Positions 1-64,000 of a stretch of DNA of 64,000 nucleotides are shown piece by piece (within the stretch, counting starts at the first letter, position 1; each line of letters begins with the position of its first letter). The position numbers and the translations under genes are program-made. The notes under the pieces were generated by a model, which was given only the letters and a program-made list of their open reading frames with translations, had not been told where the DNA came from and made no database searches. Source of the DNA: Clostridium massiliamazoniense (GTDB lineage: Bacteria; Bacillota; Clostridia; Clostridiales; Clostridiaceae); assembly GCF_001403635.1 (NCBI RefSeq), contig NZ_LN879466.1, forward strand, positions 124,001-188,000, written 5' to 3'.

Positions 1-2
1 TT

Positions 3-638
3 AACCTAAGATTAGGAGTAAAGGCAGAAAAGCTTATAGTTGATGAAAATAATAATCCAAAAGCATTACTTCTAAACACAGGAGAAGAAGTTCCTTGTGA
101 GCTTATAGTTGTAGCAACAGGGGTTCGTTCTAATGTAGCATTCCTAGAAGATAGCAATGTAATTTGTGATAAATTTGGATTAATAATAACTCCAGATGGA
201 AAAACTAATATTGAAGATGTCTATGGAGCTGGAGATGTAACAGGAAGAAATCCAATATGGCCAACAGCTGTAAAGGAAGGAATAATAGCAGCTTCAAATA
301 TGTTAGGTGTAAAGCGTGAAATGACAGACTTCTTTGGAAGTAAAAATACAATGAACTTTGTTGGAATTGCAACACTATCTTTAGGAATGGTAGATGCACC
401 AGAAAATGAAGGTTATGAAGTTGAAATAGAAATGAATGAAAAAGGTTATAAAAAAATCATTCATAAAGAGGGAAAAATCTATGGAGCAATAATACAAGGA
501 GACTTATCTTACGCAGGTGTCTTAACTCAATTAATAAGAGAAAAAATAGACATCTCAAGAGTTAAAAAACCATTATTCAAAATAGATTATTCAGATTTCT
601 TTAATATAACAGAAAACTTAGAATATACTTATGAGTAA
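3..638 (+). CDS. NAD(P)/FAD-dependent oxidoreductase, C-terminal part (5' end outside window)
   Basis: The reading frame is already open at base 3 and runs to a stop at 638, giving the last 211 residues of a larger protein. A typical flavoprotein disulfide-reductase segment is visible: LIVVATGVRSN, then TNIEDVYGAGDV, which is the FAD-contacting GD motif before the dimerisation region. About 110 residues follow, matching the C-terminal region of NADH oxidase/nitrite-reductase-type oxidoreductases. The substrate cannot be told from this part. It stands just before moeA and the molybdenum hydroxylase island, so an electron-transfer role there is possible but unproven. The gene ends with a strong hairpin terminator. 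Confidence 0.8.
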   Translation, partial: NLRLGVKAEKLIVDENNNPKALLLNTGEEVPCELIVVATGVRSNVAFLEDSNVICDKFGLIITPDGKTNIEDVYGAGDVTGRNPIWPTAVKEGIIAASNMLGVKREMTDFFGSKNTMNFVGIATLSLGMVDAPENEGYEVEIEMNEKGYKKIIHKEGKIYGAIIQGDLSYAGVLTQLIREKIDISRVKKPLFKIDYSDFFNITENLEYTYE

Positions 639-644
639 AACCTA

Positions 645-672
645 GGGGGCTGTAGTAATCAGCCCCCATATT
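645..672 (+). terminator. Rho-independent terminator of the oxidoreductase gene
   Basis: GGGGGCTG (645-652) pairs with CAGCCCCC (660-667), followed by ATATTTTT. It lies directly after the stop codon at 638. Confidence 0.85.
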
Positions 673-692
673 TTTATACTATAATATATAAG

Positions 693-918
693 TAGCTGTC
701 GAGATAGTTATATAGGTGAAAAATGCAGTGACCGTTGAACTAGTAATTAGAATATCTTCATTTCTGATATAAAAGTTACGTGAAAAATTTCTAATGTTTG
801 AACGGAGTGAGTTTTAGAAATTTAGTAACTTTTATAGAAGAAATGTTAGAGATTCTTTACGTAGGTGAGTAGGTCACAAATGATACACCTATATGACTAT
901 CTAAAAGGCAGCGAGGAT
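693..918 (-). repeat. Dispersed palindromic element, copy R1 (inverted relative to R3)
   Basis: This stretch matches, in reverse complement and with scattered mismatches, the element at 63689-63932. Shared landmarks are GAGATAG(T/C)TATATAGG, TGACC(G/A)TTGAACTAGTA, a CGTGAAAAATTT core, TTCTTTACGTA and AAAAGGCAG. Its two ends are imperfect inverted repeats of each other, so the whole could fold into one long hairpin. The terminator-like outer hairpin seen in R3 and R4 is eroded here. The element stops just before the moeA ribosome binding site and creates a false upstream extension of the moeA frame. Confidence 0.8.
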
Positions 919-945
919 ATATTATATAAAAAAGGAGTGAGTGGG

Positions 946-2154
946 ATGATTTCATTAGAAGAGGCTAAGGCGTTGATTATAGATTCTGTTAAGGTACAGC
1001 AATGTGAAGAAGTTGATATTCTTGAGGGAAGAAGAAGAATTTTAGGGGAAGATATTGTGTCTCCTATAGATAGTCCTCCCTTTGATAGGTCACCTTTAGA
1101 TGGTTATGCTGTTAGGTCAGAGGATTTGAGTTTAGCAAGTGAGGGAAATCCTATAACTTTTAAAGTTATTGATAAGATTTATGCAGGATATGTTAGTTCT
1201 AAAACTATAGGTCCTTTTGAGGCTGTTAGAATTATGACAGGTGCTAAGTTACCAAATGGAGCAGATACTATTGTAAGACAGGAAGTTGTTGAAGTTTTAG
1301 ATGAGAACATTGTTAATATTTCTGTGAAACAGGAACATAATGAAAATGTTATTTTTAAAGGGGAAGATTTTAGAAAGGGAACTTTAATTCTTGAAAAAGG
1401 TGTTATGTTAAATTCTTCTGAGTTAACAGCTATTGCTTCCTTAGGTATAAGAAAAGTTAAGGTTTATAAAAAGCCTGTTGTGGCTATTATAACTACAGGT
1501 GATGAACTTCAAAATCCTGGTGAATCTTTAGGTGAAGGAAAAATTTATAATAGTAATAGAATTTTCTTAAAGACTAGACTAGAGGAACTTGGATGTGAGG
1601 CATTATTCTTCGATTCAGTATGTGATAGTGAGGAAAAAATAATTGAGCTAGTTAAAAAGGCAGAGGAACAAGCTGATATTTTAATTTCTACAGGTGGAGT
1701 ATCTGTTGGGGAAAAAGATATAGTACAAGAATCTGTTAAGAAAGTTGGTTATAAGGTTTTATTTTGGAAGGTTGATATAAAACCAGGTTCACCTATGTTT
1801 GCAGCTATAAGCCCTCAAAATAAGCTTTATGTAGGGCTCTCAGGAACTCCAGTAGCAGCAGCAACCACCTTTGAGCTTACAGTTAGAGGAGCAATAAGTA
1901 AAATGTTAGGTTCTAAGGAGTTAGAGCTTAAAGAAGTAGATGGAATATTACAAGATGAATTTCTTAAGATTTCAAAGAAAAGGAGATTTTTAAGAGTTTA
2001 TTTAGAAGAGAGCTATGAGAATAAAGTGTACATAAATAAGGCTTATCAAAGTCCAGGACAAATTCATACTATGTTAAATAGTAATGCTATATTAGAAGTT
2101 CCTAAATCAACTAAGCTAGAAAAAAATACAAAAGTTAAGCTATATAAATTATAA
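946..2154 (+). CDS. moeA: Molybdopterin molybdenumtransferase MoeA
   Basis: MoeA inserts molybdate into adenylylated molybdopterin to make active Moco in the cytoplasm. The 402-residue product has the normal length for the family. It shows the N-terminal motif PPFDRSPLDGYAVRS (about residues 45-60), RIMTGAKLPNGADTIV (about 100-115), and the MoCF core with ITTGDEL, STGGVSVGEKD and KPGSP, then GLSGTPVAAATTFEL. I chose the ATG at 946 because AGGAG lies at 933-937 with ideal spacing. The frame is open back to 865, but that part is repeat-element sequence and is not conserved MoeA. It opens the molybdenum island; a second, divergent MoeA-like gene lies at 30480. Confidence 0.93.
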   Translation: MISLEEAKALIIDSVKVQQCEEVDILEGRRRILGEDIVSPIDSPPFDRSPLDGYAVRSEDLSLASEGNPITFKVIDKIYAGYVSSKTIGPFEAVRIMTGAKLPNGADTIVRQEVVEVLDENIVNISVKQEHNENVIFKGEDFRKGTLILEKGVMLNSSELTAIASLGIRKVKVYKKPVVAIITTGDELQNPGESLGEGKIYNSNRIFLKTRLEELGCEALFFDSVCDSEEKIIELVKKAEEQADILISTGGVSVGEKDIVQESVKKVGYKVLFWKVDIKPGSPMFAAISPQNKLYVGLSGTPVAAATTFELTVRGAISKMLGSKELELKEVDGILQDEFLKISKKRRFLRVYLEESYENKVYINKAYQSPGQIHTMLNSNAILEVPKSTKLEKNTKVKLYKL

Positions 2155-2180
2155 AGTTTATAATAAAAACATTGAGGAAA

Positions 2181-2214
2181 TTATCAATATGATAAATAAT
2201 TATTATATTGATAA
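2181..2214. promoter_or_regulatory. Tandem 15-bp palindromes, candidate activator sites; also hairpin after moeA
   Basis: TTATCAATATGATAA (2181-2195) and TTATTATATTGATAA (2200-2214) have centres 19 bp apart. The same paired motif recurs about 100 bp upstream of both sigma-54 promoters at 6581 and 14457. Because the two halves are also complementary and are followed by TTTTTT, this copy can act as the moeA terminator. No sigma-54 promoter was seen between it and the activator gene at 2422, so autoregulation is only a possibility. Confidence 0.6.
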
Positions 2215-2334
2215 TTTTTTATGTTTAAACTTATAGGCTTTTTTTATTGATAAATTTTTGTTAAAGTTAATATCATACTATATCTAATGATAAAAGTTGT
2301 TATAACTTTATTAAAATACTTTATTTGTTATAAA

Positions 2335-2364
2335 TAGACAAATGATTTGTGAAAATATTATAAT
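2335..2364 (+). promoter_or_regulatory. Candidate sigma-70 promoter of the sigma-54 activator gene
   Basis: TAGACA (2335-2340), an 18-bp spacer and TATAAT (2359-2364) precede the ATG at 2422 by about 58 bases. The -10 box is perfect and the -35 is one base off TTGACA. Confidence 0.55.
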
Positions 2365-2421
2365 ATATTAGAAAAATATGAATAAATATAAGTTCTAAAT
2401 TTAAGAAATGGAAGGTTTTTT

Positions 2422-4158
2422 ATGGATAATAGAGGGAAATTTTCTTTTTTAAAGCAAATACAAAGTTATGTTATAAAATACTCTAATGTAATATCTGAGG
2501 TTTTGAATATAGATATAGAGATTGTTGATAATAATTTAGTAAGAATTGCAGGAACAGGGGTTTATAGTTCACAAATAGATAGACAATGCGAAGGCGTATC
2601 TTATAAAAGTGTTATGAAAACTGGAGAACATAAAATAATTTTAGATCCAATAAATGATGAATGTTGTAAGATATGCAAGTTACATTCATCATGTAAAGAG
2701 GTCTTAGAAATAGCTACTCCTATATTTTATGAAGGAGAAATAATAGGAGTAATAGGATTAATTTGTTTTGATATAGTGCAAAAAAATAGAATACTAAAAA
2801 ATGTAGAAGAGAACCTAAGATTTTTGGATAATATATCTGAACTAATAAGTTCTAAGGTTTATGAAGAATTCAAAGTTAAAAATGAAGGAGACTTTTTATT
2901 AATTTTAGATAAATTTATAAAAAATGTTGATACTGGAGTTGTAATCTTAACTGATGAAAATAAAATATATGATTTAAATGAAATGGCTATAAAGCAATTA
3001 ACATTGCTTGAGGGAAAAAATTTCTTTTATAATCAAGCTTTAATAAAGAGTAGCTATTTTGATATGAATAAATATAAGAATAAAGGAACAGAAATATATA
3101 TTAATATAGGTAAGTATAAAAGTATTTTTGTTTTTGATAGTAAAAAAGAAAAGGTCGATGGAAAAAGTAAGATAGATGAAGATAAGAAACTATTTGGTGT
3201 AGATAGAATAATAGGTAATTCACAACCTATGAGAGAAATAAAAAGTAGGGTTCAGAGAATAGCAGATTCAACTTCAACTGTTTTAATAACAGGAGAAAGT
3301 GGAACAGGAAAAGAAGTTTTAGCAAAAGCTATACATGAATCTAGTGATAGAAAAGATAAGCCTTTTATAGCTATTAACTGTGCAGCTATTCCAGAAAGTT
3401 TATTAGAAAGTGAACTTTTGGGTTATGAAAAAGGTGCTTTTAGTGGAGCAAGTTCTCAAGGAAGAGTAGGTAAATTTGAACTTGCAAATAAGGGAATTAT
3501 ATTTCTAGATGAAATAGGAGATATGCCACTTCATTTACAAGCAAAAATTTTAAGAGTAATTCAAGATAGAAGATGTATAAGAATAGGTTCAAATAAGGTT
3601 ATTGAATTAGATATAAGAATAATTGCAGCAACGAATAAAAATTTAAGAAAACTAGTAGAAGAAGGTAAATTTAGAGAAGACTTATATTATAGATTAAATG
3701 TTATTCCTATGGAATTGCCTCCATTAAGAGAGAGACAAGGTGATGTATTACTTTTGATGAATAATTTCATGGAAAAGTATAGTAAAAATTTAAAGATAGA
3801 AAAAAAAGAAATAGCACCTAAAGTTTTGAAAAAAATGGAGAAGTATAATTGGCCGGGAAATATAAGAGAACTTGAAAACTGTGTGGAGTACATGGTTAAT
3901 ATATCTAAATGTGAAGATATAATAAATGAAGAGTTTTTACCTGAAGCTATAAAAAATTATAATAAGGTTTCGGAAATATCAACTTTAGTAAATGATGAAT
4001 TAACATTAAATCAATTAGAGAAAAAATATATAGAGTTAATGATAGACAAGTACGGAAATGATTTAAAGGCTAAAAAGATAATAGCTGATAAATTAGGCAT
4101 TGGTATTGCAACTTTATATAGAAAGATAGATAAGGAAAAAACAACTAAAGAACTTTAA
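2422..4158 (+). CDS. Sigma-54-dependent transcriptional activator (NtrC-type AAA+, Fis-type HTH)
   Basis: The 578-residue protein activates sigma-54 RNA polymerase from upstream DNA sites. Its AAA+ core has Walker A GESGTGKE (about 291-298), the sigma-54 contact loop GAFSGA (338-343; serine replaces the usual threonine) and Walker B FLDEIGD (361-367). The C-terminal 50 residues look like a Fis-type helix-turn-helix. The N-terminal sensor is unusual, with a cysteine cluster at C56, C81, C82, C85 and C91 inside a GAF-like segment, then a PAS-like segment at about 165-240. The cysteines may bind a metal, an Fe-S cluster or a redox signal (inference). Two sigma-54 promoters with shared upstream palindromes lie downstream in this window (6581 and 14457), so this is the likely local regulator of the purine operons. 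Confidence 0.9.
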   Translation: MDNRGKFSFLKQIQSYVIKYSNVISEVLNIDIEIVDNNLVRIAGTGVYSSQIDRQCEGVSYKSVMKTGEHKIILDPINDECCKICKLHSSCKEVLEIATPIFYEGEIIGVIGLICFDIVQKNRILKNVEENLRFLDNISELISSKVYEEFKVKNEGDFLLILDKFIKNVDTGVVILTDENKIYDLNEMAIKQLTLLEGKNFFYNQALIKSSYFDMNKYKNKGTEIYINIGKYKSIFVFDSKKEKVDGKSKIDEDKKLFGVDRIIGNSQPMREIKSRVQRIADSTSTVLITGESGTGKEVLAKAIHESSDRKDKPFIAINCAAIPESLLESELLGYEKGAFSGASSQGRVGKFELANKGIIFLDEIGDMPLHLQAKILRVIQDRRCIRIGSNKVIELDIRIIAATNKNLRKLVEEGKFREDLYYRLNVIPMELPPLRERQGDVLLLMNNFMEKYSKNLKIEKKEIAPKVLKKMEKYNWPGNIRELENCVEYMVNISKCEDIINEEFLPEAIKNYNKVSEISTLVNDELTLNQLEKKYIELMIDKYGNDLKAKKIIADKLGIGIATLYRKIDKEKTTKEL

Positions 4159-4302
4159 AGAGAATTGAGATATTATAATGGAAATAATTATATTATTTTA
4201 TGGTTTTAAATATAAAAAACTTAGAAAAAGTTATAAAATTTAATTAAAAAATATTACTAACTATAACCTTAATTTTAAATTAAAATTTTATTATTTTTTC
4301 GA
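4159..4302. other. AT-rich spacer without a gene
   Basis: The space between the activator stop and the T-box promoter shows no open frame, clear hairpin terminator or recognised site. With the T-box leader it makes a 730-base gene-free stretch. Confidence 0.6.
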
Positions 4303-4331
4303 TTGACTTTTATAAATACGTAATATATAAT
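4303..4331 (+). promoter_or_regulatory. Promoter of the T-box leader and permease
   Basis: TTGACT (4303-4308), a 17-bp spacer and TATAAT (4326-4331) form a near-consensus sigma-70 promoter. It lies just upstream of the T-box leader. Confidence 0.75.
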
Positions 4332-4344
4332 ACATCTAAAAAGA

Positions 4345-4633
4345 AAAAGACGTTGATTAGGAAAAGTAATTGTTCACTGTATTTTCAGAGAGTGCTTGGT
4401 TGGTGAAAAAGCATAGTACACTTCAATGAAAATCACCTATGAGTTGGTAGCTGAAAAGGTTTCTTATTAAGTTTACACGTTAGCTCGCGTTAAGAGATAG
4501 GATATGTTGGTATCTGAAATTACAATCAATATACTTTATACTTTTGAAAGAATATTAAATTTATATATTGGTTATTCACCATGGGTGGTTTATCGAGTTT
4601 ATTACTCGTCCTATTGTAGGACGAGTTTTTTTT
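4345..4633 (+). promoter_or_regulatory. T-box riboswitch leader with terminator
   Basis: Stem I hallmarks are visible: AGAGAG at about 4387 followed by TTGGTGAAAA, then CACC..GAG..CTGAAA on the 3' side. The T-box core GGGTGGT lies at 4583-4589. It is followed by a terminator: ACTCGTCCT (4604-4612) pairs with AGGACGAGT (4618-4626) before a run of T. Such leaders read the charging state of one tRNA and permit readthrough when it is uncharged. The specifier lies within TTGGTAG (4444-4450). GTA (Val) or GGT (Gly) are candidates and I cannot decide between them. The controlled gene is the permease at 4889. Confidence 0.88.
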
Positions 4634-4888
4634 ATTCTAAAAATTTTTATTTTCATATATTTAATAAGACAATTACTTTTAAAAGGAGGTTAAATTTATA
4701 AATATTTGTTTTGGTTTTAGTAGTTAGATTAATTAAGTTATTCTTATTGATGACATATGAAAATATTAATTTATATATTAAAATTCACCTTTATTTATTA
4801 AGTAAGATAATCATAAAAACTAGATAAATAAGTGGTTATAGAATTCCAAAGCAATTTAGTTAAATATTTAAACAAAGGAGGAAGTACT

Positions 4889-6214
4889 GTGAATAACAAT
4901 TTAAGTAAAACAATAACATTTTGGACAGCTTTATCTACAGTAATTGGGCTTGTAATAGGTTCTGGTGTATTTTTCATGCCTCAACAAATTTTTAAAGCTA
5001 CAGGTGGGTCACCCGGATTAGGTATTTTTGCTTGGATATTAGGGGGAGTTATAACTATTGCTGCAGGATTAACTGCTACAGAAATATCAGCTTTATTTCC
5101 TGAAACTGGTGGTATGATGGTTTATATGAGGGAAATTTATGGTGAAAAACTTTCATATTTAACAGCATGGATGCAAACAATTTTATATTTTCCTAGTGTT
5201 ATTGCTGCTCTTGCTATATTGTTTGCTGAGCAAGCATGTATAGTAATTAATTGTCCTAGCTTAAAAATTCCAATCGCCATAAGTATAATTATATTTATAG
5301 TAATTTTAAATCTTTTTGGTTCCAAAACAGGAGGATTTGTTCAAATCATTTCTACCTTAGGGAAACTTATTCCTATTATTCTTATAATAGCTTTTGGATT
5401 TATTAAAAGTAAGCATGGATCACATATAATGACACCATTTTTAGGACATAATCTTAATTTTGTTTCAGTACTTGGTCAAGTCCTAGTTGCAACACTTTTT
5501 GCTTATGATGGTTGGATATATGTAGGTAATATCGCTGGTGAAATGAAAAATCCTAAAAAAGATCTTCCAACTGCTATAATTGGTGGACTTATGATAATAA
5601 TGGCGATTTACATAGCTATTAATATAGCTTTTGTACTTGTAGTTCCTGCTAAAGATTTAGCAGCTAGTAGTACACCAGCTTCATTAGTAGCACAAAAATT
5701 ATTTGGGAATATTGGTGCTCAAATTATAAATATAGGTATATTAATATCTATTCTTGGAACATTAAATGGATATATTTTGACAGCTCCTAGAGTACCTTTT
5801 GCTCTTGCATGTACTGGACTTTTACCATTTAGTAAAACTTTTTCAAAATTAAATAAGAAGAATGTTCCAGCTAATGTTACATGGCTTATAGCAATTCTAG
5901 CAATTTTATATACTCTAAGTGGTCAATTTAGTCTTTTAAGCAACTTTTCAATCTTTACTATATGGATCTTTTATTCATTAATATTTATTGGAGTGTTTAA
6001 GTTAAGAAAGGAAAGGCCGGAAATGAATAGACCTTATAAAGTTATTGGATATCCTATTATTCCTTTTATAGCTATACTTGGTGGTGTATTTGTTATAATA
6101 AATCAATTGTTTATGTGTGGAGTTAAAACAAGTTTAATTGCTCTTGGAGGACTTATTATAACACTTATGGGAATTCCTTTATATAGTTATATGTTAAAAA
6201 GAAAAAGAGTTTAA
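4889..6214 (+). CDS. APC-family amino acid permease
   Basis: This 441-residue integral membrane protein has about twelve hydrophobic segments. The APC signature is near the N-terminus: TVIGLVIGSGVFFMPQQIF, with the GSG-type unwound helix. Further on are ALFPETGGMMVYMREIYG and FAYDGWIYVGNIAGEMKNP. It probably imports or exchanges an amino acid. I prefer the GTG start at 4889 because AAAGGAGG (4874-4881) sits 7 bases ahead; the frame extends to a GTG at 4832 without a good site. The upstream T-box implies that expression rises when one aminoacyl-tRNA is scarce, so the substrate is probably that amino acid. A terminator follows the gene. Confidence 0.9.
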   Translation: MNNNLSKTITFWTALSTVIGLVIGSGVFFMPQQIFKATGGSPGLGIFAWILGGVITIAAGLTATEISALFPETGGMMVYMREIYGEKLSYLTAWMQTILYFPSVIAALAILFAEQACIVINCPSLKIPIAISIIIFIVILNLFGSKTGGFVQIISTLGKLIPIILIIAFGFIKSKHGSHIMTPFLGHNLNFVSVLGQVLVATLFAYDGWIYVGNIAGEMKNPKKDLPTAIIGGLMIIMAIYIAINIAFVLVVPAKDLAASSTPASLVAQKLFGNIGAQIINIGILISILGTLNGYILTAPRVPFALACTGLLPFSKTFSKLNKKNVPANVTWLIAILAILYTLSGQFSLLSNFSIFTIWIFYSLIFIGVFKLRKERPEMNRPYKVIGYPIIPFIAILGGVFVIINQLFMCGVKTSLIALGGLIITLMGIPLYSYMLKRKRV

Positions 6215-6234
6215 ATATTGTGATTAGAATAAAA

Positions 6235-6268
6235 AATAATGCTACTTTTTAAAAGTAGCATTATTTTT
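6235..6268 (+). terminator. Terminator of the permease gene
   Basis: AATAATGCTACTTTT pairs with AAAAGTAGCATTATT, followed by T-rich sequence. Confidence 0.85.
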
Positions 6269-6457
6269 ATTAGTAAATTAAGTAATTTTAATAAATTTAG
6301 AAGTGAAATTCAAAGAAATTAAAATTTTAAAATTTCTGATTTAAAAATTTTTTATTAAATTGTGAATAAAGAAAAATAATTATATTTTAAAATATCAAAA
6401 TAATAAATTTCTATAAAATATAAAATAAAATGGATGTAAACTTAGTAAATAAGCTAA

Positions 6458-6491
6458 TTATCATATCGATAAAAATTTATCAATATGATAA
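6458..6491. promoter_or_regulatory. Tandem palindromes: candidate upstream activator sites for the dpaL operon
   Basis: TTATCATATCGATAA (6458-6472) and TTATCAATATGATAA (6477-6491) have centres 19 bp apart. They lie about 107 bp upstream of the -24 element at 6582, the usual distance for an activator that loops to sigma-54 polymerase. The whole can also form a hairpin. The rest of the gene-free stretch 6269-6650 holds only AT-rich sequence and the promoter at 6581. Confidence 0.72.
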
Positions 6492-6580
6492 TTAGCTTAT
6501 TTTTTTACTTTTATAAGTTCAAAATAGGCTCATAAAAAACTAAAAAATCAATTAAAATCAATTTTTTGTGAATAAAATTT

Positions 6581-6595
6581 TGGCTTTTAAATTGC
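6581..6595 (+). promoter_or_regulatory. Sigma-54 (-24/-12) promoter of the dpaL operon
   Basis: TGGCTTTTAAATTGC matches the TGGC-N7-TTGC pattern, with the GG and GC doublets 12 bp apart. It lies 56 bases before the dpaL start at 6651. The combination with paired palindromes about 100 bp upstream is repeated at 14457. Confidence 0.8.
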
Positions 6596-6650
6596 TATAG
6601 ATAATTATATAAAAAATTAAATGAGATTTTTTTAGAAGGAGTATGTTGAT

Positions 6651-7868
6651 ATGGAAAAAATAAAATGGAAAATGAATACAATGAAACCTAGCGACAAAGA
6701 AGCTTCTATCTCTTATTTAACAAAAGAAGAAGTGAGTAAAGCAAGAAGATTCCATGAAAGTATTGATGGATATGAAAAAACACCATTAGTTAAATTAGAT
6801 AATTTAGCAAAGCATATAGGAATCAAAGGTTTATATGTAAAAGATGAATCTTATAGATTTGGATTAAATGCTTTTAAAGTATTAGGTGGATCTTATTGCA
6901 TGGCTAGATACTTAGCAAAAAGATTAGGAAGAGAAAATGAAGAAATGACTTATAAAGAGTTAATTTCAAAAGAAGTTAAAGATAAATTAGGAGATGTTAC
7001 TTTCTATACAGCTACAGATGGTAACCACGGAAGAGGAGTTGCTTGGACAGCTAACAAGTTAAATCAAAAATCAGTTGTTTTAATGCCAAAAGGTTCATCA
7101 TTAACAAGACTTAACAACATTAAAGCAGAAGGTGCTGATGCTTCAATAACAGATTTAAATTATGATGATGCTGTTAGATTAGCTAATAAATATGCTGAAG
7201 AAAACGGTGGAGTAATGGTTCAAGATACAGCTTGGGAAGGTTATGTTGACATTCCAACTAACATCATGCAAGGATATGGAACAATGGCTTTAGAAGCTAT
7301 AGAACAATTAGAAGCATATGGAGTTAAAAGACCAACTCACATATTTGTACAAGCTGGTGTTGGTTCATTAGCAGGTGGAATTCAAGGTGTATTTGCTAAT
7401 GTATTTAAAGGTAATTGTCCAATAACAACAGTAGTTGAAGCTAACTTAGCAGATTGTTACTACAAATCAGCAATAGCTGATGATGGTAAGGCTAGATTCG
7501 TTGGTGGAGATATGAATACAGTAATGGCTGGTCTTGCTTGTGGAGAACCTAACATATTAGGATTTGAAGTTCTTAAAAATTATGCAAGTTGCTTTATTTC
7601 ATGTCCTGATTGGGTTTCAACTAAAGGTATGAGAATCTTAGGAGCTCCAATGAAAGGTGATAAACAAGTAATTTCTGGAGAATCAGGTTCAGTTACTAGT
7701 GCTACAGTATTTGAAATAATGACAAACCCAGAATTAGCAGACTTAAGAAGACAATTAAAATTAGATGAAAATTCAGAAGTTTTAGTATTTAGTACAGAGG
7801 GAGATACTGACCCAGATAAATTCAAAGATATAGTTTGGAATGGATTAATCACAGAGTATGATAAATAA
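6651..7868 (+). CDS. dpaL: Diaminopropionate ammonia-lyase (DpaL/YgeX)
   Basis: This PLP enzyme splits 2,3-diaminopropionate into pyruvate and two ammonia. The 405-residue length fits the family. The PLP lysine is K76 in GLNAFKVLGGSY; TDGNHGRGVAW (about 123-133) and a glycine-rich phosphate loop GVGSLAGGIQG (about 236-246) follow. It is first in a sigma-54-driven operon with ygeY, an amidohydrolase, a PreA-like protein and ridA. In gut bacteria ygeX belongs to gene sets linked to anaerobic purine/urate breakdown, in which diaminopropionate is thought to be a late intermediate. A strong AAGGAG site precedes the start. Confidence 0.95.
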   Translation: MEKIKWKMNTMKPSDKEASISYLTKEEVSKARRFHESIDGYEKTPLVKLDNLAKHIGIKGLYVKDESYRFGLNAFKVLGGSYCMARYLAKRLGRENEEMTYKELISKEVKDKLGDVTFYTATDGNHGRGVAWTANKLNQKSVVLMPKGSSLTRLNNIKAEGADASITDLNYDDAVRLANKYAEENGGVMVQDTAWEGYVDIPTNIMQGYGTMALEAIEQLEAYGVKRPTHIFVQAGVGSLAGGIQGVFANVFKGNCPITTVVEANLADCYYKSAIADDGKARFVGGDMNTVMAGLACGEPNILGFEVLKNYASCFISCPDWVSTKGMRILGAPMKGDKQVISGESGSVTSATVFEIMTNPELADLRRQLKLDENSEVLVFSTEGDTDPDKFKDIVWNGLITEYDK

Positions 7869-7919
7869 ACTAAGATTTAATTCAGATAAAAAATAGATGT
7901 ATTTTAGGAGGATGTTAAT

Positions 7920-9107
7920 ATGTTAAGCCAAGAACGTAAAAATGAAGTTGTTGATATTTGTAGAGAGCTAATTAGTCATTACACAGTTTCAGGAAATGAA
8001 AAAGGTGTAGTTGATGCTATAAAAGGTAGATTTGAAAAAATGGGATTTGATGATGTTCAAATAGATAAATATGGTAATGTTATAGGTCACATAAAAGGTA
8101 GCAAACCAGGTAAAAAAATATTATTAGATGGACATATAGATACAGTACCTGTTCCAGATAAAACTCAATGGAAACATGATCCATTTGCTGGAGAAATAGT
8201 AGATGGAAAAATATACGGAAGAGGAACTTCAGATATGAAGGGACAAGTTAGTGCTATGATAGCAGCTGCATCTTACTTTGCTAAAGATATGAACAAAGAC
8301 TTTGCAGGTGATATCTATGTTGCTGGTGTAGTTCAAGAAGAATTATTTGAAGGAGTTTCAGCTAGAGAAATAAGTAAAAATGTAAAACCAGATTACGTTA
8401 TAATTGGTGAATCTTCAGAATTAAACCTTAAAATCGGACAAAGAGGTAGAGCTGAAATAGTAGTAGAAAGTTACGGTAAACCAGCTCACTCAGCTAACCC
8501 AGAAAAAGGTATAAACGCAGTTTATAAAATGTCTAAGTTTATAGAAAAGGTTCAAAATATAGAAACAGTAGTACATCCTAAATTAGGAAAAGGTATTTTA
8601 GTTTTAACTGATATAAAATCAACACCATACCCAGGTTCATCAGTAGTTCCTTCATATTGTAAAGCTACATTTGATAGAAGACTTTTAGTTGGAGAAACTT
8701 TAGAATCTGTTATAGCTCCAGTTAAAAAATTAGCAGAAGATTTAATGAAAGAAGATCCAGAAATGAAAATAGAAGTTTCATATGCAAAAGGTAAAGAAAC
8801 TTGCTATACAGGTGAAACAATTGAAGCTGAAAGATTCTTCCCAGGTTGGTTATATGATGAAAATGATGAGTTTGTACAAGCTGCATATAAAGGATTAAAA
8901 TCAGCTGGAATAAACCCAGAAATAACAGAATACTCATTCTGTACTAATGGTTCACATTATGCTGGAGAAGCTGGAATTAAAACTATAGGATTTGGTCCTT
9001 CTAAGGAAAATTTAGCTCATACAATAGATGAGTATATCGAAGTAGAACAATTACACAAAGGTGTAGAAGGATACTATGGAATATTAAAATCAGTTTACAA
9101 CAAATAA
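7920..9107 (+). CDS. ygeY: YgeY family selenium-metabolism-linked M20 hydrolase
   Basis: This 395-residue metallohydrolase belongs to the ArgE/DapE/M20 type. Metal-binding motifs are LLDGHIDTVPVPD (H72, D74), GRGTSDMKGQ (D105), the catalytic QEELFEG and GESSELN. A dimerisation lid domain is inserted at about 180-295. YgeY proteins occur almost only with selenium-dependent molybdenum hydroxylase genes. A role in hydrolysing an N-acyl or carbamoyl intermediate made during purine-ring breakdown, before DpaL acts, is inferred. It follows dpaL by 51 bases with an AGGAGG site and is clearly co-transcribed. Confidence 0.92.
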   Translation: MLSQERKNEVVDICRELISHYTVSGNEKGVVDAIKGRFEKMGFDDVQIDKYGNVIGHIKGSKPGKKILLDGHIDTVPVPDKTQWKHDPFAGEIVDGKIYGRGTSDMKGQVSAMIAAASYFAKDMNKDFAGDIYVAGVVQEELFEGVSAREISKNVKPDYVIIGESSELNLKIGQRGRAEIVVESYGKPAHSANPEKGINAVYKMSKFIEKVQNIETVVHPKLGKGILVLTDIKSTPYPGSSVVPSYCKATFDRRLLVGETLESVIAPVKKLAEDLMKEDPEMKIEVSYAKGKETCYTGETIEAERFFPGWLYDENDEFVQAAYKGLKSAGINPEITEYSFCTNGSHYAGEAGIKTIGFGPSKENLAHTIDEYIEVEQLHKGVEGYYGILKSVYNK

Positions 9108-9123
9108 TTTAGGAGATGATTCT

Positions 9124-10710
9124 ATGAAGACCTTAATTAAAAATGGATTAATAGTAGACGGGCTTCTAAACAAACCCTTTAAAGGCGAAGTTTTAATTGA
9201 AGGGGATAAGATTGCAAAAATAGGAACTAACATAAATGAAAAGGCTGAGAATGTTATTGATGCTAAAGGCAGAGTTGTGTGTCCAGGTTTTGTTGACACA
9301 CACAGCCACTCAGATTTAATGATGTTAGTTAATCCTTATAATGAAGTTAAAATAAGACAAGGTATAACAACTGAAGTTTTAGGTCAAGATGGTATCTCAA
9401 TGGCACCACTTCCTAAAGAATTTATAAGCCCTTGGAGAAAGAATCTTGCTGGATTAGATGGAGAAAGTGATGAAATAGACTGGGGTTATGAAACAACAGA
9501 TAACTATTTAAAACTTATGGAAAAACAAGGTGTAGGGCTTAATGAAAGTTACTTAGTTCCTCATGGAAATATAAGAATGGAATCTATGGGACTTGTTGAT
9601 GCTCCAGCAACTAAAGAGCAAATAGCTAAAATGTGTGAAATAACTGAAAGAGAAATGAAAGCTGGTGCATTTGGATTATCAAGTGGATTAATATATATCC
9701 CTTGTGCTTATTCAAGAACAGATGAATTAATAGAAATGTGTAAAGTTGTTGCTAAATATGATGGAGTATTTGTAGTTCATCAAAGAAGTGAAGCTGATAC
9801 AATAGTTGATTCTATGGAAGAAATTATTAAGATTGGTAGAGAGTCAGGAGTTAAAATACATTTTTCTCATTTTAAAGTTTGTGGAAAACAAAACTGGAAG
9901 TATATAGATGATATGGAAAGACTTTTAGATGAGGGAGAAAAAGAAGGGTTAAAAATATCTTATGACCAATACCCATATGCAGCAGGTAGTACAATGCTTG
10001 GTGTAATACTTCCACCATGGGCTCATGATGGTGGAACAGATAATCTTATGAAAAGATTAGATGATGAAGAGTGCAGAAAAAGAATGAAGGAAGATATGGC
10101 TAATGGAATTCCAGGATGGGACAACTTTATTGAATTTGCTGGAATAGACCAAATCTTCGTAACTAGTGTAAAAACAGAAAAAAATAAAGATGTGATCGGA
10201 AAAAGTTTAAAAGAAATTGGAGAAATGAGAGGAAAAGATCCTCTAGATGCAACATTTGATTTACTTCGTGATGAAGAAAATGCAGTTGGAATGGTTGATT
10301 TTTATGGACTAGAAGAACATGTAATTAAATTCTTAAAAAGACCAGAACAAAATGTTTGTACAGATGGTCTTCTTTCAGGAAAACCTCATCCAAGAGCTTA
10401 TGGGGCATTCCCAAGAATTCTAGGAAGATATGTGAGAGAGCTTAAAGTATTAAGTTTAGAAGAAGCTGTTCACAAAATGAGTAAGAAAGCAACAGATGCT
10501 TTATCTATTAAAAATAGAGGAAGCTTAGAAGTTGGAAACTTTGCTGACATAGTAATCTTTAACCAAGATACTGTAATAGATAAAGGAACTTTTGTTGATT
10601 CAACTCAATTCCCAGAAGGTATAGATTATGTAATTGTAAATGGAACTGTTGTTTTAGAAGAGGGAACTTATCATAAGGTTCTACCTGGAACAGTTATAAG
10701 AAGGAAATAG
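9124..10710 (+). CDS. D-aminoacylase-like amidohydrolase (N-acyl-D-amino-acid deacylase family)
   Basis: The 528-residue protein has the amidohydrolase TIM-barrel layout. An N-terminal beta segment leads to GFVDTHSHSDLM (metal ligands H60 and H62), then DGISMAP, a conserved SSGLIYIPC segment, VVHQRSE, IHFSHFKVCG, a long insert typical of D-aminoacylases, and a C-terminal GNFADIVIFN return strand. The likely reaction is amide or ureide hydrolysis of an N-substituted amino acid. It is 16 bases after ygeY in the same operon, so a purine-derived N-carbamoyl or N-formyl substrate is a reasonable guess. The exact substrate is not known. Confidence 0.88.
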   Translation: MKTLIKNGLIVDGLLNKPFKGEVLIEGDKIAKIGTNINEKAENVIDAKGRVVCPGFVDTHSHSDLMMLVNPYNEVKIRQGITTEVLGQDGISMAPLPKEFISPWRKNLAGLDGESDEIDWGYETTDNYLKLMEKQGVGLNESYLVPHGNIRMESMGLVDAPATKEQIAKMCEITEREMKAGAFGLSSGLIYIPCAYSRTDELIEMCKVVAKYDGVFVVHQRSEADTIVDSMEEIIKIGRESGVKIHFSHFKVCGKQNWKYIDDMERLLDEGEKEGLKISYDQYPYAAGSTMLGVILPPWAHDGGTDNLMKRLDDEECRKRMKEDMANGIPGWDNFIEFAGIDQIFVTSVKTEKNKDVIGKSLKEIGEMRGKDPLDATFDLLRDEENAVGMVDFYGLEEHVIKFLKRPEQNVCTDGLLSGKPHPRAYGAFPRILGRYVRELKVLSLEEAVHKMSKKATDALSIKNRGSLEVGNFADIVIFNQDTVIDKGTFVDSTQFPEGIDYVIVNGTVVLEEGTYHKVLPGTVIRRK

Positions 10711-10790
10711 TTAATTTAGGTTAATATTTTAATTTAAGTTAATTTATATAAATTTCAAAAAATACTAAAAGAGAAGAGGAGTTGTTTTTT

Positions 10791-11882
10791 ATGGCAAATT
10801 TAAAAGTAGATATATTAGGATTAAATTTAAGAAACCCAATAATGACTGCAGCAGGTCCAGGAGCAAGAAATGCTGATTTAATACTTAAAGCTGTAGATTT
10901 AGGATTAGGTGGTATTGTTACAAAAACAGTTTCAGAAAAAGCTGCTGAAGTACCAAGACCATGTATGGCTAAGACAAACAGTGGATTCTTAAACACTGAA
11001 TTATGGTCAGAATTAACTGTTGAACATTGGGTTGAACATGAATATCCAAGATTAAAGAAAGCTGGTCTTCCAGTTATAGTAAGTATGGGATATACAGAAG
11101 ATCAAATTAGAAAAGTTGCACCACTTGTAAAACCATATGCAGATGCTGTTGAACTTTCAACTCACTATGTAGGAACAGACGTAGCTCCAATAGTTAATGC
11201 TATGAAAGCTGCTAAAGAAGTATTAGATTGTCCAGTATTCATGAAAATGAGTCCACATACTGATATCCATGTTATAGCAAAAGCTTTAGAGGATGCAGGA
11301 GCTGATGGATTAGTTATGATCAATTCATTTGGTCCATGTATGGCTATAGACACTGAAACAGGATATCCAATAATGAGTAGCAAAACTGGTTACGGTTGGT
11401 TATCAGGATCATCAATAAGACCACTTGCAATCAGAAATATTTATGATGCTGCAAAAGAAGTTAACATACCAATAATAGGTGTTGGTGGAGTAACTTGTGG
11501 TAGAGATGCTGCTGAAATGTTAATGGCTGGAGCATCAGCTGTACAAGTTTGTACTGAAGCAATATTAAAAGGACCAGGAATCTATGGAAAAATAGCTAAA
11601 GAATTAGATCAATTCTTAGAAGAACATGGATATAAAGATGTTAGTGAAATAATTGGATTAGCACATAAAAAATCAGCTGATAGAACATTTAAAACAGAAA
11701 AAAGAGAAACTCCAACAATTAATTATGATAAATGTGTTAAATGTGGAGTTTGTGTAACAAGTTGCGTTTATGATGCACTTTCAATAACAGATAAATTAGA
11801 ATTAGATGCAAATAGATGTTTTGAATGTGGACTTTGTGTAACAAGATGTCCAAAAAATGCATTAGAATTACCATATTGTTAA
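10791..11882 (+). CDS. PreA-like dihydropyrimidine/dihydroorotate dehydrogenase with two 4Fe-4S clusters
   Basis: The N-terminal 300 residues form a DHOD-type FMN barrel with LRNPIMTAAGPGA, VTKTVSEK, PVFMKMSPH and IPIIGVGGV. The C-terminus carries two ferredoxin motifs, CVKCGVCVTSC and CFECGLCVTRC. This matches the catalytic subunit PreA of NAD-dependent dihydropyrimidine dehydrogenases. ATG 10791 has AGAGGAG at 10775-10781; the alternative TTG at 10782 has no site. No PreT-like subunit is adjacent. It probably reduces or oxidises a ring or ring-opened intermediate of purine breakdown and may fill the place that YgfK holds in other clusters (inference). Confidence 0.88.
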   Translation: MANLKVDILGLNLRNPIMTAAGPGARNADLILKAVDLGLGGIVTKTVSEKAAEVPRPCMAKTNSGFLNTELWSELTVEHWVEHEYPRLKKAGLPVIVSMGYTEDQIRKVAPLVKPYADAVELSTHYVGTDVAPIVNAMKAAKEVLDCPVFMKMSPHTDIHVIAKALEDAGADGLVMINSFGPCMAIDTETGYPIMSSKTGYGWLSGSSIRPLAIRNIYDAAKEVNIPIIGVGGVTCGRDAAEMLMAGASAVQVCTEAILKGPGIYGKIAKELDQFLEEHGYKDVSEIIGLAHKKSADRTFKTEKRETPTINYDKCVKCGVCVTSCVYDALSITDKLELDANRCFECGLCVTRCPKNALELPYC

Positions 11883-11901
11883 GAATTAAATAAGCTTATA
11901 A

Positions 11902-11955
11902 ATCTAATGAGTTTATTTTTTGAATTGTCTTTTATTAAAAGTAAACTCATTAGAT
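11902..11955 (+). other. Strong hairpin between the PreA-like gene and ridA
   Basis: ATCTAATGAGTTTA (11902-11915) pairs perfectly with TAAACTCATTAGAT (11942-11955). No T-run follows on the plus strand, so it is more likely an RNA-processing or stability element, or a partial attenuator, than a full terminator. Confidence 0.6.
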
Positions 11956-11988
11956 ATTATATAGAATCTATCTAGGAGGAATAAGGAT

Positions 11989-12363
11989 ATGAAAAAAATA
12001 ATCAACACTAAAAATGCACCAGGTGCTATAGGACCATACTCACAAGGAACTGAAGCAGGAAACTTAGTATTTGTTTCAGGACAACTTCCTATTAACATGA
12101 GCACTGGAGAGTTAGAAACTGAAATAAAAGCAGCTACTAAAGCTTCATTAGATAATGTAAAAGCTATATTAGAAGAAGCTGGTTCATCAATGGACAAAGT
12201 ATTAAAAACAACAGTTTTCTTAAAAGATATTAATGATTTTGCTGCTGTTAATGAAGTTTATGGAAAATACTTTACTAAAGATTGTCCAGCAAGAGCTTGT
12301 TTTGCAGTTGGAAAACTTCCAAAAGATGCTTTAGTTGAAATAGAAGTTATAGCTTGTAAGTAA
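11989..12363 (+). CDS. ridA: RidA family enamine/imine deaminase
   Basis: The 124-residue protein is a complete RidA/YjgF/UK114 protein. It has NAPGAIGPYSQG at the N-terminus, VFVSGQLP, TTVFLKDINDF and CPARACFAVGKLPKDALVEIEVIA, including the arginine that binds the substrate carboxylate. RidA hydrolyses reactive 2-aminoacrylate to pyruvate and ammonia. Diaminopropionate cleavage by DpaL passes through aminoacrylate, so its place in the dpaL operon makes sense. The ribosome binding site is AGGAGG, well spaced. A 15-base direct repeat, AGCTTGTAAGTAATT, lies at the gene end (12351) and again at 12388. Confidence 0.93.
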   Translation: MKKIINTKNAPGAIGPYSQGTEAGNLVFVSGQLPINMSTGELETEIKAATKASLDNVKAILEEAGSSMDKVLKTTVFLKDINDFAAVNEVYGKYFTKDCPARACFAVGKLPKDALVEIEVIACK

Positions 12364-12460
12364 TTTATATTTTAAAAGTAACAGATAGCTTGTAAGTAAT
12401 TCATTGCTTAAAGATAAATTTCTTGCTTAAAAATAAGTTTTTATAATTGAAAAATTATAA

Positions 12461-12582
12461 AATGTTCATTAGTAAGAAAATAATTTTTGTTTTATATAGT
12501 AAGAATTATTTTCTTGAATTCCTAACCATAATCTTAAAATTTTAAAATAAACAAATTAAATTAAACAAATTAAATGAACATT
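12461..12582. other. Nested inverted repeats in the ridA-PQ-loop intergenic region
   Basis: AATGTTCATT (12461-12470) is perfectly complementary to AATGAACATT (12573-12582). Inside it, AAGAAAATAATT (12474-12485) pairs with AATTATTTTCTT (12504-12515). The gene-free stretch 12364-12715 contains only this structure and the leader RNA at 12619. Possible roles are a terminator for the dpaL operon or part of the leader fold. Confidence 0.5.
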
Positions 12583-12618
12583 TAAGATAAAACTAAAAAT
12601 TAATTCGTAAAACGAAGG

Positions 12619-12715
12619 GAGGGACTTGCTTTCATTGTTCTGATCCTAAGCCCAAAACAGTTTGAATTATAAATTATTTAAAGGTTTATCATTAGGAAGG
12701 AAGCAAGGGTGCTAT
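12619..12715 (+). ncRNA. Structured leader RNA, copy 1, of the PQ-loop genes (candidate riboswitch)
   Basis: GGGAGGGA is followed by CTTGCTTTC (12625-12633), which pairs with GGAAGCAAG (12699-12707). An inner CCTAA/TTAGG helix stacks on it. The 3' strand runs directly into the ribosome binding site (AAGGG) and the start GCTATATG. Copies at 19993 and 21007 keep the flanking bases but change both strands of the helix together, which supports a real RNA structure. Pairing that ends at the ribosome binding site suggests translational control. The ligand is unknown. Confidence 0.65.
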
Positions 12716-13012
12716 ATGAGCGGTTTACATGAATTCGGAACAGTTGTAAATATAATAGGAGGAATCCTATTAGCATACGGATATTTGCCTCATTTATATA
12801 GTCTAATAAAAACAAAAAATCCAGGAAATAATAGTGTACAATATTGGGTCATAATGACATTTGGTATATTCTGCATAGGTGTTAATCAATTTATAAATAA
12901 ATTACCAAAAGTTCAATTAGTTACTCAGAGTTTCAATGTTGGTTTAGCTTTCATTTGTACAGTAGTTTTAATTTACTACGTCCAAAAAAACAAGAAAAAA
13001 GTGAATGCTTAA
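12716..13012 (+). CDS. PQ-loop (SemiSWEET-like) transporter subunit, pair 1 first member
   Basis: The 98-residue protein has three predicted membrane helices and one PQ-loop repeat. The usual PQ is PH here (GYLPHLYSLIKTKNPG), followed by a YWVIMTFG helix. SemiSWEETs work as dimers, and a second PQ-loop gene starts 29 bases downstream, so the two may form a heterodimer. I chose ATG 12716 (MSGLHEFG), preceded by AAGGG; upstream in-frame codons fall in the leader RNA and are not conserved. Its place between purine genes suggests transport of a purine, a breakdown product or a related small molecule rather than sugar (inference). Confidence 0.85.
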   Translation: MSGLHEFGTVVNIIGGILLAYGYLPHLYSLIKTKNPGNNSVQYWVIMTFGIFCIGVNQFINKLPKVQLVTQSFNVGLAFICTVVLIYYVQKNKKKVNA

Positions 13013-13041
13013 TATTATTATTTTAAAAGGAGTTGTTTAAG

Positions 13042-13332
13042 ATGGATATGTATTTCTGGGGAAATGTTGCACAAGTATTAGGAAGTTGCACATTAGTTTA
13101 TGCGTATTTTCCACAAATTTATAGATTATTTAGATCAAAGGATGCAGAAGGAATGAACCTACAATTCTGGACTATACTAACTATAGGTTTGTGTTGTATA
13201 GCAATTAATTTAACAATAAGTGACGTTAACCTATTTATTCAAGGTACTCAATGGTTTAATGTACTATTAGCATTTATTGTATTAGTATTATCAATAACTT
13301 ATAAAAGAAATAAAAAAGCACATGCACATTAA
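13042..13332 (+). CDS. PQ-loop (SemiSWEET-like) transporter subunit, pair 1 second member
   Basis: The 96-residue, three-helix protein has the motif AYFPQIYRLFRSKDAEG, then FWTILTIG and a last helix ending in KRNKK. ATG 13042 has AAAGGAG at 13026-13032; an upstream TTG in frame lacks a site. It resembles the second member of pair 2 (20420) more than its own neighbour, so the pair duplicated as a unit. A strong hairpin ends the unit. Confidence 0.85.
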   Translation: MDMYFWGNVAQVLGSCTLVYAYFPQIYRLFRSKDAEGMNLQFWTILTIGLCCIAINLTISDVNLFIQGTQWFNVLLAFIVLVLSITYKRNKKAHAH

Positions 13333-13367
13333 TTTATCTTTAAAACATGTGAAAATATTTAAAATAT

Positions 13368-13429
13368 ATTAATAATAAAAATACTCAAATTTGATTGCAA
13401 AATCTTATGAGAGTATTTTTATTATTAAT
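13368..13429 (+). terminator. Long hairpin terminator after PQ-loop pair 1
   Basis: ATTAATAATAAAAATACTC (13368-13386) is a perfect 19-bp match to GAGTATTTTTATTATTAAT (13411-13429). The 3' arm is itself T-rich, so termination or attenuation before yqeB is likely. Confidence 0.65.
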
Positions 13430-13469
13430 ATCATACTTTTAGCAAGAATAGGTAAAGGAGAGCGGAAAC

Positions 13470-14306
13470 ATGGCATATAATAAGGAACTTGTAGTGGTAA
13501 GAGGTGGAGGAGATATCTCCACTGGAACAATACAAAAGATAAAGAGAGCAGGGTTTAAGGTAGTGGTTTTAGAAAGTGAAAAACCAACAAGTATAAGAAG
13601 ACATGTTTGCTTAAGTGAAGCTATATATGATGGTGAAGCAACTGTAGAGGATATAAAGGCTATAAAAGCTAATAATTTATCAGATATAGAAAGAATATTA
13701 AATGAAGGTAATATAGCAATAGCTGTAGATGAAAAGGGAGAATTTATAAATAAATTAAAGCCCATAGCAGTTATTGATGCTATTCTTGCAAAGAAAAATT
13801 TAGGAACTAATAGAAATATGGCACCTATAACTATAGGATTAGGTCCTGGATTTGAGGCTGGAAAAGATGTTGATGTTGTTGTTGAGACTATGAGAGGACA
13901 TAATTTAGCAAGACTTATATTTGAAGGGAAACCTATGGATAACACAGGGGTTCCAGGAGAGATAAAAGGAGTTTCTAAGGATAGAGTAATATATAGTGAA
14001 AATGAAGGAATAATAAAAAATATAAGTAAGATAAGTGATTCTGTGAAAAAAGGCGAAGTTATTGCTAAAATTGGAGAAAAAGAAGTTAAGGCAACTATAG
14101 ATGGGGTTTTAAGAGGATTAATAAGAGATGGATTCTATGTTAAAGAGGGCTTAAAAATAGCAGATATAGATCCAAGAGCTAGTGAGAAAAACAATTGCTT
14201 TACAATATCAGATAAAGCAAGAAATGTGGGAGGCGCATCTCTAGAAGCACTTTTAATAATGCTAAATAGAAAAAATCCCTATCAATATGATAATAAGAAT
14301 AATTAA
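13470..14306 (+). CDS. yqeB: Selenium-dependent molybdenum cofactor protein YqeB
   Basis: The 278-residue protein belongs to the YqeB/EF2563 family, found only with selenium-dependent molybdenum hydroxylases. Visible features are VVVRGGGDISTGTIQKIKRAG near the N-terminus (a Rossmann-like loop), ETEKPTS-like VLESEKPTSIRRHV, and ITIGLGPGFEAGKDVDVVVETMRGH. A lipoyl/biotinyl-like hairpin domain follows (about 175-225, KGEVIAKIGEKEV). It is thought to help load labile selenium on the cofactor; the mechanism is not established. AGGAGAG precedes the start. It is followed by activator palindromes and a terminator. Confidence 0.92.
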   Translation: MAYNKELVVVRGGGDISTGTIQKIKRAGFKVVVLESEKPTSIRRHVCLSEAIYDGEATVEDIKAIKANNLSDIERILNEGNIAIAVDEKGEFINKLKPIAVIDAILAKKNLGTNRNMAPITIGLGPGFEAGKDVDVVVETMRGHNLARLIFEGKPMDNTGVPGEIKGVSKDRVIYSENEGIIKNISKISDSVKKGEVIAKIGEKEVKATIDGVLRGLIRDGFYVKEGLKIADIDPRASEKNNCFTISDKARNVGGASLEALLIMLNRKNPYQYDNKNN

Positions 14307-14376
14307 CAAGAAAATACTTGAAATTAAAGGCGATTTTTAAATTATCAATTTGATAATTTAATTATTAAATTGATAA
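14279..14376. promoter_or_regulatory. Three palindromes: candidate activator sites for the ssnA operon
   Basis: CTATCAATATGATAA (14279-14293, inside the end of yqeB), TTATCAATTTGATAA (14342-14356) and TTATTAAATTGATAA (14362-14376) share the motif seen at 2181 and 6458. The second and third have centres 20 bp apart and lie about 99 bp before the -24 element at 14458. Confidence 0.7.
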
Positions 14377-14379
14377 TTT

Positions 14380-14424
14380 AAGGCATCAAAGAAATATAAA
14401 AAGGGTTTCTTTGATGCCTTTTTT
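14380..14424 (+). terminator. Terminator of the yqeB transcript
   Basis: AAGGCATCAAAGAAA (14380-14394) pairs perfectly with TTTCTTTGATGCCTT (14406-14420), followed by a T-run. It separates yqeB from the sigma-54 promoter of ssnA. Confidence 0.9.
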
Positions 14425-14456
14425 AACGTAGAAGGGCTAAAAATAGAGGTTTTACT

Positions 14457-14471
14457 TGGCATGTTAATTGC
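14457..14471 (+). promoter_or_regulatory. Sigma-54 (-24/-12) promoter of the ssnA-hydA-xdh operon
   Basis: TGGCATGTTAATTGC fits TGGCA-N6-TTGC with the exact 12-bp GG-to-GC spacing. It lies 88 bases before the ssnA start and directly after a terminator, as expected for a new transcript start. Confidence 0.85.
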
Positions 14472-14558
14472 GACAATAATAATTAATAAAAGTTTAATAA
14501 AAAAATAACACAGATAAATTTTTGAATTTTGATTTTATTATGAGTTGGAGGGATTTTA

Positions 14559-15887
14559 ATGGTTATTATAGGGAACGGTGTTGTAGTAACAAGAGACGAC
14601 AACAATACCTTTATAAAAAATGGAGCTGTTGCTGTAGATGGTAGCAAAATAATAGAAGTAGGTACAGTAGAAGAGATCAAAGGAAAATATAAGGATGCTG
14701 AATTTATTGATGCTAAAGGTAATTTAATAATGCCAGGATTAATTAATACACATCATCATATTTATAGTGCTTTTGCTAGGGGATTAAACCTAAATAATCC
14801 TCCAGCAAAAGGATTTATAGATATTCTAGAAAATATGTGGTGGACAATAGATAAAAAATTAACTTTAGAAGATGTTAAGTATAGTGGTTATACAACTCTT
14901 ATTGATTGTATCAAAAATGGTGTTACTACAGTTTTTGACCACCATGCAAGTCCATATGCTATAGAAAATAGCTTATTCACATTAGCTGATGTTGCAAAGG
15001 AAGTTGGAATAAGAGGTTCTTTCTGTTATGAAACATCAGATAGAGATGGTGAAGCTATTACAGATGCCGGAATTAAGGAAAATGTAGAATTTATAAAATA
15101 TGCAAATAAAGAAAATTCAGATATGGTTAAAGGTATGTTTGGATTACATGCTCAATTTACATTAAGCGATAAAACTTTAGAAAAATGTGCTAAAGAAATG
15201 GAGAGCTTAGATGCTGGATACCATGTTCATACAGCAGAAGGAATAGATGATTTACATCATTGTTTAAAGGAACATGGTAAAAGAGTAGTTGAAAGACTTA
15301 TGGACTTTGATATTTTAGGAGAAAAAACTCTATCAGTTCATAACCTTCACATTAATTCAAGAGAAATGGATATTTTAAAAGAAACAAAGACAAACTTAGT
15401 TAACAATCCAGAATCAAATATGGGAAATGCAGTTGGTTGTGCTCCTGTAATAGAAATGATGAAGAGAGGATTAAATGTTGGTCTTGGAACAGATGGATAT
15501 ACAAGTGATATGTTTGAATCAATGAAAGTAGGAAACTTAATTCATAAACATAATCTTTGTGATTCTAATGTAGCTTGGGGAGAAGTTCCAAAAATGTTCT
15601 TTGAAAATAACAGAGATATTGCATCAAGACATTTTAATGCAGAAATAGGAGCATTAAAACCAGGAGCCGTAGCAGATATTATTGTTGTTGAATATGATCC
15701 ATTAACACCTATGGATGCTAGCAATATAAATTCACATTTATTATTTGGAGTTAACGGAAAAAGTACATTAACAACTATGGTAAACGGAAAAGTTGTTATG
15801 AAAGATAGAATTTTATTAACTTTAGATGAAAAAGAAATATTTGAAAAATCTAGAGAAGTATCAAGTAAATTATGGTCAAGATTCTAA
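14559..15887 (+). CDS. ssnA: Aminohydrolase SsnA
   Basis: The 442-residue amidohydrolase-superfamily protein has metal motif INTHHHIYSAFARGL (about residues 65-80), a later FGLHAQFTLSD, YHVHTAEGIDD, VHNLHIN and NPESNMGNAVG, and LGTDGYTSDMFES (catalytic Asp). SsnA proteins always sit near selenium-dependent xanthine dehydrogenases, and an amidine- or amino-group-hydrolysing step on a purine-derived ring is inferred. It is first after a sigma-54 promoter and 35 bases before hydA. GGAGGG precedes the ATG. Confidence 0.93.
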   Translation: MVIIGNGVVVTRDDNNTFIKNGAVAVDGSKIIEVGTVEEIKGKYKDAEFIDAKGNLIMPGLINTHHHIYSAFARGLNLNNPPAKGFIDILENMWWTIDKKLTLEDVKYSGYTTLIDCIKNGVTTVFDHHASPYAIENSLFTLADVAKEVGIRGSFCYETSDRDGEAITDAGIKENVEFIKYANKENSDMVKGMFGLHAQFTLSDKTLEKCAKEMESLDAGYHVHTAEGIDDLHHCLKEHGKRVVERLMDFDILGEKTLSVHNLHINSREMDILKETKTNLVNNPESNMGNAVGCAPVIEMMKRGLNVGLGTDGYTSDMFESMKVGNLIHKHNLCDSNVAWGEVPKMFFENNRDIASRHFNAEIGALKPGAVADIIVVEYDPLTPMDASNINSHLLFGVNGKSTLTTMVNGKVVMKDRILLTLDEKEIFEKSREVSSKLWSRF

Positions 15888-15922
15888 GTAATTAGAATCA
15901 TAAGCCTTATGGAGGAATAAAT

Positions 15923-17323
15923 ATGGGCACTATATTATCAGGAGGAAGAATTGTAACTCCACAGGAAACAATAAATGCTGATATTAAATTTGAAAATGGC
16001 ATTATAGTAGCCATAGAGAAAAATATTAAAGCGGAAGAAAATGATGAAGTTATTGCTATCAATGGTTCTTATGTATTACCTGGAGCAATAGATACACATA
16101 CACATTTTGATTTAGATACAGGTGTTATGAAAACAGCTGATGATTTTAAAACAGGAACTTTAGCTGCTATAGCAGGGGGAACTACTACTATTCTTGATTT
16201 TGCAACTCAAGATAAGGGTGATAGTTTAGAGAATGCCCTAAAAGTTTGGCATGAAAAGGCTCGTAATGTATCTTTTTGTGATTATGGATTTCACATGGCT
16301 ATAACTGATTGGAATGAAAAAACTTCAAAATCAATGGAGCAAATGATTAAAGATGGGGTTAGCTCATTCAAGATGTATATGGCTTATAAAGGAACTTTAC
16401 AAGTTGATGATGGTGAAATATATGAAGCTTTAAAGAGAAGTAAAGAAGTAGGAGCAATTATAGGTTTCCACTGTGAGAATGGAGATATGGTTGTTGAACT
16501 TGCTAAGGAACATATAAATAAAGGTTTAGTAGCTCCAAAATATCACCCACAATCAAGACCAAGTGAGTTAGAGGCAGAGGCTATTTCAAGGGTTACTAAA
16601 ATTGCTAAATTAGCAGATTCACCTTTGTATGTTGTTCATTTAAGTTCAGAAGAAGGATTAAAAGAAGCTAGAGAAGCTAGAAAAAATGGAGTTAAAGTTT
16701 ATTTAGAAACTTGTCCACAATACCTTTTATTAGATGATTCAAGTTATGAAGGAACAGCTGAAGATAGCTTTAATGGTGCAAAATATGTAATGTCTCCACC
16801 TTTAAGAAAGAAAAAAGATGGAGTTGCATTATGGAATGCTCTAAAAGATGGAGAAATTGAAGTTACAGGTACAGACCATTGTTCATTTAATTATAAAGGA
16901 CAAAAGTCTGTAGGAAAGGATGACTTCAGAAATATACCAAATGGTGGTCCAGGTGTAGAACATAGATTACTTTTAATGTATCAACATGGAGTTATAGAAA
17001 ATAAGTTTTCTATAAATAAATTAAGTGAATTATTATCTACTAATGCAGCTAAGTTCTTTGGTATGTATCCTAAAAAGGGAATAGTACAATGCGGAAGTGA
17101 TGCAGATTTAGTAGTTTTAAATCCTAATAAAGATTTTGTTATAAGTTCAAAAAATCAACATCAAAATGTTGATTACACACCTTATGACGGTTATAGGATA
17201 GATGGAAATATAGACTATGTGTTCTTAAGAGGTGAAAAAGTTATTTTAGATAATAACTTAAACATTAAAGAACCAAAAGGTAAGTATGTACAGAGAAATT
17301 CTTTTAAAGGAGGTTGTTTATAA
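15923..17323 (+). CDS. hydA: Dihydropyrimidinase / D-hydantoinase family ring-opening enzyme
   Basis: The 466-residue protein has the cyclic amidohydrolase pattern: GAIDTHTHFDLD with two metal histidines (about residues 57-59), the lysine expected to be carbamylated in SSFKMYMAYKG (about 150), HCENGDM, YVVHLSSEEG and GTDHCSFN. It hydrolyses cyclic amides, here probably a purine-derived imidazole or hydantoin ring (inference). In E. coli the related YgeZ lies in the equivalent cluster. GGAGG precedes the start. The stop overlaps the xdh start by one base (TAATG), showing translational coupling. Confidence 0.93.
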   Translation: MGTILSGGRIVTPQETINADIKFENGIIVAIEKNIKAEENDEVIAINGSYVLPGAIDTHTHFDLDTGVMKTADDFKTGTLAAIAGGTTTILDFATQDKGDSLENALKVWHEKARNVSFCDYGFHMAITDWNEKTSKSMEQMIKDGVSSFKMYMAYKGTLQVDDGEIYEALKRSKEVGAIIGFHCENGDMVVELAKEHINKGLVAPKYHPQSRPSELEAEAISRVTKIAKLADSPLYVVHLSSEEGLKEAREARKNGVKVYLETCPQYLLLDDSSYEGTAEDSFNGAKYVMSPPLRKKKDGVALWNALKDGEIEVTGTDHCSFNYKGQKSVGKDDFRNIPNGGPGVEHRLLLMYQHGVIENKFSINKLSELLSTNAAKFFGMYPKKGIVQCGSDADLVVLNPNKDFVISSKNQHQNVDYTPYDGYRIDGNIDYVFLRGEKVILDNNLNIKEPKGKYVQRNSFKGGCL

Positions 17324-19890
17324 TGTACGAATTTATTTTAAATGGCGAGAAAGTAACAGCAGAAGAAAATGAGAAGTTATTACATTTCTTAAGAGATAAA
17401 AAAGGTATTTTATCAGTTAAAAATGGCTGTGATGAGGGAGCTTGTGGAGCTTGTACTTTACTTATAGATGGAGTTGCAACTAAGTCTTGTGTACAAACTT
17501 TAGAAAGAATCAACGGAAAAACAGTTACAACAATAGAAGGATTTACTGAAAGAGAAAAGGAGGTATTTGCTTATGCCTTTACTGAAGCTGGAGCAGTTCA
17601 ATGTGGATTCTGTATACCAGGTATGGTTGTGTCTGCAAAAGGACTTTTCAATAAAACTTTAAATCCAACAGCTGATGAAGTTAAAAAAGCATTAAGAGGT
17701 AACATATGTAGATGTACAGGTTACGTAAAAATTGAAGATGCCATAATGCTAGCTGCTGAAATTTTTAGAGAAAATAAAGAAGTACCTCGTAGATCTTGTA
17801 AAGGTATTATAGGAGAAAATGCACATAAAGTTGATGCTCATGATAAGACTTTAGGAACAGCAAAATATGCTGATGATTTATATTTTGATGGAATGCTTTA
17901 TGGTAGTGCATTAAGACCAGAATATGCAAGAGAATTAATTAAAAAAATAGATACTTCTAAAGCTGAGTCTATGGATGGAGTTTATGCTGTTGTAACAGCT
18001 AAAGATATCCCTGGAAAAAGATATATAGGTCACTTAAAACAAGATTGGCCAGCACTTATAGCTGAAGGAGAAGAAACAAGATATATAGGTGATGCTTTAG
18101 CTTTAGTAGCAGCTAGAGATAAAAAGACATTAAAAGAAGCTTTAAATGCCATAGAAGTTGATTATGAAAAGTTAGAACCTGTAACAACTATTGAAGATGC
18201 TTTAAAAGCAGGTGCACCTAAGGTTCACGAAACAGGAAACTTATTAGTTCATGAACAACTAAAAAGAGGAGATGCAGATAATGCTATAAAAAATTCTAAG
18301 TTTGTTTATGAAGAAGATTTTGTTGTTCCACCAACAGAACATGCTTTTATGGAGCCAGAAGCTGCTGTAGCAAGATATGAAGATGGAATATTAACTGTTT
18401 ATACAGGTGGACAAGGTATCTATGATGAAGTTCATGAATTATGTAATTTATTAGGATTAACAGACAAAGAGTTAAGAATAAAAAGTATGTATGTAGGTGG
18501 AGGTTTTGGTGGTAAAGAAGATATGAGCGTTCAACACCACGCTGCATTACTTACTTATGTTACTAAAAAACCTGTAAAGGTTGTTTTATCTAGACAGGAA
18601 AGTTTAAATATACATCCAAAAAGACATATGATGAAGATGCATTTCACTGTTGGATGTGATGAAAATGGAATATTACAAGGAATGAAGGCTGAGATATTAT
18701 CAGATACTGGTGCTTATGCATCACTAGGTGGACCAGTTCTTCAAAGAGCATGTACTCATGCAGGCGGACCATATAATTTCCAAAATGTAACTGTTGATGG
18801 AAAGGCGCTTTATACTAATAATCCACCAGGTGGAGCATTTAGAGGATTTGGTGTTACTCAATCAGCCTTTGCAATGGAATGTTGTATGAATAAACTAGCT
18901 GAAATGGTAGGAATATCAGGTTGGGAAATCAGATATAGAAATGCTATAAAACCAGGTCAAGAATTATCAAATGGACAAATAGCTGATGAAGGTACAGCTT
19001 ATGTTGAAACTTTAGAAGCAGTTAAAGATGTATATGAAAATAATAAAATTGTTGGTATTGCATCAGCATTTAAAAATGCTGGAGTAGGTGTTGGAGTTCC
19101 TGATATAGGAAGATGTAATCTTGCTATTATAGATGGAAAAGTTCATGTTAGAAGTTCAGCTGCTGATATAGGACAAGGTATCATGACAGTTACATCACAA
19201 ATAGTAGCAGAGATAACTGGATTACCTCAAGATTCATTAATCGTAGAGAGACCAGATAGTTTACTAACTCCTGATGCTGGTACAACAACAGCTTCAAGAC
19301 AAACTGTATTTACAGGGGAAGCTACTAAGGTTGCAGCATTGAAACTTAAAAAGGCAATGGAAAGTAAAACTTTAAATGAGTTAAATGGAGAAATATTCAA
19401 AGGTGAATATTCTGGAGTTACAGACCCAATGGGTTCAGATAAACCAAATCCAGTAAGCCATATTGCTTATGGATTTGCAACACAAGTAGTAGTGCTAGAT
19501 GAAACTGGTAAGCTTGTAAAAGTCGTTGCAGCCCATGATGTAGGTAAAGCAATAAATCCTCAAGGTGTTGAAGGACAAATTGAAGGTGGAGTTACTATGG
19601 GACTTGGTTATGGATTAACAGAAGACTTTCCTACAAAGGATGGTGTTCCAGCAGTTAAATATGGAACATTAGGATTAATGAGATCAATATCTGTTCCAGA
19701 AATAGTTCCAATAATAATAGAAAAAAATAAAGCAGAGTTAAGCTTTGGAGCAAAGGGTGTTGGAGAAATTGTTTGTGTGCCAACAGCACCAGCACTTCAA
19801 AATGCTTATTATAAGTTAGATGGTATATTTAGAACAAAATTGCCACTTGATGATACTGCATATAGAAAGAAAAAAGTAGTAAAGAAATAA
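17323..19890 (+). CDS. xdh: Selenium-dependent xanthine dehydrogenase, fused iron-sulfur and molybdopterin subunits
   Basis: The 855-residue fusion has an N-terminal 2Fe-2S ferredoxin domain (GCDEGACGACTL, about 40-51) and a second 2Fe-2S motif (CGFCIPG with CRCTG, about 95-130). The molybdopterin-binding domain begins near residue 165, with YVGGGFGGKED, PPGGAFRGFG, GQGIMTVTSQ and a C-terminal GAKGVGE with the presumed catalytic Glu. There is no FAD domain. It oxidises purines such as xanthine, with a labile Se ligand on Mo inferred from its YqeB/YqeC/MocA neighbours. ATG 17323 is preceded by AAAGGAGG. Confidence 0.93.
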   Translation: MYEFILNGEKVTAEENEKLLHFLRDKKGILSVKNGCDEGACGACTLLIDGVATKSCVQTLERINGKTVTTIEGFTEREKEVFAYAFTEAGAVQCGFCIPGMVVSAKGLFNKTLNPTADEVKKALRGNICRCTGYVKIEDAIMLAAEIFRENKEVPRRSCKGIIGENAHKVDAHDKTLGTAKYADDLYFDGMLYGSALRPEYARELIKKIDTSKAESMDGVYAVVTAKDIPGKRYIGHLKQDWPALIAEGEETRYIGDALALVAARDKKTLKEALNAIEVDYEKLEPVTTIEDALKAGAPKVHETGNLLVHEQLKRGDADNAIKNSKFVYEEDFVVPPTEHAFMEPEAAVARYEDGILTVYTGGQGIYDEVHELCNLLGLTDKELRIKSMYVGGGFGGKEDMSVQHHAALLTYVTKKPVKVVLSRQESLNIHPKRHMMKMHFTVGCDENGILQGMKAEILSDTGAYASLGGPVLQRACTHAGGPYNFQNVTVDGKALYTNNPPGGAFRGFGVTQSAFAMECCMNKLAEMVGISGWEIRYRNAIKPGQELSNGQIADEGTAYVETLEAVKDVYENNKIVGIASAFKNAGVGVGVPDIGRCNLAIIDGKVHVRSSAADIGQGIMTVTSQIVAEITGLPQDSLIVERPDSLLTPDAGTTTASRQTVFTGEATKVAALKLKKAMESKTLNELNGEIFKGEYSGVTDPMGSDKPNPVSHIAYGFATQVVVLDETGKLVKVVAAHDVGKAINPQGVEGQIEGGVTMGLGYGLTEDFPTKDGVPAVKYGTLGLMRSISVPEIVPIIIEKNKAELSFGAKGVGEIVCVPTAPALQNAYYKLDGIFRTKLPLDDTAYRKKKVVKK

Positions 19891-19915
19891 AAAACAATAT
19901 TGCAATTATAGAAAC

Positions 19916-19947
19916 TGGGGAAAGTTACGGTGATCGTACTTTCCCCA
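19916..19947 (+). other. GC-rich hairpin after xdh, without a T-run
   Basis: TGGGGAAAGT (19916-19925) pairs perfectly with ACTTTCCCCA (19938-19947). The following bases are ATATAAAG, so a standard terminator is unlikely. It may stabilise the xdh mRNA end or mark a processing site before the next leader RNA. Confidence 0.55.
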
Positions 19948-19992
19948 ATATAAAGAAATCCACTAATAGTCAACAAATTTATTTGAAGTAAG

Positions 19993-20110
19993 AGGGGAGG
20001 AACTTATTTCTAAATAAATTAACAGTTACGTTATGAAAACTATTAGTGTTTGCTACTTTATAAGTTTTTAGTGCTGTGAATGTTTTCTTATATTTAGAAA
20101 TAGGGCTAAA
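19993..20110 (+). ncRNA. Structured leader RNA, copy 2, of the PQ-loop genes
   Basis: GGGGAGGAACT leads into TATTTCTAAATA (20005-20016), which pairs over 12 bp with TATTTAGAAATA (20091-20102). GGGCTAAAATG follows at once, giving the ribosome binding site and start of the gene at 20111. Compared with copy 1 the helix sequence is different but still paired. The inner loop is longer and only weakly structured. Confidence 0.6.
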
Positions 20111-20395
20111 ATGAATGGAATTCAAACATTTGGATTTTTATTAAATATTTTTGGAGGATTCCTATTAATATCAGGATATATTCCACAAATAGGTAGATTA
20201 TATAAATCAAAGTCTCCAGGGAATAACAGTCCACAGTATTGGACAATAATGACTTTCGGAATTTTTTGTGTAGGTATTAATCAGGCTATTCGTGGTGTAC
20301 CAACAATTCAATTAATGATTCAATGGTGTAATATTTTTCTTGCTTTAACATGTACTACTTTAATACTACGTTATAGCGCTAAAAATAAAAATTAA
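20111..20395 (+). CDS. PQ-loop (SemiSWEET-like) transporter subunit, pair 2 first member
   Basis: The 94-residue, three-helix protein is similar to the 12716 product throughout: NIFGGFLLISGYIPQIGRL and SKSPGNNSPQYWTIMTFGIF. Here the PQ motif is intact. The start ATG lies 6 bases after the GGG that ends the leader RNA. The second member begins 24 bases after its stop. Likely part of a heterodimeric transporter linked to purine use (inference). Confidence 0.85.
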   Translation: MNGIQTFGFLLNIFGGFLLISGYIPQIGRLYKSKSPGNNSPQYWTIMTFGIFCVGINQAIRGVPTIQLMIQWCNIFLALTCTTLILRYSAKNKN

Positions 20396-20419
20396 TTGAA
20401 GTTGATGGGGGTAAAGATC

Positions 20420-20731
20420 ATGGATAAGTATTTAATAGGGACTATAGCTCAGGTATTGGGAAGTTGCACACTTATGTATGCATATTTTCCACAAATTATA
20501 AGATTACTAAAGACTAAAGACGCTACAGGGGTTAGTCCAAAGTTTTGGTCTAAATTAACTTTAGGATTAAGTTGTGTTGCAATTAATTTGACTATAAGTA
20601 AAGTAAATATTTTTATACAGTGTACTCAATGGTTTAATGTTTTCCTAGCATTTACTGTGTTAATGCTAGCTATAAAATATAAACCAACTTCTGAAGAATC
20701 TAAAAATAAAGAAATTGAATTAGAAGCTTAA
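20420..20731 (+). CDS. PQ-loop (SemiSWEET-like) transporter subunit, pair 2 second member
   Basis: The 103-residue protein has the motif AYFPQIIRLLKTKDATG, a KFWSKLTLGLS helix and a charged tail. It aligns with the 13042 product (GTIAQVLGSCTLMYAYFPQ against GNVAQVLGSCTLVYAYFPQ). ATG 20420 follows a GGGGG site 8 bases upstream; an in-frame TTG at 20396 is less likely. Confidence 0.85.
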   Translation: MDKYLIGTIAQVLGSCTLMYAYFPQIIRLLKTKDATGVSPKFWSKLTLGLSCVAINLTISKVNIFIQCTQWFNVFLAFTVLMLAIKYKPTSEESKNKEIELEA

Positions 20732-20739
20732 AAATAAAG

Positions 20740-20782
20740 ATATTATTTAAAGAAATTTGTGGATTTTCACTTTAAATAATAT
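20740..20782 (+). other. Hairpin after PQ-loop pair 2
   Basis: ATATTATTTAAAG (20740-20752) pairs perfectly with CTTTAAATAATAT (20770-20782). Without a T-run it is a weak terminator at best. The gene-free stretch 20732-21571 also holds the start-stop site at 20918 and the third leader RNA at 21007; the remaining 21190-21571 is AT-rich with nothing recognised. Confidence 0.5.
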
Positions 20783-20917
20783 TGTAAAAACTTAATAATG
20801 TTAATGAATCTGTAATTTAAAAGATGCTATGGATTTAATAATACTTTATATAAATTTATTTTATCTATAATCAAAAGTTATTATTAATAGCTTTAATAGA
20901 ATCTATAAAGTTATTTT

Positions 20918-20938
20918 AAGGAGGTGAGGAAAATGTAA
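20918..20938 (+). other. Perfect Shine-Dalgarno followed by ATG-TAA (start-stop)
   Basis: AAGGAGGTGA is followed at ideal distance by ATG (20933-20935) and at once by the stop TAA (20936-20938). It is either the remains of a lost gene or a minimal start-stop unit that could hold a ribosome upstream of the third leader RNA. Confidence 0.45.
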
Positions 20939-21006
20939 TACCTAGATTAGGTAAGAAAGTATTTTAACAAAATGTGTAGAGTTGTTAAAAGAACAAATTA
21001 CAGAAG

Positions 21007-21188
21007 GGAGGGACTTATTTCTAAAGTTCGAAGCTAAATATTATAGCTTATAGAAATAAGGGTGCTATATGAGTGGTCTACATGTATACAGAACTATGAA
21101 AGATAATAATATTATCATGTATATAAAAACAATTTTCTACAAAGATTTTCAAAACTTTAGGAAATTACACCCAAAATACAATTCATAA
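21007..21188 (+). pseudogene. Third leader RNA copy followed by an aborted PQ-loop gene start
   Basis: GGGAGGGA then CTTATTTCTA (21014-21023) pairs perfectly with TAGAAATAAG (21051-21060), with an inner AAGCTA/TAGCTT helix. GGGTGCTATATG follows exactly as in copy 1. The frame starting at 21069 begins MSGLH, the same five residues as the 12716 protein, then diverges into an unrelated 34-residue tail ending at 21188. I read this as a leader left after loss of its PQ-loop gene, or a stand-alone RNA. Confidence 0.6.
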
Positions 21189-21571
21189 AATTTTAAATTA
21201 TTTAGAAATTTGATTTTTGTTTTTTAATGCTAATTATTAGAATGCGGCGTATAACTTACAAAGATAACTCTGATAATTTAAGATTAAGATTCTAATAATT
21301 TAAAATTTATTATGGATGTAGAAAATGCTAATTAATATATTTTTATAAGTAGAATAAGATTTAAACAAATTTACTTTGTTTAATACTTAAATTTATTAGT
21401 CTATAATCATGTAAGTTAGTACCACATTTATAAGATTAAATGCACAGTTTAAAACAAACTATTGTGCTACAAATTATTATTTTAAATTAAAGGTTTTTAT
21501 TGTAATTGAAACACTATATAACCTTTAATATAAAAAATGTTTGTGAAACTTTTAAATTGGAGGTATAGACT

Positions 21572-23863
21572 ATGATTTATAAATCTTTAGGTGAAAGTGA
21601 AAAAAGAGTAGATGCTTTCGCAAAGGTAACAGGTAAGGCGAAATATAGTAGCGACTATTTTGAAAGTGATTTATTAATAGGGAAAGTTTTAAGGAGTCCA
21701 TATGCTCATGCTATAGTGAAGAGCATAGATACAACTGAAGCTGAAAAGCTTCCTGGTGTAGAAGCTGTATTAACATATAAAAATGTTCCACAAGGAAAGT
21801 TCCCAACAGCAGGGCATCCATATTCCTTAGACCCAAGTCATAGAGATGTGGAAGATAGATCACTGTTAACAAATAAAGCTCGTTTTGTTGGAGATGAAAT
21901 TGCAGCAGTTGTTGCTGTAGATGAATTAACAGCATTAAAAGCTTTAAAATTAATTAAGGTTGAATATGATGTTTTACCATTTGTACTAGATCAAGAAGAA
22001 GCAATAAAAGAAGGAGCTCCAATAATCCATGAAGAAAGACCAAATAATATAATAAGTGATTTTGGTATAACCGTAGGAGATCCTCATAAGGTATTCAGTG
22101 AAGCTGATAAAATATTTGAGGGCAAGTACGAAACTCAAACTGTTCAACATTCACAAATGGAAGTTCATAATGTAATAAGTAAATTAGATGAGTATGGAAG
22201 ATTATTAATTATAAGTTCAACTCAAATTCCCCACATAGTTAGAAGAATAGTTTCTCAAGCTTGTCATTATCCAATTGGTGATATTAGAGTTATTAAACCA
22301 TTTGTAGGTGGTGGTTTTGGTGGAAAACAAGATGTTGTTTTAGAGCCACTTGCAGCGGCTATGACATTAGCTGTTAATGGAAGACCTGTATTATATTCTC
22401 TAACTAGAGAAGAAGATATTATAGGGGCAAGAACTAGACATGCTATGAAAATTAATATTCAGTTAGCAATGTCAAAAGAGAACAAAATCAAGGGATATAA
22501 AATAGAGAACCTTGTTAATAATGGTTCCTACGCATCACATGGACATTCAATAGCTATGAGTGCAGGTAGCAAGATTAGGCCTCTTTACAATATAGAAGCA
22601 GAAAAGTATTTACCAAAGACTATATATACAAACTTGCCAGCAGCAGGAGCTATGAGAGGATATGGAATTCCTCAAATAATCTTTGCTTTAGAGTCAATGA
22701 TAGAGGATGTAGCATACGCATTAGATATAGATCCAATAGAGTTCAGATTACAAAATTTAATAAAGGAAGGTCATATTGATCCAGATAACGGATTAGTAGT
22801 TAGGAGCTTTGCATTACCTCAATGTATTAATAAGGGTAAAGAAATTTTAGATTGGGATAGAAAAAGAGAATTATATAAAAATCAAACTGGAAACAAGAGA
22901 CGTGGTGTAGGAATGGCTTGTTTCAGTTACTTCTCAGGAACTTACCCAGTAGCTTTAGAAGCAGCGGGAGTAAGAATAATAATGAACCAAGATGGTACAG
23001 TTCAAGTGCAAGTAGGTGCTACTGAAATTGGACAAGGTAGCGATACTGTATTCAGTCAAATGGTAGCAGATACTATAGGAATAAGTTTTGATAAAGTTCA
23101 TGTGGTATCTATTCAAGATACAGATGTAACACCATTTGATACTGGTTCTTATGCATCAAGACAATCTTATATTGCAGGACATGGAATTAAAAAAGCTGCA
23201 GAGGAAGTAAAAAGAAAAGCTCTAGAAATAGCTAGTGATAAATGTGGATATTTTGTAGATCAATTAGATATAGAGGATTCTATAATAGTTGAAAAAATAA
23301 CTAGAAGACAATTATTCACCTTAGAGGAAATTTGTCAAGAAGCTTATTTTAATAAAACAAAATATGAACCTATTACAAGTGACTTAACAGTAAAGGTTCA
23401 AAACAATTCAATAGCCTATGGAGCAACTTTTGCTGAAGTAGAAGTTGATATTAAAACTGGAAAAATTGAAGTTATTGATATATGCAATATACATGATTCA
23501 GGAAAAATTTTAAATAGAAAGGCAGCTGAAGGACAAGTCCAAGGGGGCGTAAGTATGGCTTTAGGATTTGCTTTATCAGAAAAATTACTATTTAATAAGG
23601 AAACTGGAGCACCATATAATAACAATTTATTACATTACAAAATTGGTACTATGATGGATACTCCTGATATAAAAGTAGAGTTTGTAGAAAAACCAGATCC
23701 AACTTCAAGTTATGGACAAAAATCATTAGGAGAAAATACTACACTTTCAATAGCACCAGCAATACGTAATGCTGTTTTAAATGCTACAGGTGTTAAGTTT
23801 AATGAATTGCCAATGAGTCCACAAGCAGTTTTTGAAAAGTTTAAAGAAGTCGGTGTTTTATAG
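21572..23863 (+). CDS. Molybdopterin-binding large subunit of a xanthine dehydrogenase family enzyme
   Basis: The 763-residue protein is a free molybdopterin subunit without Fe-S domains. It has GKAKYSSDY and VLRSPYAHA near the N-terminus, FVGGGFGGKQD, LPAAGAMRGYG, ATEIGQGSDTVFSQ and the C-terminal YGQKSLGEN with the catalytic Glu. It forms a three-subunit hydroxylase with the FAD and Fe-S genes at 23876 and 24750. Probable substrate is a purine or hydroxylated heterocycle; guaD and the Se-cofactor genes are just downstream. GGAGG precedes the ATG. No clear promoter was seen in front of it. Confidence 0.93.
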   Translation: MIYKSLGESEKRVDAFAKVTGKAKYSSDYFESDLLIGKVLRSPYAHAIVKSIDTTEAEKLPGVEAVLTYKNVPQGKFPTAGHPYSLDPSHRDVEDRSLLTNKARFVGDEIAAVVAVDELTALKALKLIKVEYDVLPFVLDQEEAIKEGAPIIHEERPNNIISDFGITVGDPHKVFSEADKIFEGKYETQTVQHSQMEVHNVISKLDEYGRLLIISSTQIPHIVRRIVSQACHYPIGDIRVIKPFVGGGFGGKQDVVLEPLAAAMTLAVNGRPVLYSLTREEDIIGARTRHAMKINIQLAMSKENKIKGYKIENLVNNGSYASHGHSIAMSAGSKIRPLYNIEAEKYLPKTIYTNLPAAGAMRGYGIPQIIFALESMIEDVAYALDIDPIEFRLQNLIKEGHIDPDNGLVVRSFALPQCINKGKEILDWDRKRELYKNQTGNKRRGVGMACFSYFSGTYPVALEAAGVRIIMNQDGTVQVQVGATEIGQGSDTVFSQMVADTIGISFDKVHVVSIQDTDVTPFDTGSYASRQSYIAGHGIKKAAEEVKRKALEIASDKCGYFVDQLDIEDSIIVEKITRRQLFTLEEICQEAYFNKTKYEPITSDLTVKVQNNSIAYGATFAEVEVDIKTGKIEVIDICNIHDSGKILNRKAAEGQVQGGVSMALGFALSEKLLFNKETGAPYNNNLLHYKIGTMMDTPDIKVEFVEKPDPTSSYGQKSLGENTTLSIAPAIRNAVLNATGVKFNELPMSPQAVFEKFKEVGVL

Positions 23864-23875
23864 GAGGAGTTAGAT

Positions 23876-24748
23876 ATGTACGATATAAGAGGAGTAGCTG
23901 AACCTAAAACAGTAGAAGAAGCCTTAGAGGTTTTAGATAAAAATTCAGATTTAACTATAATATCAGGTGGAACTGATGTATTAGTTAAATTACATGAAGG
24001 AAGAATGGAAAATCTTGATTTAGTAAGTATAAGAGAAATAAAGGAGCTAGAAGCTATTTCTATGTTAGAGAATGGTGACATAGAAATTGGATCAAGGGCA
24101 TCATTCACAGATATTTTTAGAAGTGAAATTATAAATAAGCATTTAGGTGTTCTTGCTGAAGCAGCAGTTTCAATGGGTGGTCCACAAATTAGAAATATTG
24201 CTACTATAGGTGGAAATGTTTGTAATGGAGCTGTTTCAGGAGATAGTGCACCAACATTATTTGCACTAAACACTAAATTAAAATTAAAAAGTAAAAATAG
24301 GGAAAGAATTGTACCTATTAGTGAATTCTATGCAGGTCCAGGGATTGTAAACATAGATTCAAATGAATTATTACTATCATTAATCATAGAAAAAAAAGAT
24401 TATGAAAATGCAAAAGGAAATTATATAAAATTTGCCACAAGAAAAGCTATGGATATTTCTATAATGGGTGTTTCTGTTGTAGTTAAAGTGAAAGGTAATA
24501 AATTTAATGATGTAAGAATAGCTTTAGGGGTGGCAGGTCCAACACCTATAAGATGTTCTGAAGCTGAGAAATTAGCTGAAAATTTAGAAGTAAATGAAGG
24601 AAACATGAAGTTAATAGCTCACAAGGCATTAGAAGCTTCAAAGGCTATAGACTTTTGGAATGCATCAAAAGCCTACAAAGATCATTTAATTGATGAATTA
24701 GTATATAGAGCCTTAAAAGAATCAGTTAAGAGATTAGGAGGAAAGTAA
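23876..24748 (+). CDS. FAD-binding subunit of the xanthine dehydrogenase family enzyme
   Basis: The 290-residue protein is a CoxM/XdhB-type FAD subunit. It has TIISGGTDVLVKLHEG (FAD pyrophosphate loop, about residues 31-46), PQIRNIATIGGNVCNGAVSGDSA-type sequence at about 101-123, and the C-terminal CO dehydrogenase flavoprotein domain. It passes electrons from the Fe-S subunit to NAD or another acceptor. It follows the large subunit by 12 bases with a GGAGGAG site and precedes the Fe-S subunit by one base. Confidence 0.94.
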   Translation: MYDIRGVAEPKTVEEALEVLDKNSDLTIISGGTDVLVKLHEGRMENLDLVSIREIKELEAISMLENGDIEIGSRASFTDIFRSEIINKHLGVLAEAAVSMGGPQIRNIATIGGNVCNGAVSGDSAPTLFALNTKLKLKSKNRERIVPISEFYAGPGIVNIDSNELLLSLIIEKKDYENAKGNYIKFATRKAMDISIMGVSVVVKVKGNKFNDVRIALGVAGPTPIRCSEAEKLAENLEVNEGNMKLIAHKALEASKAIDFWNASKAYKDHLIDELVYRALKESVKRLGGK

Positions 24749-24749
24749 G

Positions 24750-25217
24750 ATGGGATTTAATAGAAAAATAAAAATTAATGTTAATGGTAATGATTATGAA
24801 TTAGAGATAGATTTAAGAGAATCTTTGTCATCTGTATTAAGACATAAATTACATCTTACTGGAGTTAAAGAAGGCTGTCTTGTTGGAGAATGTGGAGCTT
24901 GTACAGTTCTTATTGATGGAGTTCCAACAGATTCATGTATTTATTTAGCTGTTTGGGCTAATGGAAAGAGAATAAGAACAATTGAAGGTGAAAGTAAGAA
25001 TGGAAAGCTTTCAAAGGTTCAACAAGCTTTTATTGATGAGGGAGCTATCCAATGTGGTTTTTGCACACCAGGGTTAGTTATGACATCAACAGCTTTAGTT
25101 GAAAGTGGAAAAGAATTCACTGATGCAGAGCTAAAGAGAGAATTATCAGGTCACTTATGTAGATGTACAGGATATAATAAAATATTCCTAGCTACAAAAA
25201 AAGCATTAAAAAAATAA
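24750..25217 (+). CDS. 2Fe-2S subunit of the xanthine dehydrogenase family enzyme
   Basis: The 155-residue protein has the plant-type 2Fe-2S motif GCLVGECGACTVLIDG (about residues 43-58) and the helical 2Fe-2S domain with CGFCTPG and CRCTGY. Length and layout are normal for XdhC/CoxS-type small subunits. It starts one base after the FAD subunit stop, so the two are translationally coupled. Confidence 0.95.
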   Translation: MGFNRKIKINVNGNDYELEIDLRESLSSVLRHKLHLTGVKEGCLVGECGACTVLIDGVPTDSCIYLAVWANGKRIRTIEGESKNGKLSKVQQAFIDEGAIQCGFCTPGLVMTSTALVESGKEFTDAELKRELSGHLCRCTGYNKIFLATKKALKK

Positions 25218-25255
25218 TATATATTAGATATATTTAATTAAAGGTGGCGATTATT

Positions 25256-25729
25256 ATGGATAAAAAGGAAATAATGGATTTGTGTGTTCAAAGTTGTCTT
25301 GACGGAATGAAAAATCATGAAGGAGGACCTTTTGGTTCAGCAATAGTGAAGGATGGTAAAGTAATTGCTGTTGCACACAATACTGTAATTGGAACAAATG
25401 ATCCAACAGCACATGGAGAAATAAACGCAATAAGAGAAGCATGTAAAAAGCTTAATACATTTGATTTAAGTGGATGTGAGTTATATACAACTTCAGAGCC
25501 TTGTCCAATGTGTATGTCAGCTATAATATGGGCTAATATATCTAAGGTATATTATGCTTGTACTGTACAAGATGCAAGAGATATTGGCTTTAGGGATGAG
25601 CACATTTTAAATTTCCTTCAAAATGATTGTAAGGATAAAAAAATATTAGATTTAGAAGCTGTTGATAAATCAGAAGCTATGAAAGCTTTTGAATTTTGGA
25701 CAAAGGATAATTCTAGAACAAATTACTAG
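25256..25729 (+). CDS. guaD: Guanine deaminase (cytidine deaminase-fold nucleobase deaminase)
   Basis: The 157-residue protein is the small GuaD type. It has GGPFGSAIVKDGKVIA, the zinc motif TAHGEINAIREAC with catalytic Glu (about residue 54), and SEPCPMCMSAIIWA with two zinc cysteines. It converts guanine to xanthine, which feeds the dehydrogenases upstream. ATG 25256 has AAAGGTGG at 25240-25247; the frame extends to 25244 without a site. Its placement between hydroxylase and Se-cofactor genes supports a purine-salvage or catabolism role. Confidence 0.92.
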   Translation: MDKKEIMDLCVQSCLDGMKNHEGGPFGSAIVKDGKVIAVAHNTVIGTNDPTAHGEINAIREACKKLNTFDLSGCELYTTSEPCPMCMSAIIWANISKVYYACTVQDARDIGFRDEHILNFLQNDCKDKKILDLEAVDKSEAMKAFEFWTKDNSRTNY

Positions 25730-25798
25730 AATATAGATTAACTTATCAAGGGCGTAAATTCTATTAATTGAAAATATTATGATAGTATAGGTGATTAA

Positions 25799-26503
25799 AT
25801 GAATGATGTATTTAAGATAAAAGATAAAGATGTGGTTTCTATAGTTGGTAGTGGTGGAAAAACCACTTTAATGAATTACTTAGCAAAGGAGTTTAGTAGT
25901 AAGAAAGTCTTAGTAAGTACCACAACTAAAATTAGAGTTCCATCTCAAGGATTTTATGATTTTATAGCATTCAATAAAGAAGAAGCTGATGCTATTAAAG
26001 ATATTAATAATAAAGGAATTTACGTTCTTGGTTCAAAAATAAAAGATAATAAATTGGAGTCTTTTGACTTAGGTTATATGGAATCAATAACTAATAATTT
26101 CGATGTTGTATTTTTAGAAGCTGATGGTTCAAAGGAGAAGTTTATAAAAGGTTGGAATGAAACAGAACCAGTTATTTTAGATAATACAACTATTACAATA
26201 GGGATTATAAATTTAGAGATATTAGGAAAATTGGTAAATGAGGATAATGTTCATAGGGTAGAGCAATTTATGGATTTAACAAGAGCTAAGCTTAATGATG
26301 CTATAGGAAAAGAGCACTTAATAGCTGTTGTTAGAGGAAAAAAAGGATTATTTAAAAACTCCAGAGGACGAAGAATACTTTTGATAAATGGAGTTAAGGA
26401 TCATAAAACAAGAAAAACAGCTAATGAAATAGCAGATGTTATTTTAAAGGACCACAACATGATAGATGAAGTAATAATAGGGAATAAAGAATGGAAGTGT
26501 TAG
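25799..26503 (+). CDS. yqeC: Selenium cofactor biosynthesis protein YqeC
   Basis: The 234-residue protein has a P-loop VSIVGSGGKTTLMNYLAKE near the N-terminus, VLVSTTTKIRVP, and VVFLEADGSKEKF. This is the YqeC family, seen only with selenium-dependent molybdenum hydroxylases. A nucleotide-dependent step in making or delivering the selenated cofactor is inferred; the reaction is unknown. The mocA gene follows after three bases. Confidence 0.92.
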   Translation: MNDVFKIKDKDVVSIVGSGGKTTLMNYLAKEFSSKKVLVSTTTKIRVPSQGFYDFIAFNKEEADAIKDINNKGIYVLGSKIKDNKLESFDLGYMESITNNFDVVFLEADGSKEKFIKGWNETEPVILDNTTITIGIINLEILGKLVNEDNVHRVEQFMDLTRAKLNDAIGKEHLIAVVRGKKGLFKNSRGRRILLINGVKDHKTRKTANEIADVILKDHNMIDEVIIGNKEWKC

Positions 26504-26506
26504 ATA

Positions 26507-27097
26507 ATGATAAATGTTGACGCTGTAATTTTGGGTTCTGGTTTAAGTAGAAGAATGGGAGGAGATAATAAATTATTATTAGAATATGAAGGAAAGACGA
26601 TAATTGAGAGGGTAGTATGTTCAGTAATAAAAGCAAATTGTTTTAAGGAAATATTAGTTGTAATAAAAGATAGAGAAGTTGAAGAAATTCTAGCTAAATA
26701 TAATGTAAAAACAGTATTTAACCCTAACTATAAAGAGGGAAAATCTGAAGCAATAAAGTTAGCATTGAAAATACTTGGAGAAAGTGATGGAACAATGTTT
26801 TTTGTGGGGGATCAACCTTTTGTTGATGCAGATAGTATATTAAAAATTTGGGGAGAATTTATTCAAGATAAGAATAGTATTACAGCCCCTTATGTAAATA
26901 AGGCAATTGGAAATCCTATAATTTTTCCTAAAAGTTTATATGGAGAATTAAATGAACTTAAGGGGGAAGAGGGTGGAATGAAAGTGCTTAAAAGACATGA
27001 GGATTTAGTGAAACAAGTCAGGTTAAGTAATTATAAATTATTTTTTGATGTAGATACCAAAGAGGATTATGAGATTTTAAAGGATAATCTTATATAA
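26507..27097 (+). CDS. mocA: Molybdenum cofactor cytidylyltransferase MocA
   Basis: The 196-residue NTP transferase has the N-terminal nucleotide-binding signature LGSGLSRRMGGDNKLLLEYEG, FVGDQPFVDADSI for metal binding and GNPIIFP. MocA adds CMP to Mo-molybdopterin to form MCD, the cofactor of xanthine dehydrogenase family enzymes, which agrees with its neighbours. The start lies three bases after yqeC with a weak site, so coupling to yqeC translation is likely. Confidence 0.92.
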   Translation: MINVDAVILGSGLSRRMGGDNKLLLEYEGKTIIERVVCSVIKANCFKEILVVIKDREVEEILAKYNVKTVFNPNYKEGKSEAIKLALKILGESDGTMFFVGDQPFVDADSILKIWGEFIQDKNSITAPYVNKAIGNPIIFPKSLYGELNELKGEEGGMKVLKRHEDLVKQVRLSNYKLFFDVDTKEDYEILKDNLI

Positions 27098-27181
27098 TAC
27101 AGGGATTAAGCTTATTATAATTATTTACTTAAATAAAAAATAGATAATAAATATGACAATAAGATTTGGATGGTGAGCAAT

Positions 27182-27967
27182 ATGGATTATAAAATATTAG
27201 AGGAAATAGAGAAAAGATTAGCTAGAGGTGAAGAAAGTGCATTGGTAACCATAACAGAATCCATTGGTTCAACTCCAAGAAAAGTAGGATCTTTAATGGC
27301 TGTTTTTGAAGATGGTATTTTAGGTTCAATAGGTGGAGGTACTGTTGAATTTGAAGTTATAAAAGAAGCTAGAGAATTAATAAAAAAAGGTGTAAGTAAA
27401 GAATTTGAATACGGTATGGGACCAAATGATAAATTACAATTGGCTTGTGGAGGTAGTGTTAAAGGATTTATAAAAGTATTCAAAAGTTCAAACAAGTTAG
27501 TGGTTGTTGGAGCTGGTCACATAGGAAGAGAACTAACTTATATGGCAAAGCATTTAGATTTTGATATAACTGTATTAGATGATAGAAATGACTATGAAGA
27601 AATTAATAATATAAAAGTTATTACTGGAGATATAGTTAAGAATATACACGATTTAGATATAACCAAAAACACCTATGTTGTTATAGCTTCAAGAGGACAT
27701 AGATTAGATTTAGATGCTTTAAGAGAATTTATAAAGATGGATGTAAAATATATCGGAATGGTGGGAAGTAAAGCTAAAGTTCATCAAGTAACTAGTCAGG
27801 TTTTAGAAGAGGGGATTGATAAGGAGTTATTTGAAAAATTATATTCACCAGTAGGGTTAAATTTTTCTAATGGAACTCCAGAGGAAATAGCAATAGAAAT
27901 ATTATCAGAAATATTATTAATAAAAAATAATGGATCCTTAGAACATAGAAGAATAAAAATAAAATAG
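27182..27967 (+). CDS. XdhC/CoxI family molybdenum hydroxylase maturation protein
   Basis: The 261-residue protein has the XdhC N-terminal domain (ESALVTITESIGSTPRKVGS, then GSIGGGTVE) and a C-terminal Rossmann NAD-binding domain (LVVVGAGHIGRELTYMAKHL, about residues 104-123; YIGMVGSKAK; SPVGLNFSN). XdhC proteins bind Moco and protect it during sulfuration and insertion. ATG 27182 has GGTGAG upstream; ATG 27170 in frame has none. It ends the Se-cofactor group; a terminator follows. Confidence 0.92.
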   Translation: MDYKILEEIEKRLARGEESALVTITESIGSTPRKVGSLMAVFEDGILGSIGGGTVEFEVIKEARELIKKGVSKEFEYGMGPNDKLQLACGGSVKGFIKVFKSSNKLVVVGAGHIGRELTYMAKHLDFDITVLDDRNDYEEINNIKVITGDIVKNIHDLDITKNTYVVIASRGHRLDLDALREFIKMDVKYIGMVGSKAKVHQVTSQVLEEGIDKELFEKLYSPVGLNFSNGTPEEIAIEILSEILLIKNNGSLEHRRIKIK

Positions 27968-27974
27968 AAATTAG

Positions 27975-28010
27975 TTTGGAAGGTAATTAAAAACCTTCTA
28001 AATTTTTTTA
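27975..28010 (+). terminator. Terminator after the XdhC-family gene
   Basis: TTTGGAAGGT (27975-27984) pairs with ACCTTCTAAA (27993-28002), followed by TTTTTTT. The rest of the 364-base gap to 28332 is AT-rich and I see nothing certain in it. Confidence 0.85.
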
Positions 28011-28331
28011 CTTATTATTTTATTTAAGCTTAATTAATAATGATTAGAATAATTTATAGCATTAATTTAGCCTTTTTCTTAAAAATTTAATTTAAATTAA
28101 GAATAATTTATATCAACATAGTTAAATAATAGTGAAAAATAATAAAAGAATATAGAGAATTAAGTAATATACCTAAGAGTTGAACCTTTTAATTAGCAGT
28201 AATATATAGTAATATTAATAATATATTAAATAATAATGTCGAAAAATAAAATATCGAAAATTGAATGTAAAAATTAACCTTATTTATTATATTTTGACTT
28301 TGTTTTAATATGGTTTCTTGGAGGTATTTAT

Positions 28332-29414
28332 ATGAAAAGTGAAATCACAGCTGTTATTTTATCAGGTGGTAAAAATTCAAGAATGAACTATAAAACAAAA
28401 GCTTTTTTAGATATTGATGGTAAAAGTTTTATAGAGAAGAGAATTGAAGAATTACAAGGATTTAAGGAAATTATAATATCTTGTAATGATTTTGAATTAT
28501 ATAGTAAATTTACTCATAAGTGTAGATTAGTTGCAGATATAAAAAAAGAAATAGGCCCTATGGGAGCCCTATATTCTGTTTTTAAGGAAACAGATGCTGA
28601 AAAAATATTTGTTGTAGCAGCAGATATGCCATCAATAAATCCTGAGATTGTAGAAAACATGTCAAACATTGAATTTTCTGAGGATGCTTTAGTTGTTTGC
28701 TCTAATGGTCGTATAGAACCCTTATTAGCAATTTACAAAAGATCCGTTTTGGATAAATTAGAGGAGCTTATAACGAATAAAAGTTATAAACTTTTAAACT
28801 TTATAAATGGTATTAAATCTTCGTATTTTTATGTTAGTGACAAAGAAAGTTTATTAAATATAAATACACCAGAGGATTATTATAATTTCTTAGAAAATAG
28901 AAAGAAATTAAAAAAGCCAACAGTTATAAATATTGTAGCAAGTTGCTCTAATTCAGGAAAAACAACTTTAATAGAAGGGCTTTTAAAAGCCTTAAAAAAG
29001 AAAAATTATATTGTTTCAACAATAAAGCATGATGTTCATGGATTTGATATAGACAAAGAAGGGAAAGACACCTATAGGCATAGAATAGCTGGTGCTGATA
29101 ATGTGGCAATTTCATCGGCAAATAGGTTTGCATTAATTAGAGAATTAAAAGAAGAGATACCACTTGAAGATGTGATAAAAACAATGCCTCAAAGTGATTT
29201 TATTATATTAGAAGGATTTAAGAAAAGTAATTATAGGAAAATAGAAGTCTTTAGAAAAGGCTTTTCAAAAAATATAATTACTCCTAGGGAACAACTTATT
29301 GCGGTAGCAACCGATGAAGAAAATTTAAAGGTAGATGGAATAGTTGTTAATTTAAATGATTATGATACTATTGTGGAATTAATGGAGAAGGAGGCTGGAT
29401 TATGTATACTTTAG
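28332..29414 (+). CDS. mobAB: MobA-MobB fusion: molybdenum cofactor guanylyltransferase with MobB GTPase domain
   Basis: The 360-residue protein joins two usually separate proteins. Residues 1 to about 190 are MobA (ILSGGKNSRMNYKTKAFLDI, then VVAADMPSINPEIV), which transfers GMP to Mo-molybdopterin. Residues about 196-360 are MobB (VINIVASCSNSGKTTLIEGL P-loop, STIKHDVHGFDID, DFIILEGFKKSNYRKIEV). MobA makes the MGD form used by DMSO-reductase-type enzymes, whereas the hydroxylases here use MCD. So the cell probably also has an MGD enzyme elsewhere, such as a formate dehydrogenase or nitrate reductase. GGAGG precedes the ATG. The next gene overlaps by 13 bases. Confidence 0.93.
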   Translation: MKSEITAVILSGGKNSRMNYKTKAFLDIDGKSFIEKRIEELQGFKEIIISCNDFELYSKFTHKCRLVADIKKEIGPMGALYSVFKETDAEKIFVVAADMPSINPEIVENMSNIEFSEDALVVCSNGRIEPLLAIYKRSVLDKLEELITNKSYKLLNFINGIKSSYFYVSDKESLLNINTPEDYYNFLENRKKLKKPTVINIVASCSNSGKTTLIEGLLKALKKKNYIVSTIKHDVHGFDIDKEGKDTYRHRIAGADNVAISSANRFALIRELKEEIPLEDVIKTMPQSDFIILEGFKKSNYRKIEVFRKGFSKNIITPREQLIAVATDEENLKVDGIVVNLNDYDTIVELMEKEAGLCIL

Positions 29415-29893
29415 GAATAATAACAAGTAGTGATAAAGGATATGCTGGAGAAAGAGAAGATGGTAGTGGAAAGGTAATAAAAGAAATTGCCGAAGCAAAT
29501 GGGTTTAAAGTTGAGAGTTATGTAATAGTTCCAGATGAAAAAGAAATGTTAAAAGAACAGTTTATAAAAATGAGTGATGAATTAGGAGTTAACCTAATTT
29601 TAAGCACAGGTGGAACAGGATTTGCACCAAGAGATGTAACACCTGAGGCAACAAAAGAAATAATAGATAGAGAAGCTCCAGGAATAGCAGAAGCTATAAG
29701 AATGTATAGTTTATCTATAACAAAGAGAGCTATGCTATCAAGAGCAGTTTCAGGAATAAGAAAAAGAACTTTAATTGTTAATCTACCAGGTAGCCCAAAA
29801 GCATGCAAAGAAGCATTAGACTATGTTTTAAATGATTTAAAACATGGAATAGACATATTAAATGAAACAGCTAAAGACTGTGCAAGAAAATGA
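29402..29893 (+). CDS. mogA: Molybdopterin adenylyltransferase (MogA/MoaB family)
   Basis: The 163-residue protein has GIITSSDKGYAGEREDGSG, the molybdopterin-binding LILSTGGTGFAPRDVTPEAT and IVNLPGSPKACKE. It activates molybdopterin with AMP so that MoeA can insert Mo. Its start overlaps the end of mobAB by 13 bases with GGAGAAGGAGG upstream, showing tight coupling. Confidence 0.93.
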   Translation: MYTLGIITSSDKGYAGEREDGSGKVIKEIAEANGFKVESYVIVPDEKEMLKEQFIKMSDELGVNLILSTGGTGFAPRDVTPEATKEIIDREAPGIAEAIRMYSLSITKRAMLSRAVSGIRKRTLIVNLPGSPKACKEALDYVLNDLKHGIDILNETAKDCARK

Positions 29894-29918
29894 TAATGTT
29901 TAGAGATAGGGATATACA

Positions 29919-30443
29919 ATGAGTAAATATTTACTTTTAATACTAGCAATGCTAGGTGGGGGATTAATAATTTTATTTAATGGAAAAAATAATAGTAAAG
30001 AAGAAAATAAAGAAGTAATAGTGGGGGCATCTTCATTTTTAGAGAAACCATTAAAAGAGATGAAAGAAGCCTATGAAAGAATAAATAAGGGTGCAAAAGT
30101 AAAATTAATATTCAATCAGTCCTCAAAGTTAGAAGAAGAAATAGTAAGAGGAGTGAAAATGGATATATTCATAGCCTATAAGGAAAAATATACAGATTAT
30201 ATAGTAGATGTTGGAATAGCTGAAGAAAGTGATGTGAAAAGCTTTGGAGATACTCAGGTATTCTACAAAAAAGACTTAACAGAAAGCCAAAACTTAGAAT
30301 CAGATATAGAAGATGAAGAGAAATTCAAATATACAGTAATAAGACTAAGCAACAACATTTTAGCAAATAAATTTATGGCATTTGTTGAAAGTAAAGAAGG
30401 GGAAGCAATACTGAAAAAATATTCCTTAATAAGAAAAAAATAA
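29919..30443 (+). CDS. ModA-like molybdate-binding protein with a large internal deletion
   Basis: The 174-residue product starts with a signal/anchor helix (LLLILAMLGGGLIILF). It then follows ModA closely: VIVGASSFLEKPLKEMKEAY, NQSSKLEEEIVRGVKMDIFIA and a TDYIVDVG segment (to about residue 110). It jumps to the ModA end, NKFMAFVESKEGEAILKKY. About 80-100 residues of the second lobe are missing compared with normal ModA, and no lipoprotein cysteine or modBC genes are present. It may be a decayed molybdate-binding protein, a scavenging or sensing remnant, or a new shortened form. The frame is intact and sits in the Moco operon. Confidence 0.75.
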   Translation: MSKYLLLILAMLGGGLIILFNGKNNSKEENKEVIVGASSFLEKPLKEMKEAYERINKGAKVKLIFNQSSKLEEEIVRGVKMDIFIAYKEKYTDYIVDVGIAEESDVKSFGDTQVFYKKDLTESQNLESDIEDEEKFKYTVIRLSNNILANKFMAFVESKEGEAILKKYSLIRKK

Positions 30444-30479
30444 TGAATTATTGACTGAAGAAGTTTGGAGGTTTTTACG

Positions 30480-31499
30480 ATGAAAATGATTAAGACAGAA
30501 GATGCTGTAGGAAGAGTTCTTCAGCATGATGTAACTAAAATAGTTCCAGGTGAGTTTAAAGGAAGATTATTTAAAAAGGGACATGTCATTAGAGAAGAGG
30601 ATATAGAACCACTTCTTAAAGCAGGGAAATTTCACGTTTACGTCTGGGAAGACACTCCAGGGCTTGTGCATGAAAATGATGCAGCTCAAATTCTTATAGA
30701 TGCAACTTGTAGTGAAGCAGAAGGTCTTGAATTTGCTGAAGTTAAAGAAGGAAAAATAGATGTTTTTGCAGCTAGAGATGGATTATTAAAAGTAGATAAA
30801 GAGCAACTTTTAAATCTTAATATGATAGATGAAATTATGTTTGCAACTCTTCATAATAATATGGAAGTTAAAAAAGGTGAAAAAATAGGTGGAACTAGAG
30901 TAATTCCTTTAATGATAAGAGAAGAACTTTTAGAAGAAGCAAAGAAAACTTGTAATAAAAACTTAATTTCAGTTAAGGAAATTAAAAAGAAAAAAGTTGG
31001 TATAGTAACAACTGGTAGTGAAGTGTTTACAGGAAAAATAAAAGATAAATTTGGACCTGTTATAAGAGCTAAGGTTGAATACTTTGGTTGTGAAGTTTTA
31101 GGACAAAGTATAATAGATGATAAAAAGGAAAAAATAAGTGAAGCAATAATGGAATGGTTTGAAAAGGGTGCAGAATTAGTAGTATGCACAGGGGGAATGT
31201 CAGTAGACCCAGATGATATGACACCAACTGCAATAAAAGATTGTGGTGGAGAATTAGTAACTTATGGTTCACCAGTATTACCAGGAGCTATGTTACTTTT
31301 ATCATATTTAGATGGAAAACCAATACTTGGCTTACCAGCTTGTGTAATGTATTCAAAAAGAACAGTATTCGATTTAGTGTTACCTAGAGTATTAGCAGAT
31401 GAAAAGCTAACAAAAAGGGATATAGCAGAATTAGGACATGGAGGACTATGTATGGATTGTCCAGTATGTACTTATCCACACTGTTCTTTCGGTAAGTAA
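30480..31499 (+). CDS. MoeA/CinA-like molybdopterin-binding protein with cysteine-rich tail
   Basis: The 339-residue protein has a MoCF_biosynth domain (KKVGIVTTGSEVFTG, VVCTGGMSVDPDDMTPTAI, LGLPACVMYSKRTVFDL) at about residues 170-315. The N-terminal part differs from MoeA, and there is no C-terminal MoeA beta domain. The tail HGGLCMDCPVCTYPHCSFGK carries four cysteines that could bind a metal. Such proteins occur in Moco operons of clostridia, often near selenium or molybdenum hydroxylase genes; the exact step is unknown. ATG 30480 has GGAGG at 30467-30471. Confidence 0.85.
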   Translation: MKMIKTEDAVGRVLQHDVTKIVPGEFKGRLFKKGHVIREEDIEPLLKAGKFHVYVWEDTPGLVHENDAAQILIDATCSEAEGLEFAEVKEGKIDVFAARDGLLKVDKEQLLNLNMIDEIMFATLHNNMEVKKGEKIGGTRVIPLMIREELLEEAKKTCNKNLISVKEIKKKKVGIVTTGSEVFTGKIKDKFGPVIRAKVEYFGCEVLGQSIIDDKKEKISEAIMEWFEKGAELVVCTGGMSVDPDDMTPTAIKDCGGELVTYGSPVLPGAMLLLSYLDGKPILGLPACVMYSKRTVFDLVLPRVLADEKLTKRDIAELGHGGLCMDCPVCTYPHCSFGK

Positions 31500-31507
31500 A
31501 CTGAAAC

Positions 31508-31628
31508 TTAATTCAGATAGGATTAAAGCTTCATATAAATTTTAGTGGAAGTTATCTAGATGTCTGTGTTTATAATACTTTAGCTATAGGAGTTCAAAGA
31601 ATTATAAACAATAGGCATCAGATGATAT
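31508..31628 (+). ncRNA. Structured leader RNA family A/B/C, copy A, upstream of moaC
   Basis: It shares ACTTAATTCAG with copy C (59664). It also shares TTAGTG(G/A)AAGTTATCTAG, then TGTGTTTAT and TATAG(G)A, with copy B (43211). TTATCT (31552-31557) can pair with AGATGA near 31620, where B and C have AGATAA. It fills the 143-base gap between the MoeA-like gene and moaC. I do not recognise it as a known riboswitch class. Confidence 0.5.
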
Positions 31629-31642
31629 GTGGAGGTGATATA

Positions 31643-32134
31643 ATGAATGAGTTAACTCATTTTGATGAGAAGGGCAATGCTCGTATGGTTGATGTTTCAG
31701 AAAAAAATGAAACTAAGCGTGTAGCCCTTGCTAGAGGAGCTATTAGAGTTAGCAAAGAAATTATGAACCGTGTTAAAGAAGGTTCTATTGAGAAGGGGGA
31801 TGTTTTAGGGGTTGCTAGAGTTGCTGGTATTATGGGAAGTAAAGCAACTAGCACTTTAATACCTATGTGTCATCCACTTATGATTAATGGTGTTAATGTA
31901 GATTTTGAAATAGATGAAAAAAATAGCGAAATAGTTATTTATGGAGAAGTTAAAACCACTGGAAAAACAGGAGTTGAAATGGAAGCTTTAACTGCTGTTT
32001 CTACAGCAGCACTAACAATTTATGATATGTGTAAAGCTGTTGATAAATCTATGGTTATAACGGGAATACATTTAGTATCTAAAAAAGGCGGAAAAAGTGG
32101 AGATTTTTACTTTAACGAAGGAGGATCAAATTAA
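31643..32134 (+). CDS. moaC: Cyclic pyranopterin monophosphate synthase MoaC
   Basis: The 163-residue protein has [18 protein letters not shown] at the start, [17 protein letters not shown] with the active-site residues, and [19 protein letters not shown] followed by a conserved KAVDKSM. It makes cyclic pyranopterin monophosphate, the first stable Moco intermediate, from the MoaA product. ATG 31643 has GGAGGTGA at 31631-31638; an in-frame ATG at 31622 is less well placed. moaA follows two bases after the stop. Confidence 0.95.
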
Positions 32135-32135
32135 A

Positions 32136-33101
32136 GTGAAGGATAAATGTGGCAGAGAGATAGACTACTTAAGAATATCTCTTACTGATGCTTGTAATCT
32201 AAGGTGTATTTATTGTATGCCTGAAAAAGATGTAAAATTTAATAATGTTGAAGGTGCTTTAACTAATAGGGAACTTGAAAAAATAATTAATATTTTCGGG
32301 GAATTAGGTACAAAGAAATTAAGATTTACAGGTGGTGAGCCACTACTTAGAAAAGATCTTCATTGTTTAATTGATGTTGCTAAGAAAAGTGGAATTGAAA
32401 AAATTGCAATTACCACTAATGGCATACTCCTTGAGGAGAAACTTGAGCAATTAGTTAAAGCAGGATTATCTGAAGCTAATATAAGTCTTGATACCCTTCA
32501 TGAAGAGAAGTTTAGTGATATAACAAGAGGTGGAGATTTACATAAAGTTTTAAAGGCTATAGATAAATCTCTAGAACTTGGAGTAAAAGTTAAAATAAAT
32601 GTTGTTATAATTGATGGAATTAATGATAATGAATTTATAGATTTATGTAAATTATCTATAAATAAAAAATTAGATGTAAGATTTATTGAATTAATGCCAA
32701 TAGGAGAGGGTATTAAATTCAAAGGAAAAACAGAAGAACAATTACTAGGTTTATTAAAGAAAAAATATGAACTTGAAGAATCTCATAATGAAGGAATTAA
32801 TGGACCAGCAAAATATGTAAAAATAAAAGGTGCAAAGGGGAAGGTTGGTTTTATATCAGCAATATCCGAGCATTTTTGTGATAGTTGTAACAGAATAAGA
32901 ATAACGCCAGATGGATTCTTAAAGCAGTGTTTACATTTTAAAAGTGGATTAGACCTTAAGAAGCTAATAGCTCAAACTGAGGATAAGGAACTTTTAGAAG
33001 AAAAAATAAAAGAAACTATATTTAATAAACCAGTAGGACATAAATTTAATGAAGAAAAGAAATCAGAAGACAGTAGATTTATGTTCCAAATAGGAGGTTA
33101 A
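32136..33101 (+). CDS. moaA: GTP 3',8-cyclase MoaA (radical SAM)
   Basis: The 321-residue protein has the radical SAM motif CNLRCIYC near residue 17, GGEPLLRKDL, and the second cluster CDSCNRIRITPDG with a further Cys (QCLHF). It ends in the conserved GG needed for activity. It converts GTP to the precursor of cyclic pyranopterin. I chose GTG 32136, two bases after moaC, with AAGGAGG at 32118-32124; an earlier GTG at 32097 would overlap moaC by 38 bases. Confidence 0.95.
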   Translation: MKDKCGREIDYLRISLTDACNLRCIYCMPEKDVKFNNVEGALTNRELEKIINIFGELGTKKLRFTGGEPLLRKDLHCLIDVAKKSGIEKIAITTNGILLEEKLEQLVKAGLSEANISLDTLHEEKFSDITRGGDLHKVLKAIDKSLELGVKVKINVVIIDGINDNEFIDLCKLSINKKLDVRFIELMPIGEGIKFKGKTEEQLLGLLKKKYELEESHNEGINGPAKYVKIKGAKGKVGFISAISEHFCDSCNRIRITPDGFLKQCLHFKSGLDLKKLIAQTEDKELLEEKIKETIFNKPVGHKFNEEKKSEDSRFMFQIGG

Positions 33102-33102
33102 A

Positions 33103-33531
33103 ATGGCAAAGTTAGTAGCAATATGTATAAGTGAGAAAAAAGGTATAGGGAAAACACAAATAAATGAAGTAGAATTAGTAGAAGGATTTGGATTAAAAGG
33201 TGATGCTCACGGTGGAAATTGGCATAGACAAGTTTCTCTACTAGAAAAGGAAAAAATAGAAGACTTTATTGCAAGAGGTGGAAAAGTTAAATTTGGAGAT
33301 TTTGGTGAAAATCTAGTAACTGAAGGATTAGATTTAGATAAAATCCAAGTTGGTGATAAAGTAACTGTTGGAGATGCAATAATCGAAATTACTCAAAAAG
33401 GTAAAAAGTGTCATGATAAATGTCATATATACAAAATGGTAGGTGATTGTATTATGCCTAAAAATGGAGTTTTTGGAACAGTACAAAAAGGTGCTCTAGT
33501 AAAACCTGGAGATGAAATAACAGTATTATAA
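33103..33531 (+). CDS. MOSC domain protein
   Basis: The 142-residue protein consists of one MOSC domain: GLKGDAHGGNWHRQVSLLEKE, FGDFGENLVTEG and a C-terminal GKKCHDKCHIY cysteine-histidine region that fits the MOSC sulfur-handling Cys. Such stand-alone MOSC proteins are thought to bind Moco or carry sulfur. It follows moaA by one base and ends the Moco operon. Confidence 0.92.
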   Translation: MAKLVAICISEKKGIGKTQINEVELVEGFGLKGDAHGGNWHRQVSLLEKEKIEDFIARGGKVKFGDFGENLVTEGLDLDKIQVGDKVTVGDAIIEITQKGKKCHDKCHIYKMVGDCIMPKNGVFGTVQKGALVKPGDEITVL

Positions 33532-33548
33532 TTTATATAATGCAACTG

Positions 33549-33600
33549 AGGAAGGCTGTATCTGATTGATAGAAATCAATTAGGATATGGCCTCTTTTTT
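33549..33600 (+). terminator. Terminator of the Moco operon
   Basis: AGGCTGTATC pairs (with two G-T pairs) with GGATATGGCCT, with an inner TGATTGA/TCAATTA helix, followed by CTTTTTT. Confidence 0.85.
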
Positions 33601-33754
33601 GGATAAAAATTTAATATATAGATAAATAGCTGTGTTTCAAAGAGAGTGTGAAAAAATATACTTAATATAGTAAAATAAATAAAATAGAGTAAGTAAAATA
33701 AATTTAGATTAGAATAATAAGTTTAAATAGATATAAAATACGAAGGAGAAAAGA

Positions 33755-34918
33755 ATGAAGAAATTTTTAGTAATCAATTATCCAGGGCATGGTCACGTAA
33801 ATCCAACTATAAAAATGATGAAGGATTTAATTTGTCTTAGAAATGAGGTTGTATGTTATTGTACTGAGGAATTTAGAGGAATAGTAGAGAAGACAGGGGC
33901 TAGGTTTAAGAGTTACAACTATGAACCTTTAGAAGAGGATGATGATAAAATAGATGAACATCTTCCTATAGAAAATGCTATAAGACTAGCCGATGCTATG
34001 TTATCAACAATACTTAAAGAAAAGGAAAGCTTTGATGTAATTATCTATGATTCAGTTTTATCCATAGGGGAAGACATAGCACAAAGATTGAACATAAAGA
34101 AAACAGTAGCTTTATACACAACTTTTGCTATATCAAAGAATATGGTGTCTCTTGTGAAGAAATCAGGAAAGAGAACATTCTTAGTAAATGGAGATTCTGA
34201 TGAATTTAAAGGAAGAACAAGAGAAATTAATGAAAAATATGATATAAAGTTAAGATCAATGATAGATAATGTTTCAGATTGTAAGGCTCAAAAAAAATTA
34301 GTTTTTGCATCAAAATATTATCAACCTTTTATAGAAGATTTTGACCAGAGTTTTTTATTTTTAGGCCCTTCAATTATAGAAAGAGGGGAAGAAATAAAAT
34401 TTGATTTTGAAAAGGAAGAAGGAAAAACTTTAATATACATATCTCAAGGAACTAAAGATACAAAAAAAATAGAGTTTTACCAGACAACCTTTAGAGCCTT
34501 TGGGGACTTAGAAAAAATAGAAGTAATATTATCTGTGGGTAAGAAAACAGACATAGAGAGCTTAGGAAAGATACCGAGCAACTTTAAGGTGTATAACTAT
34601 GTTCCACAACTAGAAGTACTGAAAAAAGCTGATATATTTATAACTCATGGTGGAATGAATAGCTGTAGTGAGGGGTTATACCATAGTATTCCCTTAATAG
34701 TATTACCACAGTTTGGAGACCAAATTTTAGTTTCAAAAATAGTGAAAAATAGTGGAGCAGGGATTATGATACATAGAGTAGATGTGACAGAATTAACCTT
34801 GAGAGAAGCAGTAGGTGAAATAATAGCAAATTCAAGCTATAAGAATAATGCAACATTAATAGGAGAATCCTTGAGAAACGCTTCAAAGGAAGCAAATCAA
34901 ATATATAAGGACTTATAA
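33755..34918 (+). CDS. MGT/YjiC-type UDP-glycosyltransferase (GT1 family)
   Basis: The 387-residue protein has a GT-B layout: NYPGHGHVNPTIKMMKDL at the N-terminus with the catalytic-type His, and the C-terminal donor-binding FITHGGMNSCSEGLYHSIP followed by PQFGDQ. These enzymes transfer a sugar to small acceptors such as macrolides or phenolics, often for detoxification. It stands alone, with GAAGGAG upstream and a hairpin downstream. The acceptor is unknown. Confidence 0.9.
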   Translation: MKKFLVINYPGHGHVNPTIKMMKDLICLRNEVVCYCTEEFRGIVEKTGARFKSYNYEPLEEDDDKIDEHLPIENAIRLADAMLSTILKEKESFDVIIYDSVLSIGEDIAQRLNIKKTVALYTTFAISKNMVSLVKKSGKRTFLVNGDSDEFKGRTREINEKYDIKLRSMIDNVSDCKAQKKLVFASKYYQPFIEDFDQSFLFLGPSIIERGEEIKFDFEKEEGKTLIYISQGTKDTKKIEFYQTTFRAFGDLEKIEVILSVGKKTDIESLGKIPSNFKVYNYVPQLEVLKKADIFITHGGMNSCSEGLYHSIPLIVLPQFGDQILVSKIVKNSGAGIMIHRVDVTELTLREAVGEIIANSSYKNNATLIGESLRNASKEANQIYKDL

Positions 34919-34925
34919 ATAAAAA

Positions 34926-34959
34926 TTAGGGATAGCCCATTTTAATAGGCTATCCCTAA
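34926..34959. terminator. Hairpin terminator between the glycosyltransferase and the SDR remnant
   Basis: TTAGGGATAGCC (34926-34937) pairs perfectly with GGCTATCCCTAA (34948-34959). The T-run lies on the minus-strand side, so it fits best as terminator of the leftward remnant, with some effect in both directions. Confidence 0.75.
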
Positions 34960-35011
34960 AAAGTAAATAATAAGTTTTTATTTCATAGACTAAGTAAATA
35001 ATTTTGATTAA

Positions 35012-35523
<512 letters not shown>

Positions 35524-35585
35524 TTATAAACTTAATAATTGTATATTTGTCACTGCTAATAAAAGTATTTCTTGTTCTTAAATAA

Positions 35586-35616
35586 ATGATATACTTTTGA
35601 GTTAACTCAAAGGCAA
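35586..35616 (-). promoter_or_regulatory. MerR-type promoter upstream of the AKR remnant
   Basis: On the minus strand TTGCCT, a 19-bp spacer containing the dyad TTGAGTTAACTCAA, and TATCAT. The overlong 19-bp spacer with a central palindrome is the hallmark of MerR-family activation. Confidence 0.7.
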
Positions 35617-35656
35617 TAGGATTTTAAAAAATTTTTTTAGTAAAATTACACCAAAT

Positions 35657-36988
35657 CTATTTATTCTCACTTGGCATGATTAAAAAAACAGTAAATAGTA
35701 AAGAAATAAATAAGAATATGGATGCAATTAACATTGCTATATTGTAAGTGTGATGAGTAAATAAACTTGTGATACTAATGATAATTGAAAGTCCAACAGC
35801 ACCACCCATTTGATGGACAGTATTTACAACTCCTGAAGCTGATCCAGCTTCTTTTGCTTTAGTATGAGTAACACCAGACACTGTTAAAGGGCTTAAGGTC
35901 ATACCTTGACCAGCACCAAGTAGAACCATAGGAATAGCAATACCAATCCAATATCCTAAATGCGCACTAAAGAAGGTTATGAAAATCATTCCAACTAAAG
36001 TTATTATAAGACCTATTGCTAAAAGACGTGCATTTCCAAAACGTAAAGTTAATTTTGCAACTTTCATAGCAACAAAGAAATTCACTATAGTTAATGGGAA
36101 GAATCCTATTCCAGCCATTAGAGCTGAAAAGTGAAGTTCAGTTTGCATAATTTGTGGTGTTAAGAACCAGAAACTTAACATTGCACCTAAATAAAAGAAA
36201 CGAGCAAGATATGCACCTAAACGCTCATTGTTTTTAAATAGGCTAAGTGGCATCATTGGATCTTTTGCAACGGATTCTTGATAAATAAATCCAATAAGGA
36301 GAAGTATTGAAATAATTAAGCTAACTAATCTGTATTTATCCCCATCTATGCTATATACTAATAAAATCATACCAACTAAAGATATAAATGTTCCTAAATA
36401 ATCCACTTTTCCAACTTTTGTAGTGCTTTTATTTAAGTATTTTTGAGAAAGTATTAACATAATAATACTAATTGGTACATTTATAAAAAATCCATAACGC
36501 CATGATAATAAACTTGCAAAGAAGCCACCAATAACTAGTCCAATACTAGCTCCAATTCCAGCAGTAGCACCATAATAAGAAATAGCTTTAGTACGTTCAT
36601 GACCTGTATAGTTGTCCATTAATAAGGCTAAAGAAGTTGGTGCTAAAAGAGCTGAACTAATACCTTGGAAGCCACGAGATAAAATAATAGTTGTAGCATT
36701 ATGGGAAAGTCCAACAATTAATGAACCAATACCAAATATAAATAATCCAATTTGGAAGATTCTTTTACGCCCCCAAATATCACCTGCACGTCCTCCAAAA
36801 AGTAGAAAACCACCAAAGGTTAATGAGTAAGCATCAGTTACCCAAGAAAGTTCAACTTTATTTAAGTGTAAACTTTGAGCCATTTTTATAGTTCCTGTAA
36901 AGATAATAGAATTGTCTAATAATATCATGAAATAACTTATTAAAATAATAAATAAGATAATATCAAGCTTTTTTCTTTTTGTTTTCAT
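35657..36988 (-). CDS. MFS drug exporter (DHA2/EmrB type)
   Basis: The 443-residue membrane protein has an N-terminal charged start, LDNSIIFTGTIKMAQSL with the D-type motif typical of this family, WVTDAYSLTFGGFLLFGGRAGD (motif A), SRGFQGISSALLAP and GAGQGMTLSPLTVSGV. It probably exports a drug or toxic small molecule by proton antiport. GGAGGAAT precedes the ATG. Its promoter has MerR architecture like that of the neighbouring AKR remnant, so both probably answered to the same inducer. Confidence 0.9.
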   Translation of the reverse strand: MKTKRKKLDIILFIILISYFMILLDNSIIFTGTIKMAQSLHLNKVELSWVTDAYSLTFGGFLLFGGRAGDIWGRKRIFQIGLFIFGIGSLIVGLSHNATTIILSRGFQGISSALLAPTSLALLMDNYTGHERTKAISYYGATAGIGASIGLVIGGFFASLLSWRYGFFINVPISIIMLILSQKYLNKSTTKVGKVDYLGTFISLVGMILLVYSIDGDKYRLVSLIISILLLIGFIYQESVAKDPMMPLSLFKNNERLGAYLARFFYLGAMLSFWFLTPQIMQTELHFSALMAGIGFFPLTIVNFFVAMKVAKLTLRFGNARLLAIGLIITLVGMIFITFFSAHLGYWIGIAIPMVLLGAGQGMTLSPLTVSGVTHTKAKEAGSASGVVNTVHQMGGAVGLSIIISITSLFTHHTYNIAMLIASIFLFISLLFTVFLIMPSENK

Positions 36989-37020
36989 ATTTTATTCCTC
37001 CAATTTTTTCGACAATTAGA

Positions 37021-37051
37021 AGTATAATCTTTGAAGTTAACTCTAAGGCAA
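37021..37051 (-). promoter_or_regulatory. MerR-type promoter of the MFS exporter gene
   Basis: On the minus strand TTGCCT (37051-37046), a 19-bp spacer carrying AGAGTTAACTTC, and TATACT (37026-37021), about 33 bases before the start at 36988. It shares the -35 box and dyad core with the site at 35586. No MerR gene is in the window. Confidence 0.75.
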
Positions 37052-37139
37052 GTAATTTTTTTATTTTTATAATAATTATTTTTAGATTATGAAAATAAAA
37101 AAGAGGTTGTATGAAATCAACCTCTAAATTCATCTTATT

Positions 37140-37763
37140 TTACAAATTATTTATTCCATTTTGAACAATGAGAATCATATCATCTAATTCTTTTTTTATA
37201 GCATCCTTTGATAATTTTCCATAGAGTTTTTCTTCGATTAATAAATCAAATAATAAACGGAATGGAGCAATTAAATTTATTGCAATAAGTTTTGCTTGCA
37301 AAGGAGATAAGTTTAAATTATTATCTTTTTCAAGTATGGCACTTAATTCATCTTCATAAGCTTTCCACATTATTAGAAGATGAGAAATAATACTAGGAGT
37401 TTTTGAAACTATTTCGATTAAGGTATTGCTTTCAAAACAAGCGTTATTATCTTCTTCATCTAATAGGTTATCTATTAATTTTCTTTCAATTTCAATTAAA
37501 CTTTCATTTTCTTTTCTATTTTCAAAGGCAGATTTTATGGCATTAATTAATTCATTTTCTCCAGCAAATATTATAGATTCCTTTGAACTAAAGTATGTAA
37601 AAAGAGTTTTCACAGAGATATTTGCGCCATCTGCTATTTCAGCAACTTTAACGTTATCAAATCCTTTTTCTTCGAATAAATTCCAAGCAACTTTTAATAT
37701 ATTATTGCGTGTTTGGAGTTTTTTTCTTTCCCTTAATCCTAAAGTTTTTTTCATATCATTCAT
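37140..37763 (-). CDS. TetR family transcriptional regulator
   Basis: The 207-residue protein has an N-terminal TetR helix-turn-helix: RNNILKVAWNLFEEKGFDNV, then VAEIADGANISVKTLFTYFSSKESI (about residues 40-65). The remainder is a ligand-binding helical domain. It is divergent from the MFS gene at 38124, with back-to-back promoters between, so it most likely represses that exporter and itself. The start has AAGGTAGG upstream. Confidence 0.92.
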   Translation of the reverse strand: MNDMKKTLGLRERKKLQTRNNILKVAWNLFEEKGFDNVKVAEIADGANISVKTLFTYFSSKESIIFAGENELINAIKSAFENRKENESLIEIERKLIDNLLDEEDNNACFESNTLIEIVSKTPSIISHLLIMWKAYEDELSAILEKDNNLNLSPLQAKLIAINLIAPFRLLFDLLIEEKLYGKLSKDAIKKELDDMILIVQNGINNL

Positions 37764-37875
37764 AACTTAAAGTTACCTACCTTTCTATTTATATCATAAC
37801 TAGTGTCTGTAAAACTTTGATTTTCTATAAACACAAGATAACAGATACAGCTTTCTAGTCAAAGTTTATATAAAA

Positions 37876-37959
37876 ATCTTAACCTAATTTTTTTTAAAAG
37901 TCAATAAAGTAAAGTAAATATAAAAATACATTGACTTTAAAAGTAAAGTGAGTTACTAT
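37876..37959. promoter_or_regulatory. Divergent promoters between tetR and MFS genes with inverted repeats
   Basis: Rightward: TTGACT (37931-37936), 17 bp, TACTAT (37954-37959). Leftward: TTGACT (37904-37899), 17 bp, TAAGAT (37881-37876). The two -35 boxes lie in inverted repeats AAAAGTCAAT/ATTGACTTT, with further AAAGTAAAGT repeats nearby, which suit TetR binding. The rest of 37764-38123 is AT-rich leader with nothing else recognised. Confidence 0.7.
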
Positions 37960-38123
37960 TTTTATAAAGTGAAGTTTTTGACTTTAGAATTAAAAAGGAA
38001 ATTATCTTAACAGTTGATTCATCACAAAAAATTTTCTTTAAAAACTAAAAGATGTGATAAAAGAAGAATGTTTCTTAGATTAATTTCATAGCAACAAATT
38101 TAAAACAAGGAGATGAAAGTAAA

Positions 38124-39566
38124 GTGAACGAAGATACAAAAGAGAATTATAGTAGTGGCATTATGTCTATAATGATTCCACTTATGCTAGTTTTATTTAT
38201 TTCAGGATTAGATCAAACTGTTGTAGCAACAGCTTTGCCTACTATAAGCATGGACTTAGGTGGATTGAAGTATGTTTCGTGGGTTGCAACGGCTTATTTA
38301 TTAACAAGTTCAATAACAACTTTATTATTTGGGAAGCTTGGGGATATATATGGAAGAAAGGTTATTTTCCAAATATCAATTGGAATATTTTTAATAGGTT
38401 CAGTATTATCAGGATTAGCTTCCAATATGTTTATGCTTATTATATTTCGTGCCTTTCAAGGTATAGGGGGAGGAGCTCTTAATTCTTTAACTATGGCTAT
38501 AATTGGTGACATAGTACCTCCTCGTCAACGTTCAAAATACCAAGGTTATACTGGTATAGTTGCAATGATAGCTTTAATAACAGGACCATTTTTAGGTGGA
38601 TTTATTTCGCAATATTTTTCATGGAGAATTATATTTTATATAAATGTACCAATAGGAATTTTAGCTATGTTTATGGTTGCTATTAAGCTTAAGCTTCATG
38701 TTCCTAAAAGAAAAGGTAAAGTTGATGTATTTGGAGGAGTATTAGCAACTATAATAACAACTTTAGTTTTATTAATAGCAACTTGGGGAGGAAATTTATA
38801 TAAATGGAACTCACCGATGATTTTAACATTAGCTGTAATTTCAGCAATTTTATTAGTGATTTATATATTTGTGGAGAAGAGGGTAAAAGAACCTATAACT
38901 CCATTACATTTATTTAAATCAAGTATATTTATAATTTCAAGTATTCAATTTTTACTTGCTACTTTAGTTTTATTTGTAGTAATGCTATATGTTCCAATGT
39001 TCTTACAAAATGTAGGTGGTTATTCTGCTACAAAGGCAGGTTTATTTGTAATTCCTATGATAGTAGGTATAACTATCGCCACTATTTTTGCAGGTCAGTT
39101 AATTGCAAAAAACGGTAGCTATAAAATATATCCTATAATAGGTTCAATAATGACAGGAGCATCAATGTATGTTTTAAGTTTAATAAGCCAAAATACTTCA
39201 GTAGTAGAATTAATAATTGCATTACTTTTCTCTGGAGCTGGTATGGGATTTTTAATACAAGTAGCTTTATTAGCAGGACAAAATACTGTAGAGCATAAGT
39301 TTTTAGGGGTTGCAACAGGAGCATTGAATTTTTTTAAAAGCCTTGGTGGTGCTTTTGGAGCAGCAATATTTGGAGCAATTTTAACAACTTCCTTAGCCAC
39401 AGACCATACAATGGTAGCTAATGTACATTCCTTTGATAAAATATTTTTATGGACAGTGCCGCTTATGATTTTATCTTTTGTATTAGGTATAATTATGAAA
39501 GAAAAACCACTATCAGATGAAATGATAAAGGTTGCAGAAGGAGAAATTGAGGTACCAGAGTATTAG
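38124..39566 (+). CDS. MFS multidrug exporter (EmrB/QacA, 14 TM)
   Basis: The 480-residue protein has about 14 membrane segments. It shows GLDQTVVATALPTISMDLGG (the DHA2 signature), WVATAYLLTSSITTLLFGKLGD (motif A), RAFQGIGGGALNSL and QRSKYQGYTG, with GPFLGG in motif C. Likely a drug/proton antiporter. GTG at 38124 is chosen because AAGGAGA lies 10 bases upstream and no in-frame ATG precedes it. Control by the divergent TetR is inferred. Confidence 0.92.
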   Translation: MNEDTKENYSSGIMSIMIPLMLVLFISGLDQTVVATALPTISMDLGGLKYVSWVATAYLLTSSITTLLFGKLGDIYGRKVIFQISIGIFLIGSVLSGLASNMFMLIIFRAFQGIGGGALNSLTMAIIGDIVPPRQRSKYQGYTGIVAMIALITGPFLGGFISQYFSWRIIFYINVPIGILAMFMVAIKLKLHVPKRKGKVDVFGGVLATIITTLVLLIATWGGNLYKWNSPMILTLAVISAILLVIYIFVEKRVKEPITPLHLFKSSIFIISSIQFLLATLVLFVVMLYVPMFLQNVGGYSATKAGLFVIPMIVGITIATIFAGQLIAKNGSYKIYPIIGSIMTGASMYVLSLISQNTSVVELIIALLFSGAGMGFLIQVALLAGQNTVEHKFLGVATGALNFFKSLGGAFGAAIFGAILTTSLATDHTMVANVHSFDKIFLWTVPLMILSFVLGIIMKEKPLSDEMIKVAEGEIEVPEY

Positions 39567-39614
39567 AATATTTGAGTAGATAAAAAAGTAATATATTAAA
39601 TTAATTTTTAATTA

Positions 39615-39692
39615 AGAGAAGAGGATGTATCAAATTACAGATACATCCTCTCTGCCTTTTATCTAGTTATATGGGCTTATCATTCTTTTAAA
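39615..39692 (+). repeat. Dispersed element, partial copy R4, serving as bidirectional terminator
   Basis: AGAGGATGTATC (39620-39631) pairs with GATACATCCTCT (39640-39651), then CTGCCTTTTATCTAG(T)TATATGGG. It matches the outer third of R3 (63694-63750) and R2 before similarity stops. It lies between convergent genes and should end both transcripts. Confidence 0.75.
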
Positions 39693-39713
39693 GTTAAGAT
39701 AAGTTACTTATTC

Positions 39714-40976
39714 TTAGGAAATAATAAGCAAATATGCCATAGAAATTATTATAGAGAGTATCATAAGTGGAAATCCAACTTTAAAGTAGTCTATGAAAGA
39801 AATTTTATATCCTTTACTTTCTGAAACCTTTGCAAGAACAACGTTAGCTGAAGCTCCAATTAATGTTCCATTTCCACCAAGACAAGCTCCTAATGAAATA
39901 GCCCACCAAAGCATTGTTACATCAATTCCTTGTTCTTTTAAGGTTAGTACTAAGGGAATTAAAGTTGCAACAAAAGGAATATTGTCTAGGAATGGAGATA
40001 CAAGTGCAGAAAGCCACAATAAAATTAACATTAATATTAAGGTACTATGATTAAATTCTAATATTAATTCAGCTAATTTTTCTATGAGTCCAGCACTTTC
40101 AAGTCCGCCAACCAAAATAAATAATCCAGTAAAAAATAGTATGGCTGACCATTCAACATGATTAATAAATTGTCCAAGTGGTTTTCTTGCTATTAATAGA
40201 TATAAAGTTGCTCCTGTTATGGCAATAACTCCAGCAGATAATCCAAAATGTTCACCAAATATAAATCCAAAGAGAACAAATAAAATAATTACTAAGCCCT
40301 TATATAAAAGGTTTTTATCTTTTAGAGAATCTTTAGGATTTAAACTTAAAAGCTCAGTAACATATTGATTTTCAACAGTGAGCTTTTTTCTATATGTAAA
40401 ATATAAGATGCCAGCAGTGATAAATAAAATAACTGTTGTAACAGGCATAAGAGTTTTAATGAAATCAACGAAAGATAAGTTAGCAGCACTTCCAATCATA
40501 ATATTAGGTGGGTCACCAATTAAGGTAGTGGTTCCACCAATATTAGAAGCCATGATTTCCATAATAACAAAAGGGATAGGATTAATATTAAGCTTTTTAG
40601 TTATTAAGAAAGTAACTGGCCCCATAAGCAAAACAGTAGTAACGTTATCAAGTATTCCAGAAAAAAATGCAGTTAAGACAGCTAAGCTAAAAAAAATGCT
40701 AATGACTTTACCTTTGCAGAGCTTAGCGGTGGAAATTGCAATAAATTCAAAAAAACCAGTTTCACCAAGAATGGCAACAATAAGCATCATACCTATGAGA
40801 ACTGCTAAGGTGTTAAAACTAACGTAGGACATAGCTTTTTCTAAAGGAACAATCTTAAAAATAATCATTAAAACTGCACCGAAAAGGGCTAAAACAGTGT
40901 TATCAAACTTTTCAGAAATTATAGCAAAAATAATAATAAGAAAAATAGCTAGTGCTAAAATCTGTTGAGAATTCAT
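39714..40976 (-). CDS. ArsB/NhaD-family ion transporter, paralog 1
   Basis: The 420-residue membrane protein of the SLC13/ArsB-NhaD superfamily has about 11 helices and two inverted repeats. It has FFSGILDNVTTVLLMGPVTF, NIGGTTTLIGDPPNIMIGSAA, and in the second half SPFLDNIPFVATLIPL and GGNGTLIGASANVV. It probably exchanges Na+/H+ or moves an oxyanion or dicarboxylate. ATG 40976 has GGAGGTGAT upstream. Its neighbour at 41144 is a close tandem copy, including the leader. Confidence 0.9.
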   Translation of the reverse strand: MNSQQILALAIFLIIIFAIISEKFDNTVLALFGAVLMIIFKIVPLEKAMSYVSFNTLAVLIGMMLIVAILGETGFFEFIAISTAKLCKGKVISIFFSLAVLTAFFSGILDNVTTVLLMGPVTFLITKKLNINPIPFVIMEIMASNIGGTTTLIGDPPNIMIGSAANLSFVDFIKTLMPVTTVILFITAGILYFTYRKKLTVENQYVTELLSLNPKDSLKDKNLLYKGLVIILFVLFGFIFGEHFGLSAGVIAITGATLYLLIARKPLGQFINHVEWSAILFFTGLFILVGGLESAGLIEKLAELILEFNHSTLILMLILLWLSALVSPFLDNIPFVATLIPLVLTLKEQGIDVTMLWWAISLGACLGGNGTLIGASANVVLAKVSESKGYKISFIDYFKVGFPLMILSIIISMAYLLIIS

Positions 40977-41096
40977 AAAAATCACCTCCACAGATTTATA
41001 GTCCCCAAGAATTCTTAAAAATAATCTAAATGAAGGAAGATGTGAAATACCTATGTTTGATTATCTTAGATTTATATGAGGTTAGAGTATTGTAGA

Positions 41097-41128
41097 CAAA
41101 AAAATAGAGGATGATTTTACACATCCTC
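41097..41128 (-). terminator. Terminator of transporter paralog 2
   Basis: On the minus strand GAGGATG pairs with CATCCTC, followed by TATTTTTTT. Confidence 0.85.
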
Positions 41129-41143
41129 CAATATAGTTAGCTA

Positions 41144-42409
41144 TTAACCTAGAATGAATAAGTACCCTGTTGACATTAATATAGATAGCAACATAAGTGG
41201 AAATCCAATTTTTAAGTACTGTCCAAAGGTTATTTTATAACCATTTCTTTCTGATATTTTTGATAAGACTACATTGGCTGAAGCACCTATTAAAGTACCA
41301 TTTCCTCCAAGACAAGCTCCAAGTGATATTGCCCACCAAAGCATAGAAACATCTACACCTTGACCTTTTAAGGTCATTACTAAAGGAATTAGCGTTGCAA
41401 CAAATGGTATATTGTCTAAGAAAGATGATACTATTGCTGATATCCATAATAGTATTATCATTAGTAGAATTATGTTATTATGATCGTATTTTAGGATTAG
41501 ATTAGCTAGTATTTTGATTATTCCAGCACTTTCTAGTCCTCCAACAAGTATGAACAGTCCTGTAAAGAATAAGATAGATGACCATTCAACTTGAATTATG
41601 TAATTACTAATAGGTTTACGAGTTACTAATAAGTAAACCATTGCCCCAGTCATAGCAACAACTCCAGCTGATAAGCCTAGTTTATCACCAAATATAAATC
41701 CAAGAAGAACAAATAATAAAATAATAAGCCCTGTATAAAGAAGCTTTTTATCTTTTAAGGAGTCCTTTGGATTTAACTTCATTATTTCTAATTTAACTTC
41801 ATTTTTAATAACTAGATTTTTTCTATATACAAAATAAATTATAGTTGTTGTTACTAATAAAATTACTATAGTGATAGGTAGTAGGTGAACTATAAAGTCC
41901 ATAAAGCTAAGATTAGCAGCACTACCTATCATTATATTTGGGGGATCTCCAATAAGTGTACTTGTTCCACCAATATTAGAAGCAAAAATCTCCATAATAA
42001 CAAAAGGTATTGGATTGATTTTTAGTTTCTTAGTGATTAGAAAAGTTACTGGTCCCATAAGTAAAACAGTAGTAACATTATCTAATATTCCAGAAAATAT
42101 GGCGGTTAAAATAGCTAAGCTAAATATTATTTTTAAAACATTCCCCTTACAAAATTTTGCTGTAAATATGGCTATGTATTCAAAAAATCCTGTTTCACCT
42201 AAAATAGCCACAAAAAGCATCATACCAATAAGCACAGCTAAGGTATTGAAGCTTACGTAAGACATAACAGAATCTAAAGGTATTACTTTGAAAATTACCA
42301 TTGCTACGGCACCAAGTAAAGCCAAAACGGTATTATCAAACCTTTCAGATATAATAGCAAAAATTGTAATTAAAAATATAGTAATTGCTATAATTTGCAT
42401 ATGATTCAT
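41144..42409 (-). CDS. ArsB/NhaD-family ion transporter, paralog 2
   Basis: The 421-residue protein is very similar to the 39714 product along its whole length (FSGILDNVTTVLLMGPVTF, NIGGTSTLIGDPPNIM, GGNGTLIGASANVV). Tandem duplication is evident. Both genes carry TGGGGAC exactly 25 bases upstream of the ATG and an AATTC- or TTCAA-type sequence before it, so the leader was copied too. A terminator separates the two, so they are probably separate transcripts. Confidence 0.9.
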   Translation of the reverse strand: MNHMQIIAITIFLITIFAIISERFDNTVLALLGAVAMVIFKVIPLDSVMSYVSFNTLAVLIGMMLFVAILGETGFFEYIAIFTAKFCKGNVLKIIFSLAILTAIFSGILDNVTTVLLMGPVTFLITKKLKINPIPFVIMEIFASNIGGTSTLIGDPPNIMIGSAANLSFMDFIVHLLPITIVILLVTTTIIYFVYRKNLVIKNEVKLEIMKLNPKDSLKDKKLLYTGLIILLFVLLGFIFGDKLGLSAGVVAMTGAMVYLLVTRKPISNYIIQVEWSSILFFTGLFILVGGLESAGIIKILANLILKYDHNNIILLMIILLWISAIVSSFLDNIPFVATLIPLVMTLKGQGVDVSMLWWAISLGACLGGNGTLIGASANVVLSKISERNGYKITFGQYLKIGFPLMLLSILMSTGYLFILG

Positions 42410-42499
42410 TAAAATCCTCCTCTAAGTGTTAGCGTCCCCAGGATTGAAGCAAATAATCACAGAAACATTACTAAAATGTCATATGGATTCTGTTATATA

Positions 42500-42769
42500 T
42501 TACTTTATATTGTGTGCAAAAAGAAAAGTAAGAGCATTCACAATATAATAAATTAAAACTAAGGTAATAATAACGATAGTATATTTGAATTTAGAATTAT
42601 AAGTTTTAGTCAATTTAGAGATTTCGGTAGAATTCTCAGAATTCTTACCATTACTTTCACCTTTAAGTTGGGAAAGGCTCATATTAGTTACTATTAAATC
42701 AGCAAATAAAAGTGTAAAAATCCCGAAAATTAAAGTGAAGTTATTACTAGATGCTGCATTTATCCCCAT
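42500..42769 (-). CDS. Small two-helix membrane protein, function unknown
   Basis: From ATG 42769 the product has 89 residues: a first helix (FTLIFGIFTLLFADLIV), a charged middle rich in Ser, Asn and Lys, and a second helix (YTIVIITLVLIYYIVNALTFLF). The start is set by AAAGGATGATG, which resembles the anti-SD complement; the frame is open to 42820. I recognise no family. It could accompany the ion transporters. Confidence 0.6.
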   Translation of the reverse strand: MGINAASSNNFTLIFGIFTLLFADLIVTNMSLSQLKGESNGKNSENSTEISKLTKTYNSKFKYTIVIITLVLIYYIVNALTFLFAHNIK

Positions 42770-43210
42770 TTTCATCATCCTTTCTGTAGCATATTGATTA
42801 TATATAAAATCAATTACCAAAGAGAATTGTATCCAAACTCTTTTAATCTATTATAGCTTAAAAAACAAGGAGTGTTAATAAAATGTGTACAAAAAATCAA
42901 TTATAAACTGAGATTTAGTCTGAAATAAAATTAAAGTTATAGAAAAAAGATTTTAAAAAATTATAAACAAATTAGCAATAAGAGATTTATACAATATATT
43001 TTATTAATAAAATTATAAAAATATAAAAATAATTAATAAATTTCATTGGAGAATTATAAGAAAATTTTCAGTATATAAAAAAACAACAAATTATGTAAAA
43101 AAATGTTGTACGTATAAGATTGAAATGGTAAAAAAAGGTTGATAAACTTAAAATGAATAAGTTAATATATATAAAATAAATTATATAAATTTTAGGGGGA
43201 AACAATGTTA

Positions 43211-43345
43211 TAAGTGCTAGCTAGTTTAAAGAGAGTTAAAGTTCTATTTTATTCTTAGTGAAAGTTATCTAGGGACTTGTGTTTATTTATGATTAGTTTA
43301 TAGAATATTGGGAGGTTACAGGCGCTAGTCATTAGATAAATAATG
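43211..43345 (+). ncRNA. Structured leader RNA family A/B/C, copy B
   Basis: GTTATCTAG (43264-43272) is followed 60 bases later by TAGATAA (43333-43339), able to pair over 7 bp. An outer CTAGC/GCTAG (43217 and 43324) is also possible. The stretch from AGTTAAAG to TTGTGTTTAT aligns with copy A, and the 3' part GTCATTAGATAA with copy C. The surrounding gene-free stretch 42770-43577 is AT-rich; a lone Shine-Dalgarno GGGAGGTGA (43492) is left without a proper gene. Confidence 0.5.
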
Positions 43346-43577
43346 AGTTACTACATTACTTAATTTTATATAGGTTATATTAATTTGGAATTGTAGATTT
43401 TTAGAATGTAAATGTTTTAAAAAATTAACAATAATTATAATATTAATATAGTAAACTATAAATAATGGGTAAGATATTAATTAAAAATAGGGGGAGGTGA
43501 CTGTTGTTTAGGGATTATAAGTTTAGAAAAATAAGGTGAGTTTTCTGAATTTATAGGAACCTAACAACGGGTATACA

Positions 43578-43946
43578 GTGAAAAAATTAGATGGAAAGAA
43601 TTTTGTTGTTTTTAAAGCTCATAATCTTTTAGCTATTGATAAAGATGGGTTTTCAGATTATATCTATAATTTGGGGGAAACTATAGATTTTAGAATATAT
43701 GATTTAGCATCCCTATTGTTTGCTATAAGATTAAGGGTTTTAGCTTTCAGAAATCAAGAGTGTAGAATAATAGATAAGGTTTTAGAATCAGAAGTTATGA
43801 AAAATAGTAATTTTTCAGAAGTTGATGAAATTTTAAAAAAAGCTTTAAGAAATGAAGAAATACTTTTTGAAGAAAGAGAAAAATATGCATCATATATAAT
43901 GAATTATTTAGAGGAAATAGCTGAAGAACTAGAATTTAAAATCTAG
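43578..43946 (+). pseudogene. Internal fragment of glucuronate isomerase (uxaC remnant)
   Basis: The 122-residue frame aligns with the middle of the intact UxaC next door (about its residues 170-285). It has NFVVFKAHNLLAIDKDGFSD against NFVVAPTFRPDNIIKIRKDG, then YNLGETIDF against GNLGEASKS, and EILKKALRNEEILFEEREKY against RIFKKALNNEEITLEEEEKY. Both catalytic ends are missing and it has no ribosome binding site. A decayed duplicate of uxaC is the best reading. Confidence 0.85.
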
Positions 43947-44000
43947 TAGTTTAGAAATGAAAATTTAGATTTAAAGTTTAAAGGTAAATAGAATTTAGCT

Positions 44001-44069
44001 AATACAAGGATATTTATAAGTGTAAATATTTATAATATTACAGTTAAAAAAATCCTTGTGTTATTTTTT
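44001..44069 (+). terminator. Terminator after the uxaC remnant
   Basis: AATACAAGGAT pairs with ATCCTTGTGTT across a 40-base loop, followed by ATTTTTT. Confidence 0.65.
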
Positions 44070-44144
44070 ATTGTTTAAATATATTAATAAAATAGCCAAT
44101 GAAAATGTTTAAAATTGTTAACAATTATTTTTATAAAAGTATAG

Positions 44145-44156
44145 TATACTAGTATT
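44145..44156. promoter_or_regulatory. Operator-like palindrome at the uxaC promoter
   Basis: AGTATACTAGTATTA contains TATACTAGTATT. Near-identical TATACAAGTATA occurs at the -10 regions of the TRAP (46517) and uxuB (52632) promoters. It is the probable binding site of the local GntR regulator. Confidence 0.65.
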
Positions 44157-44186
44157 ATAAAATAGTAGTTTAAGGGGATTGATAAC

Positions 44187-45581
44187 ATGAAAAATTTTAT
44201 GGGGAAAGATTTTTTATTAAGTAGTGAAACAGCTAAGGAGTTATATGAAGTAGCAGAAAAAATGCCAATAGTTGATTTCCATTGTCATCTTAATCCAAAG
44301 GAGATTTTAGAAAATAAAAGATATAAAAATATAACTGAAATGTGGCTTGGACATGATCATTATAAATGGAGAGCTATGAGAAGTAATGGCATAGATGAAA
44401 AGTATATAACTGGTGATGCTTCAGATTATGAAAAGTTCGTAATGTGGGCAAAGACTGTAGATAATGCCATTGGAAATCCATTATATCACTGGACACATTT
44501 AGAATTAAAAAGATTCTTTGGAATTGAAGAAACTTTAAGTGAAGATACAGCAAAGGAAATTTGGGATAAATGTAATGAAAAAATAGCATCTGGTGAAATG
44601 GATGTTATGAATCTTATAAATAAGGCGAATGTTGAGTATATAGCTACAACTGATGACCCTATAGATACTTTAGAATATCACATAGAATTAAGAAAAAAAG
44701 ATTTAAATTTTGTAGTAGCACCAACATTTAGACCAGATAATATTATAAAAATAAGAAAAGACGGTTTCATTGAGTACATAGGAAATTTAGGTGAGGCATC
44801 AAAGAGTAAAATAGAAAATTTAAATGATTTATTAGGAGCAATTGAAAATAGATTACTATTTTTCAAGGATAATGGTTCATTAATAAGTGACCATGGCTTA
44901 GAGAGAGTTATGTATAGAGAATGTTCAAAGGAAGAATGTGAAAGAATATTTAAAAAAGCATTGAATAATGAGGAAATAACTTTAGAAGAAGAAGAAAAAT
45001 ATTTTACTTATATAATGACATACTTAGGAAAGCTTTACCATGAAAATGGATTTGCTATGCAGCTTCATATAGGACCACTTAGAAATAACAATAAAAGAAT
45101 GTTTAAGGTTTTAGGTGCTGATTGTGGTTTTGATTCTATAAATGACCATGTTGTTGCAGAACCACTTAGTTATCTTTTAAATGCTATGGATGAAGAAAAT
45201 AAGCTTCCAAAAACAGTTTTATATTGTTTAAATCCAAAGGACAATGAGGTTATAGGAACAATGTTAGGAAACTTCCAAGGGGGAGGAGATATAAGTAAAA
45301 TTCAATTTGGCTCAGGCTGGTGGTTTAATGACCAAAAAGATGGAATGGAAAGACAAATGATGGCATTATCACAGCTAGGATTAATTAGTAAGTTTATAGG
45401 TATGTTAACTGATTCAAGAAGCTTTTTATCATATACAAGACATGAATATTTCAGAAGAATATTATGTGAGTTCTTAGGTAATATTGTTGAAAATGGAGAA
45501 TATCCGAAAAACAATAAAAAACTTAAAGAAATTGTAGAAAATATATGTTACTATAATAGCAAGAAATATTTTGATATATAG
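44187..45581 (+). CDS. uxaC: Glucuronate isomerase UxaC
   Basis: The 464-residue protein has the amidohydrolase-like metal motif VDFHCHLNPKEI near the N-terminus, TEMWLGHDHYKWRAMRSNG, HLELKRFFGI, QLHIGPLRNNN and SRSFLSYTRHEYFRR at the C-terminus. It interconverts glucuronate and fructuronate (and galacturonate and tagaturonate), the first intracellular step after beta-glucuronidase. It starts with a GGGG site and is followed by the frameshifted GntR gene 27 bases later. Confidence 0.95.
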   Translation: MKNFMGKDFLLSSETAKELYEVAEKMPIVDFHCHLNPKEILENKRYKNITEMWLGHDHYKWRAMRSNGIDEKYITGDASDYEKFVMWAKTVDNAIGNPLYHWTHLELKRFFGIEETLSEDTAKEIWDKCNEKIASGEMDVMNLINKANVEYIATTDDPIDTLEYHIELRKKDLNFVVAPTFRPDNIIKIRKDGFIEYIGNLGEASKSKIENLNDLLGAIENRLLFFKDNGSLISDHGLERVMYRECSKEECERIFKKALNNEEITLEEEEKYFTYIMTYLGKLYHENGFAMQLHIGPLRNNNKRMFKVLGADCGFDSINDHVVAEPLSYLLNAMDEENKLPKTVLYCLNPKDNEVIGTMLGNFQGGGDISKIQFGSGWWFNDQKDGMERQMMALSQLGLISKFIGMLTDSRSFLSYTRHEYFRRILCEFLGNIVENGEYPKNNKKLKEIVENICYYNSKKYFDI

Positions 45582-45608
45582 ATATAGAGTGATGATGGAA
45601 GGTAAGTT

Positions 45609-46299
45609 ATGCAATTATACGAAAAAATCAAGGGTGAAAGTAATAAAGAATATGCTTATAGGGTACTTAAAAGCAATATAATGAATTTAGATTTAAAACC
45701 AGGTGAAGGACTTAGTGAAACAGATATAGCTGAGCGTTTAGGATTATCAAGAACTCCAATAAGAGAAGTTGTTATGAAACTTAAAGAAGATCACCTAATA
45801 GAGGTTATTCCACAAAGGGGAACCTATATATCCTTAATAGACAGGGACCTTATGAATGAAGGGACATTTATGAGGACGGTACTTGAAAAGGAAGTGTTAA
45901 AATTAGCTTGCGTAAGCTTTCCAGAAGAGTCAATTGATGAGTTAGAAAAAAATCTTTTTGCACAAAAATTAGCTAGTGGAAAAGAAAATTCAAAAATGGA
46001 AATGCATAGATTAGATCAAGAATTCCATGAAATCATATTTAGAGGAGTAAATATGATTAACATATGGGAAAGTATACAAAAAATAAGTTCTCATTATAAT
46101 AGGGTAAGATTATTATCAGAACTTAGTAAATCAACAGTTCATATATCTGATGAGCATGAAAAAAATACTTAACATAATAAAAACTAAGGATATATCATCT
46201 GTTGAGTATATAATAGACCTTCATATAAAGAAACCTACAGAAAAGTGGGCAGAATTATATGCAGAGGGTAGTAAATTTAATCAGTTTTTCAAAAAGTAA
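45609..46299 (+). pseudogene. GntR/FCD uronate regulator disrupted by a frameshift in a poly-A run
   Basis: Residues 1-75 form a complete GntR winged helix (GLSETDIAERLGLSRTPIREV, then LIEVIPQRGTYIS) and an FCD ligand domain begins. At about 46158 a run of seven A leads to a stop at 46172 after 187 residues. With six A the frame would continue HEKILNIIKTKD and on through KWAELYAEG to a natural end at 46299, giving the normal length of about 229 residues. The last FCD helices are lost as it stands. Real mutation, slippage or sequencing error are all possible. Confidence 0.85.
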
Positions 46300-46360
46300 A
46301 AGATGTCTACTAAATTTAGTGCCTTATTGGCACCTAACTTAGTAGACATCTTTTACTTTT
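46298..46360 (+). terminator. Strong terminator after the GntR gene
   Basis: AAAAGATGTCTACTAA and TTTAGTGCC pair with GGCACCTAA and TTAGTAGACATCTTTT. This is one of the longest hairpins in the window, followed by ACTTTT. Its position fits the repaired GntR end at 46299. Confidence 0.9.
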
Positions 46361-46490
46361 AAAAAGTTGTTTGAAAAGGCTTAAAGAATGTCAGGATTTT
46401 TTTAGATATTATAGATAATTTTAGTTTACTTATAAAAAAATACAAAATGTTAATAGATAATTAACAAAAAGAAAATATTTACTATTTTTC

Positions 46491-46528
46491 TTGTAAATGT
46501 ATACAGAGGATGCTAGTATACAAGTATA
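46491..46528 (+). promoter_or_regulatory. Promoter and operator of the TRAP transporter operon
   Basis: TTGTAA (46491-46496), a 17-bp spacer and TAGTAT (46514-46519). The operator TATACAAGTATA (46517-46528) overlaps the -10. The same arrangement occurs at 52606. The rest of 46361-46748 is an AT-rich leader with nothing else recognised. Confidence 0.7.
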
Positions 46529-46748
46529 ACAGGATAGTAAAAATTAAGTAAACTTAAGGTATTTTATTAAAAAGTTTTAGTTATAAGGGGAGATAATTTT
46601 AAAGATATCTTAGATTACTTATTATGATTAATACTTAGAGTGGTAAAGAATATATTTTTAAATTTAAGTTATTAAAAATATATTTAAATACATAATATAA
46701 TTTTTTTAATATTTGAAATACTTATACAAAAGTAAGGGGGAATTTTAT

Positions 46749-47762
46749 ATGGTCAAAAAAACGTTGTTTGTACTTATGATTACAACATTGCTCAGTTCAA
46801 CTTTGGTAGGTTGTTCAAATGGAGGAAAAACCACAAGTGGAAAGAAAGTTGAATTATTGAGAGTAGCTCACAATCAAGGAGAAAATCATCCCATTCATAA
46901 AGCTCTATTAGAATTTGAAAAAGAAGTAGAGAAAAATAGTAATGCAGAGATTGATGTTCAAGTGTTTCCAAATGAAATATTAGGTTCACAAAGAGAAGCA
47001 GTTGAATTAACTCAGACTGGTGCTATAGATATATCTGTAGCAAGTATAAGTTTGCTTGAGAGTTTTGAAGAAATGTATAGCGTATTTAACGTACCATATT
47101 TATTTGATAGTAAAGAACATTATTATTCAGTTATGAATGATAAGGAGATTTTGGGTACTTTATTCGAACAAACTAGAAATGATGGTTTTGTTGGATTAAC
47201 TTGGTATGATGCAGGTACAAGAAATATTTATACTAATAAGAAGTCAATTGAAAAACCTGAGGACTTAAAAGGAATGAAAATAAGGGTTCAACAAAGTCCT
47301 ACTAATATAAAAATGATAGAACTATTAGGGGGATCACCAACACCAATGGGTTTTGGTGAAGTTTATACAGCTTTGCAACAAAATGTTATAGATGGCGCTG
47401 AAAATAATGAAATGGCTTTAATAACTAACAAGCATGGGGAGGTTAGTAAATATTATTCTTATAATGAGCATGCAATGATACCAGATATTTTAATAATGAA
47501 TGCAAAAAAACTAGATGGAATGAGTGAAGAACATAGAAATATAGTTTTAGATGCTGTTAACAAATCTAATGAATTTGAAGTTGAGGAATGGAAAAAATCT
47601 ATTGAAGAAGCCAAAAAAGAAGCAGAAGAAATGGGTGTTAAATTTACATATCCAGATACAAAGCCATTCCAAGAAAAAGTTATGCCTATTCATGAGGAGT
47701 TTAAGAAGAATGAAAAGGTAGCACCAATATACAATAAAATACGTGAAAAGGCAGAAAAGTAG
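46749..47762 (+). CDS. dctP: TRAP transporter solute-binding lipoprotein DctP
   Basis: The 337-residue protein has a lipoprotein signal peptide, MITTLLSSTLVGCSNGG, with the lipidated Cys near residue 22. The mature DctP fold shows RVAHNQGENHPIH, DIDVQVFPNEILG-type sequence, and GMKIRVQQSPTNIKMIELLG, carrying the conserved carboxylate-binding Arg. It captures an organic acid outside the membrane; the uronate genes around it make hexuronate likely. ATG 46749 has AGGGGG upstream. Confidence 0.93.
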   Translation: MVKKTLFVLMITTLLSSTLVGCSNGGKTTSGKKVELLRVAHNQGENHPIHKALLEFEKEVEKNSNAEIDVQVFPNEILGSQREAVELTQTGAIDISVASISLLESFEEMYSVFNVPYLFDSKEHYYSVMNDKEILGTLFEQTRNDGFVGLTWYDAGTRNIYTNKKSIEKPEDLKGMKIRVQQSPTNIKMIELLGGSPTPMGFGEVYTALQQNVIDGAENNEMALITNKHGEVSKYYSYNEHAMIPDILIMNAKKLDGMSEEHRNIVLDAVNKSNEFEVEEWKKSIEEAKKEAEEMGVKFTYPDTKPFQEKVMPIHEEFKKNEKVAPIYNKIREKAEK

Positions 47763-47773
47763 GGGGAAATTAA

Positions 47774-48265
47774 ATGGAGAACGTAAAGAAATTTCTAAAT
47801 AAAACCCTAGAAGTTATTTGTATGTCCATTATAGTTTTAATGGTTCTTTTAGCACTTTGGCAAGTTATATCAAGATATTTTTTAAACAAGCCAAGTACAA
47901 CTTCTGAGGAACTTTTAATATATTGTTTTGTTTGGGTATCACTTCTTGGAGCGGCCTATGTTTTTGGAAAGAGAGACCATATGGCAATGTCATTCTTTGT
48001 TGAAAAGTTACCTCCAGCAAAAAATAATCTTACAAAGATAATAAGTGAAGTAGCAGTTTTAGTTTTTGCAGGAGCAGTTTTAGTTTATGGAGGTATTGAA
48101 ATAACAAAATTAGCTATGGGACAAGTATCACCAGCATTAGGTGTTCCAATGGGTTATATATATACAGTATTACCTCTTTCAGGAGTTATAACAATAATTT
48201 ACAGTGTAATAAATTTAAAGGAACTTTTGATTAAATATGGTAAAAAAGTAAAGGTAGAACAATAG
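47774..48265 (+). CDS. dctQ: TRAP transporter small membrane subunit DctQ
   Basis: The 163-residue protein has four predicted helices and the DctQ pattern WQVISRYFLNKPSTTSEELLIYCFVWVSLLGAA (in two parts), then KRDHMAMSFF. It pairs with DctM to drive Na+-coupled uptake. It starts 11 bases after dctP with GGGGG upstream and precedes dctM by 19 bases. Confidence 0.94.
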   Translation: MENVKKFLNKTLEVICMSIIVLMVLLALWQVISRYFLNKPSTTSEELLIYCFVWVSLLGAAYVFGKRDHMAMSFFVEKLPPAKNNLTKIISEVAVLVFAGAVLVYGGIEITKLAMGQVSPALGVPMGYIYTVLPLSGVITIIYSVINLKELLIKYGKKVKVEQ

Positions 48266-48284
48266 AATTTAGGGGGAGAGAAAA

Positions 48285-49592
48285 ATGGATTTAGCACTGC
48301 AAACAGGTTTAATATTACTAGCTGTTTTTCCTATATTATTACTTATAGGTATACCAATATCTATAAGTATAGGAATTACATCGGTAGTTTCTATATTAAC
48401 AGCATTACCTTTAGAGAATGCATTAATAACATCAGCACAACGTATATTTTCAGGAATAGATTCATTTTCATTATTAGCAATACCATTCTTCGTATTGGCT
48501 GGAGTAATAATGAATAATGGAGGTATAGCTTTAAGGTTAGTAAACTTTGCTAAATTGATGGGAGGGAAGCTCCCAGGGTCTTTAGCGCAAACTAATGTAG
48601 TTGGAAATATGTTATTTGGTTCAGTAAGTGGATCAGCAGTAGCAGCTGCTGCGGCTATAGGTGGAACTATAGGACCACTTCAAGAAAAAGAAGGTTATGA
48701 TAAAGACTTTAGTGCAGCTGTAAATATAGCATCAGCACCAACAGGGCTTTTGATTCCTCCTAGTAATTCTTTAATTATTTATTCTTTAGTAAGTGGTGGA
48801 ACATCAGTAGCAGCTTTATTTATGGCTGGATACATACCAGGAATTCTTTGGGGACTAGCAGTAATGGGTGTTGCTTTAGTAATAAGTAAAAGAAAGAAAT
48901 ATGGTCAAACTCAAAAGATATCCTTTAAAGATGCTTTTAAAGTATTTGTAGAAGCCATTCCTTCTTTATCATTAATAATAATTATTATTGGTGGTATAGT
49001 TGGTGGAGTGTTTACAGCAACAGAAGGAGCAGCAGTAGCAGTGGCTTATTCATTTATTTTAGCTTTCTTCTTTTATAAAACAATAAAGTTAAAGGATATG
49101 CCAAAGCTTTTAATGGAAACAGTTGAAATGACAGGGATAATAGTATTTTTAATAGGTGTATCATCAATTATGTCATGGGTATTAGCATTCACTAATATAC
49201 CAAATGCAATAACAACTGTATTATTAAAAATTTCAAGTAATCCAATTGTTATATTAATAATAATGAATATAATTTTATTGATTGTAGGAACATTTATGGA
49301 TTTAACTCCAGCAATATTAATATTTACGCCAATATTCTTACCAGTAGTTAAGAATTTTGGAATGGATCCAATTCACTTTGGAATGATATTAATATTTAAC
49401 TTGTGTATAGGGGGAATAACACCTCCAGTTGGAAATACTCTTTTCGTTGGATGTAGGGTAGCAAAAACAAAGTTAGAACATGTTATAAAACATCTATTAC
49501 CATTTTATGCTGCAATAATAGCAGTTCTGATGTTAATAACCTTTGTTCCAGAAATAAGTTTATTTATACCTAGATTACTAGGAATGATTTAA
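48285..49592 (+). CDS. dctM: TRAP transporter large membrane subunit DctM
   Basis: The 435-residue protein has about 12 helices. It shows GIPISISIGI, SLLAIPFFVLAGVIMNNGGIA, GNMLFGSVSGSAVAAAAAIG, APTGLLIPPSNSLIIYS and the C-terminal LCIGGITPPVGNTLFVG. It is the ion-coupled transport channel of the TRAP system. The operon ends in a terminator just after it. Confidence 0.95.
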   Translation: MDLALQTGLILLAVFPILLLIGIPISISIGITSVVSILTALPLENALITSAQRIFSGIDSFSLLAIPFFVLAGVIMNNGGIALRLVNFAKLMGGKLPGSLAQTNVVGNMLFGSVSGSAVAAAAAIGGTIGPLQEKEGYDKDFSAAVNIASAPTGLLIPPSNSLIIYSLVSGGTSVAALFMAGYIPGILWGLAVMGVALVISKRKKYGQTQKISFKDAFKVFVEAIPSLSLIIIIIGGIVGGVFTATEGAAVAVAYSFILAFFFYKTIKLKDMPKLLMETVEMTGIIVFLIGVSSIMSWVLAFTNIPNAITTVLLKISSNPIVILIIMNIILLIVGTFMDLTPAILIFTPIFLPVVKNFGMDPIHFGMILIFNLCIGGITPPVGNTLFVGCRVAKTKLEHVIKHLLPFYAAIIAVLMLITFVPEISLFIPRLLGMI

Positions 49593-49613
49593 AGATAGGC
49601 TTAATTTAAATAA

Positions 49614-49678
49614 AAAGCGAGGGCTGTTTTTCAAAGTAGCGTTAGAATCTACTTTGGATAACAGTCTCCTTTTTTTAG
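49614..49678 (+). terminator. Terminator of the TRAP operon
   Basis: GAGGGCTGT pairs with ACAGTCTCC, with an inner CAAAGTAG/CTACTTTG helix, followed by TTTTTTT. Confidence 0.88.
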
Positions 49679-49680
49679 TT

Positions 49681-51684
49681 TTAAGCAAATTTTTCTTGTG
49701 GTTGGTGTATTAACTTTATTGTTGAATCAAGTAGTTCAATATCTGAAATTAGAGTTTTTAAGTTTTCCTTAAAAGTAGGATTTAATTCCTTCTCATTAAT
49801 ATCTGCTTTTAAATTTTCAATGTTGTATTCATACTCACTTTCTTTTGCAGTACTTCCAATGATAAAGTTACTTAAACATTCCATAGAAGAATTAAATTTT
49901 TCTGCAAATTCATTGATATTAGAATTTTTAGAATTCATTTTTTCTAAAGTAACATTTAAGCTAGAAATTTTATAGGTTATATCAGTAATAAGAGATGTAA
50001 GTTCCTCTAAGGCTGCATTATTCCATTTTGAATTTGAAAATACAGGTTCATATTTTGCTTTTTTTATATTACCTAATAATTGTTGATGAGTTAAGTTTGA
50101 TTTATGACGTATAGCATTAAGTTTAGAGGGCTCAAAGCTATTTGAATTAAGGTTTAAAGTTATTATGCCTTGTATATATTGTCCTTGAAGCTTAACCCAA
50201 TTAGCAAGTAATTTATCTATTTTATTAGTATTCCAAGTAGGCCAAATTATACAAGCAATTAGAGCGAGAATACTTCCAACAATGGTATCTATAGCTCTTG
50301 GAACTGCAACATGGTGTAAAACGCTTAAGTTACAAAGCCATGCAACAATCCAGAACATTATCCAAGCTTGTCCTGAACTACGGAAAACTACATATCCACA
50401 AAGTAAAATCAATGTAATAATAGAGTGCCCTAGTAATCCAAATGGAAGTAAGGAAATTAAATAGCCTACTATGGCACCAGCAATAGTTCCCAAGGTACGT
50501 TCAATTGATCTAGTAAAAGTATCTACATAGTCTGGGAAAAGAACAATTGCTGTGGTTAATGGAATCCAAAAACCATGACCTGGTACAGATATACTAGGGA
50601 AGTAATTTAACAAGTCACCAGCCACTGTTGCAATCATAACGAAAATTGATAAACGTATGGATTGAATGAAAATTGGTGATTTAAAATTCAATTCATCTAG
50701 AAGTAGTTTAATAACATTCTTAGATGCATTAGGAGAATTTAATAATTGATTAAATTCAGATTTTGAGCTTATTTCTTTATTAAAGTTATATTTATTTAAA
50801 TGAGTAAATATATTTTTGAATTCATGTTCAAAAGAAAAGTTTTTATTGTTTTTATCATTTAATTTATTAGAAATATCTATTAATGAATTTCCAATCTCTT
50901 TTAATTCTTTTTCTTGAGAGTTATATATATCATTAAGATAAATAAAATTAAAACAATCTTCTATTATTTCTGCTTTTGCAACTAATTCAAATAAAAAATT
51001 AACGTTATGTTTGGAGTTTTTATCTAGTGAATCTAAAGAATTTCTAGATAAATGAATTGCTCCTAAATAAGCAGAAGTATTTCTTTTCTTATTAACTAAT
51101 GAATGTGCATCAAGAGCTAATTGTTTAAAAACATTAGATAAACATTGTTTTTCATAGGTAAATTTGTTTGTATATGGAGGAAGTATTTGACATACTAAAG
51201 TTATTAAAACTCCAGCTCCTATACCAAAGCTTATAGTCATTCCAGTTTTTAAATCTGGAGACATTTGAGCAGAAGCTAATACAAATATTGATAGTATTAA
51301 AGCTTTGATTCCTATTGCAATACCTAGTTTTCTTAAAAGTCCAGAAATAAATATGAGCACAAAAAATATTATATATAAAAGTACTGGTTCACTATGTAAA
51401 AGTGCACCTACAAAAAAGGCAAGTATAAGTAAAAAAGAATTACTTATTCCTACTAAAGCTCTGTTACTATGGTGAGGTATTAAAATTAGAATACCAGCTA
51501 AGAAAGCACCTACAGATAACAAGGCTTGCAAATCAGGATTTTTTAAAATAAATCCAACTAAAATTGCTATGAAAATTCCAATTACTACACGAAGACTATC
51601 CCAAGGATCATGGAAAAGTTTTTTTGGGTGTATATTGTTAAGGACAATATTTGTAATTGTATTTTGCGAGTTATGTTTTTGCAT
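49681..51684 (-). CDS. FUSC family membrane protein (aromatic acid or drug exporter-like)
   Basis: The 667-residue protein has two membrane halves. The N-terminal six helices (about residues 35-170) and a second set (about 345-490, with FWIPLTTAIVLFPDYVDTF and RTLGTIAGAIVGYL, the FUSC signature) are separated by a long cytoplasmic helical region; a coiled-coil-like tail follows. Such proteins export aromatic acids or similar compounds. ATG 51684 is chosen over GTG 51696 because AAGGATGTGA is better spaced for it. The divergently controlled MarR gene lies just upstream on the same strand with shared palindromic operators. Confidence 0.85.
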   Translation of the reverse strand: MQKHNSQNTITNIVLNNIHPKKLFHDPWDSLRVVIGIFIAILVGFILKNPDLQALLSVGAFLAGILILIPHHSNRALVGISNSFLLILAFFVGALLHSEPVLLYIIFFVLIFISGLLRKLGIAIGIKALILSIFVLASAQMSPDLKTGMTISFGIGAGVLITLVCQILPPYTNKFTYEKQCLSNVFKQLALDAHSLVNKKRNTSAYLGAIHLSRNSLDSLDKNSKHNVNFLFELVAKAEIIEDCFNFIYLNDIYNSQEKELKEIGNSLIDISNKLNDKNNKNFSFEHEFKNIFTHLNKYNFNKEISSKSEFNQLLNSPNASKNVIKLLLDELNFKSPIFIQSIRLSIFVMIATVAGDLLNYFPSISVPGHGFWIPLTTAIVLFPDYVDTFTRSIERTLGTIAGAIVGYLISLLPFGLLGHSIITLILLCGYVVFRSSGQAWIMFWIVAWLCNLSVLHHVAVPRAIDTIVGSILALIACIIWPTWNTNKIDKLLANWVKLQGQYIQGIITLNLNSNSFEPSKLNAIRHKSNLTHQQLLGNIKKAKYEPVFSNSKWNNAALEELTSLITDITYKISSLNVTLEKMNSKNSNINEFAEKFNSSMECLSNFIIGSTAKESEYEYNIENLKADINEKELNPTFKENLKTLISDIELLDSTIKLIHQPQEKFA

Positions 51685-51710
51685 TTGAAGTTTCACATCC
51701 TTATATTTAA

Positions 51711-51766
51711 ATTACTTGTTATGACAAGTAATTAGGTAAAAAATAACTTTAGTTGTTATAGCAAGT
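51711..51766. promoter_or_regulatory. MarR operator palindromes between marR and the FUSC gene
   Basis: ATTACTTGT-TATG-ACAAGTAAT (51711-51732) is a perfect 9-bp inverted repeat, and AGTTGTTATAGCAAGT (51751-51766) is a weaker copy. The motif recurs upstream of the MarR gene at 52232. Confidence 0.75.
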
Positions 51767-51781
51767 ATTTTTCTAAAAAAA

Positions 51782-52210
51782 TTAATTATCGAAGTTATTA
51801 GAAATACTATTCATTATTTTCTTAAAAGTAACTACTTCTGAAGGGGTTAAACTTTCTAAAATTTTATTCTCAACCTCTTGAGCTATAGTATCTAAAGGCT
51901 TTTCTAGTTTTTTACCTTCTTCAGTTAAATATACTAAATAAGCTCTAGAATCATTTGGATTCTCTTTTTTCTCAATTAAGCCTTTTTCTCTGAGTTTAAC
52001 TAAAGTTCTTGTAACAGTTGGTAAATCCTTATTTGTTCTTATTGCTAATTCTGTTTGAGATATACCATCATCCTTCCAAAGTCTTGTTAATAAAGACCAT
52101 TGTTCTAAAGTTACATCATAGGGCTTAATTTGTTTTGCCATATTCTTTTTTATTTTTACTATTAATCTATTAAGAGCATAAAAAGTAGTTTCTTCAACAA
52201 TGTATTTCAT
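51782..52210 (-). CDS. MarR family transcriptional regulator
   Basis: The 142-residue protein has the MarR winged helix: LTRLWKDDGISQTELAIRT, then LPTVTRTLVKLREKGLIEKK and the wing NPNDSRAYLVYLTEEG. Dimerisation helices lie at both ends. Palindromes ACTTGTTAT(A/G)ACAAGT flank the gene on both sides, so it probably represses itself and the FUSC exporter gene. GGAGAG precedes the ATG. Confidence 0.93.
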   Translation of the reverse strand: MKYIVEETTFYALNRLIVKIKKNMAKQIKPYDVTLEQWSLLTRLWKDDGISQTELAIRTNKDLPTVTRTLVKLREKGLIEKKENPNDSRAYLVYLTEEGKKLEKPLDTIAQEVENKILESLTPSEVVTFKKIMNSISNNFDN

Positions 52211-52231
52211 AACATCTCTCCTTTTTTAAAT

Positions 52232-52266
52232 ATACTTGTTAAAACAATAATTGTTATAACAAGTAT
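52232..52266. promoter_or_regulatory. MarR operator at its own promoter
   Basis: ATACTTGTT (52232-52240) and AACAAGTAT (52258-52266) form an outer inverted repeat, with TTGTTATAACAA (52251-52262) inside, matching the site at 51711. The rest of the gene-free stretch 52267-52605 is AT-rich and shows nothing certain. Confidence 0.7.
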
Positions 52267-52605
52267 ATGCCTAAAAAATTTTATTGTCAAATTTAATTGA
52301 AATAAGTTGAAATTTAAATATTTTTAAATATTCTCTAATCGATTTATTCATGATGTAATATTTTAAGTTTCTACAAATTGGAGTCAAATAAATAAAAATT
52401 TTTTAGATAACTTTTACTGAGGTTCAACTGGAATTAAGTCTTAGATTATAATTTTCTTTCATTACGAGTTGTATAGGGTTTATTTTATTTTTATATAAAC
52501 TATGAGAAAATTTAAATAAAAAGTATGTGTAAATTAAGTCTATTTAAAATAATTTCCAAAAAATGAATAATAGATTAATAAAGAGAAAATATTACCTTTT
52601 TACTA

Positions 52606-52643
52606 TTGTAAATGTATACAGTGTATGCTAGTATACAAGTATA
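52606..52643 (+). promoter_or_regulatory. Promoter and operator of the uxuB-uxuA-uidA operon
   Basis: TTGTAA (52606-52611), a 17-bp spacer and TAGTAT (52629-52634), with operator TATACAAGTATA (52632-52643). The block TTGTAAATGTATACAG is identical to that at 46491. The predicted transcript starts only about 20 bases before the ATG. Confidence 0.75.
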
Positions 52644-52660
52644 ACGAAGGAGGGGTAAAA

Positions 52661-53518
52661 ATGAACTTACCATTTAATATAGATTTAAATAATAAAGTTG
52701 CTGTTGTAACAGGAGGAGCAGGTATCTTATGTGGAGCTATGGCAGAAGCTTTAGCAAACTGTGGTGCCAAGATTGCTATTCTTGACAGAGATATAGAAAA
52801 GGCTGAAGAGAGAGCAAAGGCGATTTGTGAAAATGGAGGAAAAGCCATTGGAGTTAAGGTTGATGTTTTAAGCAAAGAAAGCTTAGCAGAAGCAAGAACA
52901 ATAGTAAATGAGCTTTTAGGTCCATGTGACATCTTAATAAATGGAGCTGGTGGAAATCATCCTTTAGGAACAACATCTAAAGAATATTTATTCCCAGAGG
53001 ATTTAACAAATAAGGATAGTAATATAAAAACTTTCTTTGATTTAGATCAAAAAGGTATTGAGTTTGTTTTTAACTTAAATTTCTTAGGTACTTTACTTCC
53101 AAGTCAAGAGTTTGTAAAGGACATGATTAATAAAGAAGGTGCAACAATAATTAATATATCATCGATGAATGCTTTTACACCATTAACTAAAATTCCAGCA
53201 TATTCAGGAGCTAAAGCTGCTGTTAGTAACTTCACTCAATGGTTAGCTGTTCATATGAGTAAGGTTGGAATAAGAGTAAATGCCATAGCACCAGGATTCT
53301 TCGTAACTAAACAAAATGAAAAGTTACTTAAAAATGAAGATGGAACTTACACAGAAAGAGCACAAAAAATAATAAATAGTACACCAATGGGTAGATTTGG
53401 TGAAAATGAAGAGTTAATAGGTACATTATTATACCTAGTATGTCATGAGGCATCATCTTTTGTTAATGGAGTTGTAATTCCTGTTGATGGAGCTTTCTCA
53501 GCTTACTCAGGTGTATAG
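52661..53518 (+). CDS. SDR-type D-mannonate oxidoreductase (fructuronate reductase)
   Basis: The 285-residue protein has the NAD motif VVTGGAGILCGAMAEAL, NGAGGNHP, catalytic Ser in INISSMNAF and YSGAKAA (YxxxK). The insertion with EYLFPEDLTNKDS matches the SDR fructuronate reductases that replace classic UxuB in Firmicutes. It reduces fructuronate to mannonate with NADH. ATG 52661 has AAGGAGG; the frame is open to 52625 through the operator. uxuA follows. Confidence 0.9.
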   Translation: MNLPFNIDLNNKVAVVTGGAGILCGAMAEALANCGAKIAILDRDIEKAEERAKAICENGGKAIGVKVDVLSKESLAEARTIVNELLGPCDILINGAGGNHPLGTTSKEYLFPEDLTNKDSNIKTFFDLDQKGIEFVFNLNFLGTLLPSQEFVKDMINKEGATIINISSMNAFTPLTKIPAYSGAKAAVSNFTQWLAVHMSKVGIRVNAIAPGFFVTKQNEKLLKNEDGTYTERAQKIINSTPMGRFGENEELIGTLLYLVCHEASSFVNGVVIPVDGAFSAYSGV

Positions 53519-53556
53519 AGGTTTAAAATAGATTATAAGGTATGGGGGGAGAAACC

Positions 53557-54603
53557 ATGGAAATGACTTTTAGATGGTATGGCGTAGATGACCCTGTTAA
53601 GATTGAATATATTGCACAAATTCCTGGGATGAAAGGAATAGTAACAGCAATATATGATATTCCAGTAGGTGAAGAATGGCCATTAGAAAAAATATTAGAA
53701 TTAAAGGCTTTAGTTGAAAAACATAATTTAGAGCTTTCAGTAATTGAAAGTGTTCCTGTTCATGAGGATATTAAGTTAGGCTTACCAACTAGAGATAAAT
53801 ATATTGAGAATTATAAAAACACTTTAAGAAATTTAGGGAAAGCAGGAATAAAAACTGTATGTTATAACTTCATGCCAGTGTTTGACTGGACAAGATCAAA
53901 CTTGGCTTATGAATTAGAGGATGGTTCAACAACTTTAATTTATGACCATGAAGATGTTGCGAAGATGGATCCTAATTTAGGTGAATTACATCTTCCAGGA
54001 TGGGATACTTCATATACAGCTGAAGAAATGAAGGCCCTTTTAGGAAAATATAAGGATATAGATGAAGAAAAACTTTGGGAGAATTTAGAGTACTTCATTA
54101 AAGAAATAATCCCTGTAGCAGAGGAAAATGATGTTAGAATGGCTATACATCCGGATGATCCACCATGGTCAATATTTGGATTACCAAGAATCATAACAAA
54201 CTTTGAAAATCTAGAAAGATTTACAAAGCTTTATGATAGTGAATATAACGGAATCACATTATGTACAGGTTCTCTAGGATGTACTAGTGAAAATGACATA
54301 GTAAAGATGATAAATAAATTTGGAAAAGAAATGAATAGAATCCACTTTGCACATTTAAGAAATGTATCAATAGATGGAAAAGGAAGTTTCAAAGAAACAG
54401 GACATGTAACTGAATACGGAAGTTTAGATTTTTATGAAATAGTTAAGGCTTATTTAGATTATGACTTTAAAGGCCCTTATAGACCAGATCATGGAAGAAT
54501 GATATGGGGTGAAACAGGGAAACCAGGCTATGGATTATATGATAGAGCTTTAGGGGCTACTTATATCCATGGATTAATAGAAGCTATTAAGAAGAGCAAA
54601 TAA
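53557..54603 (+). CDS. uxuA: Mannonate dehydratase UxuA
   Basis: The 348-residue protein starts [20 protein letters not shown] and contains [46 protein letters not shown] (metal ligands) and ITLCTGSLG, ending with [12 protein letters not shown]. It converts mannonate to 2-keto-3-deoxygluconate. ATG 53557 follows GGGGGGAG; an upstream in-frame ATG at 53542 overlaps that site. Confidence 0.95.
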
Positions 54604-54643
54604 AGTTTAAATAAAATATATAAGTTTAGGGGTTGATTTTAAT

Positions 54644-56446
54644 ATGTTATATCCAATAATTACAGAATCAAGAAAATTAATAGATTTAAATGGTATTTGG
54701 AACTTTAAATTAGATAATGGTAATGGATTAAAAGATGAATGGTTTAAAGGTAAATTAAAAGATACAATGTTAATGGCTGTTCCATCATCTTATAACGATT
54801 TAAAAGAAGATGAAGCTATAAGAGATCATGTGGGATATGTTTGGTATGAAAGAGAAATCATTCTTCAAGAAGAATTATTTAATGAAAGAATAGTATTAAG
54901 ATTAGGTTCAGCAACTCACCACGCAAAGGTTTATGTTAATGGTGAATTTGCGGTAGAGCATAGAGGTGGATTCTTACCTTTTGAAGTTGAAATAAACAAT
55001 TTAGCTAAGGTTGGTAAAAATAGAATAACAGTGGCTGTTGATAATATATTAGATGAAACTACAATGCCAGTAGGTTTAATTAAGAAAACAAAAAGAACTA
55101 ATGGAGAAGAAAAAATAACTAACCCAGTTAACTTTGATTTCTTCAACTATGCAGGATTAAATAGACCTATAAAAATATATACAACACCTAAAAATTATAT
55201 AGAAGACGTTACAATAGTAACTGATATTGAAGATAATAAAGGAATAGTTAATTATGATGTTGATATAGTTGGACAAGGAGCTGTATCAGTGGAAGTAATT
55301 GATGAAGATGATAATAAAGTTGCTGAATTAGAAGGAAAAGATGGCAAAATAGTTATAGAGGATGTTAAGTTATGGCAACCACTAAATGCTTACTTATATA
55401 GATTAAGAATAACTTTAAAGAGCGAAGATGGAAAAATAGATATTTATGAGCAAGAGTTTGGGGTAAGAACTGTAGAAGTTAAAGATGGAAAGTTCTTAAT
55501 CAATGGAGAGCCATTCTACTTCAAAGGATTTGGAAAGCATGAAGATTCTCATGTTCATGGAAGAGGTTTTGATGAAGCATTAAATATAAAAGATTTCAGT
55601 TTAATGAAATGGATTGGAGCAAACTCATTTAGAACAGCTCACTATCCATATTCAGATGAAATAATGAGACTTGCAGATAGAGAAGGTATAGTAATAATAG
55701 ATGAAACTCCAGGGGTAGGGCTTCACCTAAACTTTATGGCTACTTTACTTAGTGGTGATTCTAAAAAAAGAGAGACGTGGAAAGAAATTGGAACTAAGGA
55801 GCATCATGAGCAAGTATTAAGAGATTTAGTTAAGAGAGATAAAAATCACCCTTCAGTTGTAATGTGGTCAGTGGCAAATGAGCCAGCATCAGAGGAAGAA
55901 GGAGCAGATGGATATTTCAAGCCATTAGTAGAATTAACAAAGAGCTTAGACCCTCAAAAGAGACCAGTAACAATAGTAACACACATGATGTCAACTCCAG
56001 ATCGTTGTAAAGTTGCAGATTTCATAGATGTACTTTGCTTAAATAGATACTATGGATGGTATGTAAATGGTGGAGAATTAGATATGGCAAAAGAAGGCTT
56101 AAGAGCTGAGCTTAAAGGTTGGGAAAAAAGATGTCCAGGAAAGCCAATAATGTTCACTGAGTATGGAGCAGATACAGTGGCTGGATTACACGATACAACA
56201 CCAGTTATGTTCACAGAAGAATATCAAGTTCTTTACTATGAATCAAATCATGAGGTTGTTGACGAATGTAAGTCATTTGTAGGGGAGCAAGTGTGGAACT
56301 TTGCAGATTTCCAAACAAGCCAAGGTATTTTAAGAGTTCAAGGAAATAAAAAGGGAATTTTCACAAGAGATAGAAAACCTAAGGCTGTAGCACATGCCTT
56401 AAGAAAAAGATGGACTAATATACCAGAGTTCAACTATAAGAAATAA
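54644..56446 (+). CDS. uidA: Beta-glucuronidase (GH2)
   Basis: The 600-residue enzyme has the three GH2 domains: jelly-roll (1 to about 180), immunoglobulin-like (about 181-275) and TIM barrel (about 276-600). The acid/base Glu is near 413 in [12 protein letters not shown] and the nucleophile Glu near 506 in [13 protein letters not shown]. The glucuronate-carboxylate N-x-K motif is in [10 protein letters not shown]. An extended loop at about 358-380 resembles Loop-1 gut enzymes that act on small drug glucuronides. No signal peptide, so it acts in the cytoplasm on imported glucuronides. The GPH transporter follows. Confidence 0.95.
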
Positions 56447-56575
56447 TTATAGTTAAGTAAATGCAAATCTACTAGAATTGAGGTTTTAGTAGATTTGCAA
56501 AATGTTTCTTATGTAAACATATACAATGCTTATTTCTAGATAATCATATTAGAATATGTGGGGGGAAATTAAATT

Positions 56576-57973
56576 ATGGTTGAAGAAAGATATAGAGCGG
56601 TACCTAATGAAGAAGAGCCAAAAGTAAGACCTTTTGGAAAGAGAGATAAAATAGGATATATGTTTGGTGATTTAGGAAACACTATGTTTTTTGGATTCAT
56701 AGGTAGTTACTTAATGCTTTTTTATACTGATATAGTTGGAATATCAGCAGCTGCTGTTGGTACTTTGTTATTAGTTGCTCGTATATGGGATGCTATAAAT
56801 GATCCTATGATAGGAACAATTATAGATTCTAGACCTGGAAGTAAAAAAGGAAAATTTAAACCATACTTATGGTACTTTGCAATACCTGTAATTGTATCTG
56901 GAATACTATGCTTTACAACACCAAGTGGAGCTTCACAGGGAGTTAAATTAGCATATGCATATGTAACATACATTTTATTTGGTATGATGTATACATGTAT
57001 TAATATTCCTTATGGTTCTTTATCTTCAGTAATGACTAATGATCCAGTTGAAAGAACTTCATTATCAACATTTAGAAGTGTTGGAAGCTTAATTGGAAAC
57101 CTAATAATAATGGCTATAGTTCCTGCATTAGTATTTACTAATAAAGTACCAACTCAAAAAGGTTTTTTTATAGCTGCAATTGTAATGGGGATAATTGGAA
57201 TAATATCATATAAATCAGCTCATAGCTTAGTTACAGAAAGAATTGTTCATAATAATGCTAAAAAAGAAAAAGTAGACTTTAAGAAAACTATTGTAGGCAT
57301 TTTCAAAAATAAAGGTTTATTAGGTATTATGATAGCATCTTTAGCTCAATTAACTGCAATGATGTTATCACAATCTTTAACTCCATATCTTTATAAAGAT
57401 TATTTTAAAGCACCTGGTTTAATAGGATTAGCTGGTATGGTTGGTATGGTTGTATCATTTACTATTCTTCCTATGTTAGGACCTTTAGTTAAGAAATTTG
57501 GTAAAAAAGAAATAGTATCATATGGAATGGTATTAGCAACAGCTATGTATTTCTTATCTTTTATTTTACCAATAAAAAATCCTTTAGTATTTATAGCTAT
57601 ACAAACTGTTGCATCTTTTGGAATGGCTTTCATGAACGTTCTTGTATGGGCTATAGTTGCAGATGCTATAGATTATCATGAATACTTAACTGGTGAAAGA
57701 AAAGAAGGTATTGTATATGCATCATATTCACTAGTTAGAAAGTTAGGACAAGCTGCTGCGGGTGGATTAGCAGGTATAACATTAACTTTTATAGGATATG
57801 TATCAGGAGCAGAAGCACAAACTGCTGAAGTGGCTCTAGGAATAAAAAGAATTGCTACTTTAGTTCCGGCTATAGCAGGAGTAGTTGCAATAGTTGCGTT
57901 AGTATTTGTATGTAACTTATCAAAGGAAAGATTAGTTCAATTAAATGATGAATTAGAAGAAATGAGAAAATAA
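56576..57973 (+). CDS. GPH-family glucuronide/hexuronide symporter (UidB-like)
   Basis: The 465-residue protein has about 12 helices and the GPH pattern: KIGYMFGDLGNTMFFGFIG, ARIWDAINDPMIGTIIDSRPG, KFKPYLWYFAIP, and a late DAIDYHEYLTGERKEGI. It probably takes up glucuronides with Na+ or H+ for UidA. GGGGGGAA precedes the ATG. It follows uidA after 129 bases and ends at repeat R2. Confidence 0.93.
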   Translation: MVEERYRAVPNEEEPKVRPFGKRDKIGYMFGDLGNTMFFGFIGSYLMLFYTDIVGISAAAVGTLLLVARIWDAINDPMIGTIIDSRPGSKKGKFKPYLWYFAIPVIVSGILCFTTPSGASQGVKLAYAYVTYILFGMMYTCINIPYGSLSSVMTNDPVERTSLSTFRSVGSLIGNLIIMAIVPALVFTNKVPTQKGFFIAAIVMGIIGIISYKSAHSLVTERIVHNNAKKEKVDFKKTIVGIFKNKGLLGIMIASLAQLTAMMLSQSLTPYLYKDYFKAPGLIGLAGMVGMVVSFTILPMLGPLVKKFGKKEIVSYGMVLATAMYFLSFILPIKNPLVFIAIQTVASFGMAFMNVLVWAIVADAIDYHEYLTGERKEGIVYASYSLVRKLGQAAAGGLAGITLTFIGYVSGAEAQTAEVALGIKRIATLVPAIAGVVAIVALVFVCNLSKERLVQLNDELEEMRK

Positions 57974-57997
57974 TTTAATTTAAAATATAAAAGTTAG

Positions 57998-58130
57998 AAG
58001 AGGATGTATCAAATTGCAGATACATCCTTTTCTATCTTTTATCTAGCTATATAGGTTCATCATTTGTGACCACTTACTTACGAGTTCAATGGTCACAGCA
58101 TTTTGTACCTATATAGCTATCTTGGCAGAT
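57998..58130 (+). repeat. Dispersed palindromic element, copy R2 (internally deleted)
   Basis: GAGGATGTATC, CTATCTTTTATCTAGC, TATATAGGTTCATCATTTGTG, then ACTTACG joined directly to AGTTCAATGG and TCACAGCATTTTGTAC match R3. About 110 bases between ACGT and AGTTCAAT of R3 are missing here. The first part is a terminator (GATGTATC/GATACATC) for the GPH gene. The large gene-free stretch 57974-58925 also has the hairpin at 58185 and the broken frame at 58540. Confidence 0.8.
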
Positions 58131-58184
58131 GAAAAAATGTATTTATAAAATAATGACTAATAAAAACTTGTATTAAATAATGTA

Positions 58185-58239
58185 AAAAGGAGTTAATTCG
58201 AAGTAATTTTTATAAAATTACTTTGAGTTAACTCCTTTT
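58185..58239. terminator. Large palindromic hairpin
   Basis: AAAAGGAGTTAA (58185-58196) pairs with TTAACTCCTTTT (58228-58239), with an inner AAGTAATTTT/AAAATTACTT. It is symmetrical with A-runs and T-runs at the ends, so it could end transcripts from both sides. Confidence 0.7.
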
Positions 58240-58539
58240 CTTTTTGAATGTGTGAATAATGTATAATTTTAAGTTAAGTGCACTGTAATTAAGATTTAAT
58301 TAACTAATGACTTAGTCTTAATTTAATTTTACATCCATAAGATTACAAAAAAATTACTAGATTATTAATAAATGGGGTAATTTTAGAAATAATAAGAAAT
58401 TTTAATTAAGGAAATATATGGGGAGTGAAGTTGAGTAAATATAAATAAGTTTTATTATAAAATTTTACGACAATTGTAAGAATACATATGTATAAAGTTA
58501 AATAGAAATTATTTGTTTTATAATTAAAAAGCAGGATAT

Positions 58540-58692
58540 ATGATTATAGATGACCATTATTATAATGAGTTAATAAAAGATATTTTAGAGAATGATGTCT
58601 TTGGAAAAAAGAATAGAGAAGATATTTTTTATTGATACAGTGAAAAAGCAGATTACAAGGAAGAGTTACTAAGAAAACTTGGATTAAAGTAA
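58540..58692 (+). pseudogene. Small hypothetical gene broken by an in-frame TGA
   Basis: From ATG 58540 the frame reads MIIDDHYYNELIKDILENDV and continues to a TGA at 58633-58635. It goes on in the same frame as YSEKADYKEELLRKLGLK to TAA at 58692. The protein-like composition on both sides suggests one 50-residue protein with a Trp-to-stop change. I do not recognise it. Confidence 0.4.
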
Positions 58693-58884
58693 TTTTATTT
58701 TATAGTTAATTAGGAATTAGCAAATGAATTTATGATAATTTTAAAAATGTTGTATGAATGGTGGAAACAAAAATGGATATAAAAAAATAATGAGAAGAAA
58801 GAAATTAGTTTAAATTCAACCAAAAATTATAAATATTAAATATATATTTGGAAATTATAGTAATTTAGAAGGTATTGATAAGAT

Positions 58885-58922
58885 AAAAAGCCCTGTAGAC
58901 TATAAAGTCTCCAAGGCCTTTT
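58885..58922 (-). terminator. Terminator of the DUF1659-DUF2922 pair
   Basis: On the minus strand AAGGCCTTGGAGACT pairs with AGTCTACAGGGCTTTTT, ending in a T-run. Confidence 0.85.
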
Positions 58923-58925
58923 ATA

Positions 58926-59147
58926 TTAAGCTTCTACAGTTTTTTTAGTTGTTTCTATTATTTCGGCATCAATTATTGATACAAGAGCACCACCAGCAGA
59001 CGAAAAAATATCATTGTCTACAATAGCATTCATAGCAGCATCAACATCAGCTTTTGCTAAGTTTTCTTTAATATTTTTTAGGGTTAAAGTAGTTTGTTTA
59101 CCTTCCTCATTTTTGAAATTCATTTTTAAAAGATATTTTGTTTCCAT
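58926..59147 (-). CDS. DUF2922 domain small protein
   Basis: The 73-residue protein (METKYLLKMNFKNEEGKQ, then TLTLKNIKENL and ISIIDAEIIETT-type end) matches the DUF2922 family. It is typically paired with DUF1659 in low-GC Gram-positives; the function is unknown. GGGAGGATTTTAAT precedes the ATG. It follows the DUF1659 gene by 110 bases on the same strand. Confidence 0.85.
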   Translation of the reverse strand: METKYLLKMNFKNEEGKQTTLTLKNIKENLAKADVDAAMNAIVDNDIFSSAGGALVSIIDAEIIETTKKTVEA

Positions 59148-59257
59148 ATTAAAATCCTCCCTTATTTTTAATTTTTAATTTTTATATTTATCTTTTGTGC
59201 TTAATGAGGTTAACTCTTTTTTCTTATGTTAATATTGCAAAATCTTATCTTAGAAAA

Positions 59258-59473
59258 TTAATCAAAAATATAATTTTCTTCTTTTCTTATAAATACTCCA
59301 GTACTGTTTATTAAAATAGCAAGTTTTTCACCTACATTTTTTAGTGCCTCATCAGATGCAGTTGTTCTAATGTTAGAAAATTTCTGTGATGTTGGTATGT
59401 TTTTGTCCTCCTCAAAGTTAAACACCTCATACTTTAATACTAATGATTTTTTAGTTAATGTTGTTACTTTCAT
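59258..59473 (-). CDS. DUF1659 domain small protein
   Basis: The 71-residue protein (MKVTTLTKKSLVLKYEVF; SNIRTTASDEALKNVGEKLA; STGVFIRKEENY) matches DUF1659. ATG 59473 is chosen because AAAGGAG lies 9 bases before it; an in-frame start at 59482 would overlap the site. It forms the usual pair with the DUF2922 gene. Confidence 0.85.
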   Translation of the reverse strand: MKVTTLTKKSLVLKYEVFNFEEDKNIPTSQKFSNIRTTASDEALKNVGEKLAILINSTGVFIRKEENYIFD

Positions 59474-59663
59474 TACTATCAACTCCTTTCATAATGTATA
59501 TATGCACTAATTAGAATTTTTGTTGAAATTTTTTTAAAAAAATTTTCAGAATAAGAATGAATTTTAGATAAGTTACTGAACTTTGAATAAATAGTAAAAA
59601 AATATATATTAAATTGAGTTGTATGATGTCTTATGTTATTATTTTATTAAGGGATAAATATAG

Positions 59664-59783
59664 ACTTAATTCAGGTGAAGTTTTGACTCCATCGGAATAC
59701 TTAGAGAGTGTTATCTAGAAGCGTGAAGCTGTTTTTCTCCTACTTAAAGATAGGAATATTACAATCTCTAGCTATTAGATAAG
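59664..59783 (+). ncRNA. Structured leader RNA family A/B/C, copy C, upstream of kdgA
   Basis: ACTTAATTCAG (as in copy A), a hairpin ATTC..GGTG..AGT/ACT..CATC..GAAT, then TTAGAGAGTGTTATCTAG (59701-59718) and TAGATAA (59776-59782), able to pair over 7 bp with TTATCTA. It lies 58 bases upstream of kdgA. Otherwise the gene-free stretch 59474-59841 shows nothing certain. Confidence 0.5.
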
Positions 59784-59841
59784 TTTCCTAAGTGGTGAGA
59801 ATTAATTAGTAAATATTATTTAAATATAAGGGGATATTATT

Positions 59842-60459
59842 ATGATAAATAAATTTAGAGAATTAGGTATAGTTGCAGTTATTAGGGCAAATAATCATGA
59901 AGAAGCAGAGGAATATGTTAAAGCTACTTTAGAGGGAGGAATAAAGGCTATAGAGCTTACTTATTCTATTCCTAATATGCCTGAACTTTTAAAAAAGTTA
60001 AAAGAAAAATATAAAGATGGATTTTTTGGAGCTGGTAGTGTATTAAACGCTAAAATGGCTATTGATGCTATTGATGCAGGAGCTGAATATATAGTTAGTC
60101 CAGGGTATAGTCAAGGAGTTAATGATGTTTGTAAGGAAAGAGAAATAACTTATTCTCCAGGGTGTATGACTATAAGTGAAATGATGATAGCTATGGATAA
60201 TGGAAATGAACTAGTTAAAATGTTTCCAGGAAATTTATTTGGACCATCCTTTGTTAAAGCTGTTAAGGCACCAATACCAAATATAAATATTATGCCAACA
60301 GGTGGTGTTGATGTAAATAATGTTCAAGAATGGTTTAAGAATGGTGTTACATGTGTAGGGGTAGGAAGTTCACTTTTAGCATCAAAGGACTATGAAACTA
60401 TAAAAAATCTTGCAAGGGAATTTGTGGTGAAAATAGATGAGTACAAAAAATCTTGTTAA
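59842..60459 (+). CDS. kdgA: 2-keto-3-deoxy-6-phosphogluconate aldolase (KdgA/Eda)
   Basis: The 205-residue TIM-barrel aldolase has GIVAVIRANNHEEA, IELTYSIPNM with the catalytic Glu (about residue 38), GAGSVLNAKMA, the Schiff-base Lys (about 126) in LVKMFPGNLFGP, and MPTGGV. It cleaves KDPG to pyruvate and glyceraldehyde-3-phosphate, the last uronate step. AGGGG precedes the ATG. kdgK overlaps its end by 23 bases. Confidence 0.95.
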   Translation: MINKFRELGIVAVIRANNHEEAEEYVKATLEGGIKAIELTYSIPNMPELLKKLKEKYKDGFFGAGSVLNAKMAIDAIDAGAEYIVSPGYSQGVNDVCKEREITYSPGCMTISEMMIAMDNGNELVKMFPGNLFGPSFVKAVKAPIPNINIMPTGGVDVNNVQEWFKNGVTCVGVGSSLLASKDYETIKNLAREFVVKIDEYKKSC

Positions 60460-61471
60460 TGAAAAGGCAGTAATTTTAGGAATTGGAGAAATAATGATGA
60501 GACTTAGTCCTACAGATAATGATGTCTTAGGAACAAGTAACAAGTTAAATGAGACTTATGGCGGTGGTGAGGGAAATGTTATTTGTTCTCTAGCTAACTT
60601 TAATCATAAAACAAAATTTTTTACTAAGCTACCATCTAATGATTTAGGGAAAAAATCTTTAAAAGTATTTAAGGAAAGAGATGTTGATTTATCAAATGTT
60701 ATATTTGGTGAAGGAAGACTTGGAATATATTTTTTAGAAGAAGGAGTAGGTGTTAGAAATTCAAAGGTTATTTATGATAGGGCTTATTCAGCTTTTTCTA
60801 TGATAAAGGAAGAAGAAATAAACTATGATGAACTACTTAAAGATGTGGGGTTGTTACATATAAGCGGAATAACGGCAGCTTTAAGTGAAGAACATAGAAA
60901 AATAACATTAAATTTAGTAAAGGAAGCTAAAAGTAGAAGTATATTAGTAAGTTATGATTCTAACTTTAGAGCAAAACTTTGGAGTGCAGAGCTTTGTGGA
61001 CAGTTCCTTAAGGAAATTTTAAATTATGTTGATATAGCATTTTTAGGACATCTAGATATAACTAAGTTATTAAACTTTAATCATGACTTTATAGGAATTC
61101 ATAAAGAGGACTTAAAAATATTATATGATAAGTTACAAAAGGAATATCCAAATATAAAGGTTATAGCTTCAACAAAGAGAGAAATAGAATCTGCTAGAAA
61201 AAATTCTTTAACTGGATATATATATGAAAAAGGTATTTTAGTAGAATCTGAAAAATATACTTTTGATATATTAGATAGAGTTGGTGGTGGTGATGCCTTT
61301 TCAGCAGGAGTGCTTCATGGTTTAATAGAAGGAAAAAGTCTTAAAGATGTAATTGAGTTTGGTACTGTAGCTAGTGTTTTAAAACATAGCTATAAGGGCG
61401 ATATTAATTATTGTACCAAAGAAGATGTGGAAATCTTCTTGGCTAATGGCGTATCTGCCATAGGAAGGTAA
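60437..61471 (+). CDS. kdgK: 2-keto-3-deoxygluconate kinase (PfkB family)
   Basis: The 344-residue PfkB kinase has LGIGEIMMRLSP near the N-terminus, GGEGNVICSLANF for sugar binding, SYDSNFRAKLW and the catalytic anion hole DRVGGGDAFSAGVLHG. It phosphorylates KDG to KDPG for KdgA. Its ATG lies inside the end of kdgA, showing coupling. With the genes at 44-56 kb it completes the pathway. Confidence 0.93.
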   Translation: MSTKNLVNEKAVILGIGEIMMRLSPTDNDVLGTSNKLNETYGGGEGNVICSLANFNHKTKFFTKLPSNDLGKKSLKVFKERDVDLSNVIFGEGRLGIYFLEEGVGVRNSKVIYDRAYSAFSMIKEEEINYDELLKDVGLLHISGITAALSEEHRKITLNLVKEAKSRSILVSYDSNFRAKLWSAELCGQFLKEILNYVDIAFLGHLDITKLLNFNHDFIGIHKEDLKILYDKLQKEYPNIKVIASTKREIESARKNSLTGYIYEKGILVESEKYTFDILDRVGGGDAFSAGVLHGLIEGKSLKDVIEFGTVASVLKHSYKGDINYCTKEDVEIFLANGVSAIGR

Positions 61472-61507
61472 TTAGAATTTAATAATTTTAAGAATAAAAG
61501 TTAATGA

Positions 61508-61540
61508 TTAAGGGGGCTGTATAAAAAATCAGCTCCTTAA
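61508..61540 (+). terminator. Terminator of kdgA-kdgK
   Basis: TTAAGGGGGCTG pairs with CAGCTCCTTAA, followed by TTTAG. The T-run is short. Confidence 0.65.
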
Positions 61541-61659
61541 TTTAGTTACATATAAAATTCTTTAGGATTTAATATGAAAAAAAGATATAGATTATAATAA
61601 AATATACATTCAGTATGTTATAGTTAGATAAAGACTTTTAATTGAAAGGGGCAGTATTA

Positions 61660-62346
61660 ATGAGCAAGAAATTGCTACCAGATAAAATTGCTGATGAAAT
61701 AAAAACTATGATAGTTGATAAAAAGCTAAACATTGGAGATAAGTTACCTAATGAATTAGAGTTATGTAAAAGTCTTGATGTAAGTAGAACAACTGTAAGG
61801 GAAGCAATAAAAATATTAGTTGCGGGAAATGTTTTAGAAATAAGAAGAGGAAAAGGAACCTTTGTAAGTGAAAGATTAGGTGTTAGTAAAGATCCTTTAG
61901 GATTATTATTTGAAAGTGATAAAAAGAAGTTAATAAGAGATCTTTTTGAAACTAGATTAATCATAGAACCAGAACTTGTTAGTTTAGTTTGTGAAAGAGC
62001 AGAAGAATATGAAATTGAAAAAATGAAAGTATTAGCTAAAGAAATAGAAGAGTTAATATTAAAAAAAGAAAACCACCTTCAAAAGGATATAGAATTTCAC
62101 AAATTAATTGCAAAGGCTAGCCATAATTCAGTGGTTACTAAAATAATTCCTATAATAAATGATTCAATAAACTATGGCTATGATGCAACTAAAGATGATG
62201 ACGGTGTAAATAAAGATGTAATGAGAGTACATAGAAATATAGTAGAAGCAATTTCAAAAAGAGATAAGGTTATGGCAAAAGAAGCTACTATAGAACATAT
62301 TAAGATAGCTATTAATAAAATGAAACTTAATTTAATGGAAGAATAA
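61660..62346 (+). CDS. GntR/FadR family regulator (FCD domain), intact
   Basis: The 228-residue protein has the GntR winged helix (GDKLPNELELCKSLDVSRTT, then VREAIKILVAGNVLEIRRGKG in two parts) and a full FCD domain with metal-type His and Asp residues (FHKLIAKASHN; HRNIVEAI). It probably senses a uronate intermediate and controls kdgA-kdgK or the glucuronide genes. ATG 61660 has AAAGGGG; a TTG at 61642 is less likely. It could substitute for the frameshifted GntR at 45609. Confidence 0.9.
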   Translation: MSKKLLPDKIADEIKTMIVDKKLNIGDKLPNELELCKSLDVSRTTVREAIKILVAGNVLEIRRGKGTFVSERLGVSKDPLGLLFESDKKKLIRDLFETRLIIEPELVSLVCERAEEYEIEKMKVLAKEIEELILKKENHLQKDIEFHKLIAKASHNSVVTKIIPIINDSINYGYDATKDDDGVNKDVMRVHRNIVEAISKRDKVMAKEATIEHIKIAINKMKLNLMEE

Positions 62347-62420
62347 AATTTTGTAGAATAAATATTATATTTAAGCAGTTAAAAATTAGATATATAAATA
62401 TATGTAGGAAAGAAAGTAGA

Positions 62421-62458
62421 AAGAGGTAAATCTAAGTATTTAGAGATATCTCTTTTTA
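62421..62458 (+). terminator. Terminator after the second GntR gene
   Basis: AAGAGGTAAATCT pairs with AGAGATATCTCTT (partly wobble), followed by TTTTATTTTT. The remainder of the gene-free stretch 62459-62909 is extremely AT-rich; I see no gene or clear site in it. Confidence 0.75.
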
Positions 62459-62909
62459 TTTTTATAATTAAAAAATATGATAATAGATTATAAATTTAAT
62501 AAAATTATTAATAATTAGTAAATAAGTTGATAAATTAATAAAAATATGTTATTATTAATTTAAGTTATTTCGTATTTTTATTATTAGATTAAATAAATAA
62601 CAATTTAATTGAAAATAAATGTTTAAAACTTAGGACAATACTTAAAGTATTTCATTAATGGAGAATGAATTTTAGCCTAATGTATAATTAAACAAGATTT
62701 TCTGGAATTGTTATAAACAGAATACTAAATTTATAATTATTTTTAATACTAAATTTTAGTTAAAATTATTTAATGGAAGATAGTTTTTAAATATTTATGT
62801 AAACCTTTAAATAATATTTTAGATTATTTGAATATAAAGAGAATTTTAATTTACACAACTTAATAAAGAAAGTAACCAAAGAAAAAATGACTTGCAAAGG
62901 AGAATGCTA

Positions 62910-63191
62910 ATGAAGAAGAAAATACACAATTTTATACATAAGAAATTAATTATTATAGCTATATTGACTCAATTGATTATTGTTTTTGGAGGTACTGCAA
63001 TGTCTGCTGTTGTTGATGCACAAGAAAAAAATCAACAATATTTTGAATATACAGAGACAATGAGACACTTAGAAGAACATTTAGAAGAGCATAGTAGAAA
63101 TAAATTTGAGATGAATAGAGCTATGATTAGAACTAATCTTAGAGGTAAGATGAGAGAAGTTGATTACTATACTAATATTGTAAACGATTAA
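62910..63191 (+). CDS. Small secreted or membrane-anchored protein, function unknown
   Basis: From ATG 62910 the product has 93 residues: a lysine-rich start, one hydrophobic helix (LIIIAILTQLIIVFGGTAMSA) and an A-x-A-like site (SAVVDA). A charged coiled-coil-like part rich in Glu, Arg and His (MRHLEEHLEEHSRNKFEMN) follows. AAAGGAG lies at 62896-62902. I recognise no family; a short exported helical peptide is likely. Confidence 0.65.
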   Translation: MKKKIHNFIHKKLIIIAILTQLIIVFGGTAMSAVVDAQEKNQQYFEYTETMRHLEEHLEEHSRNKFEMNRAMIRTNLRGKMREVDYYTNIVND

Positions 63192-63205
63192 AAATATATT
63201 AAAGT

Positions 63206-63240
63206 GAGATATATCAAAATTATAGATATATCTCCTTTTT
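63206..63240 (+). terminator. Terminator after the small exported protein
   Basis: GAGATATATC pairs with GATATATCTC, followed by CTTTTTG. Confidence 0.85.
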
Positions 63241-63356
63241 GTTGTTAGTTAAATATATAAATATTTTAGTATATTAAAGAAAGAGAGTTATCTGAATTAA
63301 ATTTTAGTTTATGATAATATGATTATAAGATTAAGTAGAAAAAGGGGAATAGATAT

Positions 63357-63617
63357 TTGGTTTTAATAGGTACTTATTTAATTTTAATTAATTTAATAGG
63401 ATTTTTTATTATGTACTATGATAAGAAAAAGGCAATTAAGGGACAGTGGAGGATTAGTGAAGCTACTTTAATTACTATAGCAATTATAGGAGGAAGCATT
63501 GGAGTATACTTAGGAATGCAGAATTTTAGACATAAAACTAAACATTTAAAGTTTAAAGTTGGCATACCAATAATAATTATATTTCAAATTATTTTTCTAG
63601 GAACTTTATTCAAATAG
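63357..63617 (+). CDS. DUF1294 membrane protein
   Basis: The 86-residue protein has three short hydrophobic segments and the DUF1294 pattern FIMYYDKKKAIKGQWRI, then TLITIAIIGGSIGVYLGM and FRHKTKHLKF. The function is unknown. The TTG start at 63357 is set by AGGGGAA about 8 bases upstream. Confidence 0.85.
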   Translation: MVLIGTYLILINLIGFFIMYYDKKKAIKGQWRISEATLITIAIIGGSIGVYLGMQNFRHKTKHLKFKVGIPIIIIFQIIFLGTLFK

Positions 63618-63688
63618 AAGATAAGAACTAGTGTAAATAAAGTAGATAGATATTAACTAAAAAATAAATTATATAGGATTATAAAGTG

Positions 63689-63932
63689 GGGCTGTATCAA
63701 ATTACAGATACATCTTCTCTGCCTTTTATCTAGCTATATAGGTTCATCATTTGTGACCACTCACTTACGTAAAGAAGCTCTAATATTTTTTCTACAACAG
63801 TTTCTAAAATTTCCAAACTCACTTTGTTCAAACAGTGAAAATTTTTCACGAAACTATTATTCAAAAATAAAGAGCTTCTAGTACTAGTTCAATGGTCACA
63901 GCATTTTGTACCTATATAGCTATCTCGGCAGA
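63689..63932 (+). repeat. Dispersed palindromic element, copy R3 (most complete)
   Basis: It begins with a terminator-like hairpin (GATGTATC-type, here GGCTGTATC/GATACATC) and continues with AGCTATATAGGTTCATCATT and TGTGACCACTC. The middle contains TTTACGTAAAGAAGCTC and a CGTGAAAAATTT-type inverted segment. It ends in GGTCACAGCATTTTGTAC and CTATATAGCTATCTCGG. The two ends are imperfect inverted repeats of about 28 bp. It carries no open frame and no transposase. Copies: R1 (inverted), R2 (deleted), R4 (partial). Confidence 0.8.
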
Positions 63933-64000
63933 TAAAAAAATATATTTATAAAAGTAATATAAATTAAGGGGCTGATTTGATATATTCCTATTTAATTTTT

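Follow-up and report, generated by a model that had tools for sequence, protein, structure and literature searches.

The window analyzed in the present study, a 64,000-nt stretch of DNA, carries three copies of a leader, all of which are on the plus strand and located within a purine/selenium island. In copy 1, the extended Shine-Dalgarno (SD) block GAAGGGAGGGA (12614-12624) is followed by a putative bridging hairpin, P1, which spans 12625..12707 (12625-12633 paired with 12699-12707; 9 bp, one of them G-U), covaries, and has the strands CTTGCTTTC/GGAAGCAAG; the 3' flank GGTGCTAT (12708..12715), as defined by the sequence and flank lengths, continues up to the start codon. Copy 2 comprises the block GAGGGGAGGAA (19992-20002) and a P1 of 14 bp with one G-U pair at 20003..20104 (20003-20016 with 20091-20104; CTTATTTCTAAATA/TATTTAGAAATAGG), and copy 3 comprises the block GAAGGGAGGGA (21003-21013) and a P1 of 10 bp free of G-U pairs at 21014..21060 (21014-21023 with 21051-21060; CTTATTTCTA/TAGAAATAAG). 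The stem ends 6-8 nt before the ATG in all three. The existence of three real leaders with a conserved block and a paired helix, as claimed in a first-pass annotation, was borne out by the sequence, the covariance model, and the alignment, and its start for the first leader, 12619, needed correction: the block begins at 12614, with GGGAGG at 12617. The shared motif GGGTGCTATATG that it had listed is present in copies 1 and 3 and absent from copy 2, which has GGGCTAAAATG.

Copies 1 and 2 each precede a pair of genes on the plus strand that are predicted to encode transporters. The first gene of pair 1 (12716..13012) is assigned as a SemiSWEET-like half-transporter based on its identity with pair 2 and on a four-protein profile, its product alone having no Pfam match, while the second (13042..13332; PF04193, E 5.5e-07) encodes a PQ-loop protein and has an ordinary proximal SD. 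In pair 2, the product of the first gene (20111..20395) is 52% identical to its counterpart in pair 1, and the second gene (20420..20731) again encodes a PQ-loop protein (PF04193, E 0.00013). The first protein of each pair lacked a Pfam match at E <= 0.001, and P0003 reached the PQ-loop family only at E 0.83; a profile of the four transporter proteins matched 4rng (E 5.7e-06). The assignment to SemiSWEET/PQ-loop half-transporters is thus made through the partner genes, whose PF04193 matches are above the cut-off, and through this profile. The earlier claim that all leaders precede PQ-loop genes holds in this way for copies 1 and 2 and fails for copy 3, which is followed by a 39-codon ORF (21069..21188) that shares its first five codons (MSGLH) with the copy 1 gene and is unrecognizable beyond them. 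The 499 nt behind the copy 3 ATG retained no similarity to either transporter pair (scores equal to the shuffle mean); the transporter gene seems to have been lost, leaving an orphan leader.

Conservation and covariation of the leader

When the first PQ gene was located by its protein in three other Clostridium genomes, the leader was found in all three, and these orthologous leaders were aligned with the three window copies (six leaders, four genomes in total). The purine block reads GAAGGGAGGGA in five leaders and GAGGGGAGGAA in one. In this alignment P1 is a 9-bp helix in which 54 of 54 cells are paired, as against 49-69% in slid controls, and in four of the nine pairs both sides have changed, a value reached by 1 of 500 shuffles; the number of further pair types was no higher than in shuffles. 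RNAalifold recovered the identical nine pairs unaided. The flank before P1 is 2 nt long in all six leaders and that after it 6 nt in four and 8 nt in two, with GG(U/A)GCU shortly 5' of the AUG in 5/6. According to the coordinates, 29 to 84 nt lie inside the nine pairs, an interior that is not conserved, and the whole stretch that P1 would fold away is 47-102 nt. Single-sequence folding energies were unexceptional (z -0.1 to -2.2). A covariance model built from the six leaders, the window's three included, identified exactly the three copies in the window (50-77 bits; next best 13.4). Comparative sequence evidence therefore supports a conserved leader that covaries at the predicted translation start, as the first reading had proposed.

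The compensatory changes and the conservation over four genomes also argue against a functionless inherited repeat, which might be suspected from the paralogy of copies within one genome; a transcription attenuator is opposed by the lack of a U-run after P1 and of a terminator-like site there in our scan, and we regard either possibility as hardly credible.

A conserved, covarying leader that adjoins a start codon within a purine/selenium island is what may be expected of a riboswitch, and the first-pass annotation had indeed proposed a translational riboswitch responding to a purine, a purine breakdown product, molybdate, or a selenium compound. The comparison with Rfam 15 agreed with its placement of the leader outside known classes: at the gathering score the whole window yielded no family for the leader and only a T-box located elsewhere, and a permissive search (E <= 10) of 12400-12800 and 19880-21300 yielded six matches, all below threshold. 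One of these, in which copy 1 aligned to a model of trypanosomatid mitochondrial rRNA (21.6 bits, E 0.0095, where the gathering score is 60), was taken as a chance match.

Further copies were sought by several routes. A one-protein scan of genome contigs returned no further leaders, nor did viral contigs and plasmids, while a two-protein alignment scan of genome contigs returned two loci. Searching 206 genomes for an exact pattern was uninformative because even the known leaders exceed the gap limit of 40 that had been set. The covariance model matched at E <= 1 in 49 of 225 genomes: three strong matches were the sequences used to build the model and match by construction, one (L018, in genome G051) reached 1.9e-4, and those in the other 45 genomes ranged from 0.0056 to 0.99. 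The sequence was read at 25 of the 30 fetched loci (those other than L016, L017, L022, L023, and L033), and ORFs were listed for L018 and L019, the latter adjoining a downstream ORF that resembles enolase by eye. A search of 391 genomes, which overlap with the 225 in at least one genome, added three matches at E <= 0.01, two within ORFs and one (L047) followed by an ORF whose own SD looks ordinary. In both model searches, stricter filters lost weak matches. The transporter profile matched in 6 of 206 family genomes, including three outside the leader-bearing group with one match each (E 1.5e-11 to 2.0e-7). Flanking sequence showed ordinary-looking SDs at L012 and L013, and the gene at L014 is on the minus strand. 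A promoter scan did not rise above chance (61 sites against an expected 56.7), and sigma-54-like sites were two-mismatch matches only (18 found, 9.3 expected).

Among the matches read from the 225 and 391 genomes, no convincing copy preceded another purine gene, although a riboswitch should also occur in front of such genes, and the proposed purine ligand is consequently not supported. Moreover, no conserved unpaired nucleotides that could form a ligand-binding core were found inside P1 in the six leaders, and a pseudoknot between the 5' flank and the loop appears sterically unlikely because there is no linker before P1. The flanks are conserved largely as a complement of 16S rRNA, and the main SD is not buried. 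These features disfavor the riboswitch, which we consider improbable.

Complementarity to the 16S rRNA tail and distance to the start codon

Most of the nucleotides conserved outside P1 are complementary to the 16S rRNA tail. The tail was taken from the genus, in which the end TGGATCACCTCCTTTCTA was found in 16 of 67 genomes and in none of the three leader genomes themselves (0/3). With this tail, the SD block is predicted to pair at about -14.9 to -16.2 kcal/mol in all six leaders (-16.2 for copy 1, -14.9 to -15.6 for copy 2, and -16.2 to -16.5 for copy 3), while the last 15 nt before 34 other gene starts drawn from the ORF list of the window gave +0.4 to -12.9 kcal/mol (median -8.6). The block lies 55-110 nt from the AUG along the chain, which is too far to act on it directly. 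No start codon opening 25 codons was found near the distal SD in any of the six leaders; 4-15 nt downstream of the block, copy 1 has a single TTG that opens two codons, and copies 2 and 3 have no start codon. With P1 closed, GGAGG is 8-10 nt from the AUG by counting, and the spacing of ordinary SDs is 6-11 nt in 27 of the 34 window genes. When the distal position was chosen at random, a 7-bp stem linked it to a given ATG in 41 of 2823 trials.

Taken together, these features suggest that the leader is probably a split, or accommodated, ribosome binding site bridged by a hairpin. The 16S rRNA tail would pair with the extended SD (A)GAAGGGAGG, as its complementarity implies, and P1, as indicated by covariation, would loop out the 55-110 nt that separate the SD from the AUG. 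Only 2 nt before and 6 or 8 nt after the covarying helix would then remain outside it, by which the hairpin restores a working distance. By analogy with T4 genes 25 and 38, the 30S subunit may accommodate the hairpin and start the first transporter gene there.

On this mechanism translation would need the folded P1, which is the opposite of a hairpin that hides an SD. In that alternative, the 5' strand of P1, an anti-SD look-alike (CUUAUUUCU/CUCACUUCU), masks the purine-rich 3' strand together with part of the proximal SD, which an alternative hairpin involving upstream GAAG releases, the balance being set by a thermometer, a protein, or an sRNA. The 3' strand of P1 is SD-like in the leaders W1 and L002, the first 27 nt fold alone at -1.8 to -6.6 kcal/mol, and the GAAG/YUUC pairing is possible in 6/6 leaders (24/24 cells; 50-79% in slid versions), but this pairing does not covary, with 500 of 500 shuffles doing as well. 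P1 also covers just the first three bases of the AUG-nearest AAGGGUG, together with another SD-like stretch in W1 and L002, and the 5' SD, which is much stronger, stays exposed, with a predicted mean unpaired probability of 0.74-0.88. We regard masking of this kind as quite unlikely. An elaboration of the split site that we find unlikely is that P1 folding assembles the SD itself across a three-way junction, GGGA on its 5' side and GGUG on its 3' side together reading GGGAGGUG (4/6 leaders), and that the competing early hairpin, GAAG with YUUC of the P1 5' strand, makes assembly a switch that a signal connected with the purine/selenium island may set.

Initiation from the proximal site instead of the split site is possible because an SD-like stretch exists there (-5.6 to -9.1 kcal/mol in the last 15 nt). 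Over 24 nt, this site is stronger in W1 (-12.4) and L002 (-10.4) because the 3' strand of P1 is purine-rich, and the stretches concerned lie inside P1. The extended SD may accordingly be a STAB-SD or a standby site, which holds the 30S subunit for protection against 5' exonuclease or for waiting, while the weak proximal GGGUG initiates and P1 merely separates the two. If transcription as a 5' UTR is assumed, the block resembles the STAB-SD described previously, which is SD-like, far from the start, and capable of pairing with the 16S end even though it does not direct initiation (PMC4113751), and structured standby sites have been documented, with the thrS hairpin being accommodated by the ribosome (PMC3936740). 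It is also common for a strong SD to lack a proximal start: in 800 kb of three genomes this was so for 27 of 58, among which only the two PQ leaders were bridged. In the window, five further sites were at or below -14 kcal/mol, three of which have a start codon within reach; one of the five precedes a start-stop ATG-TAA and another a TTG opening 11 codons, and an extra purine filter in one scan drops a site at 40991 (minus strand, -15.6).

What a STAB-SD or standby site leaves unexplained is a covarying stem at a fixed 2 nt from the SD that ends 6-8 nt from the AUG, as well as the coupling of a distal SD with a weak proximal SD in an unrelated gene; in addition, the proximal spacing is just 4 nt in L001 and L009. 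We consider it rather unlikely.

A putative bridging hairpin in another gene family

At the match L018, a bridged layout was found in front of a gene unrelated to the first. A protein with the motif MPAGNGVNC is present in 192 of 218 genomes, and 68 of the 70 leaders of its gene that were read have no distal SD of -13 or lower, the strongest being -9.8. The other two, of which L052 was picked for its likeness to the model and L056 alone was unselected, have a distal SD of -16.0 and -16.3 and a hairpin of 7 or 8 bp that stops 9 nt short of the AUG. Their proximal SDs are the weakest of the 70 in a 24-nt window (-5.7 and -4.2; next -9.3), a ranking that depends on the window, since in one of 16 nt five ordinary homologues of a 30-homologue subset are weaker than L052. 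In alignments of genome G019 with three similar leaders, an exact hairpin insertion and a change of AGGAGG to AGUAGG in the proximal SD fit equally. This gene supports the split ribosome binding site independently.

Implications and comparison with known systems

Hairpin-bridged ribosome binding sites have been described for two phage T4 genes, and in the open-licence literature that was searched we found no chromosomal family backed by compensatory changes. If the split site is confirmed, start-site predictors limited to the last 20 nt would miss bridged sites, and it would pay to reconsider "lonely" strong SDs in Firmicutes as bridged sites or as STAB-SDs. Covariation in a leader that ends at a start codon does not necessarily indicate a riboswitch, and conserved flanks can first be compared with the 16S tail at little cost.

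Like translational riboswitches in general, the leaders are structured elements at a transporter gene's ribosome binding site, but they lack a conserved aptamer-like core, and it is mainly the SD that makes up their conserved bases. In the thrS mRNA of Escherichia coli, the SD is located between the hairpin and the AUG, and a single-stranded standby region forms the upstream part, whereas the strong SD of the leaders is upstream of the hairpin. The likeness to thrS is that of a cellular mRNA in which a hairpin accommodated by the ribosome interrupts the binding site (PMC3936740). The STAB-SD of Bacillus thuringiensis cry3A does not direct initiation, and the accessible part of its description contains no covarying hairpin at a fixed distance (PMC4113751).

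The nearest layout is that of phage T4 genes 25 and 38, in which a hairpin shortens the SD-AUG distance from 27 to 11 and from 22 to 5 nt, the gene 25 structure being kept among T-even phages (PMC3014915). In both cases the SD and AUG are too distant in the chain and an intervening hairpin restores a functional spacing, in the leaders putatively from 55-110 to 8-10 nt. The leaders differ in being on a bacterial chromosome, in their much larger and more variable loops, and in a folded-away stretch (47-102 nt) that exceeds the T4 spacings of 27 and 22 nt, and also in their extended 16S complementarity, compensatory changes across genomes, and several copies in one genome.

Leaders in a purine and selenium island

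As previously proposed in the first-pass annotation, three leaders, each consisting of a 5' block, a hairpin (P1) and a short 3' flank to the AUG, are present on the forward strand of the window, with 5' blocks at 12614, 19992 and 21003 (copies 1, 2 and 3). A covariance model built from these three and three orthologues, and thus including the window copies themselves, matched the window at exactly these copies (77, 76 and 50 bits; next best 13). The last block GGGTGCTATATG, claimed as common to all copies, occurs in copies 1 and 3 and is missing from copy 2. Tandem pairs of proteins of 94-103 residues are encoded behind copies 1 and 2; in both pairs, the second member belongs to the PQ-loop proteins, and a profile of the four pair proteins matched SemiSWEET structures. 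The claim of a transporter gene behind every leader fails at copy 3, an orphan leader, the ORF of which equals the transporter gene in the first five codons alone, at the protein level, with nothing recognisable of a residual transporter gene past them.

The surrounding island encodes a YgeY-type hydrolase, YqeB, SsnA, a dihydropyrimidinase-like enzyme, a selenium-dependent xanthine dehydrogenase, XdhA, and YqeC and MobA-like proteins. These genes form a selenium-dependent cluster for degrading purines or urate, such as PMC12507026 and PMC11448449 describe. In the accessible parts of these papers, the word "riboswitch" appears in neither, "SWEET" is absent from the former, and "PQ-loop" from the latter. 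Elsewhere in the window, a T-box leader (4344-4505; 94.4 bits, gathering score 93) precedes the gene for an amino acid permease. The palindrome TTATCAANTTGATAA (up to one mismatch) occurs four times (2181-2195, 6477-6491, 14342-14356 and 14362-14376; 0.11 expected) and also near 3483 in L002, upstream of the leader; it may be the operator of an island regulator.

Relatives were searched for by protein rather than by RNA, as genomes with the first transporter gene. This gene was found in three further genomes, namely, Eubacterium multiforme (leader locus L002), a Clostridium MAG (L001) and the genome of L009, which make up the 3 of 68 genomes of the genus that have it, with those of L001 and L002 counted; the leader was present in all three relatives. 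Three other genomes among 206 of the family had one weaker protein match each, and the leaders analysed, in two of them, were ordinary-looking. As judged by eye, the PQ pair directly precedes an xdhA-like gene in L002, while one more small gene, which resembles a membrane protein gene, intervenes in L001 (about 1030-1275) and L009 (about 1188-1436). Since copy 3 sits where the PQ pair of these relatives precedes the xdhA-like gene, this copy may mark the ancestral place.

The 5' block and helix P1

The 16S rRNA end GGATCACCTCCTTTCTA is exact in 16 of 67 genomes of the genus, including G019 and G051, and searches of the three leader genomes did not recover it. The 5' block (A)GAAGGGAGG matches its complement, AGAAAGGAGGUGAU, with one G-U, and pairs with this end at -14.9 to -16.2 kcal/mol in all six leaders; the last 15 nt before 34 other gene starts of the window reached -12.9 at best (median -8.6). 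Eight sites in the whole window attain -14, the three leaders and five others, three of which (31629, 59490 and 40991) have a start codon in reach. The strongest Shine-Dalgarno sequence (SD) of the scan, at 20917 (-17.0), has a start-stop pair, ATG-TAA, 8 nt behind it; SD and pair together span 20917-20938, about 65 nt before copy 3. The SD at 43489 is followed by a TTG opening 11 codons. It has an 8-bp stem behind it and, within 43489-43946, precedes an ORF that matches UxaC at positions 183-291 of 464 only and is probably a decayed gene. Because of its strong 16S pairing, and because no start codon opening 25 codons lies within reach in any of the six leaders, the 5' block amounts to a very strong SD that lacks a start codon it could use.

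In the six-leader alignment, the nine pairs of P1 are paired in 54 of 54 cells, against 49-69% in slid-helix controls, and RNAalifold chose the same pairs. Four of the nine are doubly changed, each change in one or two sequences; this number was reached by 1 of 500 shuffles and the covariation score by none, while the number of further pair types did not exceed that of the shuffles. Single-sequence folding energies were unremarkable, and the evidence for P1 is therefore comparative, resting on six leaders. P1 encloses 29 to 84 nt, with no conserved unpaired core in the six leaders. A pairing of GAAG with YUUC is a possible alternative that can form in all six, but shows no covariation among them.

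When P1 is left out, GGAGG is separated from the AUG by 2 + 6 nt in four leaders and 2 + 8 nt in two; of 34 window genes, 27 have a spacing in the range of 6-11 nt. The joined flanks read GGGA-GGUG in four of the six leaders, in which they would extend 16S pairing over the junction (-19.2 versus about -16 kcal/mol for the 5' flank alone); the gain is small in L001 and absent in copy 2. A STAB-SD or standby role for the 5' block is also possible because the PQ leaders contain SD-like sequence in their proximal region. Among 58 strong SDs in 800 kb of three genomes, 27 lacked a proximal start, and only the two PQ leaders among these were bridged by a hairpin; none of the other 31 was, and among random positions 287 of 20,000 were. 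Bridging is uncommon, and some other cause accounts for most of the lonely strong SDs.

An independent gene with a bridged SD

The best model match outside the PQ genes (L018, identical in place to L052, in G051) precedes the gene for a small Cys-rich protein, MPAGNGVNC, located upstream of a serA-like gene as judged by eye. The protein was found in 192 of 218 genomes, and 70 of its leaders were read in two sets (30 + 40). A distal SD at or below -13 kcal/mol was absent from 68 of these (strongest -9.8), in which spacing scatters from 4 to 15, and present in G051 (-16.0), picked for its model match, and G019 (L056; -16.3), not picked for structure. Behind each distal SD comes a hairpin, of 7 bp with one G-U or of 8 bp, the end of which lies 9 nt before the AUG. 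The proximal SDs of G051 and G019 are the weakest of the 70 in a 24-nt window (-5.7 and -4.2, followed by -9.3). A 16-nt window truncates SDs with long spacers; in it, G019 remains the weakest in the set of 30, but five ordinary leaders of that set have a weaker proximal SD than G051. G019 has AGUAGG where three similar leaders have an intact proximal AGGAGG. By these proximal strengths, the distal bridged SD accompanies a weak proximal SD, as would be expected if the distal SD initiates.

Comparison with known systems

The first-pass annotation saw in the leaders the pattern of a translational riboswitch, of no class known to it; present evidence does not support a new riboswitch class. A ribosome binding site bridged by a hairpin, conserved and copied along with the transporter genes, is the most likely reading. 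No chromosomal family of such sites was found among the open-licence papers searched. In PMC3014915, a hairpin is described to shorten the distance from 27 to 11 nt and from 22 to 5 nt in T4 genes 25 and 38, and its destabilisation to lower initiation. The leaders have the same layout and are, in function, putative split ribosome binding sites.
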